Shown piece by piece: positions 1-64,000 of a stretch of DNA of 64,000 nucleotides. The translations under genes and the position numbers were made by a program. The notes under the pieces are model-generated. The model saw only the letters and a list, made by a program, of their open reading frames with translations. It did not search any database and was not told where the DNA came from. The stretch's first letter is position 1; each line of letters begins with the position of its first letter. Origin of the DNA: Flavobacterium sp. N2820 (GTDB lineage: Bacteria; Bacteroidota; Bacteroidia; Flavobacteriales; Flavobacteriaceae); the NCBI RefSeq assembly GCF_025947285.1, contig NZ_CP110008.1, forward strand, positions 930,001 through 994,000. Reading direction: 5' to 3'.

Positions 1-1877
1 GTTGTTCTCTTTTCAATTAAAACATCTTTAGCATCGACTAAATATTGATTAATGTTTTTTGCTTTTATTTCATGAGCTTCGCCTTTTATATCTTCGTATT
101 CAAATATTCTTTTATTTATTGAATCATAATTTGCGAAACCAACAATAACACAATATACTGCTGCATTACCTTTTGCTTCATTGCTCCATTTAAAAGTTCG
201 ATGTGCAAAGTGAATTTTAATTCCATATTTAATTAACATCTGTCCCCATAAAATACTAGTTTGTTCACCTTGAACAATCGAATTAGTAGAAACAAACGCT
301 GTTTTTATTTTTGTATTTTGAATGTATTTAGCAGCTTTTAAATACCATCCCGAAACATAATCTAAAACTCCACAACCTTTACTGTTATCAAACTCTTTAA
401 TAATTTGATTTCTTTGGAATTGGCTCATAATTTTTGAACCAATGAATGGTGGATTTCCAATAATGTATGAAAGTTGATTTTTAGCTACAACATCTTCCCA
501 GTTTACTTCCAAAGCGTCACCATGCACAATTTTTGCCGATTTTTTTAATGGCAAACGTGCAAAGTATTGTCCAAATTCATTACTAATTTGCATGTTCATT
601 TGGTGGTCAATTAACCACATGGCTACTTCGGCAATACGTGCTGGAAATTCTTCGTATTCAATGCCGTACATCATATCGACGTTCAGCCAAATAATACTTT
701 CTATTTCAGTTACATATTGGTTTTTATATTGTGCTCTTAAAATCTCTAATTCCAACAAACGTAATTCACGATAAGTAATTACTAAGAAGTTACCGCAACC
801 ACAAGCAGGGTCTAAGAATTTGAGTTGGCTAATTTTTTTATGGAACTCAGGTAATTTGTTTTTGTTTCCTTTGATGCTTTCAAATTCCGCCCACAATTCA
901 TCTAAAAATAATGGCTTTATTAATTTTAAGATATTGCTTTCACTGGTGTAATGTGCTCCTAAGTTTCTTCGTTCTTTTGGATTCATTACACTTTGAAACA
1001 TGGAACCAAAAATAGCCGGAGAAATTTTACTCCAATCGATGTAACAACAATCTAATAAAGCTTGGCGCATTTTACTATCAAAACTTGCCATAGGCAAAAT
1101 TTCTTCAAACAGTTTTCCATTCACATACGGAAAGTCGTTTAATTGCTCGTCCAAGTTTTTGAATCGTTTGTCTTTAGCAGTATTTAACACCTGGAACAAT
1201 TCTTGAATTTTGGAAGCTAAATCACTTCCATCTTCAGCGGTTCTATGTTCTATGTAATCTTGAAATTGTTGTTTATCAAAAATAGTAGTGTCTTCCGCAA
1301 ACAAACAGAATAAAATTCGAACTAAATATACTTCTAACGGATGTCCTTCATACCCAATTTCTTCTAATCGGTCGTGCAATTTCCCCATTAATTCCGCTGC
1401 TTTGATGTTGGCAGGGTCTTGTTCCTTATATGTTTTCTTTTGATAGCCTAAAAGATAGCCGAAGCTTTGCACATTTAGTACTAATTCGTCTAAAGTAAAG
1501 GATAAAGTCGTTTGTTCTTCGGTATCGTATAATCTGAATATATGGAAATCACATACCAAAACGTATTTTGGGAGTTCATTTTGTTTTAAACCATGCGTAT
1601 AATCAATCGCTTGTTGAAATGCTTTGTCAAGGTTTTTACCACGACTTTTCATTTCAACTAAAATAGTTCCTTTCCAAAGCAAGTCGATATACCCATCGGC
1701 ATCCGATAGTTTTTTTACTCGGTGTTCAAACGTTCCAATCTTCTTACGAGTGATTCCAAAGACATCAAAAAAAGCATCTAAAAATGGTTTTGCATCAGCT
1801 TCTTCATTAGTGGTATCTTTCCATTCTTTGGAAAATTTAACTGCTCTATCTTTTATCTCATTCCAGCTTAACGCCAT
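1..1877 (-). CDS. MmeI-like type IIL restriction-modification enzyme (3' end outside window)
   Basis: The frame is open from the ATG at 1877 to the window edge, giving about 625 residues of a protein that in the MmeI family has roughly 900. Near the N-terminus there is a nuclease signature D65-x9-E75-x-K77, the same spacing as the MmeI catalytic site. After a helical region comes an N6-adenine methyltransferase domain with motif I (DPACGCGNF, coded around 789-825) and motif IV (GNPPF, around 445-460). The family fuses DNA cleavage and methylation in one chain and uses one C-terminal target-recognition domain for both; that domain would lie beyond position 1. No separate methylase or specificity gene is visible. 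The family call is firm from the two motif sets; the recognition sequence cannot be read from what is here. Confidence 0.88.
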   Translation of the reverse strand, partial: MALSWNEIKDRAVKFSKEWKDTTNEEADAKPFLDAFFDVFGITRKKIGTFEHRVKKLSDADGYIDLLWKGTILVEMKSRGKNLDKAFQQAIDYTHGLKQNELPKYVLVCDFHIFRLYDTEEQTTLSFTLDELVLNVQSFGYLLGYQKKTYKEQDPANIKAAELMGKLHDRLEEIGYEGHPLEVYLVRILFCLFAEDTTIFDKQQFQDYIEHRTAEDGSDLASKIQELFQVLNTAKDKRFKNLDEQLNDFPYVNGKLFEEILPMASFDSKMRQALLDCCYIDWSKISPAIFGSMFQSVMNPKERRNLGAHYTSESNILKLIKPLFLDELWAEFESIKGNKNKLPEFHKKISQLKFLDPACGCGNFLVITYRELRLLELEILRAQYKNQYVTEIESIIWLNVDMMYGIEYEEFPARIAEVAMWLIDHQMNMQISNEFGQYFARLPLKKSAKIVHGDALEVNWEDVVAKNQLSYIIGNPPFIGSKIMSQFQRNQIIKEFDNSKGCGVLDYVSGWYLKAAKYIQNTKIKTAFVSTNSIVQGEQTSILWGQMLIKYGIKIHFAHRTFKWSNEAKGNAAVYCVIVGFANYDSINKRIFEYEDIKGEAHEIKAKNINQYLVDAKDVLIEKRT

Positions 1878-1939
1878 TTGTGTTTTGTTTTAATTGTAGT
1901 ATAATTCCCAAACATAACGAAAAAAAAGCACCTGTACAA

Positions 1940-2041
1940 CCCGTAAAAATACCTGATTTTCAAACCAGGTAAAACTACGGGGGTACCTTCGGGAGCTAAG
2001 GTAGATAAAGGGTTTTGATAAATTTTACGGGAAACCGTAAA
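1940..2041. other. Cluster of three hairpins in an intergenic gap (candidate structured RNA or operator)
   Basis: The gap 1878-2153 has no convincing gene. It holds three successive inverted repeats: CCCGTA (1940-1945) with TACGGG (1976-1981), enclosing ACCTG (1951-1955) with CAGGT (1966-1970); TACCTT (1984-1989) with AAGGTA (1998-2003); and a perfect TTTACGG-GAAA-CCGTAAA hairpin (2024-2041) with a GNRA-type loop. The stretch is richer in G and C than its surroundings. The direction of any transcript is unknown. Confidence 0.45.
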
Positions 2042-2095
2042 GGAATTAAAAAAAAACAAAAGCGCGAGCAACGCTACTTTTTGTAAAAAAAATAC

Positions 2096-2125
2096 AACAA
2101 AAAAGCCAACTATTAAAATTGGCTT
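2096..2125 (-). terminator. Rho-independent terminator of the DUF4328 gene
   Basis: AAGCCAA (2103-2109) pairs with TTGGCTT (2119-2125). Read on the minus strand the hairpin is followed by a run of T. It lies about 30 bp beyond the stop of the gene ending at 2154. Confidence 0.75.
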
Positions 2126-2153
2126 CTAAATCATACTATAAAGTGTTCCGCGA

Positions 2154-2978
2154 TTAAGAGTGTTGATCCAATGCAACTAATCTTGCTTCTTTTGCAGCAA
2201 CACTTTTAACCACATAAACCGCCAAGAATGCTAAAGGAATACCCAAGGCAGAATTCAACATTTCTAATTGGGTGGCAGAAATATAATTGTCTAAAGTCTC
2301 GTCTTTAAAAGCCATTTTAATTAGATAATTGCCCACATAATTACTCAAAATCCACAAGGCCCACCAAAAACCAATCAAAGTAGTCTCCAGGGCAACAACT
2401 TTGCCTGTGGCCGTACCAATCAATCGACTCATTTTTTCATCCAATTCCTTCATAATATGATAAGGTCTAAACAACGAAATAATAGGCACAAACCAACTCC
2501 CCGCTGCCCATCCATCACTGTGTTCACAGGTACCCGTGCGCACTTGTAAATTATAATAAGCACGCCTAAACCATTGAATAAAAAACACTGCACAAATCAC
2601 CATCGCAATGAGGTAAATTACCGCTATAATTTGTTCACGCAAATCATTTGCCGAAAGCACTTCATCCGTAGCAAAAATACCCGCCTTCAAGTCATAAAGT
2701 AAGTCCAATTGCAAATAAGACGAAAAACCAGAAACAATATCCAATACCATAATTACTATGAGCATAAATTGTGCATTTTTTGCACGTACCGCATTAGGAC
2801 GTATCAAAAGTTGTTGCTTGGCTACGTCTGTAACCACACTAGAATCTTTAGCATAATACCTGCAATCGGCATCCGCTTCCAATTGATGGCCTCTCAAATT
2901 ACAAATGGCCTCGGGTTCAAAATCACCCTTTTTACGATTCAAACAAGTCTTACAAACCAAAAGTTGCGCTGCAGTCAT
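2154..2978 (-). CDS. DUF4328 domain membrane protein with N-terminal cysteine cluster
   Basis: A 274-residue protein. The middle and C-terminal parts match the DUF4328 pattern: several membrane helices and the conserved stretch FRRAYYNL followed by a WAAGSWFVPI-type segment and a RPY motif. The first 40 residues are soluble and carry C9, C12, C26 and C39, which could bind a metal, an arrangement often seen in front of such domains. The role of the family is unknown; a membrane-associated sensory or scaffolding role would be a guess. It is a single-gene unit with its own terminator, between the restriction enzyme and an unknown gene. Confidence 0.8.
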   Translation of the reverse strand: MTAAQLLVCKTCLNRKKGDFEPEAICNLRGHQLEADADCRYYAKDSSVVTDVAKQQLLIRPNAVRAKNAQFMLIVIMVLDIVSGFSSYLQLDLLYDLKAGIFATDEVLSANDLREQIIAVIYLIAMVICAVFFIQWFRRAYYNLQVRTGTCEHSDGWAAGSWFVPIISLFRPYHIMKELDEKMSRLIGTATGKVVALETTLIGFWWALWILSNYVGNYLIKMAFKDETLDNYISATQLEMLNSALGIPLAFLAVYVVKSVAAKEARLVALDQHS

Positions 2979-3122
2979 ACACTATATTTTTTCAGAATAA
3001 AGTGCCAAACATAACAAAAAAACAACACGCACACAACGCCAAGAGTAATTTTATCCCCAACATTGAACTACGCAATAAAGTGAAGCCAACAGGGGATCAT
3101 GCAACGCTTTCAACGCAACATC

Positions 3123-3815
3123 CTAAAGAACCACCAATCCTTTCTCCTCAGGTAAAATCGGCAGCCATTCCCCATCAGTTTCCGAAAAAAAAGAGATAGC
3201 CACCAAGCGCAGCCAACAACCATCCGGAATTGCATCAGGTACACCAAAAGAAATTGCAGGATGCAACTTTTCCATCTGCCAAGTGGAAGTCTCCAAATGT
3301 CCCGTTAAAGTTTCAAAATCAAAAAAAAGATACAGTACACTACAACCCAAATAAATACCGGTTGCATTTAGCAAATCTTCTGGTACCGAAATCGAAACAT
3401 TACCCGCAACAACCGTAACCGTTAATCGACAATCAGGATTAAAAAAATAGCCCAAAATCGCTTGTTGTGCCGCATTTGAAGCGAAAGCCGTTTGCAACAA
3501 ACGAGCACCACGTGGATGCGTCTCATCATAAACCAACAAACTGCGCATTTTTTTGGTCAACGCATTTACTACCAATAAATTATTGTGCTTGGTCAAAAAA
3601 TCGGTCAACACCCCCCGAATGGCTTTACAGGTGGTAGAAACCAATCCAAACTCACTAGCATTTTGCCTACACAAAGCATACTTAGGACTAGTCAACAATC
3701 CTTTAGTAGTAAAACCCGATTTTTGCCGCACAATCAATTCGTCACCCAATGGATACACAATATAATCGCCAATGCGCTTGGGGTATTTTCCAGAATAGAC
3801 TTTTATCTTTGCCAT
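3123..3815 (-). CDS. Conserved hypothetical protein, 230 residues
   Basis: A complete frame with an ATG at 3815 and no signal peptide or clear membrane helix at the N-terminus. Residues 1-60 are rich in Lys, Gly and Tyr. I do not recognise a catalytic motif. From memory of flavobacterial genomes, similar stand-alone proteins recur, but I cannot name the family. Codon use looks like that of the neighbours. It stands alone on the minus strand, with a repeat-rich gap upstream (3816-4206). Function unknown. Confidence 0.6.
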   Translation of the reverse strand: MAKIKVYSGKYPKRIGDYIVYPLGDELIVRQKSGFTTKGLLTSPKYALCRQNASEFGLVSTTCKAIRGVLTDFLTKHNNLLVVNALTKKMRSLLVYDETHPRGARLLQTAFASNAAQQAILGYFFNPDCRLTVTVVAGNVSISVPEDLLNATGIYLGCSVLYLFFDFETLTGHLETSTWQMEKLHPAISFGVPDAIPDGCWLRLVAISFFSETDGEWLPILPEEKGLVVL

Positions 3816-3862
3816 ACGTTTGCTTCCTAATTGGTTTGGGTTTGGTTCGTATTTGGTTCGTA

Positions 3863-4072
3863 GTTGTGGTACCCTTTATTTTCAAAAATAAGCGATACCT
3901 TTTTAAAAAACAGCACTTTATACAACAAATTATCAACTAAATTAATAACAAAATACAAACCAATCGGTGGTCGTAATTTAGTCGTTCCTGTATAGATACG
4001 GTATGGATACTTCATAGATACGCCATAGATACGGTTAGGTTGTGGTACCCCTTTCAAAACACATCGATACCT
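3863..4072. repeat. Imperfect direct repeat pair in the 390-bp gene-free gap
   Basis: The gap 3816-4206 has no gene I can support. GTTGTGGTACCC occurs at 3863-3874 and again at 4039-4050; each copy is followed by a TTCAAAA segment and then CGATACCT, so the two copies match over about 35 bp at a distance of 176 bp. Between them, 3992-4034 has three copies of ATAGATACG. A TAnnTTTG box follows at 4135-4142. Confidence 0.6.
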
Positions 4073-4134
4073 CAAACAAGTCAAAAACAACAGTCTGAAT
4101 CCAAACAAAAACATCAATTTATAAAGAAATTAAT

Positions 4135-4142
4135 TATATTTG
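4135..4142 (+). promoter_or_regulatory. -7 box (TATATTTG) for the 4207-4846 genes
   Basis: TATATTTG matches the Bacteroidota -7 consensus TAnnTTTG and lies 65 bp before the first start codon. No good -33 TTG is seen 19 bp upstream, so the promoter may be weak or activated. Confidence 0.45.
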
Positions 4143-4206
4143 AAAGAGATTTAAGGCAATGTAACCGGTGGAAAACAAAATAAAAAAGCCTCATTAAAAC
4201 AGCAAC

Positions 4207-4449
4207 GTGACCCATAAAATATTTTTAAAAATAGCAACCACACTAGCATTAATAGGATTTGGAATACTGTATTTAAGTATTGGAGGAAGAACTGTTTACA
4301 GTAGAATAAATACATACAGCATCTATCCTGTTTTAATGGGATTGGCACTTATGGTACCGTTAGTTTTATATTTTATCCTTAAACAATACAGAAGACAAAC
4401 ATCCAGTAAAAAACGAAACAAAACAAATGAAAACCGCCAATCAAAATAA
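4207..4449 (+). CDS. Small membrane protein, 80 residues
   Basis: It starts at a GTG (4207). The product has two predicted membrane helices (about residues 8-27 and 40-60) joined by a short loop with the residues GGRTVYS, and a highly basic tail rich in Lys, Arg and Asn. I do not recognise the family. It overlaps or nearly abuts the lipoprotein gene downstream, so the two are probably co-transcribed. The GTG start and small size make the exact boundaries less certain. Confidence 0.55.
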   Translation: MTHKIFLKIATTLALIGFGILYLSIGGRTVYSRINTYSIYPVLMGLALMVPLVLYFILKQYRRQTSSKKRNKTNENRQSK

Positions 4450-4459
4450 GAAAAACAAA

Positions 4460-4846
4460 ATGCGGAACACCATACAATACAGCTACAAATTCACCATCAT
4501 AATGGCATTATTCGTACTTAGTTGTACTGCGGTTAAACAGCATCCTTATGTTTTTAAAAAAGAAGATAAAAAAATAACACTTGTACTGGAAAACAAGGCA
4601 AACCATTTAAGATGGAATGAAAAAACAACCTTTACAGTGCAACTTGAGCATATTGAAAAAAAGAGACTATCCTTTTCGGCACCAGGATTAAGATTTATTC
4701 AAAGAAGCAATGACAACCAAGAAAGTATTTTAGAAATTGAACCAAAAAGAGAACACATCAAAGGCAATACTTTAAAATTATTTGTTAACTTTAGGGATGA
4801 AAAAGATTCCGTTTGGGTACACACATTTAAAATTCCAATAAAATAA
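4460..4846 (+). CDS. Small lipoprotein, 128 residues
   Basis: The ATG at 4460 gives a short basic N-terminus, a hydrophobic stretch and a lipobox ending LSC, so the protein should be a lipid-anchored envelope protein. An in-frame ATG at 4427 would add eleven polar residues before the signal and overlap the upstream gene, so 4460 is preferred. The mature part is mostly beta-rich and charged, with no motif I recognise. The next gene begins 6 bp after the stop and is also a lipoprotein, which fits one envelope operon. Function unknown. Confidence 0.65.
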   Translation: MRNTIQYSYKFTIIMALFVLSCTAVKQHPYVFKKEDKKITLVLENKANHLRWNEKTTFTVQLEHIEKKRLSFSAPGLRFIQRSNDNQESILEIEPKREHIKGNTLKLFVNFRDEKDSVWVHTFKIPIK

Positions 4847-4852
4847 CCAACC

Positions 4853-5866
4853 ATGAAAAAACGATTTGAAACCATAGTGCTATTAGTAGTGCTCGCTTTA
4901 TTTACTAGCTGTAAACAAGAAACCATTACTACTCAAAACGAGTATTTTGCACAATCTGCTGACAGCATCCAAAATGGTGGAATAAAAGTCATTCCCATCA
5001 CCACACCAAAAGGCACGTTTAATGTGTGGACAAAACGCATTGGCAACAACCCAAAGATCAAAGTATTGTTGTTAAATGGCGGACCTGGTGCTACACACGA
5101 ATATTTTGAATGTTTTGAGAATTTCTTACCTGCCGAAGGGATCGAATTCATCTATTACGACCAATTAGGATGTGGAAATGCAGATAACCCAAACGATACA
5201 TCCATGTGGGATTTAGCAAGATATGTCGAAGAAGTGGAACAAGTGCGTAAAGCCTTGCAATTAGACAACACCAATTTTTACTTGTTAGGTCATTCTTGGG
5301 GCGGTATTTTAGCAATGGAATACAGTATGAAATATCAAAACAACATGAAAGGCTTAATCATTTCGAACATGATGGCTAGTTGTCCAGAATATGATAAATA
5401 TGCTAATGAAGTTTTAAGTAAACAAATGAACCCTGAAGTGTTGGCAGAACTAATGAAATTGGAAGCCAACAACGACTTTTCGAATCCAAAATACATGGAA
5501 TTGTTGTTGCCAAATTTCTATGAAAAACACATTCTTCGCTTTCCAGCAAAAGATTGGCCAGAACCTGTAAATCGTTCGTTTGCCAAAATGAATCAGTCGC
5601 TTTATGTCACCATGCAAGGGCCGAGTGAATTTGGTATTTCTGGGAAACTAGAAAATTGGGATAGAAAAGCCGATTTAAAAAAGGTAACTATTCCTACGCT
5701 AGTAATCGGAGCCAAACACGATACAATGGATCCAAAACACATGGAAGAAATCTCGAAAATCTTACCAAACGGTTCCTATTTATTCTGTCCGAAAGGAAGT
5801 CACATGGCCTTTTATGATGATCAAAAGACCTATTTTGCGGGATTGATTTCATTCTTGAAAAAATAA
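4853..5866 (+). CDS. Lipoprotein alpha/beta hydrolase, proline iminopeptidase family
   Basis: A 337-residue S33-type hydrolase. The signal ends in a lipobox with C20, so it is probably anchored outside the cytoplasm. The oxyanion-type motif GGPG (residues 76-79) and the nucleophile elbow GHSWGG (Ser148) are characteristic of proline iminopeptidases; Asp290 (in KHDTMDP) and His317 (in KGSHMAF) complete the triad. The family removes N-terminal proline or related residues from peptides, though substrate cannot be fixed from sequence. It is the last gene of the 4207-5866 unit and is followed by a strong terminator. Confidence 0.85.
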   Translation: MKKRFETIVLLVVLALFTSCKQETITTQNEYFAQSADSIQNGGIKVIPITTPKGTFNVWTKRIGNNPKIKVLLLNGGPGATHEYFECFENFLPAEGIEFIYYDQLGCGNADNPNDTSMWDLARYVEEVEQVRKALQLDNTNFYLLGHSWGGILAMEYSMKYQNNMKGLIISNMMASCPEYDKYANEVLSKQMNPEVLAELMKLEANNDFSNPKYMELLLPNFYEKHILRFPAKDWPEPVNRSFAKMNQSLYVTMQGPSEFGISGKLENWDRKADLKKVTIPTLVIGAKHDTMDPKHMEEISKILPNGSYLFCPKGSHMAFYDDQKTYFAGLISFLKK

Positions 5867-5871
5867 CTCAA

Positions 5872-5899
5872 AAGCAACTCTTAGTAGTTGCTTTTTTTT
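5872..5899 (+). terminator. Terminator after the proline iminopeptidase-like gene
   Basis: AAGCAACT (5872-5879) pairs with AGTTGCTT (5886-5893) over a six-base loop, followed by eight T. It also shows that the next gene should start downstream, at 5930 and not at the in-frame ATG at 5888, which lies inside the hairpin. Confidence 0.9.
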
Positions 5900-5929
5900 G
5901 TAACTTGCTGTTCTATTTCAAAATTTAAA

Positions 5930-6853
5930 ATGGCCAACAAAGCATTACTTTTTACCCCTGCTTTAACCCACGAAAAGTCGTTAAAAACTTTAGTGGAAAA
6001 CCGTACTATTTTTTCGTTAAACCATTGCGAATTGAATATTTTTGAAACCTATCAAAAATCTGATTTAGTGCCTTTGAAGTTTAATGATTTGGTCGTTACC
6101 AGCATGTTACGCGGTAAAAAAGTGATGCACTTATTTGAAGATCCAAGTTTTGAATACTTGCCGGGTGAAACTGTAATTGTGCCTTCCAATGCCGAAATGA
6201 AAATTGATTTTCCCGAAGCGTCAAAAGAGAATCCCACACAGTGTATCGCTTTGGCCATCGATAATCAAATAATTACAAATACCTTAGACTTTTTAAACGA
6301 AAAGTACCCAAAAGAAGGGAAAAGCAATTTGTGGAAATTAGACCACGAAAACTATTTCTTTTATAACAATGTAGAATTAGCAGGCACCATCAATAAATTA
6401 ATCAAAGAATGCATGGGTAGTTCTTTAACCAAAGATGTTCTCGCTGATTTAACGCTACAGGAACTAATTATTCGAATCATTCAAACGCAAACCACCAAAC
6501 GGTTTGAAAGTGAAACATTTATTGATAGTAACAGCCCAATTACACCCTCGATTGAATACATCAAAAACAACATCAGAGAAACCATCAATTTGAAAGATTT
6601 AAGCGATAAAGCGTGCATGAGTACCACTTCATTTTACCGCTATTTCAAAAGAGAATTAGGCATGAGCCCTATTGAATACATCTTAAATGAAAAGATAAAA
6701 TACGCCAAAAAACTATTGAGTAATCCAACCATTCAAATCAATGAAGTTTCCTATGCCACCGGATTTGAAGACTGCAATTACTTCATTAGATTGTTCAAAA
6801 AATACGAAGGCGTAACACCAAAACAATACCAGTTAATGAATTATAATGGATAA
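5930..6853 (+). CDS. AraC family transcriptional regulator
   Basis: A 307-residue regulator. The N-terminal half resembles the AraC_N-type ligand domain and the last 100 residues form the double helix-turn-helix, with the typical ends (ACMSTTSFYRYFKRELG and VSYATGFEDCNYFIRLFKK). The start at 5930 is chosen because the longer reading from 5888 runs through the upstream terminator. The neighbouring minus-strand genes encode a DUF779 protein and an aldehyde dehydrogenase, a combination commonly found with such regulators, so the likely target is the aldehyde dehydrogenase promoter. That promoter carries two direct repeats 21 bp apart (9079 and 9100), the geometry AraC-type proteins use. The inducer is unknown. 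Confidence 0.88.
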   Translation: MANKALLFTPALTHEKSLKTLVENRTIFSLNHCELNIFETYQKSDLVPLKFNDLVVTSMLRGKKVMHLFEDPSFEYLPGETVIVPSNAEMKIDFPEASKENPTQCIALAIDNQIITNTLDFLNEKYPKEGKSNLWKLDHENYFFYNNVELAGTINKLIKECMGSSLTKDVLADLTLQELIIRIIQTQTTKRFESETFIDSNSPITPSIEYIKNNIRETINLKDLSDKACMSTTSFYRYFKRELGMSPIEYILNEKIKYAKKLLSNPTIQINEVSYATGFEDCNYFIRLFKKYEGVTPKQYQLMNYNG

Positions 6854-6863
6854 CAAACAAAAA

Positions 6864-6956
6864 CCTAATCCCTAATCTCTAATCCCTAATCCCTTTTCCC
6901 TTTTCCCTTTTCCCTTTTCCCTTTTCCCTTTTCCCTTTTCCCTTTTCCCTTTTCCC
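6864..6956. repeat. 7-bp tandem repeat array (CCTAATC x4 then CCTTTTC x9)
   Basis: Four units of CCTAATC (one with T at the first position) run in phase into nine perfect units of CCTTTTC. The array fills nearly the whole gap between the convergent araC-type and DUF779 genes and ends at the stop of the latter. It is the most perfect of the heptamer arrays in the window. Confidence 0.95.
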
Positions 6957-7336
6957 TACCCATTCAACCTCACCGCTTCTAAATTAGCAGCTTCTTCTTC
7001 AGTAAACAATCTATAATTTACTTTAAATGTTTTTCCGTAAGGTGTTTCCAATGAAAAACCGCCTGCTCCTATTCCATCAGCTACATCTAAGGTAAAATGA
7101 GCGTGTTTCCAATATTCGAACAAATCTTTGTCCACCCAAAATTCAAATCCTTGAAGAGTTCCAATACAAACATCACCAAGTCTTAGATAAAATCCGCCTT
7201 TTTCAAAACATTGCGGTTGCGTTCCTTCGCAACAGCCACCCGCTTGATAGAACATTAAATCACCAAATTTTTCAGATAACTGGTCTATTAAATCTAATGC
7301 TTTTTTAGTCGCTTCTAATCGTTTTATTTTTTCCAT
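6956..7336 (-). CDS. DUF779 domain-containing protein
   Basis: A 126-residue protein of normal family length. It has the family's cysteine-rich motif GGCCEG with C35, C36 and C43, followed by a Gly- and Phe-rich beta region. DUF779 genes are regularly found next to aldehyde dehydrogenases, as here, and the cysteines suggest metal binding or redox chemistry, but the biochemical role is not established. Its stop touches the heptamer array. A terminator separates it from the aldehyde dehydrogenase, so it may have its own promoter in 7337-7478. Confidence 0.88.
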   Translation of the reverse strand: MEKIKRLEATKKALDLIDQLSEKFGDLMFYQAGGCCEGTQPQCFEKGGFYLRLGDVCIGTLQGFEFWVDKDLFEYWKHAHFTLDVADGIGAGGFSLETPYGKTFKVNYRLFTEEEAANLEAVRLNG

Positions 7337-7347
7337 ATCTTAAATTT

Positions 7348-7441
7348 AAACATATAAGTTTTATCCTCGTAACATACTTCTTAAATGCGCTTGAAAATAA
7401 TTGTATAAAACTTACTATAAGCTTAAATGACTTATATGTTT
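7348..7441. promoter_or_regulatory. Inverted repeat pair upstream of the DUF779 gene
   Basis: AAACATATAAG (7348-7358) and its exact reverse complement CTTATATGTTT (7431-7441) bracket 72 bp in front of the DUF779 start. The arms extend imperfectly outwards. This could be a pair of regulator sites bridged by looping. No TAnnTTTG box is clear in this gap. Confidence 0.4.
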
Positions 7442-7478
7442 TAAAATAATTAAGTTCACAAAAACTCTAATTGTATAT

Positions 7479-7512
7479 AAAAAAACAAACCCAGCATCAC
7501 ACTGGGTTCGTT
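7479..7512 (-). terminator. Terminator of the aldehyde dehydrogenase gene
   Basis: AACCCAG (7488-7494) pairs with CTGGGTT (7502-7508), with further pairing outside. On the minus strand it is followed by a T-rich run. It lies 10 bp past the stop codon at 7522. Confidence 0.85.
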
Positions 7513-7521
7513 TATCATTTA

Positions 7522-9027
7522 CTAAAAGAAACCTAATTTGTTTTTGTTGTAAGAAATCAACATGTTCTTCGTTTGACGGTAATGATCTAACATCATTTTG
7601 TGGTTTTCTCTTCCAATTCCCGATTGTTTATACCCTCCAAATGGCGCTCCTGCTGGATAAGCATGGTATTGATTGACCCAAACACGTCCTGCTTGAATGG
7701 CTCTTGGTACTTGATATAATTCATGTGCATCACGTGTCCAAACGCCTGCTCCTAATCCATACATCGTATCGTTAGCTATTTCTAAAGCTTCTTCCGTAGT
7801 TTTAAAAGTTGTTACTGCTAATACAGGTCCGAAAATTTCTTCTTGGAAAATACGCATTTTGTTGTGCCCTTTAAATAGTGTTGGCTGAATGTAATATCCT
7901 CCTTCTAAATCACCACCTAAATGATTTACATCGCCACCGCATAATAATTCAGCTCCTTCTTCTTTCCCTAAATTAATATACGAAAGAATTTTGTCCTTTT
8001 GAATTTGAGAAGCTTGAGCACCCATCATTACAGTAGGATCTAATGGATTACCCATTTTAATCGCTTTTACACGTTCCAATACTCTTTCAATAAATTGGTC
8101 ATAAATCGATTCGTGAATCAATAATCGCGATGGACACGTACACACTTCGCCTTGGTTTAAAGCAAAAAGTGCTACGCCTTCTAACGCTTTATCTAAAAAG
8201 GCATCATCAGCATCCATAACCGATGGGAAGAAAATATTTGGTGATTTTCCTCCTAGTTCTAAGGTTACAGGAATAATATTTTCAGTAGCATATTGCATTA
8301 CCATTCTTCCCGTAGCAGTTGACCCCGTAAAGGCTGCTTTATTGACTTTTGGATTGGTTACTAAAGTTCTTCCAAGCTCAGCTCCAAAACCATTAATTAC
8401 ATTGATTACACCCGCTGGAACTAAATCGCCAATAATTTCCATTAAAACCATAATTGAAATTGGCGTACTTTCTGCTGGTTTCAACACCACACAGTTTCCG
8501 GCTGCTAAAGCAGGTGCTAGTTTCCAAACGGCCATTAAAATAGGAAAGTTCCAAGGAATAATTTGTGCCACAACTCCAATTGGCTCATGCACAATAATTG
8601 AAACAGTATCTTTATCCAATTCGGTTATCGAACCTTCTTCAGCACGAATTACACTAGCAAAATATCTAAAATGGTCAATAGCTAACGGAATATCCGCAGC
8701 CATCGTTTCACGAATTGCTTTACCATTGTCTAAGGTTTCCACAGCTGCAATGAAATCTAAATTAGCTTCAATTCGGTCTGCTATTTTGTTCAACATAATA
8801 CTTCGCTCAGTAGCCGAAGTTTGGCTATATGTTTTAAACGCTTCATCGGCAGCATTTACAGCCATTTCAACATCCATTTTAGCAGAATGTGCGGCTTTAG
8901 CCATTAATTTTCCATCTACAGGAGAAAGCACTTCAAAATATTGTCCTGTTGAAGGCGCTGTCCATTTTCCGTTGATGTAGTTATCGTACTTTTCTTTTAA
9001 TTGAGGTCTTTGAATTAAATTACTCAT
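7522..9027 (-). CDS. NAD-dependent aldehyde dehydrogenase (AcoD/ExaC type)
   Basis: A 501-residue aldehyde dehydrogenase; the ATG at 9027 ([11 protein letters not shown]) is preferred to the one at 9066, which adds a Lys/Ile-rich tail not typical of the family and would place the -7 box inside the gene. The general base Glu257 (in [10 protein letters not shown]) and the nucleophile Cys296 (in NQGEVCTC) are present, as is the PWNFP cofactor-binding motif. The C-terminal KLGFF end is typical of the acetaldehyde dehydrogenases near DUF779 proteins. The enzyme oxidises aldehydes to acids in the cytoplasm. The promoter has AraC-type direct repeats in place of a -33 box. Confidence 0.93.
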
Positions 9028-9051
9028 AATTTTGATTTTAGGTTTGTTTAT

Positions 9052-9119
9052 CAAAATTAACTTCAATTACGCGCTTAGAATAGCACAATTAATTCATTTA
9101 ATAGCACAAAACTGCTATT
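9052..9119 (-). promoter_or_regulatory. Aldehyde dehydrogenase promoter with two 21-bp-spaced activator repeats
   Basis: On the minus strand a perfect -7 box TAATTTTG lies at 9059-9052. The place for a -33 TTG (9079-9081) has none. Instead AATAGCACAA occurs at 9079-9088 and again at 9100-9109, exactly 21 bp apart, and an inverted TGCTATT follows at 9113-9119. Two turns of helix between direct repeats, with the near copy over the -33 position, is the arrangement of AraC-type activator sites. Confidence 0.65.
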
Positions 9120-9230
9120 CACTAAAATTTAACACTAAAAAATTATACATAATTTAAATTTCAATGCTATAATTTATCAAAATGATAATTAAAACAATTT
9201 ATACTTATCACCAAAAAGCTGTTCAAAAAA

Positions 9231-9258
9231 TCTAATTTCTAATTTCTAATTTCTAATT
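9231..9258. repeat. 7-bp tandem repeat (TCTAATT x4)
   Basis: Four perfect TCTAATT units directly upstream of the pheT -7 box. Same period as the other intergenic arrays. Confidence 0.9.
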
Positions 9259-9266
9259 TTAAAAAG

Positions 9267-9274
9267 TATCTTTG
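9267..9274 (+). promoter_or_regulatory. -7 box (TATCTTTG) of pheT
   Basis: TATCTTTG fits TAnnTTTG and lies 22 bp before the ATG. The -33 region falls in the TCTAATT repeat array, with TTC instead of TTG. Confidence 0.55.
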
Positions 9275-9296
9275 CCCTTTAAAATTCGATACAAAA

Positions 9297-11726
9297 ATGC
9301 GTATATCTTACAATTGGTTAAAACAATTTATTAAAACGGAATTAAAATCTGAGGAAATTGCTGATATTCTAACCGACTTAGGCTTAGAAGTAGAAGGCGT
9401 TGACCCATTTGAAAGTCTTAAAGGTGGATTGCAAGGTGTTGTTGTAGGTCATGTACTTACCTGTGAAAAACATCCAGATGCTGATAAATTAAAAATCACT
9501 ACTGTTGATTTAGGCGACGGAAACGCGCCGGTTCAAATTGTGTGTGGTGCTCCAAATGTAGCTGCGGGACAAAAAGTACCTGTGGCAACAATTGGAACCA
9601 AATTATACGATAAAGAAGGTAACGCATTCGAAATCAAAAAAGGTAAAATTCGCGGTCAAGAAAGCCACGGAATGATTTGCGCTGAAGACGAATTAGGCTT
9701 AGGTGAAAGTCACGACGGAATCATGATTTTAGCCGAAGAATTAAAAACCGGAACACCTGCTTCAAAAGTATTCAATATAGAATGTGATGAAGTATTTGAA
9801 ATTGGTTTAACACCAAACCGTGCTGATGCTATGTCACACATGGGTGTTGCACGTGATTTGCGTGCGGGTTTATCGCAAAAAGGAACTACCTCTGAATTAA
9901 TGACGCCGTCGGTAAGTAAATTCAAAGTAGAAAAACGTACCTTAAAAATTGATGTTAAAGTTGAAAACGACAAATTAGCTCCAAGATATTGTGGGGTAAC
10001 CATTTCAGGAATTACGGTAAAACCTTCACCAAGTTGGTTACAAAATCGATTAAAATCAATCGGTTTAACCCCAAAAAACAATGTGGTAGATGTTACAAAT
10101 TATGTTTTACACGAATTAGGGCAACCACTACACGCTTTTGATGCCTCACAAATTAAAGGAAATAAAGTAATTGTAAAAACAGTTGCTGCTGGAACAAAAT
10201 TCACCACTTTAGACGATGTGGAACGCACACTTCACGAAGAAGATTTAATGATTTGTGACGAAAGTGGACCCATGTGCATCGCAGGTGTTTTTGGTGGAAA
10301 AACTTCAGGAGTTTCAGAAAGCACTCAAGCAATTTTCTTAGAAAGCGCCTACTTTAATCCGGTTGCTGTTCGAAAAACGGCTAAAAGACATACGCTGAGC
10401 ACGGATGCTTCGTTCCGCTTTGAAAGAGGAATTGACCCAACGATTACAGAATATGCGTTAAAACGTGCTGCTTTATTGATTCAGGAAGTAGCTGGAGGTG
10501 AAATTACTTCTGACATTGTAGATATTTATCCAAAAAAGATTGAAGATTTTAGTGTTTTCATTCATTTCAATAAAGTCAATAGAATTATTGGTGAAGAAAT
10601 TAAACCAGAAACCATCAAAAAAATATTAGCTTCTTTAGACATAAAAGTCAACTCGATTTCTGATGCTGGTTTGGGCTTAATCATTCCTTCTTACCGTGTT
10701 GATGTTACACGTGAAATTGATGTTATTGAAGAAATTCTTCGCGTTTATGGCTACAACAATGTAAAAATTCCAGCGAAGCTAAATGCAACCATTTCAAATT
10801 CATTACGTACAGAAGAATACAATGTTCAAAATATAATTGCTAATCAATTGTGTTCCTTAGGGTTCAACGAAATGATGGCCAATTCATTGACTACACCCGA
10901 TTATGTAAAACTTTCTGATAATTTAAAAGAAGAATTCAATGTAGTTATGTTGAATCCTTTGAGTAATGATTTATCAGCGATGCGTCAATCGTTATTGTTT
11001 TCAGCATTAGAAGCAGTATCGTTCAATATCAATCGTAAAAGAAGTGATTTAAAGTTTTTTGAATTTGGTAAAACATATCACAAATTACCTGCTTCATATG
11101 ACGAAGAAAAGCATTTGACTTTAACCGTTACTGGAAACAGAAGCAACGAAACTTGGATAAAACCGCAAGAAAAATCAGATTTCTTCTTGTTCAAAGGATA
11201 TGTTTTAACGATTTTAACACGTTTAGGATTAGATAAAAAAGTGACGTCCTTACCTTTTGAAAATGATGTTTTTGCAGAAGGATTAGCTTTGGCAATCGGA
11301 AAAGAAATCATTGTGGAATTTGGTTCAGTAAAAAAATCAATTTTAAAACATTTTGACATCAAACAAGAAGTGTTATATGCCGATTTTAATTGGGGAAAAA
11401 TCCAAAAATACGTAACCAACAAAATCAAATTTACCGATATTCCAAAATACCCAGAAGTAAGACGTGATTTTGCGTTGTTAGTTGACGAAAATGTACAGTT
11501 TGAGCAAATCTTCAACATCGCAAAACAAACCGAAAAAGGTTTATTAAAAGATGTAAATTTATTCGATGTATACCAAGGAAATAACTTACCAGAAGGTAAA
11601 AAATCATACGCTGTAAGTTTCATTTTACAAGACGATTCAAAAACACTAACCGACACTCAAATTGATAAAATTATGAGTAAGTTACAAAGTAATTTTGAAA
11701 GTCAGTTAGGTGCGAGTTTGAGATAG
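9297..11726 (+). CDS. pheT: Phenylalanine--tRNA ligase beta subunit
   Basis: An 809-residue protein of full length for the bacterial PheT. It opens with the RISYNWLKQFI start, followed by an OB-fold tRNA-binding domain (about residues 40-150, with the HPDADKLKIT motif), the B3/B4 editing region, B5 domain, catalytic-like core and the C-terminal anticodon-binding fold (about 715-809). PheT pairs with PheS to charge tRNA-Phe and edits mischarged tyrosine. pheS is not in the window, which is usual in flavobacteria where the two genes are apart. The gene stands alone between a promoter and a bidirectional terminator. Confidence 0.97.
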   Translation: MRISYNWLKQFIKTELKSEEIADILTDLGLEVEGVDPFESLKGGLQGVVVGHVLTCEKHPDADKLKITTVDLGDGNAPVQIVCGAPNVAAGQKVPVATIGTKLYDKEGNAFEIKKGKIRGQESHGMICAEDELGLGESHDGIMILAEELKTGTPASKVFNIECDEVFEIGLTPNRADAMSHMGVARDLRAGLSQKGTTSELMTPSVSKFKVEKRTLKIDVKVENDKLAPRYCGVTISGITVKPSPSWLQNRLKSIGLTPKNNVVDVTNYVLHELGQPLHAFDASQIKGNKVIVKTVAAGTKFTTLDDVERTLHEEDLMICDESGPMCIAGVFGGKTSGVSESTQAIFLESAYFNPVAVRKTAKRHTLSTDASFRFERGIDPTITEYALKRAALLIQEVAGGEITSDIVDIYPKKIEDFSVFIHFNKVNRIIGEEIKPETIKKILASLDIKVNSISDAGLGLIIPSYRVDVTREIDVIEEILRVYGYNNVKIPAKLNATISNSLRTEEYNVQNIIANQLCSLGFNEMMANSLTTPDYVKLSDNLKEEFNVVMLNPLSNDLSAMRQSLLFSALEAVSFNINRKRSDLKFFEFGKTYHKLPASYDEEKHLTLTVTGNRSNETWIKPQEKSDFFLFKGYVLTILTRLGLDKKVTSLPFENDVFAEGLALAIGKEIIVEFGSVKKSILKHFDIKQEVLYADFNWGKIQKYVTNKIKFTDIPKYPEVRRDFALLVDENVQFEQIFNIAKQTEKGLLKDVNLFDVYQGNNLPEGKKSYAVSFILQDDSKTLTDTQIDKIMSKLQSNFESQLGASLR

Positions 11727-11761
11727 TGGTCAGTGTTCAGTGGTTAGTCGCAGTGGTCAGT
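11726..11761. repeat. 7-bp degenerate tandem repeat (GTGGTCA type)
   Basis: GTGGTCA, GTGTTCA, GTGGTTA, then a six-base GTCGCA and GTGGTCA again, starting at the last base of the pheT stop codon. Confidence 0.85.
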
Positions 11762-11777
11762 TTTTAAGCTATCTACT

Positions 11778-11805
11778 GTCATGCTGAACTTGTTTCAGCA
11801 TCTAA
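11778..11805. repeat. REP-like palindrome
   Basis: TGCTGAA and TTCAGCA form an inverted repeat around CTTGT. From memory this palindrome is widely scattered in intergenic DNA of Bacteroidota. Only one copy is seen here. Confidence 0.5.
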
Positions 11806-11848
11806 ATAAAAAAACTCCCAATTTCTAACAAAATTGGGAGTTTTTTTT
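11804..11848. terminator. Bidirectional terminator between pheT and the LRR gene
   Basis: AAAACTCCCAATTT (11811-11824) pairs perfectly with AAATTGGGAGTTTT (11831-11844), with A-runs on one side and T-runs on the other. It serves two convergent genes. Confidence 0.93.
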
Positions 11849-11863
11849 CTAAAATTTAATACC

Positions 11864-14362
11864 TTATTCCTTCACAAATTTACTATTTGCACTACCCTTT
11901 TCGGTATTTACTTTTACAAAATAAGTACCTGAAGCTAAATCAGCCACATCAATTGAGTTAACCGCATTGGTTACTGCCAAAACAATTTGCCCTAATTGAT
12001 TGTAGATTTCAATAGAATTTACTTGTAAATCTTGTTTGGTTTGAATGTTCAAAACATCCTTAGCCGGATTTGGATACAAGGTAAAATAAGTTCCAAAATC
12101 AAAGTCTTGTGTACTTAAAGCAACAACAGTTGTGGTATACGTATTGGTTGTAATTGGAAAATTATAATCAAAATAGATATTGGCATTGTTGCTGAACGTA
12201 TTTCCAACAACCAAAGTAGGCTTGGTTTTAATTTTAAACGCAACATAACCATCGTTAGTTGCATCATTGAAATCTAAATTGATATTTTCAAAAATGAACT
12301 CTACTTTGTTTCCATTGATTCTGGTATAAAAATCGTGGCTACTATTTAATGGAACCAACGTTGCAATATCATACTTAGCCAAATCAATCAGGTCTTTTAC
12401 CACAATGTTTTCAGCAGGGAAAGTACCCGTGTTTTCAAAACGAATAACATAATGCACGTATTTACCCACTTCACTTGGAGGAATAGTTTCGCCTTGTAAA
12501 CACGTTTTATCGTTTGGATCGTATGAACCAACAACTGTTTGTTTTAAAGCAGAAATATTATCAGATTGCACTTCATCATTTGTAAAAGGAGTAATTTGAG
12601 CAAGAAAATCTATTTGATCTCCAATATTAACCGCTGGAGTTTCCATTGGAGAGTTTACGTTGAAAACAATTTCAATTTCTCTAGTTTCAAAAGGTTGCAA
12701 ATTAGTATAATTCCAAGTGAAATTATTTAGAACTGAGCTATCATAAACCGGATTTGCAGCAACATAATCCAATCTTGCATCGTCAAAAGTTAAGGATATA
12801 GTTCCATTTTCTACTTGATTTCCTTTATTTCGATAAACTAATTTATAATCCGCATCAAAACCAGGACGAGCTGGAGTCGTTGGAACTAAAACAATTTCAA
12901 CATCGCTATGAACACCATTAGCCGTTACACAAAAATCTTGATTAAATGGACTGACTTGTGTTGGAAAATCTACTGTGAAATTAGTTGGCGAAATATTGAA
13001 ATAACTTGGGTTTTCAAGGTTTGGAGTTATGGTGTAATTTCCTGCTGAAACTGGTATGTAATAATTTCCAGATGAATTTGAAATTAAAGAACTTGAATAG
13101 GTTCCGTCAGTTATTGAAAAATTTAAATTGGAATAATTTAGATCTGAAATATCACATCCATTGCTGTTTGAATCAAATTTTGTGTTTCCTGAAATTTCAT
13201 AATAAGTTCCTCCTGGAGTGAATGAACAATAAGAATTTACATGACAAGTAGTATTATAACCGTAATTATTAATTTGTTGCTGTACTATATCAAAATCTTC
13301 AAAATCAGCACATACATATTCAATAGTTGGGTTATTATAAAAACCGGAAAAAGACCAATTTAAATTTGTGTTTTTAATTAACAGAGTTTCTAGTTGATTA
13401 TAATCACATCTTAACCAACTTAAGTTATTTAATCCAGAAACATCTATACTAGTAAGCTGATTATTTTTACAACTCAATTTATTTAAATTAGATAATCCTG
13501 AAAAATCAATTATAGGTAATAGATTATTATTACAACTTATTTCTGTTAAATTTGTCAAGCCAGAAACATCTAAACTTAGTAATTGATTATTAGAACAACC
13601 CAAAAATTGCAAATTCGTTAAACCCGAAACATCTAAATTGGTTAATTGATTGCTAGTACAGGCAAAATATTGTAAACTAACATTATTACTTAGACCTAAA
13701 TTTACCAATTGATTATTTTGACAGTCTATTAGATTTAAATTTGTTAAACCACTTACATTTAAGCTCGTTAAATTGTTATATGTACATAATAAAGTTTTAA
13801 GATTAATTGCGCTTGTAACGTCTAAACTATTTATTTGATTTAAGCTACAACTTAAATATAATAAATTTGATAGTCCAGAAATATCTAAACTATAAAGTTG
13901 ATTAGAACCACATTCCAATTTTTTTAAATTTAAACAACCAAAAACATTTAAATTAGTTAATTGATAATTACTTTGACATCTTAACCATTCTAAATTAGTT
14001 AATCCTGAAACATTTAAACTAGTTAATTGATTACTCTCAAATATTAATGAATGTAAATTAATAAATGCTTGAATTCCTGTTAAATCAGAAATTGTAGTAT
14101 CTCCTGCTATAGTTAAATATTTTATTGACTGAGCTTCAATTACTTGTATTTCACCATCCCCATTTGTATCAATTACATGATAATTAGAAACTGTCCATAA
14201 ATCATTGCTTGAAAGATATGTAGGAAGTTCAGTTGATGCAATAAAATTACTTGGGTTAGCACTCAACAACATCGCTTTAAAATTCGCATCTGGTATATTC
14301 ACAATCTGCGCATTCCCTAAAAAACCAATCGTCAAAAAGAATAAAAAGTAAAGTTTTTTCAT
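11864..14362 (-). CDS. Leucine-rich-repeat surface protein with T9SS C-terminal sorting domain
   Basis: An 832-residue secreted protein. The ATG at 14362 gives a clean signal peptide (MKKLYFLFFLTIGFLGNAQ); the longer reading adds 16 residues before it. After an EF-hand-like segment, about ten leucine-rich repeats of 20-22 residues with the theme LTSLDVSGLTNL run to about residue 360. Next come a beta-rich region and a DUF7619-like repeat-like domain with SYDPNDK. The last 75 residues, beginning near LYPNPAKD, are a type A sorting domain for type IX secretion, so the protein is probably exported and anchored or released at the cell surface. Role in adhesion is likely but not shown. Confidence 0.9.
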   Translation of the reverse strand: MKKLYFLFFLTIGFLGNAQIVNIPDANFKAMLLSANPSNFIASTELPTYLSSNDLWTVSNYHVIDTNGDGEIQVIEAQSIKYLTIAGDTTISDLTGIQAFINLHSLIFESNQLTSLNVSGLTNLEWLRCQSNYQLTNLNVFGCLNLKKLECGSNQLYSLDISGLSNLLYLSCSLNQINSLDVTSAINLKTLLCTYNNLTSLNVSGLTNLNLIDCQNNQLVNLGLSNNVSLQYFACTSNQLTNLDVSGLTNLQFLGCSNNQLLSLDVSGLTNLTEISCNNNLLPIIDFSGLSNLNKLSCKNNQLTSIDVSGLNNLSWLRCDYNQLETLLIKNTNLNWSFSGFYNNPTIEYVCADFEDFDIVQQQINNYGYNTTCHVNSYCSFTPGGTYYEISGNTKFDSNSNGCDISDLNYSNLNFSITDGTYSSSLISNSSGNYYIPVSAGNYTITPNLENPSYFNISPTNFTVDFPTQVSPFNQDFCVTANGVHSDVEIVLVPTTPARPGFDADYKLVYRNKGNQVENGTISLTFDDARLDYVAANPVYDSSVLNNFTWNYTNLQPFETREIEIVFNVNSPMETPAVNIGDQIDFLAQITPFTNDEVQSDNISALKQTVVGSYDPNDKTCLQGETIPPSEVGKYVHYVIRFENTGTFPAENIVVKDLIDLAKYDIATLVPLNSSHDFYTRINGNKVEFIFENINLDFNDATNDGYVAFKIKTKPTLVVGNTFSNNANIYFDYNFPITTNTYTTTVVALSTQDFDFGTYFTLYPNPAKDVLNIQTKQDLQVNSIEIYNQLGQIVLAVTNAVNSIDVADLASGTYFVKVNTEKGSANSKFVKE

Positions 14363-14469
14363 TTGTAAGAAATTAAAAAAGTAAAAGTAAGATAAATCCT
14401 TAAATATCAAAGCATCATCTAAAAATTATTAGATTACAAAATTTCCTCAAAATTCACTATTTTAGCGCC

Positions 14470-15228
14470 ATGATAAAAGTCGTTTTAATTGGTTCTGGAA
14501 ATGTGGCACAACATCTAATTCAGGTGTTGTTACACGCAAAAAATGTGGATTTGGTGCAAGCCTTTGCTCGTAACCCAAGTCATTTATCGCATTTGCTTCC
14601 TGCAACCAAAATTACTTCAGATTATCAAAAAATTGCGGAGGCTGATTTGTACATTATTTCGGTTTCAGATAATGCCATTGCAGAAGTTTCTGTACAGTTA
14701 CCCTTTGAAAATCGTTTAGTTGTGCATACTTCGGGTTCGTCTGAACTTTCGATATTGAATGCTAAAAACAGAAAAGGTGTTTTTTATCCGTTACAAACCT
14801 TTACTAAAGGCAAAGAAATCGACTTCACTCCTATTCCTATTTGCTTGGAAGCTGAAAATGAAACCGATTACCAACTCTTAGAAAAATTAGGGAATTCCAT
14901 TTCACAAAAGGTAGTCCGCATCAATTCCGAACAACGAAAAAGTTTGCATGTAGCTGCTGTTTTTGTTTGTAATTTCGTGAATCATTTGTACCAAATTGGA
15001 AATGAAATTTGCGAAGAAAACAACGTTCCGTTTGAAGTATTGCATCCGTTAATTCAGGAAACAGCTCATAAAATTAGGGAACTTTCGCCTAAAGAAGCAC
15101 AAACAGGTCCGGCTTTACGAAATGACACCAAAACCATTGAAAAACATTTGGATTTCTTAGAAAATCCCGAATATAAAAACCTATACCAATTACTTACACA
15201 ATCGATACAACATGTCAAAAAGTTATAA
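14470..15228 (+). CDS. Rossmann-fold and DUF2520 domain protein
   Basis: A 252-residue protein with an N-terminal dinucleotide-binding motif GSGNVAQH (residues 8-15) of the NADP-oxidoreductase type and a C-terminal DUF2520 helical domain resembling ketopantoate/pyrroline-5-carboxylate reductases. The substrate is unknown. It heads a co-directional run with kdsC, whose start lies 17 bp inside this gene, so the two are translationally coupled. The conserved pairing with kdsC is typical for flavobacteria but does not reveal a function. Confidence 0.85.
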   Translation: MIKVVLIGSGNVAQHLIQVLLHAKNVDLVQAFARNPSHLSHLLPATKITSDYQKIAEADLYIISVSDNAIAEVSVQLPFENRLVVHTSGSSELSILNAKNRKGVFYPLQTFTKGKEIDFTPIPICLEAENETDYQLLEKLGNSISQKVVRINSEQRKSLHVAAVFVCNFVNHLYQIGNEICEENNVPFEVLHPLIQETAHKIRELSPKEAQTGPALRNDTKTIEKHLDFLENPEYKNLYQLLTQSIQHVKKL

Positions 15229-15739
15229 AGAACTCATGAATGAAATAACCACTTTTGTCTTCGATGTAGACGGAGTGCTCACCGACGGAACCATTCACGT
15301 AACCCCAACAGGCGAAATGCTTCGCAACATGAACATCAGAGATGGTTATGCCATGAAAGCAGCTGTTGAAAATGGCTACACCGTTTGTATCATTTCGGGC
15401 GGAAGCAACGAAGGGGTTCGCGTTCGTTTGAGAAATTTAGGCATTACCGATATTCATTTAGGCGTTCCAAACAAAGTCGACACCTTCAAAGAATTCACCG
15501 ATATTTACAATATAAAATCTGAAAACGTGTTATACATGGGCGACGATATTCCAGATTATCATGTAATGCAATTAGTAGGTTTACCAACGTGTCCACAAAA
15601 TGCAGTTCCTGAAATCAAAGGCATTTCAAAATACATTTCGCACATAGAAGGCGGAAAAGGTGCCGTTCGTGATGTAATCGAACAAGTCATGAAAGTACAA
15701 GGCAAATGGATGGAACATTTTGATGCGAAGTTTGATTAA
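15212..15739 (+). CDS. kdsC: 3-deoxy-D-manno-octulosonate 8-phosphate phosphatase (KdsC-type HAD)
   Basis: A 175-residue HAD phosphatase without a cap domain. Motif I is DVDGVLTDG with Asp18 and Asp20; motif II lies in IISGG and the late acidic motif in YMGDDIPD. Length and the GVxNK-type loop fit KdsC, which releases phosphate from KDO 8-phosphate in lipopolysaccharide core synthesis in the cytoplasm. The start at 15212 overlaps the preceding gene; an in-frame ATG at 15239 would remove the conserved opening of the family. A heptamer repeat begins 7 bp after the stop. Confidence 0.92.
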   Translation: MSKSYKELMNEITTFVFDVDGVLTDGTIHVTPTGEMLRNMNIRDGYAMKAAVENGYTVCIISGGSNEGVRVRLRNLGITDIHLGVPNKVDTFKEFTDIYNIKSENVLYMGDDIPDYHVMQLVGLPTCPQNAVPEIKGISKYISHIEGGKGAVRDVIEQVMKVQGKWMEHFDAKFD

Positions 15740-15745
15740 TGATAA

Positions 15746-15775
15746 GTGGTCAGTGTGGAGTGTGGAGTGGTCAGT
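15746..15775. repeat. 7-bp tandem repeat upstream of the four-helix-bundle gene
   Basis: GTGGTCA, GTGTGGA, GTGTGGA, GTGGTCA in phase. This is the opposite orientation to the array downstream of the gene (16174-16250). Confidence 0.85.
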
Positions 15776-15810
15776 TGAATAGATTGTGTATAAACTATTA
15801 ATACTATAAA

Positions 15811-16185
15811 ATGATTTATCAAGATTTATTAGCTTATAAAAAAGGATTTGAAGTTGCAATGGAGATTTTTGAAGTTTCAAAATCGTTTCCAAAAGAAGAA
15901 ACCTATTCACTCACTGACCAAATTAGACGTTCGTCTCGAAGTGTTTGTGCAAATTTTGCTGAATCTTATCGAAAAAGAGTTTATCCAAAACACTTTCATA
16001 GTAAATTGACAGATAGTGATGCCGAAAACTCTGAAACACAAACTTGGTTAGAATTCGCTTACGCCTGCAAATACATAAACGAAAACACTTTCAACGAATT
16101 AACCGAAAAGAATAAAGAAGTCGGAAAACTGATAAATTATATGTTATTAAATCCAACTAAATTCGGTGTAAAAACCGAACACTGA
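15811..16185 (+). CDS. Four-helix-bundle protein (23S rRNA intervening-sequence / S23 family)
   Basis: A 124-residue protein with the family signatures: an AYKKGFEVAMEIFEVSKSFPKEE helix start, the LTDQIRRSSRSV motif and the ANFAES motif. The fold is a four-helix bundle related to the Avd accessory protein of diversity-generating retroelements. These genes were first described in intervening sequences of 23S rRNA and also stand alone in many genomes; their role is unknown. Here it sits inside an otherwise housekeeping run and is bracketed by heptamer repeats in opposite orientation. Its stop codon TGA lies inside a repeat unit. No reverse transcriptase or template repeat is near, so a retroelement is unlikely. 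Confidence 0.88.
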   Translation: MIYQDLLAYKKGFEVAMEIFEVSKSFPKEETYSLTDQIRRSSRSVCANFAESYRKRVYPKHFHSKLTDSDAENSETQTWLEFAYACKYINENTFNELTEKNKEVGKLINYMLLNPTKFGVKTEH

Positions 16186-16250
16186 ACACCGAACACTGAA
16201 CACTGAATACTGAATACTGAACACTGAATACTGAACACTGAACACTGAAA
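16174..16250. repeat. 7-bp tandem repeat array (ACTGAAC, 11 units)
   Basis: Eleven heptamer units vary between ACTGAAC, ACTGAAT and ACCGAAC. The first covers the stop region of the four-helix-bundle gene and the last ends two bases before the ATG of the UbiA gene, so the array also forms that gene's ribosome-binding region. Confidence 0.93.
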
Positions 16251-16251
16251 C

Positions 16252-17172
16252 ATGAAATACTTAAAACTAATTCGATACCAAAATTTACTAATGCTTGCTT
16301 TTATGCAGCTTGTTTTTCGTTATTTATTCTTAGCACAATCCTATATTGATTTAGCGTTGACCGAATTCAATTACATTTTGTTGGTAATTTCAACCGTTTG
16401 TATTGCTGCAGGTGGCTATGTCATTAACAATATTATGGATCAAGATACCGACGAAATTGCGAAACCTCAAAACCGTGTGGTTGGCGTTTCAATATCAGAA
16501 ACTGGTGCTTATAATTGGTACATTGTACTTACTATCATTGGGGTTGGAATTGGATTTTATCTTTCCAATGTAATCTACAAACCAACCTTTGCTTCGATGT
16601 TTATTTTGGTCGCTACTTTATTGTATGTTTATGCTACTAATTTGAAACAAATTCCGCTTTTAGGAAATATAATTGTTGCCTTATTACTTTCCATAAGTAT
16701 TGTCATTATTGCTTTATTTGATATTTTTCCGGCAACAGATTTGGAAAATTATAGCAGAATGGATAGAGCATTTGATATTCTAATTGATTATGCAATTTTT
16801 GCTTTTATCATCAACTTAATTCGAGAAATTGTCAAAGATTTAGAAGATATGGATGGCGATTATCAAACAGGAATCAACACGTTGCCTATTGCTATCGGGA
16901 TTCAAAAAACCAAAATACTTGTGGGTGTTTTAACTATAATGGCCATAGTAATTCTTGCCTACTATTTAAAAACTTCTCTTTTTGAATTGGATTATACCAT
17001 TTATTATGCATTGGTATTTGTGTTTGGGCCTTTGGTTTATTTTGGAGCAAAATTAATTAATGCTACAACAAAAAAAGAATTTCATCATTTAAGCACAATG
17101 TTAAAAATTGTTTTGTTTTTCGGAATTTTGTCTATTGCCGTAATTGTTTTGAATTTAAAATATGCTCAATAA
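16252..17172 (+). CDS. UbiA family prenyltransferase (geranylgeranylglycerol-phosphate type)
   Basis: A 306-residue integral membrane protein with about eight to nine helices. The first Asp-rich motif is NNIMDQDTDE (N60, D63, D67) and the second is DLEDMDGD near residue 195, the two sites that bind the prenyl diphosphate through magnesium. In flavobacteria, close relatives are labelled geranylgeranylglycerol-phosphate geranylgeranyltransferase, but the acceptor cannot be decided from sequence. The ATG follows directly after the heptamer array with no usual spacer. Its end overlaps the maf start by 11 bp. Confidence 0.88.
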   Translation: MKYLKLIRYQNLLMLAFMQLVFRYLFLAQSYIDLALTEFNYILLVISTVCIAAGGYVINNIMDQDTDEIAKPQNRVVGVSISETGAYNWYIVLTIIGVGIGFYLSNVIYKPTFASMFILVATLLYVYATNLKQIPLLGNIIVALLLSISIVIIALFDIFPATDLENYSRMDRAFDILIDYAIFAFIINLIREIVKDLEDMDGDYQTGINTLPIAIGIQKTKILVGVLTIMAIVILAYYLKTSLFELDYTIYYALVFVFGPLVYFGAKLINATTKKEFHHLSTMLKIVLFFGILSIAVIVLNLKYAQ

Positions 17173-17746
17173 AATTTTACACCATAAAAACATCATTTTA
17201 GCTTCGGGTTCACCTAGAAGACAACAGTTTTTTAAAGAAATGGATTTGAATTTTTCGATTCAGTTAAAAGACGTGGAAGAAATTTATCCCAATCATTTAA
17301 AAGCCGAAGAAATTACGAATTTTTTAGCCGAATTAAAAGCCAATGCCTTTGAAAATGAGCTAAAAGAGAACGATATTTTAGTCACAAGTGATACTATTGT
17401 TTGGCTGAACGAAAAAGCATTAGGTAAACCAAAAGATTATGACGATGCCTTCAAAATGTTGCAACAATTAGCCAATCAAACACATGAAGTAATCACTTCT
17501 GTTTGTTTGAAATCGGTATCAAAAGTCGACATTTTTCATTGTACAACAAAAGTAACTTTTGCAGCACTTTCTGATGAAAATATTCGTTATTACTTAGATA
17601 ATTATAAACCTTTTGATAAAGCAGGAAGCTATGGAATCCAAGACTGGATTGGCTTAATCGGAATTTCAAAAATAGAAGGTTCATACACTAATGTTGTAGG
17701 ATTACCAACCGAAATGTTGTTTCAAAAATTAATGCACTATGCTTAA
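17162..17746 (+). CDS. maf: Maf-family nucleotide pyrophosphatase
   Basis: A 194-residue Maf protein with the signature ILASGSPRRQ near the N-terminus, the SDTIVW motif and the KAGSYGIQ motif. The YhdE-like features fit an enzyme that hydrolyses dTTP, UTP and modified nucleotides; the older name is septum formation inhibitor. It overlaps both neighbours by a few bases, a sign of translational coupling in this operon. Confidence 0.93.
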   Translation: MLNKILHHKNIILASGSPRRQQFFKEMDLNFSIQLKDVEEIYPNHLKAEEITNFLAELKANAFENELKENDILVTSDTIVWLNEKALGKPKDYDDAFKMLQQLANQTHEVITSVCLKSVSKVDIFHCTTKVTFAALSDENIRYYLDNYKPFDKAGSYGIQDWIGLIGISKIEGSYTNVVGLPTEMLFQKLMHYA

Positions 17747-18275
17747 ACTCATTGAAAACCCCTATTTAGACCAAGAAATAGCAACATTAGTTGTGTTGTT
17801 GGTTTACTTTATTTTACGCTTCAGCTCGAATAAATTAGTGCGCAAATATGCCACTTTAAATGAAGTTTTAGAACACCGTACAAATTTGGTAATCAAATAC
17901 ATAAACCTTCTTTTAGGCATTTTAGCTTTAATTTCAATTGTAATTATTTGGGGAGTAAAAAAAGATCAAATTTTGCTTTTCATTTCTTCCGTATTTGCAG
18001 TTGTGGGAGTTGCTTCGTTTGCACAATGGTCGATTTTGAGTAACATTACAGCAGGAATTATTTTATTCTTTTCGTATCCTTTTAAAATTGGAGACAGAAT
18101 TAAAATCCACGATAAAGATTTCCCTATTGAAGGTGAAATTGACGATATTAAAGCGTTTTATGTCATTTTAAAATCTTCTGAAGGAGAAATGGTTACCTAT
18201 CCAAACAATTTGCTAATGCAAAAAGGAATTTCGGTACTAAAAAACAATCCTGAAGAAAGAGAATTTTTTGATTAA
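17739..18275 (+). CDS. Small mechanosensitive channel, MscS family
   Basis: A 178-residue protein, shorter than E. coli MscS (286). Three hydrophobic segments are visible; the third (about residues 85-120) is the Gly/Ala-rich pore helix, and the beta domain follows with the GDRIKI motif at about residues 119-124. The C-terminal alpha-beta cage domain is missing, as in other short MscS-like proteins of this phylum. It should sit in the inner membrane and release solutes on hypo-osmotic shock. It overlaps maf by 8 bp and precedes the rhomboid gene by 2 bp. Confidence 0.88.
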   Translation: MLKLIENPYLDQEIATLVVLLVYFILRFSSNKLVRKYATLNEVLEHRTNLVIKYINLLLGILALISIVIIWGVKKDQILLFISSVFAVVGVASFAQWSILSNITAGIILFFSYPFKIGDRIKIHDKDFPIEGEIDDIKAFYVILKSSEGEMVTYPNNLLMQKGISVLKNNPEEREFFD

Positions 18276-18277
18276 GT

Positions 18278-19741
18278 ATGAAAAATAAATTAATTCCACA
18301 CTACAAAATTGAATTTGAAATTACCGAAGTCGAAGCAATTTCTTTCAATCAATCTGTTCAACAAGCTTTTAATGCACTAAATTGGAAAATAGTAACAACA
18401 TCTGAGACTAAAATCGAAGGGCATACCTCTCTATCATTAAGTTCTTGGGGAGAATCAATTACAATTGAAATCTCAGACAGAAACATTAGTATTGAAAGTA
18501 CATGTGTTGGCAATCAATTAGTTGATTGGGGTAAAAACAAAAAAAATATTGAAGCGCTACTCGAACAGTTAAAAAAATATGAGTATACTGAAACTCCAGT
18601 TTTAGAAACGCAGAAAAGTAGTTTTGATACAATTCAAAAAAAGAAGGGTAGTTTTAAAGACTATTTAGCTGTTTTTATCCCCACTAAAGAATACTTTTTT
18701 ACTCCAATTCTGATCTTTCTAAACATTTTGGTATTTGTATTAATGGTTGTTGACGGAACAAATATCATTTCACCCGCTGCAGAAGACTTAATAAAATGGG
18801 GAGCAAACGAAAGAACAATTACATTAAATGGTGCATATTGGCGTTTGTTTTCATGCATTTTTGTTCATATTGGTATCATACATTTAATTATGAATCTTTA
18901 TGCTTTAATTTTTATAGGAAGTATTTTAGAACCAATAATTGGAAAATATAAATTTATTGTTGGATACTTAATCACTGGGTTTATTGCAAGTACAGCTAGT
19001 TTGTGGTGGAATACCTTTACGCTAAGTGCAGGTGCTTCTGGAGCCATATTTGGTTTATTTGGGATTTTTTTAGCTTTATTAACAACAAATTATTTAGACA
19101 AAAACGCCAGAAAATCGATGTTAACATACATCTTTATATACATTGGTTTAAATTTAGTGAATGGTCTAAAAGAAGGAATTGATGGCGCAGCACATTTGGG
19201 TGGATTGATTTCTGGATGCATTATCGGATATGCTTTCTTTTATGGTTTAATAAACAAAGAATCAAAAGAATTGAACTATTGGATTCTAGGAATAATTTCA
19301 TTTTTAGGAATTAGTTGTTCCTATTTAGTACTCGAAAAAATTCCAAATCCAATTAAAAACTATAAAACTACTAGTGGTAAAAAATTGAATTATTTTGAAT
19401 TATACGACATCAAAATGAAGGATTTTGTTGATAATGAAACACTAGCGCTTGATATCCAATACCAAAATACTTCTCAAAAAGAAGACATGTTAAATTACAT
19501 CGAAAACCACACTATGTACTATTGGAATGAAAATTTAAAAATTGTAAATGAAATTGAAAATTACAGCATTCCGAAAGATGCTTTGAAAAAAAATGTTCTT
19601 TTAAAACAATATGTTTTACTTAGAATTAAACAAACAGGACTCATTCGACAAAAAATTGAATCCGAATCAGATAAATTTGATCAAAAACTCATAGAGGTAA
19701 ATCAAGAAATAAATAACATCATTTTTACCGTAACCAATTAA
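18278..19741 (+). CDS. Rhomboid family intramembrane serine protease
   Basis: A 487-residue protein. Residues 1-105 form a soluble alpha-beta domain seen in front of some Bacteroidota rhomboids. Residues 140-345 are the membrane core, with the catalytic Ser254 in GASGAIFG, His306 in GAAHLGG and the conserved H202-x3-N206. The remaining 140 residues are a soluble helical tail. The protease cleaves membrane proteins in the lipid phase; substrate unknown. It is the last gene of the 14470-19741 run and is followed by a terminator. Confidence 0.92.
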   Translation: MKNKLIPHYKIEFEITEVEAISFNQSVQQAFNALNWKIVTTSETKIEGHTSLSLSSWGESITIEISDRNISIESTCVGNQLVDWGKNKKNIEALLEQLKKYEYTETPVLETQKSSFDTIQKKKGSFKDYLAVFIPTKEYFFTPILIFLNILVFVLMVVDGTNIISPAAEDLIKWGANERTITLNGAYWRLFSCIFVHIGIIHLIMNLYALIFIGSILEPIIGKYKFIVGYLITGFIASTASLWWNTFTLSAGASGAIFGLFGIFLALLTTNYLDKNARKSMLTYIFIYIGLNLVNGLKEGIDGAAHLGGLISGCIIGYAFFYGLINKESKELNYWILGIISFLGISCSYLVLEKIPNPIKNYKTTSGKKLNYFELYDIKMKDFVDNETLALDIQYQNTSQKEDMLNYIENHTMYYWNENLKIVNEIENYSIPKDALKKNVLLKQYVLLRIKQTGLIRQKIESESDKFDQKLIEVNQEINNIIFTVTN

Positions 19742-19753
19742 TAAAATAGTGTT

Positions 19754-19787
19754 AAAAAAGGAAGCAACTAAAACTTCCTTTTTTTTA
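19754..19787 (+). terminator. Terminator of the kdsC-rhomboid run
   Basis: AAGGAAG (19758-19764) pairs with CTTCCTT (19774-19780), followed by a T-run. Confidence 0.85.
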
Positions 19788-19793
19788 TTTCCT

Positions 19794-19801
19794 TATTTTT
19801 G
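19794..19801 (+). promoter_or_regulatory. -7 box (TATTTTTG) of the PIG-L gene
   Basis: Matches TAnnTTTG and lies 17 bp before the start codon, just after the upstream terminator. Confidence 0.5.
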
Positions 19802-19817
19802 AAACAAATCCATTACA

Positions 19818-22262
19818 ATGAACAGAAGCATTACTTCAATTTATATATTTTTAATTTCTATAATTTCATTTGCGCAAGCACCACAAAAACTAAATGCAGT
19901 AGAAATTTATGAACAAGTTCAAAAACTAAATTTTTTAGGAAAAGTATTGTATGTTGCAGCTCATCCTGATGATGAAAACACCAAGTTAATTACCTATTTT
20001 TCCAATCATTATCACGCACAAACAGCTTATTTATCGCTAACTCGTGGCGATGGTGGTCAAAATTTAATTGGAACAGAATTAAGAGAAAAATTAGGAGCCA
20101 TTAGAACACAAGAATTGTTAGCTGCAAGAAGAATTGACGGTGGCGAACAGTTTTTCACACGTGCAAATGACTTCGGATTTTCAAAAGAACCGAATGAAAC
20201 CTTCTCCATTTGGAACAAAAACGAAGTTATGGAAGATGTCATTCAAGTGATTGAAACATTCCGTCCAGACATTGTTATTAACCGATTTAGCCACAACACA
20301 CCAGGGACAACACACGGACATCACACAGCTTCGGCTATGTTGAGTTTGGAAGCATATGATTTAGTAAAACACCAACCAAAACGCATATTTTTCAATACTT
20401 CATGGTGGTTTTACGGAAGTCAAGAAGCCTTTGATGCAGCCGATAAATCAAAATTATTAGCGATAAATTCTAATGTTTATTATCCGTTAAAAGGAAAAAG
20501 TAACAACGAAATTGCTGCTTTGAGCAGAAGTCAGCACAAATGTCAAGGCTTTGGGACTTTAGGAAGTCGTGGCGACGAAACCGAATATTTAGAACTTTTA
20601 AAAGGAGATTTACCTAGCAATACCAACCTATTTGAAGGAATAGACACCTCATGGAATCGAGTAAAAGGCGGTAATGAAATTGGAACAATTTTATACGAAA
20701 TTGAAAAGAATTTCAACTTTGGAAATCCATCAGTACATATTCCGAATTTAATAAAAGCGTATGATTTGATTCAGAATTTAGAAGATTCACATTGGAAAAA
20801 CAGCAAATCAAAACAGATTATTAAGATTATTGAAGCGTGTAGTGGTTTGTTTATGGAAGCCGTGGCCGACACTGAAACGACAACAAAAGATAGTAATTTT
20901 AATATCAATATCGAAGTTATTAATCGAAGTCAATCGAATGCAAAATTGATTTCTGTGAAAGCATTACAACTCCCAATACTAACAAAAAATGCTTTGTTAA
21001 AGAATAACGAAAAAACAAGTTTTCCAATTAAAAATGTAATTATTGGAGAAACGGTTGATTATTCAAACTTATTTTGGTTAAAAGAAAAACAAACTGAAGG
21101 GATGTATCGTGTTTCAGATAAAGCAATTCGAATTCTTCCTGAAATTTCATCAAATTTTCCAGTCGTTTTCACCATTGAAATTGAAGGAAAAACAATTGAA
21201 TTTATAAAGAATATTTGTTACAAATTCAATAATCCCGATGACGGAGAAACCTATGTTCCTTTTACTGTTTTACCTGATGTTACTACAAAAATTGAACCTG
21301 AAGTAATTATTTTCAACGGAACACAAACCAAAGAAATTACGGTTTCAGTAAAAGCGCACAAGGCCAATGCAAAAGGCGTTTTATCGTTGAATATACCGAC
21401 CGACTGGAAAGTAAATCCAAAAGAAATTCCGTTTGAAATTACAACCAAAAACGAAGAGAAAAAATTCACGTTTACTTTGTACCCAACTAAACCCGAAATA
21501 GCCACAAAATTGAGCGCAAAAGCTCAAATTGGTAATCAAACTTTCAATAATAAACTAATCACCATTCAATATCCACACATTCCTAAACAAACTATTTTAG
21601 TGCCTTCTGAATCTAAATTAGTAAAATTGGACATCGAAATTAAGGGCAAAAATATTGGCTATATCATGGGCGCTGGCGATGAAGTAAACAAAAATTTAGA
21701 ACATCTCGGGTTTAAAGTTTCGACAATTAATCCGAACGAAATTTCAACAGAAAAACTACAACAATATGATGCTGTAATCTTAGGAATTAGAGCTTTTAAT
21801 GTGGTTGAAGAATTAAAATATAAGAATAAAATACTGTTTCAATATGTAGAAAACGGAGGTAATTTAATCGTTCAATACAACACCACTAATAATTTGATTA
21901 CTAAAGAAATAGCACCCTATAATTTAGAACTTTCAAGAGATAGAGTTACCGATGAAAATGCAAAGGTTACTTTTGTAACTCCAACTCATAAAGTACTTAA
22001 TCAACCCAACAAAATTACTGAAAAAGATTTCACAGGCTGGGTTCAAGAGCAAGGTTTATACTATCCAAACAAATGGAGTTCCGAATTTATTCCTATTTTA
22101 GCTTCTAATGATGAAGGCGAATCTTCAAAAACTGGTGGTTTGGTCATTGCCAAATTTGGAAAAGGAAATTACATTTATACAGGTTTAAGTTTCTTTAGAG
22201 AATTACCAGAAGGTGTAAGTGGTGCCTATCGATTATTAGCAAATATAATTGCATTAGATTGA
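19818..22262 (+). CDS. PIG-L family deacetylase, secreted, 814 residues
   Basis: The protein begins with a signal peptide (cut after SFAQ, about residue 20). Residues 40-260 are a PIG-L/LmbE fold with the zinc motif AHPDDEN (48-54) and the second motif HNTPGTTHGHH. This family removes N-acetyl groups from sugar conjugates. The middle is made of beta-sandwich-like segments and the last 200 residues look like a class I glutamine-amidotransferase-like fold (DAVILGIRAF, VENGGNLIVQY), a combination common in Bacteroidota. The gene is not obviously in an operon. Substrate unknown. Confidence 0.88.
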   Translation: MNRSITSIYIFLISIISFAQAPQKLNAVEIYEQVQKLNFLGKVLYVAAHPDDENTKLITYFSNHYHAQTAYLSLTRGDGGQNLIGTELREKLGAIRTQELLAARRIDGGEQFFTRANDFGFSKEPNETFSIWNKNEVMEDVIQVIETFRPDIVINRFSHNTPGTTHGHHTASAMLSLEAYDLVKHQPKRIFFNTSWWFYGSQEAFDAADKSKLLAINSNVYYPLKGKSNNEIAALSRSQHKCQGFGTLGSRGDETEYLELLKGDLPSNTNLFEGIDTSWNRVKGGNEIGTILYEIEKNFNFGNPSVHIPNLIKAYDLIQNLEDSHWKNSKSKQIIKIIEACSGLFMEAVADTETTTKDSNFNINIEVINRSQSNAKLISVKALQLPILTKNALLKNNEKTSFPIKNVIIGETVDYSNLFWLKEKQTEGMYRVSDKAIRILPEISSNFPVVFTIEIEGKTIEFIKNICYKFNNPDDGETYVPFTVLPDVTTKIEPEVIIFNGTQTKEITVSVKAHKANAKGVLSLNIPTDWKVNPKEIPFEITTKNEEKKFTFTLYPTKPEIATKLSAKAQIGNQTFNNKLITIQYPHIPKQTILVPSESKLVKLDIEIKGKNIGYIMGAGDEVNKNLEHLGFKVSTINPNEISTEKLQQYDAVILGIRAFNVVEELKYKNKILFQYVENGGNLIVQYNTTNNLITKEIAPYNLELSRDRVTDENAKVTFVTPTHKVLNQPNKITEKDFTGWVQEQGLYYPNKWSSEFIPILASNDEGESSKTGGLVIAKFGKGNYIYTGLSFFRELPEGVSGAYRLLANIIALD

Positions 22263-22358
22263 TGATGAGTGATGGGTGTTTGATGATGAGTGATTGATAA
22301 TTGAAATATTATTTGAACTTGAACTTGATTTTGAACCTGAAACTTGAAACCTGAAACA
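22263..22358. repeat. Degenerate 7-bp repeats (GTGATGG and TGAAACY types)
   Basis: The gap after the PIG-L gene begins with GATGATGA, GTGATGG and GTGATTG units and ends with TGAAACT, TGAAACC, TGAAAC units just before the small membrane peptide gene. Confidence 0.7.
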
Positions 22359-22368
22359 AAAAAAAAAC

Positions 22369-22470
22369 ATGGAAGAAAAACACAAATGGAAAAAAAGTTA
22401 TAGCATCGTTTTGATACTTAATGCTATATATATTCTTATTTTCTATTTACTAATGGAAATATACAACTAA
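22369..22470 (+). CDS. 33-residue membrane peptide upstream of the symporter
   Basis: A short ORF missed by usual length cut-offs. It has a charged start (MEEKHKWKKSY), one membrane helix of about 20 residues rich in Ile, Leu and Tyr, and a short polar end. Its stop is one base before the symporter ATG, so translation is probably coupled. Small membrane partners are known for other sodium:solute symporters (YjcH with ActP, YhdT with PanF). The position, coupling and protein-like composition support a real gene, though nothing here proves a physical partnership. Confidence 0.72.
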   Translation: MEEKHKWKKSYSIVLILNAIYILIFYLLMEIYN

Positions 22471-22471
22471 T

Positions 22472-24154
22472 ATGGAAATTTTAGATTGGATTGTATTATC
22501 CACCACTCTCTTTTTTATCGTGATTTATGGTGCTTTGAAAACCAAAGGAAGTGCCAACGTCAAAGATTATTTACTAGATAATAACGAAACACCATGGTTT
22601 ACTGTTGGGGTTTCGGTTATGGCAACACAAGCGAGTGCTATTACTTTTTTATCCACACCTGGTCAAGCCTATCATGACGGAATGGGTTTTGTACAATTCT
22701 ATTTTGGTCTGCCATTAGCAATGATTGTAATTGCATATACTTTTATTCCTATTTATCATCGATTACAAGTGTACACCGCTTATGAATATTTAGAACAACG
22801 CTTCAATGTGCAAACCCGAACTTTGGCTGCTATTTTATTCCTAATTCAAAGAGGTTTAGGAACAGGAATCACAATTTATGCGCCTTCAATAATCTTATCA
22901 GCACTTTTAGGTTGGAATTTAAATATGCTGAATATAATCATTGGAATTTTGGTGATTGTATACACCGTTACAGGTGGTACAAAAGCAGTGAATGTGACTC
23001 AAAAGCAACAAATGTTTGTGATTATGAGCGGTATGTTCATCATTTTCTTCTATATTTTAGCAAATTTACCTCAAGAAGTTGATTTTTCAAATGTCTTACA
23101 CCTTGCAGGTGCCAATGGAAAAATGGATATTTTAGATTTTTCATACAATCCCGAAACGCGATACACGTTTTGGAGTGGTATTACGGGAGGATTTTTCTTA
23201 ATGCTTTCCTATTTTGGAACCGATCAATCGCAAGTAGGCCGTTATCTTTCTGGAAAATCAGTAAAAGAAAGTCAAATGGGTTTAATCATGAACGGATTGT
23301 TGAAAGTTCCAATGCAATTTTTTATTCTTTTAACAGGAGTTTTAGTGTTTGTCTTCTTTCAATTCAATGATGCGCCTTTGCATTTTAATCCAACTAATGT
23401 TGAAAAAGTAAAAGCCTCTGAGCAAAAAGAGGAATATGAAAATTTAGAAAATAAATTAGCCCAATTAAACACCGATAAAAAAATTGTAAATCAAATTTAT
23501 ATTCAACAGCTAAAACACAATGAATTTGATAATCCAATTTTAAAGAAACAAATGGTAGCGCTTTCGCTAAAAGAAAAAGATTTACGTGAAGACGCCAAAG
23601 ATGTCATCAAAAAAATAGATGGAAAAACAGAAACCAACGATAAAGATTATGTTTTTTTATATTTTATCTTAAACTATCTTCCTAAAGGCCTTTTAGGACT
23701 ACTTTTAGCGGTTATCTTTAGTGCTGCTATGTCTTCAAGTGCTTCGGGTTTAAACTCTTTAGGAGCAACATCAGCAATTGACATTTATAAAAGAAATGTA
23801 AGTGCAAAATCTGATAAACATTATGTATATGCAACACAATATTTTACGGTATTTTGGGGAATTGTTGCTATCGGATTTGCATGCGTTAGTTCGTTATTCG
23901 AAAATTTAATTCAGTTAGTAAACATCATTGGTTCTATTTTCTACGGAACTGTTTTAGGTATTTTCTTAATCGGGTTTTATTTCAATTACATCAAAGGAAA
24001 AGCAGCTTTTATAGCAGCTTGTATCAGTCAATTAACCATTTTCTATATTTTTTATTTGGATGTAGTGAGTTATTTGTGGCTCAATTTCATTGGAGCCGTT
24101 CTAACCATACTATTAGGTTTAATTTTGCAAAAATCTTTCAATAAAACACCATAA
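22472..24154 (+). CDS. Sodium:solute symporter (SSS family)
   Basis: A 560-residue membrane transporter with about 13 helices and the family features: an early ATQASAITFLSTPG segment, the RGLGTGITIYAPS region and a late SAAMSSSASGLNSLGA motif that forms part of the sodium site. Between helices an unusual soluble insert of about 80 residues (around 309-390) is predicted to form a charged coiled coil. The substrate cannot be told from sequence; relatives carry sugars, sialic acid, iodide or amino acids. The 33-residue peptide precedes it. Confidence 0.9.
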   Translation: MEILDWIVLSTTLFFIVIYGALKTKGSANVKDYLLDNNETPWFTVGVSVMATQASAITFLSTPGQAYHDGMGFVQFYFGLPLAMIVIAYTFIPIYHRLQVYTAYEYLEQRFNVQTRTLAAILFLIQRGLGTGITIYAPSIILSALLGWNLNMLNIIIGILVIVYTVTGGTKAVNVTQKQQMFVIMSGMFIIFFYILANLPQEVDFSNVLHLAGANGKMDILDFSYNPETRYTFWSGITGGFFLMLSYFGTDQSQVGRYLSGKSVKESQMGLIMNGLLKVPMQFFILLTGVLVFVFFQFNDAPLHFNPTNVEKVKASEQKEEYENLENKLAQLNTDKKIVNQIYIQQLKHNEFDNPILKKQMVALSLKEKDLREDAKDVIKKIDGKTETNDKDYVFLYFILNYLPKGLLGLLLAVIFSAAMSSSASGLNSLGATSAIDIYKRNVSAKSDKHYVYATQYFTVFWGIVAIGFACVSSLFENLIQLVNIIGSIFYGTVLGIFLIGFYFNYIKGKAAFIAACISQLTIFYIFYLDVVSYLWLNFIGAVLTILLGLILQKSFNKTP

Positions 24155-24187
24155 AAAAAGTCCCGAATTAATTTCGGGACTTATCTT
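24153..24187. terminator. Bidirectional terminator
   Basis: AAGTCCCGAA (24158-24167) pairs with TTCGGGACTT (24173-24182), flanked by A and T runs; serves the symporter and the convergent DUF2911 gene. Confidence 0.9.
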
Positions 24188-24206
24188 TTGAATTAACAAT
24201 TAACTA

Positions 24207-25058
24207 TTATTTTGACCATTCAGCAATGCTGTCTTTGTTCATTTTTTCATAATCGCCGTTTCCTGCTTTTGTCGCTAATGCTAAAGATTCTTTTGCCGTA
24301 GCAATTGCCCCTTTTTTATCACCCGATTTTGCTTGAATTAACGATTTTAAACGTAAATACCAGAAAGGAACATCTTGTCCTTTTGGTGAATTAGAAATAG
24401 CACTATTTACCCAAGACAACGCTTTTGTCATATCGCCATTCGTTTGGTAAAAATATTGTGCTGCTGAAAAATAATCACCTGCAGAAGGACCTGCTAATGT
24501 TTTTTCAATACTCTTCATCGCCGCTTCTTGCGTAGGAACCGTAAATGGAATTGAAACAATTGTTCTTTCCCATGATAATTCTAAAACACCTGAATCATTT
24601 GATAAATTATTTAAAAAAATAGTAAATGATTCAACTGATTTATTCAAAGTCTCTGGTTTAACAGAAGTTCTCAAAGCAACTTTGCTTTCATCCCACTCTT
24701 CTGGCAAACCCCAGTTATTTGTGTCTGCATAAAAAATAACATCCCAGCTATCAGCTTTTGGAGTGGTAAATAAAGCATATTTACCCTTTTTAAGTTGTTT
24801 ACCACCAATAGTTACATCTTCACTAAAAGAAATAGTTGTATTTGCATTAGCTCCTGTTCTCCAATTTTTTCCATAAGGAACTAAATCACCATAAACAGTT
24901 CTTCCTTTAGCACTTGGTCTAGAATATTCAATCTGTACTGTAGTTAATCCAACAACTTGATCAATTTTAGCTAACGGGCTAGCTTGAGGCGTTTTAACTT
25001 GTGCTTCTACCACAAAATTGGCTAAAATAACAGCCAACATAACAATAATTTTTCTCAT
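24207..25058 (-). CDS. DUF2911 domain-containing secreted protein
   Basis: A 283-residue protein. The ATG at 25058 (MRKIIVMLAVILANF) begins a normal signal peptide ending at VEAQ; the longer reading adds 36 residues before it. The DUF2911 core (about residues 30-170) has the pattern SRPSAKGR, YGKNWRTGANANT and WDVIFYADTNNWG. The last 90 residues are helical and TPR-like. DUF2911 proteins are widespread in Bacteroidota envelopes and of unknown role. It stands divergent from the photolyase operon. Confidence 0.88.
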   Translation of the reverse strand: MRKIIVMLAVILANFVVEAQVKTPQASPLAKIDQVVGLTTVQIEYSRPSAKGRTVYGDLVPYGKNWRTGANANTTISFSEDVTIGGKQLKKGKYALFTTPKADSWDVIFYADTNNWGLPEEWDESKVALRTSVKPETLNKSVESFTIFLNNLSNDSGVLELSWERTIVSIPFTVPTQEAAMKSIEKTLAGPSAGDYFSAAQYFYQTNGDMTKALSWVNSAISNSPKGQDVPFWYLRLKSLIQAKSGDKKGAIATAKESLALATKAGNGDYEKMNKDSIAEWSK

Positions 25059-25133
25059 AGGTTTTATTTTTAGTTTTCCAAAATTACAAATTGTTATTGA
25101 CTCAAATGTTAAGAATAACTTAAATGAATATTT

Positions 25134-25167
25134 TTTGTTTAAGTTATTAGTAAAATAATTAAACAAA
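25134..25167. promoter_or_regulatory. 34-bp inverted repeat upstream of the photolyase operon
   Basis: TTTGTTTAA (25134-25142) and TTAAACAAA (25159-25167) are perfect inverted arms separated by 16 bp. The same element with the same spacer occurs twice in the rhodopsin-blh gap (37702-37735 and 37747-37780). Here it ends 5 bp before a -7-like TAACTTTA box (25172-25179). The shape fits a dimeric regulator. Confidence 0.75.
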
Positions 25168-25194
25168 GTTGTAACTTTACAAAAAAATAAAGAA

Positions 25195-25659
25195 ATGAAA
25201 ATCTATAGATTACATACCAAACAAAACTTACCCATAACAATTGACGAAGCTTGGGATTTACTTTCAGATCCAAAAAACCTTCAAAAAATTACTCCTGAAT
25301 ATATGGGATTCAAAATTTTATCTGGAGCAGATAGACCTATGTTTCCAGGGCAAATTATACAATATATAGTTACACCTGTTTTAGGAATCCCTGCGAAATG
25401 GGTTACCGAAATTACCCACGTTGTTGACAAACAGTATTTTGTAGATGAGCAACGTTTTGGACCATATGCGCTTTGGCATCACAAACACTTTATTAAAGAA
25501 ATTCCAGGTGGTGTGGAAATGGAAGATATTGTCGATTATAAAGTTCCGATGGGAATTATAGGACAATTAGTTCATCCTTTTTTAGTCAAACCTAAATTGA
25601 ATGAAATTTTTGAATACAGAAGAAAAAAATTAATCGAAATGTTTGGCGAATTTGTGTAG
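25195..25659 (+). CDS. SRPBCC family protein
   Basis: A 154-residue START-like lipid- or ligand-binding fold; the N-terminal part (LPITIDEAWDLLSDPKNLQKITP) and the middle (GVEMEDIVDY) are typical of the family. Genes of this type are common in photolyase clusters across bacteria, where their ligand is unknown. It is the first gene of a four-gene run ending with two photolyase/cryptochrome proteins. A 34-bp inverted repeat lies just upstream. Confidence 0.85.
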   Translation: MKIYRLHTKQNLPITIDEAWDLLSDPKNLQKITPEYMGFKILSGADRPMFPGQIIQYIVTPVLGIPAKWVTEITHVVDKQYFVDEQRFGPYALWHHKHFIKEIPGGVEMEDIVDYKVPMGIIGQLVHPFLVKPKLNEIFEYRRKKLIEMFGEFV

Positions 25660-25705
25660 AGATGCGATTTATCGCGTCTGTAACTAACAAGATAAAATAA
25701 TAATC

Positions 25706-26404
25706 ATGAAAAACATATTACTAATAGGTGGTTCTTATGGTATAGGATTAGCTATAGCTCAAGAGCTTCAAAACGATAATAACATTTTTGTTGCGTCTAG
25801 AACCAATGAAAATTTAGCGGGTTTGAACGTTACACACATTCCGTTTGACGCCTCTACCGATACTTTAGATGCTTCTAAATTACCTGCAATTTTAGATGGT
25901 TTGGTTTATTGCCCAGGAAGTATTAATTTACGTCCGTTTAGAGGATTAAAACCTGAAGCTTTTGAAGCCGATTTACAAATTAATTTCATTAGTTTAGTAA
26001 AAGTAATTCAAGCCGTTTTACCCAATTTAACTGCAGGTGAACAATCGAGCATCGTGCTTTTTAGTAGTGTTGCTGCTTCTATGGGAATGCCATTTCATAC
26101 CAGTGTGGCAGCGGCTAAAGGTGCTATTGAAGGTTTTGCAAAAGCATTAGCGGCAGAATATGCTCCAAAAATAAGAGTAAACGTAATTGCTCCCTCATTA
26201 ACCGACACTCCATTAGCTGATAAATTCTTAAATAACGAAACCAAACAAGAAAAATCAGCCGAACGTCATCCATTAAAACGATTTGGAAAACCAGAAGATA
26301 GTGCCCAAATGGCAAGCTTTTTATTAAGTGATAAAAGCAGTTGGATTTCAGGACAAATTTTCCATGTTGATGGCGGTATGTCAACATTATTAGTAAACGG
26401 ATAA
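25706..26404 (+). CDS. SDR-family protein lacking the catalytic tyrosine
   Basis: A 232-residue short-chain dehydrogenase/reductase. The cofactor motif is GGSYGIG (8-14), and the Ser (120-121, in LFSSVAAS) and Lys138 of the active site are present. The residue that should be Tyr in the YxxxK motif is Val134 (SVAAAKGA), so the classical catalytic triad is incomplete. The C-terminal end (HVDGGMSTL) is normal for the family. Position inside a photolyase operon is typical; the true activity is unknown and may be a non-reductase or binding role. Confidence 0.87.
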   Translation: MKNILLIGGSYGIGLAIAQELQNDNNIFVASRTNENLAGLNVTHIPFDASTDTLDASKLPAILDGLVYCPGSINLRPFRGLKPEAFEADLQINFISLVKVIQAVLPNLTAGEQSSIVLFSSVAASMGMPFHTSVAAAKGAIEGFAKALAAEYAPKIRVNVIAPSLTDTPLADKFLNNETKQEKSAERHPLKRFGKPEDSAQMASFLLSDKSSWISGQIFHVDGGMSTLLVNG

Positions 26405-26415
26405 TAGAATAAAAA

Positions 26416-27702
26416 ATGAATATTTTTTGGTTTAGACGCGATTTAAGAATAGAAGACAACGTAGGACTTTTTCATGCTTTAAATAGTGCTGAAGAAGTTC
26501 TCCCAATTTTTATTTTTGACGAAATTATTTTGTCGGAACTTCCAAAAGATGATGCTAGGGTTTCGTTTATTCAAGAACAATTAGAAAAAATTCAGTCAGA
26601 ATTGAGTAAAATTGGGAAGTCATTAGCGGTTTTTCACGGAAACCCCATTGACGTTTTTACCAAATTAATTTCCGAAAATAAAATCACAGCAGTTTACACC
26701 AATCATGATTACGAACCTTACGCTCGTAAGCGCGACAAGGAAATGAATCAGTTGTTTGTTTCGAAAGGCATTTCTTTTTTAACTTTGAAAGACCAGGTTA
26801 TTTTTGAAAAAAGTGAAGTGGTTAAAGATGATGGAAGTCCTTATGTGGTTTACACACCTTATTCAAAAAAATGGAAAGAGAACTTCAGAAAAATCAAGTT
26901 AGTTCATTATCCATCGGAAGATAAATTGGATAAAATTACGAAGCACTCCTACCCTTTTTTATCATTAGATGATATTGGTTTTGAAAAATCAACAATTAAA
27001 GTTTCTGCTTTTGATATTTCCGAAAATTTAATTCAGAATTACGAAGCTACGCGAAATTTTCCAGCTTTAAACAAAACCTCGTATCTGGGAATTTACCTCA
27101 GATTTGGTGCGGTTTCTATTCGAAAAATGATTGCAAAAGCCATTGCAGAAAAAAATGAAACCTTTTGGAACGAGTTAATTTGGCGCGAATTCTTCATGCA
27201 AATTCTATGGCATTTTCCGCATACTAAAAATACCAGTTTTAGACCAAAATACGATGCCATTATTTGGGAAAACAATGAAGATTTATTTCAAAAATGGTGT
27301 CAAGGAAAAACAGGTTATCCTTTTGTTGATGCGGGAATGCGAGAATTAAATGCAACTGGTCACATGCACAATCGCGTGCGTATGATTGTTGCTAGTTTCT
27401 TATGCAAACATTTATTAATCGATTGGCGCTGGGGCGAAACTTATTTTGCACAAAAACTATTAGATTACGAAATGGCGAGCAATGTTGGAAATTGGCAATG
27501 GGCAGCAGGTTCTGGTGTAGATGCTGCACCATATTTTAGAATTTTCAATCCAACAGAACAAATCAAAAAATTTGACAAAGATTTAAAATACATCAAAAAA
27601 TGGATTCCAGAATTGGAAACCCAATATTATCCAAAACCAATTGTAGATCACAAAGAAGCACGAGAACGATGCTTGAGAGTGTACAAAGAAGCAGTTGGTT
27701 AG
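26416..27702 (+). CDS. phrB: Deoxyribodipyrimidine photo-lyase (CPD class I type)
   Basis: A 428-residue flavoprotein. The N-terminal Rossmann-like antenna domain starts WFRRDLRIEDN and the C-terminal FAD domain has the family motifs: ELIWREFF, GYPFVDAGMREL, TGHMHNRVRM (with the flavin-contacting Asn) and DWRWGETYFA followed by NVGNWQWAAG. The tryptophans of the electron chain appear present. It repairs cyclobutane pyrimidine dimers using blue light. It is co-transcribed with the genes upstream (12 bp gap) and separated from the next gene by a heptamer repeat. Confidence 0.93.
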   Translation: MNIFWFRRDLRIEDNVGLFHALNSAEEVLPIFIFDEIILSELPKDDARVSFIQEQLEKIQSELSKIGKSLAVFHGNPIDVFTKLISENKITAVYTNHDYEPYARKRDKEMNQLFVSKGISFLTLKDQVIFEKSEVVKDDGSPYVVYTPYSKKWKENFRKIKLVHYPSEDKLDKITKHSYPFLSLDDIGFEKSTIKVSAFDISENLIQNYEATRNFPALNKTSYLGIYLRFGAVSIRKMIAKAIAEKNETFWNELIWREFFMQILWHFPHTKNTSFRPKYDAIIWENNEDLFQKWCQGKTGYPFVDAGMRELNATGHMHNRVRMIVASFLCKHLLIDWRWGETYFAQKLLDYEMASNVGNWQWAAGSGVDAAPYFRIFNPTEQIKKFDKDLKYIKKWIPELETQYYPKPIVDHKEARERCLRVYKEAVG

Positions 27703-27736
27703 TTCAGTATTCAGTGTTCAGTATATATTGTTCAGT
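27702..27736. repeat. 7-bp repeat between the two photolyase genes
   Basis: GTTCA, GTATTCA, GTGTTCA, then a diverged pair ending GTTCA. Same family as the other arrays. Confidence 0.75.
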
Positions 27737-27753
27737 AAAAAAACTGTTTAAAA

Positions 27754-29214
27754 ATGAAAGTTGTTTGGTTCAAGAGAGATTTGCGTTTGCACGATCATGA
27801 AGCCTTACATGAAGCCTTATCGACTTCGGGCAAGACTTTGTTGCTTTATATTTTTGAACCTTCGCTGATGAAAGATTATCATTATAGTGCGCGTCATTTT
27901 GATTTTATAAAACAATCGTTAGAAGCACTTCAAAAAGAACTCCAAAAATACCACACACAAATTTTAATTGTTCAAGGAGAAGCGGTACCAGTTTTTCAAA
28001 AGCTAACACAACTTATTTCTATACGAGAAATTTATTCCCATCAAGAAACAGGAATAAAACTAACATACGAAAGAGATTTAGCTGTAGCTGAATTGTTAAA
28101 AGAAAAAGGAATCATCTGGAAAGAATACATCACAAATGGTGTCATTCGTGGCATCAAAAACCGAAAAACATGGAAAGAAGATTGGTATGATTACATGGAT
28201 AAAGATTGTTTACCATTTCATCCAACACCAAGAAGTTTTGTAAAATATATTGAAATTGAAGAATTAGAAAATGCCTTTGATGTTCCTTCGATTAAAACAG
28301 TTCATAATCCAAATTTTCAAAAAGGAGGTGTTCCCACGGCATTGCGTTATATGCACTCTTTCTTTGAAGAACGGGTGCAAAATTATAGCAATCACATTTC
28401 AAAACCTGAATTAGGTAGAAAAGGATGCAGCCGATTATCGCCTTATATTGCTTGGGGAAATTTATCTATTAGACAAGTGTATACCAAAGCTTGGGAAGTG
28501 CATCAACAAGGGAAATTTAAACGTCAGATTTCTAATTTTGCGTCAAGATTACGATGGCAAGCGCATTTTATTCAGAAATTTGAAATGGAAAGCACAATGG
28601 AGTTCATAGCCGTAAATAAAGGCTATCGCAATTTGATTCAAAGAGTCAATGAGAAATATCATAAAGCTTGGATAACCGGAAAAACAGGTGTTCCACTGGT
28701 TGATGCTTGCATGCGCTGTTTAAATACAACAGGTTATTTGAATTTTAGAATGCGTGCTCTGGTGGTTTCGTTTTACACACATCATTTGTTTCAACCTTGG
28801 CAAAATTGCAGTCCGCATTTGGCGCAACAATTCCTAGATTTTGAACCTGGAATTCACTATCCTCAAATTCAAATGCAAGCGGGTGTGACTGGAATTAATA
28901 CGTTACGCGTTTATAATCCTGTGAAAAATTCATACGAACACGATGCTGATGGTACTTTTATTAAAAAATGGGTACCTGAGTTAGCAAATATTCCTGCTGA
29001 ATTTATTCATGAACCATGGAAATTAACACCCATTGAGCAAATGTTGTATGATTTTGAAATAGGACGCGATTATCCTTCTCCAATTGTCAATTTAGAAGAA
29101 GCCAGAAAGTTTTCAAGTGATTTCTTTTGGTCAATGCGAAAAGAAGAATCCGTCAAAAAAGACAGCAAACGAATTGTTGAAAAACACACGTTTCAAGATC
29201 GAGAAATGAGTTAG
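27754..29214 (+). CDS. Cryptochrome/photolyase family protein
   Basis: A 486-residue paralogue of the preceding gene, with the same two-domain plan: [14 protein letters not shown] at the start, and in the FAD domain the [18 protein letters not shown] and [10 protein letters not shown] motifs, including an Asn at the flavin N5 position. It is longer than the upstream photolyase and has a charged C-terminal tail of about 30 residues. It may repair DNA or act as a photoreceptor; the sequence does not decide. It is not of the iron-sulfur subtype, since no cysteine cluster is evident. Its stop overlaps the convergent HAD gene by 4 bp. Confidence 0.88.
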
Positions 29215-29867
29215 TTTAAATCACGAACTTTCTCAAAATTCAATTCGTTAAAATGCTGAATAACTACATTTGCTTTTGATAAATCCTGATTTTTGGAATG
29301 AAAACTGTTGTAACCCACACAAAAAATTCCAGCGGAAACTGCGGCTTGAATTCCGTTCGTACTGTCTTCAATTACAATACAATTTTCTTTTGGAGCAATC
29401 GATAAACTCGCAGCATGTTCAAAAATAGCAGGATGTGGTTTCGACTTCGGAAAATCTTCACCCGAAACAATATGGGTAAAATATTGATGCAAATTAAAAC
29501 GGGTAAACACACGGTTGATTGTAACATTTGAAGCTGAAGAAGCCACAATTAGTTGCATTCCGTTGGCGTGTAAATCTTTGATTAAATCTTCAACTCCTTC
29601 GATTAAATACAAATCTTCTTTTGAATCGAAGGCATCATTGAAAAGGTTTCGTTTGGTTAAAATCAAATCTTCCACGTCATCTACTAAATTGAATTGTGCT
29701 TTTAATTTCTGAAAAATGTTACGCGTTGAATTTCCAGTAAAGGAAGCATACATTTCGGTAGTAACTTCAATGTTTAATTGCTTAAAATGTTGGTGATACG
29801 CATAATGGTGTACCGGTTCGGTATCAACAATTACACCATCCATATCAAAAATTACAGTTTGTATCAT
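29211..29867 (-). CDS. HAD-superfamily hydrolase (beta-phosphoglucomutase-like)
   Basis: A 218-residue HAD subfamily IA protein. Motif [12 protein letters not shown] is at residues 8-18; motif II is ASSAS; Lys and the acidic pair lie in [11 protein letters not shown] and IEDSTNG. It has a helical cap domain between motifs I and II. It could be a sugar-phosphate phosphatase or phosphoglucomutase; substrate is not predictable. Upstream is an inverted repeat separating it from rnz. Confidence 0.88.
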
Positions 29868-29896
29868 AATTTATAATTTTGAAAATGTTTTTTTTG

Positions 29897-29954
29897 GGGA
29901 ACACAGATTAAAGAAATTATTAAAATTTTTGAAATTTCTTTAATCTGTGTTCCC
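29897..29954. repeat. Inverted repeat with 22-bp perfect arms
   Basis: The arms at 29897-29918 and 29933-29954 are exact reverse complements over 22 bp, around a 14-bp AT-rich centre, starting GGGAACACAG and ending CTGTGTTCCC. The element fills the gap between rnz and the HAD gene. It could terminate rnz transcription or be a non-autonomous dispersed repeat. Confidence 0.9.
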
Positions 29955-29970
29955 AAAAATTCTGTTTATA

Positions 29971-30876
29971 TTAAAAATCAAATTCTTTACCGTCATCGGC
30001 TAAAAGTACGTTTTCAAAAATAGTTTGTGCTTCTGTTTTGAAAGGCTCGATGGAACCATAACGTGTAGAATAATGTCCCAAAATCAGTTGTTTTACATTC
30101 GCTAACTTCGCAATTTGAGCAGCTTCTTTTGCGGTAGTGTGTTTGGTTTTTTCAGTATAATGTGCTTCGGAATCTAAAAAAGTAGATTCATGATACAACA
30201 CATCTACATCCTTAATGATAGGAATAATGGATTCATCATACACCGTATCACTACAAAAAGCATAACTTTTAGTTGCATCAGGAGGCAATGAAAGTAATTT
30301 ATTATCAATCACTTCCCCTGAATCTAAGGTTACATTTCCACCCGATTTTATTTTATCAAAATATACCTTTTCAATTTTATATTTCTCAACGGCTTCAATA
30401 TTCAAATGGCGTTTTCCTAGCTTTTCTTGAAACAAAAATCCGTTGGTATACACCCTATGATTTAACGGAATAGTTTTTACAATTACGGTTTCATCTTCAA
30501 AAATTACTTCACTTTCTTTTGATTCTAGTTCGTGAAAATATAAATTATAACCCGTAAATGAACCCGAAGCACGCAATTGCAACAAAATAATTTCTTTGAT
30601 TCCTTTTGGACCATAAACGTGCAAATCATTTTCGCGATTTAGCAACATAAACGTCGAAATTAAACCGATTAATCCATAAAAATGATCGCCATGTAAATGC
30701 GAAATAAAAATATGATTAATACGTGAAAACTTGATTTTGTGTTTTCGCAATTGCACTTGCGTTCCTTCGCCACAATCGATTAGAAACAAATGGTTTTTCA
30801 TCTCTAAAACTTGTGATGTTGGATTTGTTATGGTTCTGGGAGTAGCTGCATAACAGCCGAGTATTTGTAGTTTCAT
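29971..30876 (-). CDS. rnz: Ribonuclease Z
   Basis: A 301-residue metallo-beta-lactamase-fold endonuclease. The zinc motif HLHGDH covers H60-H65 and further His residues are in TTAKEAAQIA and LGHYSTRYGS. The RNase Z arrangement with an exosite insert at about residues 150-180 is visible. It trims the 3' ends of tRNA precursors lacking CCA. A heptamer repeat begins right at its start codon. The small gene upstream (30941-31273) often accompanies it. Confidence 0.95.
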   Translation of the reverse strand: MKLQILGCYAATPRTITNPTSQVLEMKNHLFLIDCGEGTQVQLRKHKIKFSRINHIFISHLHGDHFYGLIGLISTFMLLNRENDLHVYGPKGIKEIILLQLRASGSFTGYNLYFHELESKESEVIFEDETVIVKTIPLNHRVYTNGFLFQEKLGKRHLNIEAVEKYKIEKVYFDKIKSGGNVTLDSGEVIDNKLLSLPPDATKSYAFCSDTVYDESIIPIIKDVDVLYHESTFLDSEAHYTEKTKHTTAKEAAQIAKLANVKQLILGHYSTRYGSIEPFKTEAQTIFENVLLADDGKEFDF

Positions 30877-30877
30877 A

Positions 30878-30935
30878 GTTTTCAGTCGCAGTTTTCAGTC
30901 GCAGTTACTGAATACTGTAAACTGAGACTGTAAAC
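30878..30935. repeat. Degenerate 7-bp/6-bp repeats upstream of rnz
   Basis: GTTTTCA, GTCGCA, GTTTTCA, GTCGCA, then diverged ACTGAATACTGT units. The hexamer GTCGCA is shared with the array after pheT. Confidence 0.8.
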
Positions 30936-30940
30936 TTTTA

Positions 30941-31273
30941 TTAAAATCCTAAATCGCGTTCAATTTCGTCCATTTCAATCATGTCATGTGCTTCTAAAAT
31001 AGATGGAACTACATTTAAATAATTAGGTACTTTATCAAAATCAACTTCGTCGGAAACAATAATCATTGATTTTTTTGCTTTTTTATGGTTTTTTGCCAAT
31101 TCTTTGAAATGAACTAAATCAGTATTAGCAAGAGTTTTATTATACGTTACATCCAAAATTAAATTCTGACCTTGAAACACATGATATTCATTGGTGATTT
31201 TACCCACAAAAGCTTCCACATTATTTTGTGTGTCTTTGATAATGGTAGTATGTCCTTTTTGATCTACTTTCAT
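30941..31273 (-). CDS. Conserved hypothetical protein upstream of rnz, 110 residues
   Basis: A short soluble protein with a beta-rich N-terminal half and a helical, Lys/Asp-rich second half. No motif was recognised, though the length and the KKAKKSMIIVSDEVDFDKVP stretch are compatible with a small STAS-like fold. Relatives sit next to rnz in flavobacteria, and some are misleadingly labelled ribonuclease Z, but there is no metallo-beta-lactamase motif here. The pair is separated by the heptamer repeat. Confidence 0.75.
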   Translation of the reverse strand: MKVDQKGHTTIIKDTQNNVEAFVGKITNEYHVFQGQNLILDVTYNKTLANTDLVHFKELAKNHKKAKKSMIIVSDEVDFDKVPNYLNVVPSILEAHDMIEMDEIERDLGF

Positions 31274-31310
31274 TTTGGTGGTATTACTGATATACTGCTA
31301 ATATAACAAA

Positions 31311-32240
31311 TTAATTCTTAATCTTACTCGCCAATAAATAAATTACTGCCATACGAACCGCTACTCCATTTTCCACCTGATTCAAAATCACGGATTGCTG
31401 TGAATCGGCTACATCTGAAGTAATTTCAACTCCTCTGTTGATTGGTCCTGGGTGCATGATTACGATTTCTTTATTTAGTGAATCTAATAATTCTTTTGTT
31501 ACTCCGTATTGTTGGGTATATTCTCTTGTGGTTGGGAAATAACTCACATCTAAACGTTCGTTCTGAACGCGTAACATATTAGCTACATCACACCATTCTA
31601 AAGCTTTACGTAAATTTGGTTCAACCGTTACTCCAAGTGATTCAATGTATTTAGGAATCAACGTCTTTGGTCCGCAAACTTTCACTTCTGCACCTTGCAT
31701 TTGTAAAGCGAAGATATTGGACAAGGCTACTCTTGAATGTAAAATATCACCCACAATTACGATTTTCTTTCCGCCTACATCGCCTAATTTTTCTCTAATC
31801 GTAAAACTATCTAATAGCGCTTGTGTTGGGTGCTCGTGTGCTCCATCTCCAGCATTTACCACACTTGCATTAATGTTTTGTGATAAAAAGTGAGCCGCTC
31901 CAGGGCTACTGTGACGCATCACCACCATATCTACTTTCATGGATAAAATATTATTCACAGTATCTATCAAAGTTTCTCCTTTTTTAACCGAAGATTGAGC
32001 TGCCGAAAAACTAATGACATCCGCCGACAAACGTTTTTGTGCTAACTCGAAGGATAGCTTGGTTCTTGTGCTGTTTTCAAAGAAAATATTGGCAATAGTT
32101 ACATCACGTAATGAGGGTACTTTTTTGATGGGACGATTGATTACTTCTTTGAAATGGTCTGCCGTTTCGAAGATTAAATCGATATCTTGTTTGGTAATAT
32201 GTTTTATTCCGATTAAATGATTTACTGATAATTCTTTCAT
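31311..32240 (-). CDS. pyrB: Aspartate carbamoyltransferase catalytic subunit
   Basis: A 309-residue enzyme of family length. The carbamoyl-phosphate motif FENSTRTK covers F54-K61, HPTQALLDSFTI binds carbamoyl phosphate, and the aspartate-binding HPGPINRGVEI motif is near the C-terminus. It makes carbamoyl aspartate, the first committed step of pyrimidine synthesis. It lies 29 bp downstream of pyrR, so the two form an operon. No pyrI regulatory subunit gene is nearby. Confidence 0.96.
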   Translation of the reverse strand: MKELSVNHLIGIKHITKQDIDLIFETADHFKEVINRPIKKVPSLRDVTIANIFFENSTRTKLSFELAQKRLSADVISFSAAQSSVKKGETLIDTVNNILSMKVDMVVMRHSSPGAAHFLSQNINASVVNAGDGAHEHPTQALLDSFTIREKLGDVGGKKIVIVGDILHSRVALSNIFALQMQGAEVKVCGPKTLIPKYIESLGVTVEPNLRKALEWCDVANMLRVQNERLDVSYFPTTREYTQQYGVTKELLDSLNKEIVIMHPGPINRGVEITSDVADSQQSVILNQVENGVAVRMAVIYLLASKIKN

Positions 32241-32269
32241 TTATATGTAGTTGTGTGTTTGTAGTTATG

Positions 32270-32809
32270 TTATTTTGTGATTAGGTAAACGGCATCTTCT
32301 CCATCGTTTTCAAGCCATTTTACTAATACTTTTTCATTATTTATAGCATCTACTTGCCTTCCTCTATAATCGGGTTGAATGGGTAAATGACGACTAAATC
32401 TTCTATCAATTAGAGTCAGTAATTCTACTTCTGATGGTCTTCCAAAAGATTGAATAGCGGTTAAAGCAGCATTGATACTTCTTCCAGTATATAAAACATC
32501 ATCAATAAAAACTACTTTTTTATCTTCTACTAAAAAATCAATTTGAGTTTTATTGGCTTCTAATGGTTTTTCGCCTCTTCTAAAATCATCCCGAAAGAAC
32601 GTAATGTCTAAAAATCCCAATTGAATATTGGAAACCTGGTATTCTGTTTCTAAAATTTGTTTGATTCTTTCGGCTAAAAATTTACCTCGAGGTTGTAAAC
32701 CGATTAAGATCGTATTTGAGAAATCTAAATGATTTTCAATTAGTTGACAAGCTAATCGATGCAAGATGATGTGTACTTCTTTTGAAGTGAGCAAAACTTT
32801 TTGACTCAT
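32270..32809 (-). CDS. pyrR: Bifunctional PyrR: pyr operon regulator / uracil phosphoribosyltransferase
   Basis: A 179-residue phosphoribosyltransferase; the ATG at 32809 (MSQKVLLTSKEV) fits the family better than an upstream one. The PRPP motif is VVFIDDVLYTGRS. PyrR in many bacteria binds pyr mRNA leaders in response to UMP. Here, however, the promoter -7 box lies only 16 bp before the start, so the transcript has too short a leader for attenuation ahead of pyrR, and the pyrR-pyrB gap of 29 bp is also too short for one. Regulation by this route looks absent, though the protein could act elsewhere. Confidence 0.92.
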   Translation of the reverse strand: MSQKVLLTSKEVHIILHRLACQLIENHLDFSNTILIGLQPRGKFLAERIKQILETEYQVSNIQLGFLDITFFRDDFRRGEKPLEANKTQIDFLVEDKKVVFIDDVLYTGRSINAALTAIQSFGRPSEVELLTLIDRRFSRHLPIQPDYRGRQVDAINNEKVLVKWLENDGEDAVYLITK

Positions 32810-32824
32810 AGTGTGTTGTTTGTA

Positions 32825-32854
32825 CAAATTTAGAATTTATATTTCTAATAGCAA
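32825..32854 (-). promoter_or_regulatory. Promoter of pyrR-pyrB (TTG-N19-TAAATTTG)
   Basis: On the minus strand TTG (32854-32852) and TAAATTTG (32832-32825) are exactly 19 bp apart, an ideal match to the Bacteroidota consensus. It lies between the ABC-F terminator and the pyrR start. Confidence 0.78.
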
Positions 32855-32863
32855 TCGTATTGT

Positions 32864-32899
32864 AAAAAAAATCCCGTTACTAAAACTAGCAACGGGAAT
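32864..32899 (-). terminator. Terminator of the ABC-F gene
   Basis: ATCCCGTT (32871-32878) pairs with AACGGGAAT (32891-32899); on the minus strand a T-run follows. Confidence 0.85.
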
Positions 32900-32903
32900 G
32901 ATA

Positions 32904-34535
<1,632 letters not shown>

Positions 34536-34549
34536 TTATAAAACTGTTG

Positions 34550-34579
34550 CAAAAGTAGTAAAAATAGTAGATTTTTGAA
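34550..34579 (-). promoter_or_regulatory. Promoter of the ABC-F gene (TTC-N19-TACTTTTG)
   Basis: TACTTTTG at 34557-34550 on the minus strand fits TAnnTTTG; a TTC, close to the -33 TTG, is 19 bp upstream. Confidence 0.55.
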
Positions 34580-34678
34580 TGCTTTATTTATAATTAATAT
34601 AGGTTTATTTTAACTGAATGTTAACAAGCTGTTTTGATTATAACTAATACATTTGTTTAGAATTTAATAATCTGGTTA

Positions 34679-36082
34679 ATGATTAACAAGTACATAAAAT
34701 ATTTTCTACCCCTTTCTATCGTCCTGTTTACCACTTTAACCTCTTGTAAAAAGGTATTTGAAGAAGACAACTATATTGCTTATTTTGGCGGGGAAATATT
34801 AAACCCACAAGATAAGTTTGTGCTTTTCATGAAAGATAATGAAGTAATTGATACGATTTATTTAGACAAAAATAATCGATTCATGCACAAGTTTGATTCT
34901 TTAGCTCCAGGATTATATACTTTTAAACACCATCCTGAGTATCAGTATGTTTATTTTGACAAAAACGACAGTTTAATGGTTCGTGTTAATTCATTTGACT
35001 TTGATAATTCTATAGTTTTTTGTGGAAGAGGCGATGAAAAGAATAATTTTTTAATGGAATTATATCTTAAAAATGAAGCCGATAAATCACTAATGTTTGA
35101 TGTTTTTGATAGAGATGTAAAGCGATTTACAAAAAACATAGATTCAAGTTTTGCCATAAGAAAATCATTTTATCTGAAGAAAAAAGCAGAAATTGGTTGG
35201 GATGAAAATTTTGATCTAATAGCCAAAGCGAGTTTAGATTTTCATCATATTACCAAAAAAGAAATTTATCCCTACGCACACCAATTTAGAACAGGTGAAA
35301 ATATTAGAACCAATCTACCTAAAGATTACTACAATCATAGGAATGAAGTTGATTTTAATAATGCTGTTTTAACAAATTATTCACCATACATAAAGTTTGT
35401 AAGTGTGATGCTTAATAATGTTGCGCTTCAAAATAATAATGAAGATTTAAATGAAAATTCATTAGAAAATAACATTATAAAGTTAAACATTACTGATACT
35501 TTAATCAAAAATGAAAAGGTAAAAAATGTAGTTTTAAATAATGTTGCGATGATGTACTTGTTAGAAGATCAAAACATGTACAACAACCAAAAATTTATTG
35601 AACGTTACTTAGAACTTTCAACTGACACTGAACAAGAAAAAGAAATATCTGAAATTTATAATTCGGTACAAAACTTAAAGGTAGGCAACAAATTACCAAA
35701 AATTGAATTAATTGACAGCAATAATCAGGTTTTTGATTTGCAAAATGCCATAAAAAAACCAACCGTTTTATTCTTTTGGACTACTCCTGCTGAATCACAC
35801 ATTGCTGCATCGCACAAAAAAGTGATGGATTTAAAAGGGAAATATGCAAACTATGATTTTATTGCAATTAACATTAATGATACAGATTCTAAATGGAAAA
35901 ATGCACTAAAAACACACAATTTGAATGCAATTAAAGAATTACATGCTGTTGACTTCGAAGCTATTAGAGAAAAATGGGTAATTACTAAAGTACACCGAGT
36001 AATCATTTTAAATGCCGATGGAACTATTAAAAATGGTTTTGCAAATTTCTTTGATGTCAACTTTGAACAAAACTTAAAATAA
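34679..36082 (+). CDS. Thioredoxin-like lipoprotein without the CxxC motif
   Basis: A 467-residue lipoprotein; the lipobox ends at C23 (TLTSCKK). The first 300 residues are a poorly characterised beta and helical region. The last 150 form a TlpA-like thioredoxin fold (VGNKLPKIELID, then PTVLFFWTTP). The active-site CxxC that should follow the Trp (W367) is replaced by TTPAES, so there is no redox pair. It should be attached to a membrane outside the cytoplasm. Such degenerate folds are seen in Bacteroidota and probably act as binding modules. It stands alone. Confidence 0.85.
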   Translation: MINKYIKYFLPLSIVLFTTLTSCKKVFEEDNYIAYFGGEILNPQDKFVLFMKDNEVIDTIYLDKNNRFMHKFDSLAPGLYTFKHHPEYQYVYFDKNDSLMVRVNSFDFDNSIVFCGRGDEKNNFLMELYLKNEADKSLMFDVFDRDVKRFTKNIDSSFAIRKSFYLKKKAEIGWDENFDLIAKASLDFHHITKKEIYPYAHQFRTGENIRTNLPKDYYNHRNEVDFNNAVLTNYSPYIKFVSVMLNNVALQNNNEDLNENSLENNIIKLNITDTLIKNEKVKNVVLNNVAMMYLLEDQNMYNNQKFIERYLELSTDTEQEKEISEIYNSVQNLKVGNKLPKIELIDSNNQVFDLQNAIKKPTVLFFWTTPAESHIAASHKKVMDLKGKYANYDFIAININDTDSKWKNALKTHNLNAIKELHAVDFEAIREKWVITKVHRVIILNADGTIKNGFANFFDVNFEQNLK

Positions 36083-36110
36083 AAATCAATAATAATTGAT
36101 TCGTTTCACA

Positions 36111-36143
36111 AAAAAAGCGTTCCGAATGGAACGCTTTTTAACT
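36111..36143. terminator. Bidirectional terminator
   Basis: AAAAAGCGTTCC (36112-36123) pairs with GGAACGCTTTTT (36128-36139) over a four-base loop. Serves the lipoprotein and the convergent aldolase gene. Confidence 0.93.
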
Positions 36144-36161
36144 TTATATAAATTGTAGAAA

Positions 36162-36818
36162 TTATTTATTTCCTTTTTCGTAATCTGCAATAAATTGAGC
36201 AATTCCAATATCAGTTAAAGGATGTTTTAATAATCCAGTAATTGATGATAATGGTCCCGTCATAACATCAGCACCAATTTTAGCACAGTTAATCACGTGC
36301 ATAGTATGACGCACAGATGCCGCTAAAATTTGAGTTTCAAATCCGTAGTTGTCATAAATTTGACGAATCTCATCAATTAAATTTAAACCATCTGTAGAAA
36401 CATCATCTAATCTTCCTAGGAAAGGCGAACAATACGTTGCTCCCGCTTTTGCTGCTAATAAAGCTTGTCCAGCAGAGAAAATCAACGTTACATTCGTTTT
36501 AATTCCTTTATCAGAGAAATATTTACATGCTTTTACACCTTCTTTAGTCATCGGTAATTTCACTACGATTTGTTCGTGTAAGTCAGCTAACTCCTCACCT
36601 TCTCTAATCATACCTTCTAAATCCATTGCATTCACTTCTGCACTTACATCACCGTCTACAATGTTACAAATGTCTACATAATGTTTTAGAATATTGTTTT
36701 TTCCTGTAATGCCTTCTTTAGCCATTAACGATGGGTTTGTAGTAACGCCATCTAAAATTCCTAATTCTTGTGCTTCTTTAATTTGCTCTAAATTAGCTGT
36801 GTCAATAAAAAATTTCAT
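36162..36818 (-). CDS. Fructose-6-phosphate aldolase / transaldolase-like protein
   Basis: A 218-residue class I aldolase of the MipB/TalC type. The signatures FIDTANL and DGVTTNPSL are at the N-terminus, and the Schiff-base lysine is K87 (VVKLPMT). The short form of transaldolase lacks the extra helices of the classic enzyme, and length alone cannot tell whether it acts as fructose-6-phosphate aldolase or transaldolase. In flavobacteria this form usually serves the pentose phosphate pathway. Confidence 0.93.
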
Positions 36819-36894
36819 CTTTTTTAAATTTTAAAGTATTGTGTTGTTTTGAAATGCAAAAGTAAGAAATCAAATTCAGAATAAAATAATAAAA

Positions 36895-36924
36895 TAAAAA
36901 AACCGCCCCATAAAATGAGGCGGC
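36895..36924 (-). terminator. Terminator of the rhodopsin gene
   Basis: CCGCC (36903-36907) pairs with GGCGG (36919-36923) with inner CAT/ATG pairing; a T-run follows on the minus strand. Confidence 0.85.
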
Positions 36925-36947
36925 TAACTAAAAACTAAAAAATAGAA

Positions 36948-37682
36948 CTAAGCCTTTTCGTTTGAAGTTGATTTTACAGCTAAATTGTAAACAACCAACC
37001 CAAAACCGATTTTGTTAATCGCATCAGCAATGTTATACGCTACATCTACACTTCCTTTACCTAGGAAACTAGTGTACCATCCATCAGTTCCTAACATGTA
37101 ACCTAATGGATAAATAGCCCAACCAACTAATACGAACCAACATAAAATTTTGTGAGAAGCTAATACATTTCCACCAGCAGCAGCAGCTAATTTTGATGCT
37201 TCACCTAACCAAATCTCATAAACAATCCAGAAATATGCAACACCAGAAATGAATCCCCATAAAGCTGCTTGATCACTAAAAATTGTTTCTCCAAAATAAC
37301 CTGTAACTAACATAACTATCGATAAGAAAATCATTTTCCACAATAAGCTTTGTTTTGCACCTGCTACTTTTAAAATCAAATAAAACTCTAAACACATTAA
37401 CGGCACAGTTAATACCCAGTCAACATATCTAAAAAATGTTGGTGATTCTTGAAAAGCATTCCAATAATCACGCATGTAAAAATAATGCACAGCTGCAATA
37501 AAAGTAATTAATCCTGATACTAATACTGATGTCCGCCACTTTTTATCAAATTGATTTAATGATAAAAAGAAAAATGCTGAAGCAGCCATCATAGCCATGC
37601 TTCCAATAAAAAATGTAAAACCAACGTAATCGTTTGGTAGCATTTTAGCTACACTTGCAGAAATAAACATAAAATTTGACAT
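36948..37682 (-). CDS. Proteorhodopsin, light-driven proton pump (DTE type)
   Basis: A 244-residue seven-helix protein. Helix C reads RYVDWVLTVPLMCLEF: D88 is the counterion and proton acceptor, T92 and E99 complete the DTE pattern of proton pumps, and H66 is the conserved partner of the acceptor. The retinal Lys is K224 (in NKIGFG). At the site that sets colour (105 in green proteorhodopsin numbering) there is Met96, which is associated with green absorption in flavobacteria. It pumps protons outward in light. It is divergent from blh, which makes retinal, and has its own copy of the 34-bp inverted repeat in the shared gap. Confidence 0.96.
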   Translation of the reverse strand: MSNFMFISASVAKMLPNDYVGFTFFIGSMAMMAASAFFFLSLNQFDKKWRTSVLVSGLITFIAAVHYFYMRDYWNAFQESPTFFRYVDWVLTVPLMCLEFYLILKVAGAKQSLLWKMIFLSIVMLVTGYFGETIFSDQAALWGFISGVAYFWIVYEIWLGEASKLAAAAGGNVLASHKILCWFVLVGWAIYPLGYMLGTDGWYTSFLGKGSVDVAYNIADAINKIGFGLVVYNLAVKSTSNEKA

Positions 37683-37701
37683 AATATTTAGTTTTTATTA
37701 A

Positions 37702-37735
37702 TTTGTTTAAGTAAATTTACTAAACGTTAAACGAA
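37702..37735. promoter_or_regulatory. 34-bp inverted repeat on the rhodopsin side
   Basis: TTTGTTTAA (37702-37710) and TTAAACGAA (37727-37735) with a 16-bp spacer; one mismatch to the perfect copies. It lies 20 bp upstream of the rhodopsin start on that strand, over a TAAATTTA box. Confidence 0.7.
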
Positions 37736-37746
37736 ATAAAAAACAT

Positions 37747-37780
37747 TTTGTTTAATTTTTTATAAAAAATATTAAACAAA
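37747..37780. promoter_or_regulatory. 34-bp inverted repeat on the blh side
   Basis: TTTGTTTAA (37747-37755) and TTAAACAAA (37772-37780), 16-bp spacer, identical arms to the copy at 25134-25167. It ends 6 bp before the blh start, so a bound protein could block transcription or translation initiation. Confidence 0.75.
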
Positions 37781-37786
37781 AAAAAT

Positions 37787-38671
37787 ATGAAAATGTACAA
37801 AGTCCAGAAAATAACAGTCATAGCAAGCTTTTTAGGGCTTTGGCTAACTTCTTATTTATCAGATAAGAATCAGTTGGTTTTGGGATTTATCTTGATTTTT
37901 ACCTTTGGAATTTTACATGGAGCAAACGATTTAGTATTGATTAGTCAACTTGAAAATAGAAAAAAGCAAAGCTTTTTTAAAATATTAATTAGTTACATTG
38001 CAATAGTATTAATTTCTGCACTGCTTTTTACAAAAATTCCGATTGTAGCTTTAACCTTATTTATATTAGTTAGTGCTTATCACTTTGGGGAACAACATTG
38101 GCAAGACATAGAAAAAAACGGGAATAAAATAATTACCAAAATATTTCAATTTAATTATGGTTTAATCATCTTATTGTTATTGTTCATCTTCAACAAAAAA
38201 GAAGTTATAGAAATTGTTTTTAAGATTACAACAGTTTCAATTGCTGAAAAAACAATAAGTATTGCGTTTTTTATAGTATTACTATTGTTTTTAATTAACA
38301 CCTATATATTGTATAAGAAATCAGAAACTTTTAAAAACATTATAATTGAACAACTTTTTTACTTGGTGTTGCTCTGCTTAATATTTAAAGTTTCTAGTTT
38401 AATATGGGGATTTACAATATACTTTATATTTTGGCACAGCATACCTTCTCTAAATGATCAAATCCGCTTTTTATATGGTAAATATTCGTTTACAAATTTT
38501 AAGAAATACTTTAAATCTGCTTTTTTGTATTGGATAATTTCTTTAGTGGGAATAAGTATACTCTATTTCATCTCTAAAGACCTGATTATTTTTGATGCTT
38601 TGTTCTTTTCATTTTTAGCATCAATTACATTTCCACACGCAATTGTAATTTTAAAGATGTATAAAAAATAA
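37787..38671 (+). CDS. blh: Brp/Blh-family beta-carotene 15,15'-dioxygenase
   Basis: A 294-residue membrane protein with about seven to eight helices. The conserved His residues that hold iron appear in GILHGANDL, SAYHFGEQHW, FWHSIPS and ITFPHAIV, the four-block pattern of the family. It splits beta-carotene into two retinal molecules for the divergent rhodopsin. No carotenoid synthesis genes are in the window, so the substrate must come from elsewhere. A 34-bp inverted repeat sits immediately upstream. Confidence 0.93.
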   Translation: MKMYKVQKITVIASFLGLWLTSYLSDKNQLVLGFILIFTFGILHGANDLVLISQLENRKKQSFFKILISYIAIVLISALLFTKIPIVALTLFILVSAYHFGEQHWQDIEKNGNKIITKIFQFNYGLIILLLLFIFNKKEVIEIVFKITTVSIAEKTISIAFFIVLLLFLINTYILYKKSETFKNIIIEQLFYLVLLCLIFKVSSLIWGFTIYFIFWHSIPSLNDQIRFLYGKYSFTNFKKYFKSAFLYWIISLVGISILYFISKDLIIFDALFFSFLASITFPHAIVILKMYKK

Positions 38672-38672
38672 T

Positions 38673-39476
38673 CTACAACTTATAGTGATTCATTAACATT
38701 TTTTCATAAACTGTATCAGGCAATATGCGTTTTAAAACAATAGAAAACTTTTGCATAAAGGCTCCGACTTTATAATGTACTTTTGGTTTATCAGTTTGAA
38801 TGATAGCGAAAATTGCTTCTGCCATTTCGTTTGGATTACTACCGCTGTCAACGTGTGAATCCATTTCTTTTAAGGTATTTCCGTAAGGGACTTCATAAGC
38901 CGAACCTTTCACCACTGGTGCATGATAACGTCCTGCTGCAATATTAGTAGCGAAATCACCTGGAGCTACATTGGTAATTTGGATTCCGAACGATTTTACT
39001 TCCATTCGTAAGGCTTCGGTAATTAATTCTAAAGCGCCTTTTGAAGCCGAATAAATCCCACGATAAGGCAATCCCATATAACCTGCAATCGAGGTAATAT
39101 TAATGATTAAACCCGATTTTTGTTCTCGCATTTGGGGTAAAACTGCTTTCATCACTTCAATTGGTCCAAATAAATTCGTTTCAAAATTATTTCGGATTTC
39201 TTCGGTTGGGATTTCTTCAATTGGACCTGTAATTCCTACTCCAGCATTATTAATAACAATATCTAGTCGTCCAGATTTATGAATAACTTCAGCCACGCAA
39301 TTCACAATACTTTGTTTATCGCGAACATCCAAAGCTACTAATGGAAATATTGAATTCGTAATTTTTTCAGGATTTCGGCTTGTGCCATACACTACAAAAC
39401 CTTTTTGATGTAAATACGCGCCAATTGATTTTCCAATTCCTGATGAACCACCTGTAATTAATACTACTTTACTCAT
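38673..39476 (-). CDS. SDR family oxidoreductase
   Basis: A 267-residue short-chain dehydrogenase with all usual motifs: TGGSSGIG (7-14), NNAGVGI, the active-site Ser in INITSIAGY, and YSASK with Tyr and Lys intact. This contrasts with the degenerate SDR at 25706. Substrate unknown. It converges with blh, with one base between the stops. Confidence 0.9.
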   Translation of the reverse strand: MSKVVLITGGSSGIGKSIGAYLHQKGFVVYGTSRNPEKITNSIFPLVALDVRDKQSIVNCVAEVIHKSGRLDIVINNAGVGITGPIEEIPTEEIRNNFETNLFGPIEVMKAVLPQMREQKSGLIINITSIAGYMGLPYRGIYSASKGALELITEALRMEVKSFGIQITNVAPGDFATNIAAGRYHAPVVKGSAYEVPYGNTLKEMDSHVDSGSNPNEMAEAIFAIIQTDKPKVHYKVGAFMQKFSIVLKRILPDTVYEKMLMNHYKL

Positions 39477-39513
39477 TTTAATGTGAATTATGTTGCGAAA
39501 ATACGGCTTTATA

Positions 39514-40512
39514 TTATTTCAAGGAAATTCCTAACCCAACTTTATCTGAAAGCAATACTTTTCCTTTTTCGATGGTACTTCCAAAAGCAATGTCGTTAGC
39601 AATTAAGTTTGCGCCATCTAAGTCCACATAATCCACTAAAGGAACCAAAACGGCTCCAGCTGAAATTCCTACAGTAGATTCGGTCATGCAACCTATCATG
39701 ATTTTGAAATCGTTTGCTCGTGCATCTTTGATTAGTTCTAAAGCGGGAGTTAATCCGCCTGTTTTAACCAATTTGATGTTGATGGTTTTATAATGCGATT
39801 TTAAATCGGAAAGATGGGTTTGTTCTTGGCAATCTTCATCGGCCATCCAATTCGCAAATTTGAAAGCATTCAAATGACTGTAATTTGAAATTCCGGTTTT
39901 CATGGGTTGCTCAATATAAGTAAATTGGGCTGACAACGGATTTTCTTCTAATTGTTGACATTCGGAAATAGAAAAACTTCCGTTAGCATCTAAAGCGATT
40001 TCTTTTTCACATTTTAGTAATAAATCCAATGCTTTTTCATCAAAATGATTCCATTTAACTTTGAATTTATTCCAATCTGACTTTTCAATTTTTTGCAATT
40101 GTTCTTCAATTGGTGCAACACTTATGGTGATAGAAGATTCTGGTAATTTTTTTACTTCAATCAAATTCAATTCTAAGAAACTCTTGTTTTCTAACTTTCC
40201 GAATAAATCCCAATACGCACAATCTAAAGCCGAACGCAAAAAAGAATGCAATTGTAAACTTTCTAAAAAAGCATAAAATTCGATAGGATGATTTATGGAT
40301 TGTTTTTGGATTTGGGCTTGGATTTGGGCTAATTTCCGAATGAAATCCGCAAGATTAATTCCGTAGTAATCAATCGCAGTGCATTCGCCATAACCTATTT
40401 TACCATTTTTGGAAAGCGAAATAATTAAGGCTTCTCTAAATGTATAATTTCCATAACTAATTGAAAACGTTTCTTTTAGTTGTAAGCGAACAATTTGCCA
40501 GGTAATTTGCAT
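39514..40512 (-). CDS. Dipeptide epimerase (enolase superfamily, L-Ala-D/L-Glu type)
   Basis: A 332-residue enzyme of the muconate-lactonising subgroup. The ATG at 40512 (MQITWQIVRLQLKETF) is preferred; the longer frame adds 33 residues from non-conserved DNA that runs into the SRP RNA region. Features: catalytic lysine in KVKW, metal ligands in ALDANG, the second Lys in INIKLVKTGG, and near the end IGCMTES and DLDGANLI, the signature of dipeptide epimerases. These enzymes recycle peptidoglycan dipeptides. It lies downstream of the SRP RNA. Confidence 0.88.
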   Translation of the reverse strand: MQITWQIVRLQLKETFSISYGNYTFREALIISLSKNGKIGYGECTAIDYYGINLADFIRKLAQIQAQIQKQSINHPIEFYAFLESLQLHSFLRSALDCAYWDLFGKLENKSFLELNLIEVKKLPESSITISVAPIEEQLQKIEKSDWNKFKVKWNHFDEKALDLLLKCEKEIALDANGSFSISECQQLEENPLSAQFTYIEQPMKTGISNYSHLNAFKFANWMADEDCQEQTHLSDLKSHYKTINIKLVKTGGLTPALELIKDARANDFKIMIGCMTESTVGISAGAVLVPLVDYVDLDGANLIANDIAFGSTIEKGKVLLSDKVGLGISLK

Positions 40513-40606
40513 AGGAATTAGAATTGATGTAAAAATAAAAAATCTCCGCAAAGGGAGATCATAATTATTGGAAAGATTACTTCGTTCCTCGTAAAAACAA
40601 AAAAAT

Positions 40607-40700
40607 GGCAAGCGACCTACATCGCACCGCTACGACCACATACCTTTGCTGTGTTCCCACCCTGGAGGAGTCTGCAGGAGCTGGTCGTGTAGGACTTGCC
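40607..40700 (-). ncRNA. ffs: Signal recognition particle RNA (small bacterial type)
   Basis: Read on the minus strand, GGCAAGTCC at 40700 pairs with the 3' end GCTTGCC at 40607, forming the closing stem. The apical part contains the conserved Ffh-binding elements: GGGTGGGAACACAGCAAAGG, flanked by a CTCC/GGAG-type stem. The RNA is about 94 nt and is followed by a T-rich run. The promoter upstream is a perfect consensus. It forms the core of the protein targeting particle with Ffh. Confidence 0.93.
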
Positions 40701-40704
40701 GGTG

Positions 40705-40734
40705 CAAATATACAACCTTTTTATATTTTTGCAA
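40705..40734 (-). promoter_or_regulatory. Promoter of the SRP RNA (TTG-N19-TATATTTG)
   Basis: Minus strand: TTG at 40734-40732, TATATTTG at 40712-40705, spacer exactly 19. The mature RNA begins about 5 bp after the box. Confidence 0.85.
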
Positions 40735-40739
40735 GTCAA

Positions 40740-40769
40740 TTGTGAGTATAAAAAATCATTGTATATTTA
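40740..40769 (+). promoter_or_regulatory. Promoter of the glutaminyl cyclase gene (TTG-N19-TATATTTA)
   Basis: TTG at 40740-40742 and TATATTTA at 40762-40769, spacer exactly 19. It is back to back with the SRP RNA promoter. Confidence 0.7.
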
Positions 40770-40789
40770 CGGTATTAAATATTTCAACC

Positions 40790-41833
40790 ATGTTAAAAGT
40801 TAAGCTATTCGCTTTCATTGTATTAGGTGTTATTTCAACTTCATGTAAAGATGATGAAAATGCATTAAAAAATTTATTTTCGTTAGAAAATTCTACCATA
40901 AAACCGATTCTTAAGTTAGAAGAAAGCATCGATTTGGTACTCCAAAACAAAGAAAACAAAACAATAGATTCTGTTATTTACTACATTAACGAAGTTAAAA
41001 TTGGTTCCGTAAAAGGAAATGAAAAACTTCTTTTTGCGTTGAAAAATCAAAAATTAGGGAATCAAACGATTAAAGCATTGGTATATTTTGAAGGACAAAA
41101 CATTGATTTAGTTTCTGGATTCTCCATTTATGCAAGTACAGAACCAAAGATTTTGAATTATAAAATTGTGAATACTTATCCACACGATATCAATGCCTAC
41201 ACACAAGGGTTTGAGTTCTACAATGGGGTTTTATTAGAAGGAACAGGACAATATCGAGAATCTACTTTAAGAAAAACGGATTATAAAACTGGAAAAGTTA
41301 TTGAACAAATTAAATTAGAGGACAAGTATTTTGGCGAAGGAATTACCGTTTTGAAAGACAAAATTTACCAATTGACTTGGCAAGAAAAAACAGGTTTTGT
41401 ATATGATGCGAAAACCTTCAAATTAGAAAAAACTTTTTCGTTTGAAACCGAAGGTTGGGGAATTACCAATGATGGTGAAAAATTATATATGAGTGATGGA
41501 ACTGAAAAAATCTACATTTTAAATCCAGAGTCATTAAAAGTAGAAGATTTTATCAATGTATATACGAGTGGTTCAAAAATTGATTCGATCAATGAAATGG
41601 AATGGATTAATGGGAAAATTTGGGCAAACATTTACCAAAAAGATGTCATAGCAATCATAAACCCAAAAACAGGAACCGTAGAACATGTGATTAATTGTTC
41701 TGAATTGAAAAGTAAAGTGACACAACATCCTGAAATTGATGCTTTTAATGGAATTGCATACAACCCAACAACCAAAACCTATTTTGTAACAGGTAAAAAT
41801 TGGGATAAAACATTTGAATTGACGATTGAGTAG
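40790..41833 (+). CDS. Glutaminyl-peptide cyclotransferase, lipoprotein
   Basis: A 347-residue protein. The ATG at 40790 gives a lipoprotein signal with lipobox Cys in ISTSCKDDE; a longer frame from 40646 would run through the SRP RNA promoter and RNA and is rejected. After a beta domain of about 100 residues comes the five-bladed beta-propeller of the plant-type glutamine cyclase: YTQGFEFYNG, the LTWQEKTGFVYD stretch, EGWGITNDG and MEWINGKIWANIY. It converts N-terminal Gln to pyroglutamate on exported proteins. The next gene starts inside its stop. Confidence 0.93.
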   Translation: MLKVKLFAFIVLGVISTSCKDDENALKNLFSLENSTIKPILKLEESIDLVLQNKENKTIDSVIYYINEVKIGSVKGNEKLLFALKNQKLGNQTIKALVYFEGQNIDLVSGFSIYASTEPKILNYKIVNTYPHDINAYTQGFEFYNGVLLEGTGQYRESTLRKTDYKTGKVIEQIKLEDKYFGEGITVLKDKIYQLTWQEKTGFVYDAKTFKLEKTFSFETEGWGITNDGEKLYMSDGTEKIYILNPESLKVEDFINVYTSGSKIDSINEMEWINGKIWANIYQKDVIAIINPKTGTVEHVINCSELKSKVTQHPEIDAFNGIAYNPTTKTYFVTGKNWDKTFELTIE

Positions 41834-42512
41834 AAAAGTTAATATATCGATTCCTAAGCCTTGCCATGAAAATTGGGAAGCAATGACTCCTGAAGACAAA
41901 GGAAGATTTTGCAGCGTTTGTACGAAAACTGTTTTTGATTTTACTAAAGCATCTGACAAGGAAATAATTGAGCAATTAAATAAAGATGCAACTACTTGTG
42001 GTAGACTTTATAACAATCAATTAAATCGAAATTTAATTGTTTCAAAACAAAAATCGAGCTATTGGTTAATTGCAACAGCAACAATAATTGGGTTTTTAGG
42101 ATTAGGAAATGAGGTTGCCTATTCCCAAGTCAAACAAGACACTATTCAAACTGAACAAAAAGAAGATTTAATTTTAGGAAAAGTTCTTATTCCACAAAAA
42201 CGAATTATAAAAGGTGTTGTTTCAGATGATTTAGGACCTGTTCCAGGAGCAAATGTTGTAGTAAAAAATTCTGGAAAAAGCACCACAACTGATTATGATG
42301 GAAACTATAGTATAGAAGCTGAAATTGGTGATGAAATAGTATTTTCTTTTGCTAGTTCAGTTGAAAAAGTAATTATAACTGACAAACAATCTAATTATAA
42401 TGTTGTTTTAAAAGTTGTTGAAATTGGACAAACGGTAATTATTACAGGAGGAATCAAAAGAAGAACCTTTTTAGGAAGACAATTTCAAAAAATAAGAAAT
42501 TGGTTTCGATAA
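41826..42512 (+). CDS. Cysteine-motif protein with carboxypeptidase-like regulatory domain
   Basis: A 228-residue protein starting at a TTG (41826) that overlaps the upstream stop by 8 bp. The first 60 residues carry a motif seen in many Bacteroidota proteins: CHENWEAM, then GRFCSVC and TTCG (C13, C29, C32, C58), possibly a small metal site. A membrane helix follows (about 78-97), and residues 125-200 form a CarboxypepD_reg-like beta sandwich (GVVSDDLGPVPGANV, TTDYDGNYSIE). The TTG start is chosen because the conserved opening IPKPCHENW would be lost from any later ATG. Role unknown, with a membrane-anchored, outward beta domain. Confidence 0.8.
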   Translation: MSRKVNISIPKPCHENWEAMTPEDKGRFCSVCTKTVFDFTKASDKEIIEQLNKDATTCGRLYNNQLNRNLIVSKQKSSYWLIATATIIGFLGLGNEVAYSQVKQDTIQTEQKEDLILGKVLIPQKRIIKGVVSDDLGPVPGANVVVKNSGKSTTTDYDGNYSIEAEIGDEIVFSFASSVEKVIITDKQSNYNVVLKVVEIGQTVIITGGIKRRTFLGRQFQKIRNWFR

Positions 42513-42523
42513 TCTAATATCAT

Positions 42524-42553
42524 AAAAAAGCCTCATTTCTGAGGCTTTTTTTT
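42524..42553. terminator. Bidirectional terminator
   Basis: AAGCCTCA pairs with TGAGGCTT over a short loop, with A-run before and T-run after. Confidence 0.9.
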
Positions 42554-42557
42554 ATTT

Positions 42558-43028
42558 TTAAATGGTACTTGAAATAATCTCTTGCCATTTTTTAGCAATT
42601 CTAAATTCTTCTCCTATAATGAAATTTAGAGCATCTACATGAAAGAAAACTAAACTAATTTCTTTATGATTGTTCAGTGTTAAATGCAAAGCTAATTTAT
42701 TGATTTCATGACTATTTTTAGGCACATTTCCGTGTTTATCTAGCTGCACTAAAGAACATTTTTTTACTTCTTTTAAGTCAACAACTTCATTTACTTGAGC
42801 ATCTTCACCTTTTCTAAAGTAAGCTAACATATTGCCTTTTAATCCAATTCCTGAGTTATTTGACCAAAAATCAGTTTCGGAAAATTTGGTGTTTTTATCA
42901 TTGGACAATTCGTTTAAGGTGCTTAATAATTGATTTTTTCTTTTTTTAACATTATTATTAATAATATAAATAGGAACTAATATTAGTAATAAAAATACAA
43001 TTCCAATAATCGTGTTTATGGTATCCAT
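42558..43028 (-). CDS. Hypothetical protein with one membrane helix, 156 residues
   Basis: An N-terminal membrane helix (about residues 5-24) is followed by a basic stretch and a soluble alpha-beta domain of about 120 residues. No known motif was recognised. The bidirectional terminator right after the stop supports a real gene. The upstream gap has no clear -7 box. Confidence 0.65.
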   Translation of the reverse strand: MDTINTIIGIVFLLLILVPIYIINNNVKKRKNQLLSTLNELSNDKNTKFSETDFWSNNSGIGLKGNMLAYFRKGEDAQVNEVVDLKEVKKCSLVQLDKHGNVPKNSHEINKLALHLTLNNHKEISLVFFHVDALNFIIGEEFRIAKKWQEIISSTI

Positions 43029-43113
43029 TTTATAAATTTATTTTAAATTGAGTGTATAATAAAACTTCCCAAGTATAGTATTACTTGAGATTAACTAAAA
43101 AATAAAATAAATT

Positions 43114-43494
43114 TTACCAGAAATAATGAAATGGAAAAATGATTCTTGAAGTGGTAAAAAATAGGTTTAAAAGATTTTTCTTGCCGAAAAACACCTCAAA
43201 ACTATTTTTTTGTAATAATTCAATTTGTACAAAAGAAGTAAAAACGAAAAGTGATTGGACTTGTTTTCTAACTACTTCGTTTACATTGGTTTGATTTTGA
43301 TTGGATTTTAAAGAAATAGATTCTTTTTGAATTCCTTCAGCATTAAAATGATAGTCATTTTGCTGCAATTGAAAACCAATTTCTTTTGATGAATCATTTG
43401 TTTCAACATCAGAAACATCGGCACTATGCATCAATAAATAACCGAATACAAAAACGGTTAATAGAGTAGTAAAATAGTGAAAGATTTTCTTCAA
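43114..43494 (-). CDS. Hypothetical protein, 126 residues
   Basis: The N-terminus looks like a signal or membrane anchor (MKKIFHYFTTLLTVFVFGYLLM). The middle is polar and rich in Gln and Asn, and the last 50 residues are hydrophobic. I do not recognise a family. Both its neighbours are on the same strand, and an A-rich gap lies before it. It might be a small envelope protein. Confidence 0.5.
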   Translation of the reverse strand: MKKIFHYFTTLLTVFVFGYLLMHSADVSDVETNDSSKEIGFQLQQNDYHFNAEGIQKESISLKSNQNQTNVNEVVRKQVQSLFVFTSFVQIELLQKNSFEVFFGKKNLLNLFFTTSRIIFPFHYFW

Positions 43495-43528
43495 TTGAAT
43501 ATTTTTTACAAATGTAATTATAAAAGAG

Positions 43529-44479
43529 CTACTTAACTAATTTCGCCACAATTTCAGCGACAGGTAAAATTGCTTTTGTGTTCTCAATGCTTGGTCCCGC
43601 TACCCAAACCGTTTTATACGTTACTTGTGTTGCAGCTTTTTCAGTAGCTTTCATACCAATGTAAAAGCGAATCATTTTGACCCATTTTTTTAAACTTTTG
43701 CTTTTGTTCAATACTGTTTCTAACCAAGTTTGTTTGGTTCCTACTTTTTGAACATAAGGTGTATTGATAACTGTACAAGGTGTTCCAGAAATACGTTCAG
43801 TCATTACGATATCTTTCGCACCATAATCCACGCAAGCTTGCTTGTATTCTTGAGAAACACCTGATTCAATTGAAGCAATAAAGGGACTTCCTACAGAAAC
43901 ACCAACGGCTCCATAGCTTAACATTCTATCTAAATCTGCCTTACTTCCTACTCCACCTGCAGAAATTACGGGTAACGACGTATGCTCATTTAAAGATTTA
44001 ATCAACTCTTCTGGGTTGATATTTCCGCGGTGACCTCCAGCTTGATTGTTAACTGCTACAAGCGCATCAGCACCTAAACTTTCAACTTTTTTTGCAAAGG
44101 ATAAATCGGTAACATCACAAAAGACTTTGATGCCTACTTTATGGGCTTCATTGATGGTTTCTTCAGGTGAACCTAATGAGGTCAGAATAAAATCAACTTT
44201 TTCTTCGCATAAAATTCGCAATTGCTCTTTATATTTTACGTTAGATTTATTTACAATCAAATTGTATCCAAAACTTCCGCCTGGCACTTTAGCCGCTTTT
44301 AATTCTCTAATGGAAGCTTGCAATTCGTCTAATGTTCTATAATTTAATGCTGGAATGCAACCTGCAATGCCACTTTTCATTCCTTCAATAACCATTTTTG
44401 TATTGGATACCAAAAACATTGGAGCCATTATTATGGGATGTGTAATTTGAAGTAACGAAGTGAGAGATTGCTTTTCCAT
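43529..44479 (-). CDS. Nitronate monooxygenase / NADH:flavin oxidoreductase-like (NPD family)
   Basis: A 316-residue TIM-barrel flavoprotein. Signature segments are PIIMAPMFLVSN near the start, NNQAGGHRG in the middle and the FMN-phosphate loop SAGGVG followed by GAVGVSVGSPF. The class oxidises nitronates such as propionate 3-nitronate or reduces flavins and enoyl groups; exact substrate unknown. A TAnnTTTG box lies just upstream of the start. Confidence 0.9.
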   Translation of the reverse strand: MEKQSLTSLLQITHPIIMAPMFLVSNTKMVIEGMKSGIAGCIPALNYRTLDELQASIRELKAAKVPGGSFGYNLIVNKSNVKYKEQLRILCEEKVDFILTSLGSPEETINEAHKVGIKVFCDVTDLSFAKKVESLGADALVAVNNQAGGHRGNINPEELIKSLNEHTSLPVISAGGVGSKADLDRMLSYGAVGVSVGSPFIASIESGVSQEYKQACVDYGAKDIVMTERISGTPCTVINTPYVQKVGTKQTWLETVLNKSKSLKKWVKMIRFYIGMKATEKAATQVTYKTVWVAGPSIENTKAILPVAEIVAKLVK

Positions 44480-44497
44480 ATCATTTTAATTTAAATT

Positions 44498-44505
44498 CAA
44501 ATATA
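44498..44505 (-). promoter_or_regulatory. -7 box (TATATTTG) of the nitronate monooxygenase gene
   Basis: TATATTTG on the minus strand, 19 bp before the start codon. No -33 TTG at the usual distance. Confidence 0.5.
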
Positions 44506-44629
44506 GCAAAAAATAAAATATTATGCGCGCATATAAAAATAATTTTAGTCTTTTCAACCACATGTCAAAAAAATAAACAAAAATTCTTAATAAAAACTTA
44601 ATACAGTGGGAGAACTAATTAGTTTCAGA

Positions 44630-44637
44630 TAAATTTG
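44630..44637 (+). promoter_or_regulatory. -7 box (TAAATTTG) of the zinc metalloprotease gene
   Basis: TAAATTTG fits TAnnTTTG and lies 24 bp before the start codon. Confidence 0.5.
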
Positions 44638-44660
44638 AAAAAATATTAATCCATTCCAAA

Positions 44661-47201
44661 ATGATAAAAAAACTAACAATCTTAAGTTGTCTTTTAGTTT
44701 TCTCTTTTTCAACAGATTTAGTGGCACAGAAAAAAAAGAAAGATAAAAAAAAACCAAGTACTGAAACACTAGCTTCTGATGCTAAAAAATCAGAAACAAA
44801 AAAAGAACCAAAACCATACAAAAAAGTAATTGATTCGACTGCAGTTACTCAAAATGGATTAATTGATGTTCATAAAGTAGGTGAAAAATACTTTTTTGAA
44901 ATTTCAGATTCCTTAATTGGTAAAGAAATTATGACCATTACTAGATATTCTAAAACCCCTGCAGGTGGAGGTATCTTTGGTGGAGAAGAAATAAATCGTC
45001 AAGTTGTTCGATTTGAAAAAGGACAAAACAACACAATTTTACTTCGTTCGATTACTTATGTAATCATGACACCAGACGAAGATAAACCAATAACAAAATC
45101 TGTAAAAAATTCAAATGCAGATCCAATTATTGGTATGTATGATATTTTAGCATACAAAAAAGACGCATCAGGTAAAGAAAACATTGCAAGTGTTATTGAT
45201 ATGACTGCGGCTTTTGAATCTGATTTACAAACATTTTCATTAAATTCTATCAATAAGCAATTATTAAGTATACAATCTTTTCAAAAAGATAAATCCTTTA
45301 TTCAGTTTATAAAAAGTTTTCCAATCAATACTGAAATTAGAACAACAAAAACATTTACTACAGCTTCACCACAAATTTCAAGAACTCCCACTCCTAAAAT
45401 TGGAGTTGATTTACCTGCTGGATTAGATGCTGGCGTAGTAACAATGGAATTAAACACTTCGTTTATATTACTTCCAGATAATCCAATGCGCAAGCGAACT
45501 TTTGATAAAAGAGTTGGATATTTTGCAAACGGTTATGATGTTTTTGAAGAAGATTCTCAAAAAGCAGACAAAGATATTTTTGCCGTAAGATGGCGTTTAG
45601 AACCAAAAAATGAGGAAGATGCTGAAAAACAAAAACGAGGCGAACTGATTGAACCAAAAAAACCGATCGTTTACTATTTAGATCCTGCAACACCAGACAA
45701 ATGGAAACCATTTATTAAACAAGGTATTGACGATTGGCAAGAAGCGTTTGAATTTGCAGGTTGGAAAAATGCAATTCGTGGCGAATATTGGCCAGAAAAT
45801 GACCCAACTATGAGCTTAGAAGATGCTCGTTTTTCTGTATTAAGATATTTTGCTGCAGAAATTCAAAATGCTTACGGACCAAACGTTCATGATCCAAGAA
45901 CTGGTGAAATCATGGAAAGTCACATTGGTTGGTATCACAATATCATGAGTTTACTGCGTGATTGGTATTTAATTCAAACCGCTGCTGTTGATCCACAAGC
46001 TAGAAATAAAAAATTTGATGATAAATTGATGGGGGAATTAATACGTTTTGTGGCTGCTCATGAAGTAGGTCATACACTTGGTCTTCGTCATAATATGGGT
46101 GCTAGTTTTGCAACTCCAGTTGAAATGTTGAGAAATCCTGAATTTCAAAAGAAAAACGGACATACTTCTTCGATTATGGATTATGCGCGTTTCAATTACG
46201 TAGCACAGCCTGAAGATGGTGTAACCGATTTATTTCCAAGAATTGGCGATTATGACAAATGGGCTATTAAATGGGGATATTCTTATTTTAAAGATGCTTC
46301 AGATGAAGAAGCTGAAAAAGCAATCTTAAACGAAATGACAAAAGAAGCCTATAAAAATCGTCGTTTATGGTTTGGTACCGAAACAAATCCATATGATCCA
46401 AGATACCAAACAGAAGATTTAGGAGATAATGCAATGAAAGCGTCAAATTATGGTATTAAAAACTTAAAAAGAATCTTACCTAATTTAATTGAATGGAGCA
46501 AAGAAAACGGAGAAGATTATGATGAATTAAACGGACTATATAATTCGTTAACAGGCCAGTATAGAAGATATATGGGACATGTTACTAAAAATGTAGGTGG
46601 TATTTATGAAACACCAAAAACATACGACATGGAAGGAGATAAATACGAAGTTGTACCTTCAGCTATTCAAAACGAAGCTGTTGCATTCTTAAACGAACAA
46701 TTATTTAAAACTCCATTATGGCTATTAGATCAAAACGTATTATCAAAAATAAAACCTGAAAATGGTGTTGAAGCTATAAAATCTATACAAGATGGAACAC
46801 TTTCAAGTTTACTAGCTGGCGATAGATTAATTCGTTTATTAGAAACTTCATCACAAAATAAGGCAAACTATTCTGTAGATGAGTTAATAAGTGATTTGAG
46901 AAGAGGAATTTTCTCAGAAACAAAAACCAATGCTCCAATTGATATTTATAGAAGAAATTTACAAAAAATGTTTGTCTCTAAACTTATTGAAACAATGTCT
47001 AGTGAAAAAACAAATGTAACATTCTTTAATGGAAGACGAATTGTTTTAGCGGATACCGATATTCCTTCAATAGCTCGAGGGCAATTAAACGAATTGAAAA
47101 ATCAATTAAAACTGGCAGCAACGGCTTCAGGTGATCGATTAACTAAATTCCATCTTAACGATTTAGTGGCTAGAATTGAAAATGCAATGAAACCAAAATA
47201 A
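44661..47201 (+). CDS. Secreted zinc-dependent metalloprotease (DUF5117 type)
   Basis: An 846-residue protein with a signal peptide (ending near VAQKKKK, followed by an unusually Lys-rich stretch). The N-terminal third matches the DUF5117-type domain. The catalytic zinc motif HEVGHTLGLRH is at residues 467-477, a metzincin-like HExxHxxGxxH with E468 as base. The C-terminal 250 residues are helical. It probably acts in the periplasm or outside the cell. It is a single gene with its own promoter and terminator. Confidence 0.92.
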   Translation: MIKKLTILSCLLVFSFSTDLVAQKKKKDKKKPSTETLASDAKKSETKKEPKPYKKVIDSTAVTQNGLIDVHKVGEKYFFEISDSLIGKEIMTITRYSKTPAGGGIFGGEEINRQVVRFEKGQNNTILLRSITYVIMTPDEDKPITKSVKNSNADPIIGMYDILAYKKDASGKENIASVIDMTAAFESDLQTFSLNSINKQLLSIQSFQKDKSFIQFIKSFPINTEIRTTKTFTTASPQISRTPTPKIGVDLPAGLDAGVVTMELNTSFILLPDNPMRKRTFDKRVGYFANGYDVFEEDSQKADKDIFAVRWRLEPKNEEDAEKQKRGELIEPKKPIVYYLDPATPDKWKPFIKQGIDDWQEAFEFAGWKNAIRGEYWPENDPTMSLEDARFSVLRYFAAEIQNAYGPNVHDPRTGEIMESHIGWYHNIMSLLRDWYLIQTAAVDPQARNKKFDDKLMGELIRFVAAHEVGHTLGLRHNMGASFATPVEMLRNPEFQKKNGHTSSIMDYARFNYVAQPEDGVTDLFPRIGDYDKWAIKWGYSYFKDASDEEAEKAILNEMTKEAYKNRRLWFGTETNPYDPRYQTEDLGDNAMKASNYGIKNLKRILPNLIEWSKENGEDYDELNGLYNSLTGQYRRYMGHVTKNVGGIYETPKTYDMEGDKYEVVPSAIQNEAVAFLNEQLFKTPLWLLDQNVLSKIKPENGVEAIKSIQDGTLSSLLAGDRLIRLLETSSQNKANYSVDELISDLRRGIFSETKTNAPIDIYRRNLQKMFVSKLIETMSSEKTNVTFFNGRRIVLADTDIPSIARGQLNELKNQLKLAATASGDRLTKFHLNDLVARIENAMKPK

Positions 47202-47216
47202 AACAATACAGTAATT

Positions 47217-47251
47217 AAAAAAGGGATGGCTTAATTGTTATCCCTTTTTTA
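47217..47251. terminator. Bidirectional terminator
   Basis: AAAAGGGAT (47219-47227) pairs with ATCCCTTTT (47240-47248), with T-run. Confidence 0.9.
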
Positions 47252-47262
47252 TTACGATTAAG

Positions 47263-47892
47263 CTATTTTTTCTTTTTAGTTCCAGAAGTTTTTGGACTTC
47301 CTTTCATTTCATATTTACTTAAAGTGGTGTTGTAAACATAAGTACTGTTTTGGGTTTTAGTTTTTAAAACAAAGCTTCCATCAACATTTAAGGTAAACTC
47401 AAAACCTTCACTACGATTTTTTTCAACTTCATGTGAAGCGGTTTTATTTGCATCTAAAAAAACGGTTTCTTTGATATGCGATGATTTGTGTGTATTTCCT
47501 AATAAAAGAGTTTTTGATTGTGTATCCCAAAGTTGATTTTCTGTTACTACTCCATTTTCCTTTTTTAATTTTGTATCTACTTTAATTTCCTCTTTCCAAT
47601 TTACATGATACAACTTTTTACCTTGTGCTAGGTAACTTTTAATCGTAAAATTGGTTGGTTTAAAATCTGTTTTTTCAATTTTTTTTATTTCTAATGTATC
47701 TACTTTTCCTTCATTTTTTACAAATAGAACAACTCTTTTTCCTGCTTTTTCAGTAATAATTTCAGCCGAAATGTTATCAACCGTAGTCAAAACTAGATTC
47801 TTTGATGGTGTGGGTTTCGGTTTTGCTTTTCCTTTTTGTGTAAATCCAATTGTTGAAACAAATAGCATTAGAACTAAAAATAGTTTTTTCAT
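47263..47892 (-). CDS. Secreted hypothetical protein, 209 residues
   Basis: A signal peptide (MKKLFLVLMLFVSTIGFTQ) is followed by a basic linker rich in Lys and Pro and a beta-rich mature region of about 170 residues. Basic ends at both sides (KGKAKPKP and GTKKKK) are notable. I do not recognise a domain. It is convergent with the metalloprotease gene and sits downstream of dnaK on the same strand, with a terminator in between. Confidence 0.7.
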   Translation of the reverse strand: MKKLFLVLMLFVSTIGFTQKGKAKPKPTPSKNLVLTTVDNISAEIITEKAGKRVVLFVKNEGKVDTLEIKKIEKTDFKPTNFTIKSYLAQGKKLYHVNWKEEIKVDTKLKKENGVVTENQLWDTQSKTLLLGNTHKSSHIKETVFLDANKTASHEVEKNRSEGFEFTLNVDGSFVLKTKTQNSTYVYNTTLSKYEMKGSPKTSGTKKKK

Positions 47893-47955
47893 AATAGTTG
47901 GTTGTTAGAATAAGTCACCAATATACAAAAATTAAAAAACGAATCACTGTTAAAT

Positions 47956-47988
47956 AAAAAAAACCGAATCATTGCTGACTCGGTTTTA
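47956..47988 (-). terminator. Terminator of dnaK
   Basis: AAACCGA (47961-47967) pairs with TCGGTTT (47980-47986), with inner TCA/TGA pairing; on the minus strand a T-run follows. Confidence 0.85.
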
Positions 47989-48009
47989 AATTTATTTACA
48001 ATTTGTAAA

Positions 48010-49893
48010 TTATTTCACTTCTTCGAAATCTACATCTTGCGTTTGGTCTCCTGAAGCGCTTGCTTGTGGCTCAGCTTGAGAAGCTCCTTGCTCTTGTGAT
48101 TTGTACATTTCTTCTGTAGCTGTTTTCCAAGCTGCATTTACGTTGTCTAAACCTTTTTGAATAGCGTCTAAATCTTGCGTTTCATGACCCATTTTCAATT
48201 CAGTTAACGCATATTCGATAGCTGTTTTGTGTTCAGCAGTTAATTTATCACCAATTTCTTTCAATTGACTTTCTGTTTGGAAAATCATAGAATCAGCTTC
48301 ATTTAACTTATCTGCTCTTTCTTTAGCTAATTTATCCGCTTCAGCATTTAATTCAGCATCTTTTTTCATTTTTTCAATTTCTTCTGGAGTTAAACCTGAA
48401 GAAGCTTCTATACGAATATCATGCGATTTACCTGTTCCTTTATCTGTAGCCGATACTTTAATTATACCATTCGCATCAATATCAAACGTTACTTCAATTT
48501 GAGGAACGCCTCTTGGTGCTGGTGGAATTCCGTCTAAATGGAAACGACCAATTGTTTTGTTATCATTTGCCATTGGTCTTTCTCCTTGAATAACATGGAT
48601 TTCTACCGATGGTTGGTTATCTGCTGCTGTTGAGAAAACTTGTGATTTTCTTGTTGGGATAGTAGTGTTCGACTCAATTAATTTAGTCATTACACTTCCC
48701 ATAGTTTCAATACCTAATGAAAGTGGTGTAACGTCTAATAATAATACATCTTTTACTTCACCTGTTAAAACGCCACCTTGAATTGCAGCTCCAATTGCTA
48801 CTACTTCATCAGGATTTACTCCTTTTGATGGTTTTTTACCGAAGAATTTCTCTACTTGTTCTTGAATAACAGGAATACGAGTTGAACCTCCAACTAAGAT
48901 TACTTCGTCAATATCAGAAACTGATAAACCAGCATCTTTTAACGCTTTAGCAACTGGTTCCATAGAACGTTTTACTAAAGATTCTGCTAATTGTTCAAAT
49001 TTAGCTCTAGTTAATGTTTGTACTAAGTGTTTTGGTCCTGAAGCAGTAGCAGTTACGTATGGTAAGTTGATTTCTGTTTGAGCAGAAGCTGATAATTCAA
49101 TTTTAGCTTTCTCAGCTGCTTCTTTTAAACGTTGTAATGCCATTGGGTCTTTACGTAAATCAACACCTTCAGCAGCATTGAAATCGTTTGCTAACCAATC
49201 AATAATTACTTGGTCAAAATCATCTCCACCTAAATGTGTATCTCCATTGGTAGATAAAACTTCAAAAACACCGTCTCCTAATTCTAATACAGAAATATCA
49301 AATGTACCTCCACCTAAATCGTAAACTGCAATTTTTTGGTCTTTACCTTGTTTGTCTAATCCATAAGCTAAAGCTGCTGCTGTAGGCTCATTGATAATAC
49401 GCATTACTTTCAAACCTGCAATTTCACCTGCTTCTTTCGTAGCCTGACGTTGCGCATCATTAAAGTAAGCTGGAACAGTAATAACTGCTTCAGTAACTGA
49501 ATGACCTAAATAATCTTCAGCTGTTTTTTTCATTTTTTGAAGTGTCATTGCAGACAATTCTTGTGGTGTGTATAAACGACCATCGATATCAACACGTGGT
49601 GTATCGTTGTCCCCTTTTACTACCTTGTAAGCTACTGTTGAAGCTTCTTTTGCACTTTCAGTATACTTGTTACCCATAAAACGTTTGATAGAAGCAATCG
49701 TTTTTGTTGGGTTAGTTACTGCTTGTCTTTTTGCCGGATCTCCAACTTTAATTTCGCCACCTTCTACAAATGCAATAACAGATGGTGTTGTTCTTTTTCC
49801 TTCTGCGTTTGCAATTACAACAGGTTCTCCACCTTCCATTACAGCCACACATGAGTTGGTTGTTCCTAAGTCGATTCCAATAATTTTGCTCAT
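48010..49893 (-). CDS. dnaK: Chaperone protein DnaK (Hsp70)
   Basis: A 627-residue Hsp70 of normal length. The nucleotide-binding domain starts [10 protein letters not shown] and contains [10 protein letters not shown]; the peptide-binding domain and the helical lid follow, and the C-terminus ends DVDFEEVK. It folds and protects proteins with DnaJ and GrpE, which are not encoded next to it. The gene is alone. The 135-bp upstream gap has a sigma-54-like promoter and repeated TGACA/TGTCA half-sites, a possible basis for heat or stress control. Confidence 0.97.
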
Positions 49894-49944
49894 TTTTATA
49901 CTTGTTAGATTTTAAATTTCAATTTTAAACTCGATGACTCTAAT

Positions 49945-49959
49945 TCAATGATTGTGCCA
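49945..49959 (-). promoter_or_regulatory. Sigma-54-like -24/-12 promoter of dnaK
   Basis: On the minus strand TGGCAC (49959-49954), five bases, then TTGA (49948-49945). The invariant GG and the -12 G are ten bases apart as required; the last base of the consensus TTGC is A. The expected start point is about 40 bp before the ATG. Confidence 0.55.
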
Positions 49960-49979
49960 TTACGAAAAATAAGGAAAAT

Positions 49980-50026
49980 TGACAGAAAACAGCTTTTGTC
50001 AGGTTTTTAGAACTGACAAAATGTCG
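49980..50026. promoter_or_regulatory. Alternating TGACA/TGTCA half-sites upstream of the dnaK promoter
   Basis: TGACA at 49980, TGTCA at 49997 and TGACA at 50014, each 17 bp after the last, with a partial TGTCG at 50022. TTTTGTCAG (49994-50002) and CTGACAAAA (50013-50021) form a perfect 9-bp inverted repeat. They lie at about -47 to -93 from the expected start, where an enhancer-binding activator would sit. The same repeat could instead help terminate the EamA gene, though it has no clear T-run. Confidence 0.5.
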
Positions 50027-50028
50027 TT

Positions 50029-50937
50029 TTATGGTGTTTTTTTTATTCTATTCTGACTTAAATTTCTAAAATTAGCCATGTTAAAAACCAAGATAGAAAT
50101 CAAAATCAAGGAATAAGAAACGATTTGCGCAATAGAAACTGATTCTTTAAAATAGAAAATCGCTAAAAAGAAATGAATCAATGGATTAGTATACATTAAT
50201 ATTCCAACAGTTGACGAATTCAATCCTTTTAAAGCATATAAATTCAGGAACAATGGAATAATGGTAAAGACAATTACTATAATAAAAAGTAGAAAATAGA
50301 ATAAAAATTCTGTTGGAACTGCTCCTCCAAAACTTGGATAAAACGGCAATAATATAACAGAAGCAATCACCATTTGAATGCTTAATATTAAGAATTTGTC
50401 AAAGTCACTATTCTTTCTTTGGGAAACCAAATAAAATCCAAAACTTAAAGCAATTACCACGCTATAAATCAAATCTTTGAAATTCCCATATGATAAAATC
50501 ACACAACTAATTACACATAACCCAACGGCAATCCATTGCCAAACATCGATTCTTTCTTTTAGTAAAACAAAAGCTAAAACGGTGGTCAATATTGGACAAA
50601 TAATATAAGCAAACGAAGCAGATTGCAAACTCACATGATTCACTGCATAAATAAACAAGAACCAATTTAAGACTAACAAAAATCCACCAACAGCCGTCAT
50701 AATTACTGCTGATTTTTGCTTTTTCTTTGAAAGTTCTAAAAAGGTTCTCTTTGCTTCAAGTACAACTGATTTTCTAAAAAATAAATTGATAACCAATAAG
50801 AAAGCCGTAGCAATGAAAACTCGAAAGAATAAAATATCTAGAGAAGCATAATTAGTAAGTGGTTTTAATGCCAAACTAAAAAAACCCCAAATAACAAAGG
50901 CAACTAAAGCGGATAAAAAATACTTATTTATTGGCAT
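50029..50937 (-). CDS. EamA family transporter (RarD-like)
   Basis: A 302-residue membrane protein with ten helices in two EamA halves. The ATG at 50937 (MPINKYFLSALVAFVIWG) gives the usual first helix; the upstream ATG adds five residues. WGFFSLALKPL and LNWFLFIYAVNHV match the RarD subgroup, which exports metabolites or gives chloramphenicol resistance in some species; the substrate is unknown. It lies between dnaK and sdaA. Confidence 0.9.
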   Translation of the reverse strand: MPINKYFLSALVAFVIWGFFSLALKPLTNYASLDILFFRVFIATAFLLVINLFFRKSVVLEAKRTFLELSKKKQKSAVIMTAVGGFLLVLNWFLFIYAVNHVSLQSASFAYIICPILTTVLAFVLLKERIDVWQWIAVGLCVISCVILSYGNFKDLIYSVVIALSFGFYLVSQRKNSDFDKFLILSIQMVIASVILLPFYPSFGGAVPTEFLFYFLLFIIVIVFTIIPLFLNLYALKGLNSSTVGILMYTNPLIHFFLAIFYFKESVSIAQIVSYSLILISILVFNMANFRNLSQNRIKKTP

Positions 50938-51034
50938 TACTTTTTTTTGCAAAAGAACTAAAAAAGATGGAAATCAAATCCCAATTTTATGTTATTAATT
51001 CAAAATATTTAAAACAATTGAACTCTTTTATGTG

Positions 51035-51066
51035 TTGTTTAATTTCAATTTTAAAGACTATATTTG
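51035..51066 (+). promoter_or_regulatory. Promoter of sdaA (TTG-N21-TATATTTG)
   Basis: TTG at 51035-51037 and TATATTTG at 51059-51066, 21 bp apart, in front of the ATG at 51088. Confidence 0.6.
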
Positions 51067-51087
51067 CTATATTAAAGAAATGAATTT

Positions 51088-52503
51088 ATGGAATGTATAT
51101 CCGTTTTTGATATGTTAAAGATTGGTGTTGGACCGTCGAGTTCGCACACACTTGGACCATGGCGTGCTGCCGAACAATTTTTAAAAGAATTGCGCGAACG
51201 CAACCTAATTGATACCGTAATTGGTGTTAAAGTAGATTTATATGGCTCTTTATCATTAACGGGAAAAGGACATGCAACAGATTTAGCCGTAATGCTTGGT
51301 TTAAGTGGGGCTGACCCTGAATATATTCCTGTGGAAAGCATTGATGTGATTATTTCAGCCATCAAAAACAAGAAAGAAATTTTCTTAGGGAATGAAATCT
51401 TAATTCCGTTTTGTTTTGAAACCGATATTGTTTTCAACAGAAACTTTTTACCTTTTCATGCCAACGGATTAACCTTTACAGCCAAAACCGACACCGAAAC
51501 TTTTTCGGAAACCTATTATTCTATAGGTGGTGGCTTTGTTGTAAAAGAAAAAGAAGACCATCACAAAGAAGAAATTTTACATACCTTTCCATTTCCTGTT
51601 GAAAAAGCTGATGAATTGTTGGCTTTTTGTTTAGCCGAAAATAAAAAAATATCTGAAATCGTATACGAAAACGAGAAAACCATGCGCAACGAAGAAGAAA
51701 TTCACAACGAATTGCTTCGCATTTGGGATACGATGTTGGAATGCATGTATATTGGTTGCCATTCGGAAGGCATTCTTCCAGGTGGACTTAATGTTCGAAG
51801 AAGAGCGTATGACATGCACAAAAACTTAATTGGTGTTTTGCCGTATGAAGACCCTTATTCGTGGTTACAAATCATCAGACAAACTGAAGTTAAATTCCGT
51901 CAGATTTTAAAATGGGTAAGCTGTTTTGCCTTGGCAGTAAATGAAGTTAACGCTTCGTTAGGTCGTGTAGTTACTGCTCCAACCAATGGAAGTGCAGGAG
52001 TAATTCCAGCCGTTTTAATGTATTATTTGGTAATCGAAAACCATGATGCGGGCGAAAAAGAAATCAAACAATTTTTAATGGTAGCAGGTGAAATTGGTTC
52101 CATCTTTAAAAAAGGTGCCACCATTTCAGCAGCTATGGGCGGTTGTCAGGCAGAAATTGGTGTTTCAAGTGCTATGGCGGCGGCAGCTTTATGTGAATTA
52201 ATGGGCGGAACTCCAGCTCAGGTGGCAATGGCAGCCGAAATTGCAATGGAACATCACTTGGGATTAACTTGCGACCCGATTGGTGGTTTAGTACAAATTC
52301 CATGTATTGAAAGAAATACAATGGGTGCAATTAAAGCCATCAACGCAGCCGAATTAGCTTTAGAAACCGATGCTTTAAATGCAAAAGTGCCTTTAGACAA
52401 AGTAATTAACACGATGTGGCAAACCGCAAAAGACATGAATTCAAAATACAAAGAAACTTCTGAAGGTGGTTTAGCTGTAGCCGTAAATATGTCGGATTGT
52501 TAA
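51088..52503 (+). CDS. sdaA: L-serine ammonia-lyase (iron-sulfur L-serine dehydratase)
   Basis: A 471-residue single-chain enzyme with the beta domain ([20 protein letters not shown]) first and the catalytic alpha domain second. The cluster cysteines are expected in [16 protein letters not shown] and IPCIERN, all present. It turns L-serine into pyruvate and ammonia with a 4Fe-4S cluster. The stop codon shares a base with the start of the next gene. Confidence 0.95.
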
Positions 52504-52886
52504 TGAAAAGCAATCAACTGAATTATTTCATCTTAATTTTATTCGTTATAATTCTTGGAATACTTTCAAGGAAAATATCTGACATTCCTTTATTTATAGG
52601 AGATGTTTTGTATGCTGTATTGATTTATTTTGGATTACGCTTCCTTTTCATTCATTTAAAAATACACAAAACATTCCTACTGAGTTTACTTTTTTGTTTT
52701 AGTATCGAAATCTTACAATTGGTTCAAATTGATTGGTTAATTGGCCTTCGAAAAACTACTTTAGGTCATTATATTTTAGGTCAAGGTTTCCTTTGGTTAG
52801 ATTTACTTTGCTATATATTTGGAACTTTAATTGCTTTTGTAATCGATTGGAAGTTCATCAAAACTCAAAACTTAAACTCGTTGTAA
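52503..52886 (+). CDS. DUF2809 family membrane protein
   Basis: A 127-residue protein with four membrane helices and the pattern SRK, GDVLYAVLIYFGLRF and a final GQGFLWLDLLCYIFG, typical of DUF2809. The ATG at 52503 overlaps the sdaA stop by one base (taATG). It overlaps the convergent porin gene by 29 bp. Function of the family is unknown. Confidence 0.85.
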   Translation: MKSNQLNYFILILFVIILGILSRKISDIPLFIGDVLYAVLIYFGLRFLFIHLKIHKTFLLSLLFCFSIEILQLVQIDWLIGLRKTTLGHYILGQGFLWLDLLCYIFGTLIAFVIDWKFIKTQNLNSL

Positions 52887-53907
52887 CAAAAAAGTTATTC
52901 GATTTATTGTCAAAGAAAATTGTTTCTTTTGAATCGAAATAACGGGCTTCGGTTCTTAATTTTACTTTAGAATTAGGTAAATAATCAAAGTTTATGGAAG
53001 CTCCAGAGGTTTTAAACGCATCTGAAGTAGCAACAATCACATTATCTTCATCTTGATAATATTCAACTCTTAACGCAGTTTGCCATTTGGGATTAATTGA
53101 ATATTGCGCAATCAAAACGGGACTCATCCAATACAAATGTTTGTCATTTAAAGAAGAACTATCTTGAATACCAAGATCAAATCCTAAAATGGTGCGCCAT
53201 TTTGAATTCCACTGATTATCCCAATATAAATTACTAAAGTAACGCATGGCTAATTCGGTTTGATAAAATTCTTTTCCAATAAAAGTACTCCAGTTTAAAA
53301 TGGCTTTTTCAGTAGGTTTGTAAACAATTTGCGTCCCAAAAGCTGGTGCAACGGTTTTGTCAGGTTTGTTGATGCGTTGCCAACCATTAGTTACCAATCC
53401 CGAAAAACTCCATTTTTCATTTGGTTTATAATTGTATTTGATTCCTGTCATGAAGTAAGGCGAATTTTCAGCTAAAATAGAACGCGTTAATGTCAAATTA
53501 GCAGCCGTTGTTGCCGATTCAAATCCGATGTAACTTGGCATGATTCCAACTTCAATGGATGATTTTTTGTTGTCATTCAAGTACATTCCTACATAAGCTT
53601 CGCTTACTAATTTTATATCTTCCGAAGCGTAATTATCATCTACATACGTTCCTCCATGAACCGCAATTGACGCATAAGTATTTCCGTATTGTAATTGTGC
53701 ACGAATTAATCCATTGTTCACATTAAACTCGTTATGACGGTTGTAATTGTACATAAATGGAAGTTTAGTTTCTGTAGTTGGATTGCTAAAATCATACGCA
53801 TAATACGTTTCTAAAAAACCTGAAACTTTTATTTTTAAAGAATCTTTTTCCTGAGCGTTTCCCAAAAAGGATAAAAGCACTATACTATACAGCCAAATCT
53901 GTTTCAT
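52858..53907 (-). CDS. Outer-membrane beta-barrel porin
   Basis: A 349-residue protein with a signal peptide (MKQIWLYSIVLLSFLGNAQ) and then alternating aromatic and polar beta strands ending in Phe (SLSFEF), a normal barrel end. The pattern, with GFLETYYAYDFSNP near the start, matches DUF1597/BBP2-type porins of Bacteroidota. The ATG at 53907 is used in place of a TTG six bases upstream. It overlaps the trkH end by 23 bp, so it belongs to that unit. This suggests a channel for ions or small solutes. Confidence 0.85.
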   Translation of the reverse strand: MKQIWLYSIVLLSFLGNAQEKDSLKIKVSGFLETYYAYDFSNPTTETKLPFMYNYNRHNEFNVNNGLIRAQLQYGNTYASIAVHGGTYVDDNYASEDIKLVSEAYVGMYLNDNKKSSIEVGIMPSYIGFESATTAANLTLTRSILAENSPYFMTGIKYNYKPNEKWSFSGLVTNGWQRINKPDKTVAPAFGTQIVYKPTEKAILNWSTFIGKEFYQTELAMRYFSNLYWDNQWNSKWRTILGFDLGIQDSSSLNDKHLYWMSPVLIAQYSINPKWQTALRVEYYQDEDNVIVATSDAFKTSGASINFDYLPNSKVKLRTEARYFDSKETIFFDNKSNNFFVTTSLSFEF

Positions 53908-55237
53908 TGTCAATTTTTTTATGTTGTTTTTTAGCTAAAATGGCTAATCCAAAAGTAATAACGCCTACCCTTCCAATAAACATGATGCTAATTAAAATTA
54001 TTTTTCCCCAAACCGATAAACTTCCGGTAATTCCCATACTTAAACCAACTGTTCCAATGGCTGAAGTAGCTTCAAATAGTAACTTTTCTAACGATTGATT
54101 TTCAGTAAAACTTAACAAAAATACACTAAAAAATAAAATTGCTGTGTAAAAAATAAAAGTTGAAACTGCCATTTCTAATCGGTCTGCTGGAATTTTTTTA
54201 CCTAAATAAGTCACTTTTGCTTGGTTTCTTACTTTGCTCTTTACAATCGCAATTACAGCTGTTAAAGTTGTTATTTTCATACCTCCTCCGGTACTTGAAG
54301 GTGCTGCTCCAACATACATTAAGAAAATAATGGTTAGTAAAACTCCTAAAGTCAAATTACTGAGTGGAATAGAATTGTAACCCGCTGTTGATATTGCGTT
54401 AACTGTTTGAAAAGCGGCAATTTCTAATCGTTCAAAAACGGGATAATGTTGTATGGTACTCTCTCCAAAAAAAGTAATTGCAGTTGCAATAAACAAAACG
54501 CCAAAGAACGATAAAGTAATCATTTTTGTAGTAAACGAAATGGAATTTGATTTTTTTGAAAAATAATACCAAATATCAGTTACAACAATAAACCCTAATC
54601 CTCCAGAAATTGTTAAAAAGAGTACAATTCCATTTAAAAAAGTATTGGTTGCATAAGCTTCAAAACTGGTATTGTATAAACTAAATCCAGCGGTACAAAA
54701 AGAAGAAACACTATGGAAAACACTAGTCCAAATTGTAAAAAAAGTATCAGAATGAATAGGTCTAAAAGCAAAATAAAACAAAATAGCTCCAATAATTTCG
54801 ATGGTAAACGTGAATACAATAACTGATTTTAAGAAATCCTGAATTTTGAATTCTTTTGGCATAGTAAACTCGTTATGCAAGATTTTTTTATGCCAATGGG
54901 TAATCTGTTTTGTGGTAGAAAGTAAAATATAAGTCGTTAAGGTCATGTAGCCAATTCCACCAATTTGAATCAATGTTAGAATTATGAATTGTCCAAAAAA
55001 GGTATAATTATCAAACGTACTCACCGTTGCTAATCCTGTAGTAGAAAGTGCTGATGTGGATGTAAAAAGTGTATCAATGAAATCTGTTGGGATTTTCTGA
55101 GAAAAGGGTAAGGATAGAAAAATCCAACCCAAGACCATGTACATGAAAAATCCAAAAAACAAACTCTGTTGTGGATTTAATCGCAAATGAAATTTTAAAT
55201 ATTCGCGTCTTACGGTTTGAAATAAAGTTTTAGGCAT
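53885..55237 (-). CDS. TrkH family potassium uptake protein
   Basis: A 450-residue membrane protein with the four M1-P-M2-like repeats of the Trk/Ktr/HKT superfamily; the selectivity loops show SALSTTGL, VSSFCTAGFS, AISTAGYNS and ATSAIGTVGLS, each with a Gly in the filter. It carries potassium inward. No trkA/ktrA-type gating gene is next to it. The upstream genes encode a KdpD-like kinase and KdpE-like regulator, and the downstream gene a porin. Confidence 0.92.
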   Translation of the reverse strand: MPKTLFQTVRREYLKFHLRLNPQQSLFFGFFMYMVLGWIFLSLPFSQKIPTDFIDTLFTSTSALSTTGLATVSTFDNYTFFGQFIILTLIQIGGIGYMTLTTYILLSTTKQITHWHKKILHNEFTMPKEFKIQDFLKSVIVFTFTIEIIGAILFYFAFRPIHSDTFFTIWTSVFHSVSSFCTAGFSLYNTSFEAYATNTFLNGIVLFLTISGGLGFIVVTDIWYYFSKKSNSISFTTKMITLSFFGVLFIATAITFFGESTIQHYPVFERLEIAAFQTVNAISTAGYNSIPLSNLTLGVLLTIIFLMYVGAAPSSTGGGMKITTLTAVIAIVKSKVRNQAKVTYLGKKIPADRLEMAVSTFIFYTAILFFSVFLLSFTENQSLEKLLFEATSAIGTVGLSMGITGSLSVWGKIILISIMFIGRVGVITFGLAILAKKQHKKIDNETDLAV

Positions 55238-55500
55238 TATTCTTTGTTAATTTTAAATTTATAATAGTTTTTAATAAAGTGCGAAGCATGAACTAATCCG
55301 AGTTTTTCAGCTATTAAACTCAAATCATTGAGTTGATGTTCTAAGGCGTCATCTCGTTGTGGACATTGATTAATTTTGATAAATTCTCGAAGCCAATAAT
55401 CTGAATTTGAGTTAGATTGTGGAGGTCGAATTGCGTTATTTAAAGACAAACTATCGCTGTTGCTTGGCACATTAGCTGTGTTGCTGTCTAAATTTTCCAT
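55237..55500 (-). CDS. Hypothetical protein between kdpE and trkH, 87 residues
   Basis: A small soluble protein: the first 35 residues are a Ser- and Asn-rich linker and the last 50 are helical. Its stop overlaps the trkH start by one base, so translation is coupled. I do not recognise it. Position suggests an accessory to the potassium module. Confidence 0.6.
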   Translation of the reverse strand: MENLDSNTANVPSNSDSLSLNNAIRPPQSNSNSDYWLREFIKINQCPQRDDALEHQLNDLSLIAEKLGLVHASHFIKNYYKFKINKE

Positions 55501-55513
55501 ATGTAATGATTTT

Positions 55514-56197
55514 TTATGTCAGAATAAATCGATAACCAATTCCGCTTTCGGTGAGAATCATTTCCGGATGATTGGCATCTTTTTCAATTTTTTTTCTTAA
55601 TTGTGCTACAAACACGCGTAGATATTGGGTTTGGTCGCTATAACTTTTACCCCAAATTTCTTTTAATAAGTATTGATGTGTTAATACTTTTCCTTCATTT
55701 TTTGCCAAAATGGCTAACAAATTAAACTCTGTTTGAGTTAATTTAACTTCTTCGTTATTCACTTTTACAATTCGCACCATCAAATCAATTGAAAAATTAG
55801 TTGAACTAATTACTGGTTCAGAAGCTTCTTTGATGTGATTTCTCATGTGAGAACGAACTCTTGCTAATAATTCTTGCGTTCTAAAGGGTTTAATTAAATA
55901 ATCATTAGCTCCATTATCTAGAGCTTTTACAATTTCCGATTCTTCACTTTTTACCGATAAAATCATGATGGGATTCAAATACCATTCGCGCAATTGCTGC
56001 AATACTTTTTGACCATCAACATCAGGCAAACCTAAGTCGAGCATAATCAAATCGGGTTGAAAAGTTGCCGCAAAACGAATACCTTCTAAGCCATTTTCGG
56101 CCAATTTCACCTCAAAATCATTCGTGCTCAAAGTAATTTCTAAAAGCTTTCTGATTTGCGATTCATCATCAATGACTAAAATTTGGCGCTTATTCAT
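55514..56197 (-). CDS. KdpE-like response regulator (OmpR family)
   Basis: A 227-residue regulator with a receiver domain (phosphoacceptor D54 in MLDLGLPDV, acidic pair D10/D11, KPF at the end) and a winged-helix DNA-binding domain. Length, LTQTEFNLLAIL and the RVFVAQLRKKIEKD ending match KdpE. It pairs with the kinase whose gene overlaps its start by 8 bp. In classic systems KdpDE drives kdpFABC; no such genes are seen here, so trkH and the porin are probable targets. Confidence 0.9.
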   Translation of the reverse strand: MNKRQILVIDDESQIRKLLEITLSTNDFEVKLAENGLEGIRFAATFQPDLIMLDLGLPDVDGQKVLQQLREWYLNPIMILSVKSEESEIVKALDNGANDYLIKPFRTQELLARVRSHMRNHIKEASEPVISSTNFSIDLMVRIVKVNNEEVKLTQTEFNLLAILAKNEGKVLTHQYLLKEIWGKSYSDQTQYLRVFVAQLRKKIEKDANHPEMILTESGIGYRFILT

Positions 56198-57260
56198 TTT
56201 CTATCGGATTAAATTTTGAAACTTCGGTTTTAATTTTGATTACAAATTTTGCTCCACCTTCTACTCTATTTTCTAAAGCTACAGTTCCGTTTTGCGCTTC
56301 AACGAAACCTTTTACAATAGATAATCCCAAACCTGAACCACCAGGACGCGAATTTTTAAGTCTGTAAAATTTATCAAAAACAAAGGCAATTTCATCTTCT
56401 GGAAAACCTTTTCCTTCATCTAAAATTTTAATTTGCAAAGTATCTTCGGTATATGATAAATTGATTGTTATAGTGCTTTTTTCAGGCGTATAAATTATGG
56501 CATTGTTCAATAAATTGTAAATAACATGTTCTGTTAAACCGTAATCCAATTTAAAAAGCGGTAGATTTTCGGGAGCAGTAACTACTATTTTTTGCGTGTA
56601 TGATTTAATTTTCAGCGCTCTAATTACTTCATATACAATTTCATTCACATCAACCCAGTCCATTTTTGCAACAATAACACCCGATTCTAATCGCGACATA
56701 TTCAATAAATTTTCAACTTGATTATTCAGTCGCAACGAAGCAATTGAAATTTCTTCCAATAATTTTTCTTTCTGATTTTCGGTCATAATTGCATTGCTTT
56801 GAAGCGCATCGGTTGAACCAATAATGGCAGCAATAGGCGTTTTTAATTCGTGAGATAAACTATCTAAAAGGGTGCTGTAGAGTTTTATGGATTGTAATTT
56901 TGATTCTTTTTCATTCGCAATTCGTTCAATTTGTCTGATTTTGAACGTCAAAACAGCATTAATTAAAGCAATTACAAAATACATAAAGAACATAAATTTG
57001 TCTTCTGTATTTCCGATGTGAAACGTATAATAAGGCTTGATAAAAAAGAAATTCCAAATTAAAGCACTCAAAACAGCAGCTAATAATGTTGGAACAATTC
57101 TGTAAAACATGGCTACAAAAGAAACAGTAACCAAAAGAATAAAGGCAATAACTTTGTAGCCAATAATGTCTTTAAATGTAAAACAAACAAGGGAAACCAG
57201 CACCACTAATAGTATGCTGAAAATATATTGATTGTTAGGATTTGATGTTCTACTAAACAC
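56190..57260 (-). CDS. KdpD-like sensor histidine kinase, short form
   Basis: A 356-residue kinase. Residues 10-110 are the four-helix DUF4118 membrane region of KdpD, including the NFFFIKPYYTF motif. H137 in SLSHELKTP is the phosphoacceptor, and the ATP domain has LLNNAIIYTP, DEGKGFP and GSGLGLSIV. The large KdpD N-terminal domain (KdpD and USP parts) is absent, which is known for a minority of KdpD-like kinases. It senses potassium or turgor by analogy. Confidence 0.9.
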   Translation of the reverse strand: MFSRTSNPNNQYIFSILLVVLVSLVCFTFKDIIGYKVIAFILLVTVSFVAMFYRIVPTLLAAVLSALIWNFFFIKPYYTFHIGNTEDKFMFFMYFVIALINAVLTFKIRQIERIANEKESKLQSIKLYSTLLDSLSHELKTPIAAIIGSTDALQSNAIMTENQKEKLLEEISIASLRLNNQVENLLNMSRLESGVIVAKMDWVDVNEIVYEVIRALKIKSYTQKIVVTAPENLPLFKLDYGLTEHVIYNLLNNAIIYTPEKSTITINLSYTEDTLQIKILDEGKGFPEDEIAFVFDKFYRLKNSRPGGSGLGLSIVKGFVEAQNGTVALENRVEGGAKFVIKIKTEVSKFNPIENE

Positions 57261-57350
57261 GCTTTAAAACTTTACCAATTAATTACTTGGCAAAGATAAG
57301 TTGGGTTTTATAAATAGCGTATAAAAGAAATACTAATAAGTATAAAGATT

Positions 57351-57791
57351 TTATAAAGATTTTTTTCTTCTGGTGTCAATCAAATGGATAATTTGCCATT
57401 TTCCGTTGTCGTTATACAAGGTAAAAGCGTTTGCACCAATGTGACTTAGCTTATCATTTACATAAAACTCATAAGGAGTCCAAACATGTGCTAAATTACC
57501 GTCAATTTCTACTTTATAATCGATAAGTTTTTCAACTATTTTGAGATTGGCAGGAATTGTAGCAATCGATTTTAAGAAATCATCAAAGTTTTCTGCTTCT
57601 AACTTATAACCTTCTTTAGTATTAGCAATGGTTCGCAATACGATTTCAGAATGACATAATTCATTTAATGCAATGGTATCTTTTGCATGAAATGCTTTAA
57701 AAAAATCATCAACTACCTCTTTAGGAGTTGCATCTTGAGCAAAAATAAAATTTGATATTAAAACGATTGTGACAGTCAAAAACTTTTTCAT
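57351..57791 (-). CDS. NTF2-like secreted protein
   Basis: A 146-residue protein with a signal peptide (MKKFLTVTIVLISNFIFAQ) and an NTF2/SnoaL-like fold (VVDDFFKAFHAKD, HVWTPYEFYVNDKLSHIG, WQIIHLIDTRRK). Such small folds bind ligands or act as enzymes; nothing more specific is visible. It follows the kinase on the same strand but about 90 bp away. Confidence 0.85.
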   Translation of the reverse strand: MKKFLTVTIVLISNFIFAQDATPKEVVDDFFKAFHAKDTIALNELCHSEIVLRTIANTKEGYKLEAENFDDFLKSIATIPANLKIVEKLIDYKVEIDGNLAHVWTPYEFYVNDKLSHIGANAFTLYNDNGKWQIIHLIDTRRKKSL

Positions 57792-57806
57792 TGCAAAATT
57801 ATTTGG

Positions 57807-59093
57807 TTAATGCATTAGTAGCACTTGAACTAAATATGTTACAATTCCAGCAATGTATCCTGCTATTGCAAGCGGAGTTATCTTTTTTAAATACCACATA
57901 AACGTAATTTTTTCTTTTTCCATGACAGCAATACCTGCTGCAGATCCAATTACTAACATACTTCCGCCTGTTCCTGCACACAATGCAATAAATTCCCATA
58001 AAGAATGATCCATTGGATAATCTGCTAATGAAAACATTCCTTGTGTGGCTGCAACTAAACTTCCGTTATCTACGATTGATGACAATACCCCAATTGCAAT
58101 AATCATGGAATCTGTATTGGGTAAATTTGTAACTAAAAAAGTAGCCATTTCTCGTAAAATACCAACTTCTTGCAACGCAAAAACCATTAATAAAATTCCC
58201 ATAAAATATAGAATTGAGCTAATGTCAACTTTGGTTAAAGCATAGGCCACCGAAAATTTATCTTTTTCTTCTTGTGTTTTCTTTCTGTGATACATTATAG
58301 AAACTAAAGAAACCATTGATAAAGAAATTAAAACGCCAATAAATGGTGGTAATCCCGTTAAGGTTTTGATTACAGGAACCATAATTAATCCAATTACTCC
58401 AGCGATAAAAACACTCATGCTTCCTCTCATTTTCTCTTCTTGACGCACTTGAGCCATTGATACTTGCGCTCGCAAAACTGCAAAACCTTTTATTCTAAAA
58501 CTCGCAATAATTACAGGAACCAACAAAACCATTATTGAAGGTAAAAATAACGCCTTTACAATTCCAAAAGAACTTACTTGTCCACCAATCCATAACAAAG
58601 TTGTGGTGACATCACCAATTGGACTAAAAGCACCTCCAGCATTAGCTGCAATAACAACAATTCCGGTTAACATCATTCTAATTTCACCTTTTGGCATTAA
58701 CTTTCTTAAAAGTGTTACCATAATAATAGCGGTAGCCAAATTATCCAATAAAGCAGATAAAACAAAGGTTATAAAAGCAACAATCCACAATAATCTTAAA
58801 ACCGAAGTGGTTCTAATTCTACTCGTAATTACTGTAAATCCTCTATGAATATCGATCAACTCAACAATAGTCATGGCGCCCATCAAAAAGATCAACAACC
58901 CCGAAATTTCGCCAAAATATTCCATTAATCGCTCTGTAACTAAATGCTGGTCATCATTACTGTATAATGCAATTACAACCCAACAAATTGTTCCTGTAAG
59001 TAAAGCGGTAATGGTTTTATTAATTCGAATGGGAGATTCCATTATAACAGATAAATAACCCAAAATTGCAACTGCAAGTAATATAGATATCAT
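57807..59093 (-). CDS. nhaD: Sodium:proton antiporter NhaD
   Basis: A 428-residue antiporter with about 13 helices. Conserved elements are the segment GAMTIVELIDIHRGF, the LDNLATAIIMV motif with acidic and Asn residues in the membrane, and GGAFSPIGDVTTTLLWIGG. NhaD moves sodium out against protons in alkaline conditions. In marine flavobacteria it often sits near ion-related genes, and here it is close to the TrkH cluster. Confidence 0.92.
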   Translation of the reverse strand: MISILLAVAILGYLSVIMESPIRINKTITALLTGTICWVVIALYSNDDQHLVTERLMEYFGEISGLLIFLMGAMTIVELIDIHRGFTVITSRIRTTSVLRLLWIVAFITFVLSALLDNLATAIIMVTLLRKLMPKGEIRMMLTGIVVIAANAGGAFSPIGDVTTTLLWIGGQVSSFGIVKALFLPSIMVLLVPVIIASFRIKGFAVLRAQVSMAQVRQEEKMRGSMSVFIAGVIGLIMVPVIKTLTGLPPFIGVLISLSMVSLVSIMYHRKKTQEEKDKFSVAYALTKVDISSILYFMGILLMVFALQEVGILREMATFLVTNLPNTDSMIIAIGVLSSIVDNGSLVAATQGMFSLADYPMDHSLWEFIALCAGTGGSMLVIGSAAGIAVMEKEKITFMWYLKKITPLAIAGYIAGIVTYLVQVLLMH

Positions 59094-59199
59094 TTTAGCA
59101 TAGGTTTTAAAAACGGTACGAATTTAATCTAATAATTTAACATAAATTTAATATTGGATAAATATTTTTCAACGGTGTTAAAAAGAAACTAACATTTAT

Positions 59200-59207
59200 T
59201 ACATTTG
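59200..59207 (+). promoter_or_regulatory. -7 box (TACATTTG) of panB
   Basis: TACATTTG matches the consensus and lies 20 bp before the start codon. Confidence 0.55.
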
Positions 59208-59227
59208 TACTATAAAGCAAAAATATT

Positions 59228-60046
59228 ATGTCTGTAGCAAAAAAAGATTACAAGAGAATTACGACCAAAACACTAATCGAAATGAAAGAAAATGGAGAAA
59301 AAATCTCCATGCTTACTGCTTATGATTTCACAATGGCAAAAATTGTTGATTCAGCTGGTGTAGATGTAATCTTAGTTGGCGATTCCGCAAGTAATGTAAT
59401 GGCTGGACATGAAACAACACTTCCAATTACACTTGACCAAATGATTTATCACGCATCAAGTGTGGTTAGAGCCTGTGAGAGAGCTTTAGTGGTGGTAGAT
59501 TTACCTTTTGGAAGTTACCAATCTGATTCTAAAGAAGCGTTGCGTTCTTCTATCAGAATTATGAAAGAAAGTGGCGGACATGCAGTAAAACTAGAAGGTG
59601 GAAGCGAAATAAAAGATTCAATAAAAAAAATATTAAATGCAGGAATTCCTGTAATGGGTCACTTGGGTTTAACACCACAATCTATCTATAAATTCGGAAC
59701 GTATACGGTTAGAGCAAAAGAAGATGCTGAAGCTGAAAAATTATTAGAAGACGCAAAAATGCTTGAAAAATTAGGTTGCTTTGCCCTAGTTTTAGAAAAA
59801 ATACCAGCAGCTTTGGCAGAGAAAGTAGCAAAAAGTATTTCAATACCTGTTATTGGAATTGGAGCTGGAAGTGGCGTGGACGGACAAGTATTGGTAATCC
59901 ATGATATGTTAGGAATGAATAATGAATTTAGTCCAAGATTTTTGAGAAGATATTTAGATTTATACGATCAAATGACAACTGCAATAGGACAATATGTAAC
60001 CGATGTAAAATCGAAAGATTTTCCAAATGCTAATGAACAATATTAA
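59228..60046 (+). CDS. panB: 3-methyl-2-oxobutanoate hydroxymethyltransferase
   Basis: A 272-residue TIM-barrel enzyme with the family motifs [35 protein letters not shown] and [14 protein letters not shown]. It adds a hydroxymethyl group to the keto acid to give ketopantoate, the first step of pantothenate and coenzyme A synthesis. The RluA gene begins at a GTG 2 bp after its stop. Confidence 0.97.
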
Positions 60047-60048
60047 TT

Positions 60049-60744
60049 GTGTCTAACAAAGAAATTTCAACCAAAAATAACCTTCAAATCCTTCACGAAG
60101 ACAATCATATTATTGTCATCAATAAGCGTGTAGGCGATATTGTACAAGGAGACAAAACAGGCGACAAACCACTTTCGGATGTTGTAAAAGAATACATCAA
60201 AGAAAAGTACAATAAACCAGGCGATGTTTTTTTAGGGGTCGTGCATCGTTTAGACAGACCTACTACAGGAATTGTGGTTTTTGCAAAAACATCCAAAGCA
60301 CTTACTCGTTTAAACGAAACATTTAAAAATAGAGAAACTCAAAAAACGTATTGGGCAGTTGTTAAAAATGTGCCTCCAAAAGAACAAGATAAACTGATTC
60401 ATTTCTTAAAAAGAAACACCAAAAACAACACATCCAAAGCGCATTTAAAAGAAGTTCCTGATAGCAAACAAGCTAGTTTAAGTTACCAAGTATTTAAAAA
60501 GCTAACCAATTATTATGCGTTAGAAATTGATTTGCATACAGGAAGACATCACCAAATTAGAGCACAATTACAAGCAATTGGTTGTCCTATTAAAGGGGAT
60601 TTAAAATATGGTTTTGACCGAAGTAACCCCGACGGAGGAATACATCTTCATGCAAGAAAATTGGTTTTAACGCATCCGGTTTCAAAAGAAATTTTTACAT
60701 TTATAGCAAATCCTCCCAAAGATGTTATTTGGGATTTAATTTAA
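60049..60744 (+). CDS. RluA family pseudouridine synthase
   Basis: A 231-residue enzyme starting at GTG (60049). The catalytic Asp lies in HRLDRPTTG; GRHHQIRAQ and LHARKLVLTHP are typical of RluA/RluC types. There is no N-terminal S4 domain. Whether it acts on rRNA or tRNA is not shown by the sequence. It is coupled to panB and followed 9 bp later by a membrane gene. Confidence 0.92.
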   Translation: MSNKEISTKNNLQILHEDNHIIVINKRVGDIVQGDKTGDKPLSDVVKEYIKEKYNKPGDVFLGVVHRLDRPTTGIVVFAKTSKALTRLNETFKNRETQKTYWAVVKNVPPKEQDKLIHFLKRNTKNNTSKAHLKEVPDSKQASLSYQVFKKLTNYYALEIDLHTGRHHQIRAQLQAIGCPIKGDLKYGFDRSNPDGGIHLHARKLVLTHPVSKEIFTFIANPPKDVIWDLI

Positions 60745-60753
60745 TTACAACGT

Positions 60754-61524
60754 ATGAAAAATAGTGTGGACAACAAAATTCAAAATGGGTATTCTTTAGA
60801 TTTAGGTAAAATAATTGAGCTTAGCTTTGCTACTTTCAAAAAAACATTTCTAATTTCTGGCGTTGCGTTCATCATTATATGTATCGTTGCGTTAATTTTA
60901 TATGCAGGCTATTTTGGACTTTTATTTGGTTTTAGCAATTTTGCCGATACTATGGCTCAAATTGAATCTAGTGCTTTAAATGCAACTACACAGATTACCA
61001 ATACACTTGTTGGTGCTGTTTTTAGTGCCTTATTTGGACCTATTATTGCAGGGTTTATATATGTAAATCACCTAGCTAATACAAATAAAGAATATGGTGT
61101 AGCCTCATTTTTTGATTTTTACAAAAGTGATAAAGTAAAAGACATTCTAATTAATCAACTGATTATTACCTTGTTTGTTAATGCAATAGCTACATTTTTG
61201 GTGATTGCAAACTTTCCAATAATCAGCGGATTACTTCAAATAATCGTTGCGCTTTTAACATTCTTTTCGATTCCACTGATTATTTTTGGTGACCAAAATT
61301 ACATGGATGCAATTACTAAAAGTGCACAATTATTTATAAAACAACCCTTAGTAATTATTGTTAGTATTATTATTGGAGGATTAGGTTCAATGGTAGGAAT
61401 TATTGCGCTTTGTATCGGAATATTTTTTACTGCACCTTACTATTTTTCAGTAATTTATGCTGTGTACCATGAAGCTATTGGATTTCAAGAAACCTCTCCT
61501 ATTGACGAAATTGGATTAGAATAA
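60754..61524 (+). CDS. Integral membrane protein, 256 residues
   Basis: Five to six predicted helices, with Gly/Ala-rich pairs resembling DUF975-like or glycerophosphoryl-diester-associated membrane domains. I do not assign a firm family. An N-terminal soluble stretch of about 25 residues is followed by the first helix and the C-terminus is acidic (ETSPIDEIGLE). It lies in line with panB and the DUF5723 gene, so co-transcription is likely. Confidence 0.7.
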   Translation: MKNSVDNKIQNGYSLDLGKIIELSFATFKKTFLISGVAFIIICIVALILYAGYFGLLFGFSNFADTMAQIESSALNATTQITNTLVGAVFSALFGPIIAGFIYVNHLANTNKEYGVASFFDFYKSDKVKDILINQLIITLFVNAIATFLVIANFPIISGLLQIIVALLTFFSIPLIIFGDQNYMDAITKSAQLFIKQPLVIIVSIIIGGLGSMVGIIALCIGIFFTAPYYFSVIYAVYHEAIGFQETSPIDEIGLE

Positions 61525-61538
61525 CAAAATATAGTAGT

Positions 61539-62882
61539 ATGAAAAAAGTATTCATTAGCACTGCACTTTTAATAGGCATAATTGGAGTTGCACAAGAACA
61601 CTTTTCTGGAATCAACACCAGTAAAAGAGTAGGAATCTTAAACGCAAATATTAATCCAGCTGAACTAAATAATTTATCATCAGATTTTGAGGTAAGCGTT
61701 TTTAACTTTAGCACCAATATATCCAATAACAAAATTACTTTCAACGAATTGGTCAACGGAAGTAATATTGAAGATAAATTTTTTACAGGAACAGATCCTG
61801 CAAACATTAGGTTAGATGTTTTAATCAACGGTCCTTCTTTTGCAATGAAATATAAAAAATGGGGATTTGGGCTTTTTTCATCGGCAAATGTAAAAACTAA
61901 TGCGATTGATGTTGATGTAAATTTAGGAGATGCTTTAACCAACTCATTTGTTGGAAGTGCTGCCATCAATTCAAACTATAATCAACGCTTAAATGCTGCT
62001 ACTTGGGGCGAAATTGGATTAGCTGCTTCCCGAAATATTTTAGATTCCGAAAAACATCGATTTAATGTTGGAGCAACCGTAAAATTCTTATTTCCTGGTT
62101 CCTACATGAATTTAGGGGTTTCAAATCTTAAAGGTACTATAACCAATACTTTTGGTGATATTAATCTGACCAATGCAACTGCTGATGTCAATATTTCATA
62201 CTCTGGAAGTTTAGCAGACAATTATACCGATAGTTCAAATTATAGCAAATTATTTGCAGGTGGTTTGAATGGATTTGGTGCAGAAATCGGTGTAAACTAT
62301 CAATTAAAAGAACCAAAAACTGACGAATCTTCCTCTAACGGCTATAAGCTAAATGCTGGTTTAAGTTTTAGAAATATGGGGACTATGTCTTTCAAATCTG
62401 AAAACAATGTAGCTACAGATTATAATCTTGAAATTCAAGGTTTTGAAGCACTTAACTTAAATCAATTTGACGGCTCAGAGAGCATTACTGATATCGAAAC
62501 AATTCTTGTAAATAGCGGTTATTTAACTGTCGAAAATACAAGTAAAGATTTTAAAATAAAACTACCCGCTGTAATAAATGCTTATGTGGATTATCACATT
62601 CATAACAAATGGTATATTTCAGCCTATACCCAACAAAAATTGGCGGATGATTCTGAAAATGATTTTACAACCATTCAAAATGTAATCACTGTAACGCCTC
62701 GTTTTTCAGGAAAACACTATGAAGTGTATGTGCCGTTTTCGCAAAATGAAGTTTCTGATTTTACCACAGGCTTCGGTTTTAGATTGGGCGGATTTTTCAT
62801 GGGCTCTAGCTCAATAATTACTGCTGTAATAAACGATTCAACTCAAGCAGATATCTATCTTGGTTTTAGATTTGGTATCTAA
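61539..62882 (+). CDS. DUF5723 outer-membrane beta-barrel protein
   Basis: A 447-residue protein with a signal peptide (MKKVFISTALLIGIIGVAQ) and beta-strand-rich sequence; the block NINPAELNNL with later LFSSANVKTNA segments is characteristic of DUF5723. The last residues (YLGFRFGI) fit an outer-membrane barrel. It starts 14 bp after the previous stop. Role unknown. Confidence 0.85.
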   Translation: MKKVFISTALLIGIIGVAQEHFSGINTSKRVGILNANINPAELNNLSSDFEVSVFNFSTNISNNKITFNELVNGSNIEDKFFTGTDPANIRLDVLINGPSFAMKYKKWGFGLFSSANVKTNAIDVDVNLGDALTNSFVGSAAINSNYNQRLNAATWGEIGLAASRNILDSEKHRFNVGATVKFLFPGSYMNLGVSNLKGTITNTFGDINLTNATADVNISYSGSLADNYTDSSNYSKLFAGGLNGFGAEIGVNYQLKEPKTDESSSNGYKLNAGLSFRNMGTMSFKSENNVATDYNLEIQGFEALNLNQFDGSESITDIETILVNSGYLTVENTSKDFKIKLPAVINAYVDYHIHNKWYISAYTQQKLADDSENDFTTIQNVITVTPRFSGKHYEVYVPFSQNEVSDFTTGFGFRLGGFFMGSSSIITAVINDSTQADIYLGFRFGI

Positions 62883-62920
62883 TTTTATAGTTAATATAAT
62901 CCCTAAAATAAGAATTAAAT

Positions 62921-63778
62921 ATGAAATGGAGAGGCAGACGTCAAAGTGACAACGTAGAAGACCGCAGAGGTATGTCGGGCGGTGGTAAAGCAATCGTTGG
63001 AGGTGGTTTAATTGGTGTTGTAATTCTATTACTGAATATGTTTGGTGGTGAAAATGCCAAAATGTTAACACCTCTTTTGGAACAAATAAATCAAGGCCAA
63101 CAAACAGCTCCAACAGAACAACGCGACCTTACCGCTGAAGAAAAAGAAATGGGTGAATTTGTCAAAACTGTTTTAGCCGATACCGAAGATATTTGGACAA
63201 AAATTTTTGAAGAGAATAACCTTGGAACCTACAAACAACCTGTAATGGTGTTGTTTTCTGGTTCAGTTGAAACTGCTTGTGGAGGCGCAAGTTCGGCTTC
63301 AGGTCCATTTTATTGTCCTGGCGACCAAAAAGTGTATATGGATTTAACTTTCTTCGAGGAACTTCGTACCCGTTTTGGAGCAAAAGGGGGTGACTTTGCA
63401 ATTGCATATGTAATTGCTCATGAAGTAGGACATCACGTACAAACCCTATTGGGCACTTCAGCTAAAGTAAGGCAATTACAACAAACCAAAAGCGAAACGG
63501 AAGGAAATAAATTATCAGTATGCCTAGAACTACAAGCCGATTTTTATGGCGGTTTATGGGCGCATTACAATAAGCAATACCTAGAAGCTGGTGATATTGA
63601 AGAGGCATTAAGCGCTGCACACGCGGTAGGCGATGATGCCATTCAAAGTAAAATGCAAGGACATGTTGTTCCTGATTCATTTACACACGGCACCTCAGAA
63701 CAACGTATGAAATGGTTTATGAAAGGATATAATTCTGGTGATATTCGATTACACGACACTTTTAATGAAGAATTGTAA
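62921..63778 (+). CDS. Neutral zinc metallopeptidase (YpfJ family)
   Basis: A 285-residue protein of the putative zinc peptidase family. The N-terminal 20 residues are basic (MKWRGRRQSDNVEDRRGMSGG), followed by a membrane anchor (about 25-42). The zinc motif HEVGHH starts at H167 and the acidic ligand region in LELQADFYGG lies downstream. Cys residues in ACGGAS and FYCPG are conserved in the family. Substrate unknown. A terminator follows. Confidence 0.92.
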   Translation: MKWRGRRQSDNVEDRRGMSGGGKAIVGGGLIGVVILLLNMFGGENAKMLTPLLEQINQGQQTAPTEQRDLTAEEKEMGEFVKTVLADTEDIWTKIFEENNLGTYKQPVMVLFSGSVETACGGASSASGPFYCPGDQKVYMDLTFFEELRTRFGAKGGDFAIAYVIAHEVGHHVQTLLGTSAKVRQLQQTKSETEGNKLSVCLELQADFYGGLWAHYNKQYLEAGDIEEALSAAHAVGDDAIQSKMQGHVVPDSFTHGTSEQRMKWFMKGYNSGDIRLHDTFNEEL

Positions 63779-63863
63779 TTTTATGATTTCATTTTTTATC
63801 AGAATAAGAAATTAAACTCTGCTTTTTACATTTTTCGTAAATCTTTAATTTAAAATACATTTT

Positions 63864-63902
63864 TAAGGTATGTTCAAGCATTTTTGAGCATACCTTTTTT
63901 AT
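63864..63902 (+). terminator. Terminator of the metallopeptidase gene
   Basis: AAGGTATG (63865-63872) pairs with CATACCTT (63889-63896), followed by a T-run. Confidence 0.85.
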
Positions 63903-63928
63903 TTTTGAGTAAATAAATTAAACGAAAA

Positions 63929-64000
63929 ATGAAAGTAGGAATAGACGCCATTCAATTTGATGTTCCAAAAATATATTTACCCATTCCAACCTTAGCTACA
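63929..64000 (+). CDS. mvaS: Hydroxymethylglutaryl-CoA synthase, first 24 residues
   Basis: The last 72 bp encode MKVGIDAIQFDVPKIYLPIP and more, which matches the beginning of bacterial HMG-CoA synthases (MKVGIDAI.F.VPKIYL). The frame is open at the window edge, so the active-site residues are not visible. HMG-CoA synthase would feed the mevalonate pathway, the isoprenoid route used by flavobacteria and thus the carotenoid precursor supply. Confidence 0.8.
   Translation, partial: MKVGIDAIQFDVPKIYLPIPTLAT

Follow-up and report, generated by a model that had tools for sequence, protein, structure and literature searches.

What does an inverted repeat do that stands in front of rhodopsin, retinal-supply and photolyase genes, and which protein could read it? 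The available sections of the 2013 Dokdonia genome paper left the control of flavobacterial rhodopsin genes open (PMC3587595). In Flavobacterium sp. N2820, a 64-kb stretch of the genome (the window) encodes a rhodopsin (36948..37682, minus strand; Bac_rhodopsin, PF01036, E 4.4e-39) and, divergently, Blh, the beta-carotene 15,15'-dioxygenase of retinal supply (37787..38671, plus strand; PF15461, and TIGR03753 above cut-off). The 104-bp gap between the two genes holds two copies of a 34-bp inverted repeat, TTTGTTTAA-N16-TTAAACAAA. The copy on the blh side (37747..37780) is exact and ends 6 bp from the blh ATG, and the copy on the rhodopsin side (37702..37735) has one mismatch outside an exact core and ends 20 bp from the rhodopsin start. 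A third copy (25134..25167), again exact, is separated by 27 bp from the ATG of a photolyase operon. A preliminary description of this DNA had these coordinates and gene calls right, including the divergent pair, the gap and the operon; it also called the arms identical in all three places, which holds for two copies and misses the single mismatch on the rhodopsin side.

The photolyase operon, on the plus strand, encodes an SRPBCC/polyketide-cyclase-like protein (25195..25659; PF03364, E 1.3e-4, just below the cut-off), a short-chain dehydrogenase (25706..26404; PF13561), a DNA photolyase (26416..27702) and a photolyase/cryptochrome paralogue (27754..29214), the last two each with PF00875 and PF03441. 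Here and below, the names SRPBCC, ABC1, crtI and crtB were assigned from domain matches, and crtZ is our reading of a gene without any Pfam match. Divergent from the operon is a DUF2911 gene (24207..25058, minus strand; PF11138), whose start at 25058 is a reading of the sequence; the listed open reading frame extends to 25166 from a TTG. It is possible that this gene shares the operator of the operon. DUF2911 genes lie across the site in five of the six loci selected by the pattern in which an SRPBCC gene adjoins the site, and four of these are close enough for scanning.

Loose matching does not separate the repeat from its background. With up to three mismatches, the window contains 3 sites against 1.43 expected (3 were reached in 15 of 100 shuffles) and the whole genome 40 against 60 for the control, and the core with at most one mismatch occurs at 47 sites in the genome against 108. 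Loose matching was dropped as a criterion because these counts are no better than the control in either window or genome. They would fit a repeat that arises incidentally from AT-rich sequence between genes and from the promoter boxes of Bacteroidota, and the arm does begin with TTTG, which is part of such boxes. Tight matches behave differently. With at most one mismatch, the 3.06-Mb genome contains 6 sites and the reversed control 0, so the occurrence at random frequency that the preliminary description proposed to check for is not what is found. Tight matches number 463 against 21 for the control in the genomes of the family that encode LitR (see below), the spacer is fixed at 16 bp, and shuffled-arm controls are near zero in homologous gaps. 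We regard chance and base composition as a practically negligible explanation, and the element, a 34-bp inverted repeat, is a real operator.

The fixed spacing that had been claimed for the three window copies is real. In 40 genomes, arms that match exactly and are 4-34 bp apart form 54 pairs; the spacer is 16 bp in 41 of them and 17 bp in 6, and the reversed control gave 7. Spacer bases 3-5 beside each arm are A or T in 93-98% of 121 sites, which suggests that recognition extends beyond the arms themselves.

The exact core, GTTTAA-N16-TTAAAC, occurs seven times in the N2820 genome and every time precedes a gene of one set: rhodopsin, blh, the photolyase operon, an operon of flavin-reductase, cry-DASH and DPRP genes, a fasciclin gene, TetR-ABC1, and a gene for a CarH/LitR-like protein (litR), whose site retains the core only, with five mismatches overall. 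An additional one-mismatch site abuts the ATG of a DUF2805 gene, and exact arms with a 17-bp spacer precede crtI (342846-342880) and msrA-folE (1111688-1111722). Sites had been predicted before carotenoid genes, a LitR/CarH-like gene and further photolyase loci, and all three are found: the 17-bp-spacer copy precedes crtI and the litR site heads crt genes, litR itself has the exact core, and so does the flavin-reductase/cry-DASH operon. The statement that the element occurs only near light-related genes was partly right; the fasciclin, DUF2805 and TetR-ABC1 genes carry it too. We know of no role of fasciclin in a light response. Three sites with two mismatches were excluded from the regulon, one between two open reading frames (63553), one within an open reading frame (212588) and one before an outer-membrane-barrel-like gene (2663050). 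In locus L018, the site (7058-7091) terminates right at the ATG of the DUF2805/TIGR03643 gene.

Conservation before homologous genes, as predicted, is evident in relatives. A site with at most one mismatch is present in 28 of 40 genomes (N2820 and 39 relatives). Further loci were selected independently of the motif. A rhodopsin homologue was identified in 51 of 199 genomes of the family, and the 30 best of these 51 loci (N2820 included) all have a divergent blh. Of the 30 rhodopsin/blh gaps, 20 hold a site with at most two mismatches (arm-shuffled controls: mean 0.06, maximum 3) and 10 have none at this threshold; across the same gaps, no other spacer from 8 to 25 bp scores above 2. Somewhere in the genome, the motif is present in 39 of the 42 rhodopsin genomes with LitR and in 4 of the 9 without.

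At litR, the operator overlaps the coding sequence. The left arm lies exactly 16 bp before the ATG in 22 of 30 litR loci, whereas all other distances between 0 and 99 bp together account for 2, and in those 22 the right arm coincides with the start codons ATG AAC AA(T/C). The left arm at a fixed distance was used for this gene because these codons inflate the right-arm control: one arm permutation, its right arm overlapping ATG AAC AA(T/C), hit 16 of 30 upstream regions (control mean 0.25). A site behind litR is present in 10 of the 30 loci. For the SRPBCC gene, 4 of 30 loci have a site directly upstream with at most two mismatches (control mean 0.02, maximum 1). All five loci in which the gene has a divergent upstream neighbour, and so heads an operon, have a site (0, 2, 2, 2 and 3 mismatches), and none of the 25 in which it follows a same-strand gene (gap of up to 76 bp in 24 loci, 583 bp in one) has one with three mismatches or fewer, a division into operon heads and downstream genes drawn once the outcome was known.

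A pattern-only scan of named genomes, which samples the taxon spread, returned at least 117 loci, and 115 of those listed are titled Bacteroidota, among them Flavobacterium, Algoriphagus, Psychroflexus, Winogradskyella, Maribacter, Sediminibacterium, Larkinella and Prolixibacteraceae. The two other titles among the listed loci are an Erysipelotrichaceae contig and a sequence labelled Candidatus Kuenenia; the latter (L174) has a site with PTPS and FolE genes and may be a mis-binned Bacteroidota piece. Among the listed loci, a set-gene start is found no more than 300 bp from 97 of 121 sites and from 269 of 2420 random positions drawn from these loci, a figure that is descriptive because the gene set was partly defined from them; the other 24 sites have no such start that close. 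From 103 of the at least 117 loci, we scanned 134 proteins of 100-700 aa that start within 130 bp of a site. They include 17 with sigma-70 region 2, 16 fasciclin proteins, 16 amino-oxidases (15 CrtI-like by blastp), 14 pyruvoyl-tetrahydropterin synthases, 5 GTP cyclohydrolases, 5 TetR_C_23 proteins, 5 Blh, 4 rhodopsins, 4 flavin reductases and 4 MerR/B12-binding proteins. The fasciclin site is near-identical in Flavobacterium lacisediminis, and in L016 (6145-8044), L070, L079, L157 and L164 a fasciclin gene and a divergent MORN-repeat gene share one site. Locus L141 has two tandem ECF sigma genes with identical 34-bp sites (5245-5278 and 7042-7075). In L060, L101, L104, L116, L133 and L168, which are of Cytophagales/Chitinophagales type, crtI-crtB are preceded by an ECF sigma gene, and a site separates this gene from litR, an arrangement that could represent a two-step cascade.

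Much of the set is contiguous in some genomes. In 6 of 6 relatives fetched (L299-L304, chosen for TetR and SRPBCC being close together), a long cluster comprises genes for TetR, the ABC1 kinase, flavin reductase, cry-DASH, DPRP, DUF2805, FolE, SDR, SRPBCC and photolyase, with a site of one or two mismatches at its head in all six and a second site inside in four. In one of the clusters (L299) we also recognised DUF2867, glutathione peroxidase and TspO genes. In N2820, the cluster genes are scattered over five places, each with its own site (one with a 17-bp spacer, one exact in the core only). The simplest reading is that co-regulation was kept after the cluster dispersed.

The best candidate for the regulator is the CarH-like LitR of N2820, the sole protein of this kind found in the genome. 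Downstream of its gene come a phytoene desaturase-like gene, a phytoene synthase-like gene and a third read as crtZ, and litR adjoins crt genes in many of the pattern-selected loci. A short MerR protein (2913119) was discounted as regulator because its 110 aa leave no room for a sensor domain. Across the 199 family genomes (198 genera, about one genome per genus, with kinship ignored in the counts), 150 encode a close CarH/LitR homologue and 143 of these carry the element; the corresponding figures are 5 of 11 for a distant homologue only and 8 of 38 for none, the last group having been obtained by elimination. The distant class (E about 1e-38 to 1e-44) was delimited once the E-values were known; pooling it with the close homologues gives 148 of 161 genomes with any LitR hit, against 8 of 38 without. 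The motif is absent from 7 of the 150 close-LitR genomes and present in 13 of the 49 others. From these 13 we fetched 17 of 24 sites: 6 lie within open reading frames, 6 at set genes and 5 between non-set genes.

A TetR-type protein (TetR_C_23) could instead regulate all the sites and its own gene, the CarH-like gene being merely another target. TetR-ABC1 is preceded by a site in N2820, in five pattern-selected loci and in six relatives, and the motif occurs in 8 of 12 genomes with TetR but without a close LitR, against 5 of 37 with neither. However, where a close LitR occurs without TetR, the motif is still present in 29 of 31 genomes, with a mean of 2.1 sites, and we consider control by TetR quite improbable. 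The co-occurrence analysis covered these two regulators, which leaves room for another (CRP/FNR-type, two-component, or an ECF sigma factor of the kind encoded near crt genes in other orders) that would bind the element while LitR co-occurs since light genes travel together. ECF sigma genes do adjoin 22 of the 121 sites. Yet the element is symmetric, unlike a promoter, and the position of the site ahead of the ECF genes makes these look like targets. Moreover, genes of the set persist without LitR (the SRPBCC gene in 14 of the 38 LitR-less genomes, 5 of which have the motif), but motifs in LitR-less genomes are near the control level, 15 against 10, and a single genome that is 81% complete accounts for 6 of the 15. 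A third regulator is thus unlikely in our estimate. The LitR/CarH-type protein suggested in the preliminary description is the better supported of the two regulators compared by co-occurrence; that it binds the element and responds to light we infer.

What the sequences show directly is an element with fixed spacing that is conserved, stands before a particular gene set and co-occurs with a CarH-like gene. Beyond this, we think it probable that the element serves as operator in a Bacteroidota light regulon under a CarH/LitR-type MerR protein, for which we infer binding, the direction of control and dependence on B12 and light. LitR has an N-terminal MerR winged-helix DNA-binding domain (PF13411, E 2.9e-13), and its predicted fold is that of CarH, with a C-terminal helical-bundle and Rossmann cobalamin domain; the B12-binding profile did not detect the Rossmann half. 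The Wx9EH and E-x-H motifs are present: in the alignment columns, the W and E occur in 28 of 28 homologues and the H of EH in 25, and the lower axial His is found in all 28 (W143 and H193 in N2820 LitR). In all 28 homologues aligned to Thermus CarH, His132 is absent and its position is occupied by Q, L, V, A, S, M or I. For Thermus CarH, the accessible text of PMC10442372 describes His132 as the upper ligand after photolysis and as needed for most light-driven tetramer release.

Without this residue, LitR could bind the sites and sense cobalamin state, redox or a partner protein, which differs from light-sensing by adenosylcobalamin in the sensing step only. The Thermus H132A variant is described as mostly tetrameric in light, though an earlier report saw disassembly (PMC10442372, same sections), and the class II LitR of Pseudomonas works via a LOV protein (PMC9758184, available part). 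On the other side stand the invariant Trp, Glu and lower-ligand His and the predicted CarH fold, and the same part of PMC9758184 describes the class II LitR as missing the second B12 domain. We regard a different input to LitR as conceivable but rather doubtful. LitR probably works like CarH, although its photochemistry cannot be assumed.

How the protein would act is suggested by the position of promoters. Of 77 sites whose direction is clear, 12 have a TAnnTTTG box that ends exactly at the start of the gene-side arm (0.06 expected; 1 on the opposite strand), so that at those 12 sites a bound protein would cover the promoter. The box belongs to the flavobacterial RpoD promoter (TTG ... TAnnTTTG, as given in the sections available of PMC3587595) and overlaps the element at this one preferred offset; the element differs from that promoter in being symmetric over 34 bp and in having a fixed spacer. 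A second pile-up of the box (13 of 77 against 10 expected by composition) is not beyond chance and is not evidence, because the left arm itself supplies TTTG. We could assign no clear box to the rhodopsin and blh promoters of the window. Known CarH forms an AdoCbl-bound tetramer in the dark, represses at promoter-overlapping operators and releases them in light, by the account in the accessible part of PMC8156234. The preliminary description had inferred one dimeric regulator; this known CarH is a tetramer bound to direct repeats. Given the promoter overlap and this behaviour, dark repression with light release is the likeliest mode. A MerR-type CarH/LitR protein, encoded at the head of the crtI-crtB genes, would bind both arms in the dark and block promoters that overlap the operator. 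Light would act on the adenosylcobalamin bound to LitR, which would then release the DNA, and rhodopsin, blh, carotenoid synthesis, photolyases and cryptochromes, folE (pterin) and stress genes would be turned on together. Through the operator at its own start, litR could control itself.

The proposed system resembles class I CarH/LitR, the AdoCbl-dependent carotenoid-gene repressors of Thermus thermophilus, Bacillus megaterium and Myxococcus xanthus, in its MerR and cobalamin domains, in the gene's location beside crt genes, in a TnnACA half-site and in the overlap of operator and promoter at part of the sites. Each arm matches TnnACA of the CarH repeat, with the A at repeat position 2 in only about 44%. 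The known CarH operator consists of three or four tandem 11-bp direct repeats, nAnnTnnACAn (PMC8156234, accessible part), whereas the element that LitR would bind here is a 34-bp inverted repeat with a 16-bp spacer. His132 is absent, a comparison made with Thermus CarH only, and rhodopsin, blh and fasciclin genes are among the targets. In Pseudomonas, the class II LitR proteins PplR/PmlR control PhrB, FolE, CryB and SDR genes through T(G/A)TACA-N12-TGTA(C/T)A, as far as the available part of PMC9758184 goes. Paired TnnACA-type half-sites at a fixed spacing, and photolyase, cryptochrome, GTP cyclohydrolase and SDR targets, are common to both systems. The Bacteroidota element differs in its wider spacing and its arms, its candidate regulator keeps a CarH-like two-part cobalamin domain, and carotenoid and rhodopsin genes are added. 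We offer only tentatively, with somewhat less than even confidence, the fuller picture of a His132-less B12 photoreceptor with a photocycle unlike that of Thermus CarH, which would read a wide inverted repeat and couple rhodopsin, retinal, carotenoids, pterin and photorepair, with fasciclin and DUF2805 proteins as hitherto unrecognised core members of the light response.

By title and the start of the abstract, among the matches listed and in mostly non-subscription literature, neither this operator nor a Bacteroidota LitR regulon is described. The accessible text of PMC7064467 reports a Chryseobacterium with light-induced carotenoids in which no car/lit gene was found. Rhodopsin expression in Dokdonia PRO95 is called constitutive (PMC3587595, sections as above), which counts against a universal rule. 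Rhodopsin-bearing marine Flavobacteriia are enriched in photolyase clusters, according to the available part of PMC5932025. The operator described here would tie phototrophy and photorepair to one candidate sensor, and raises the question of how a CarH-like sensor would function without His132. It suggests a testable role for the little-known DUF2805, DUF2452, fasciclin and TetR-ABC1 kinase genes, and provides a genome-searchable handle that may predict light-responsive genes in many Bacteroidota.
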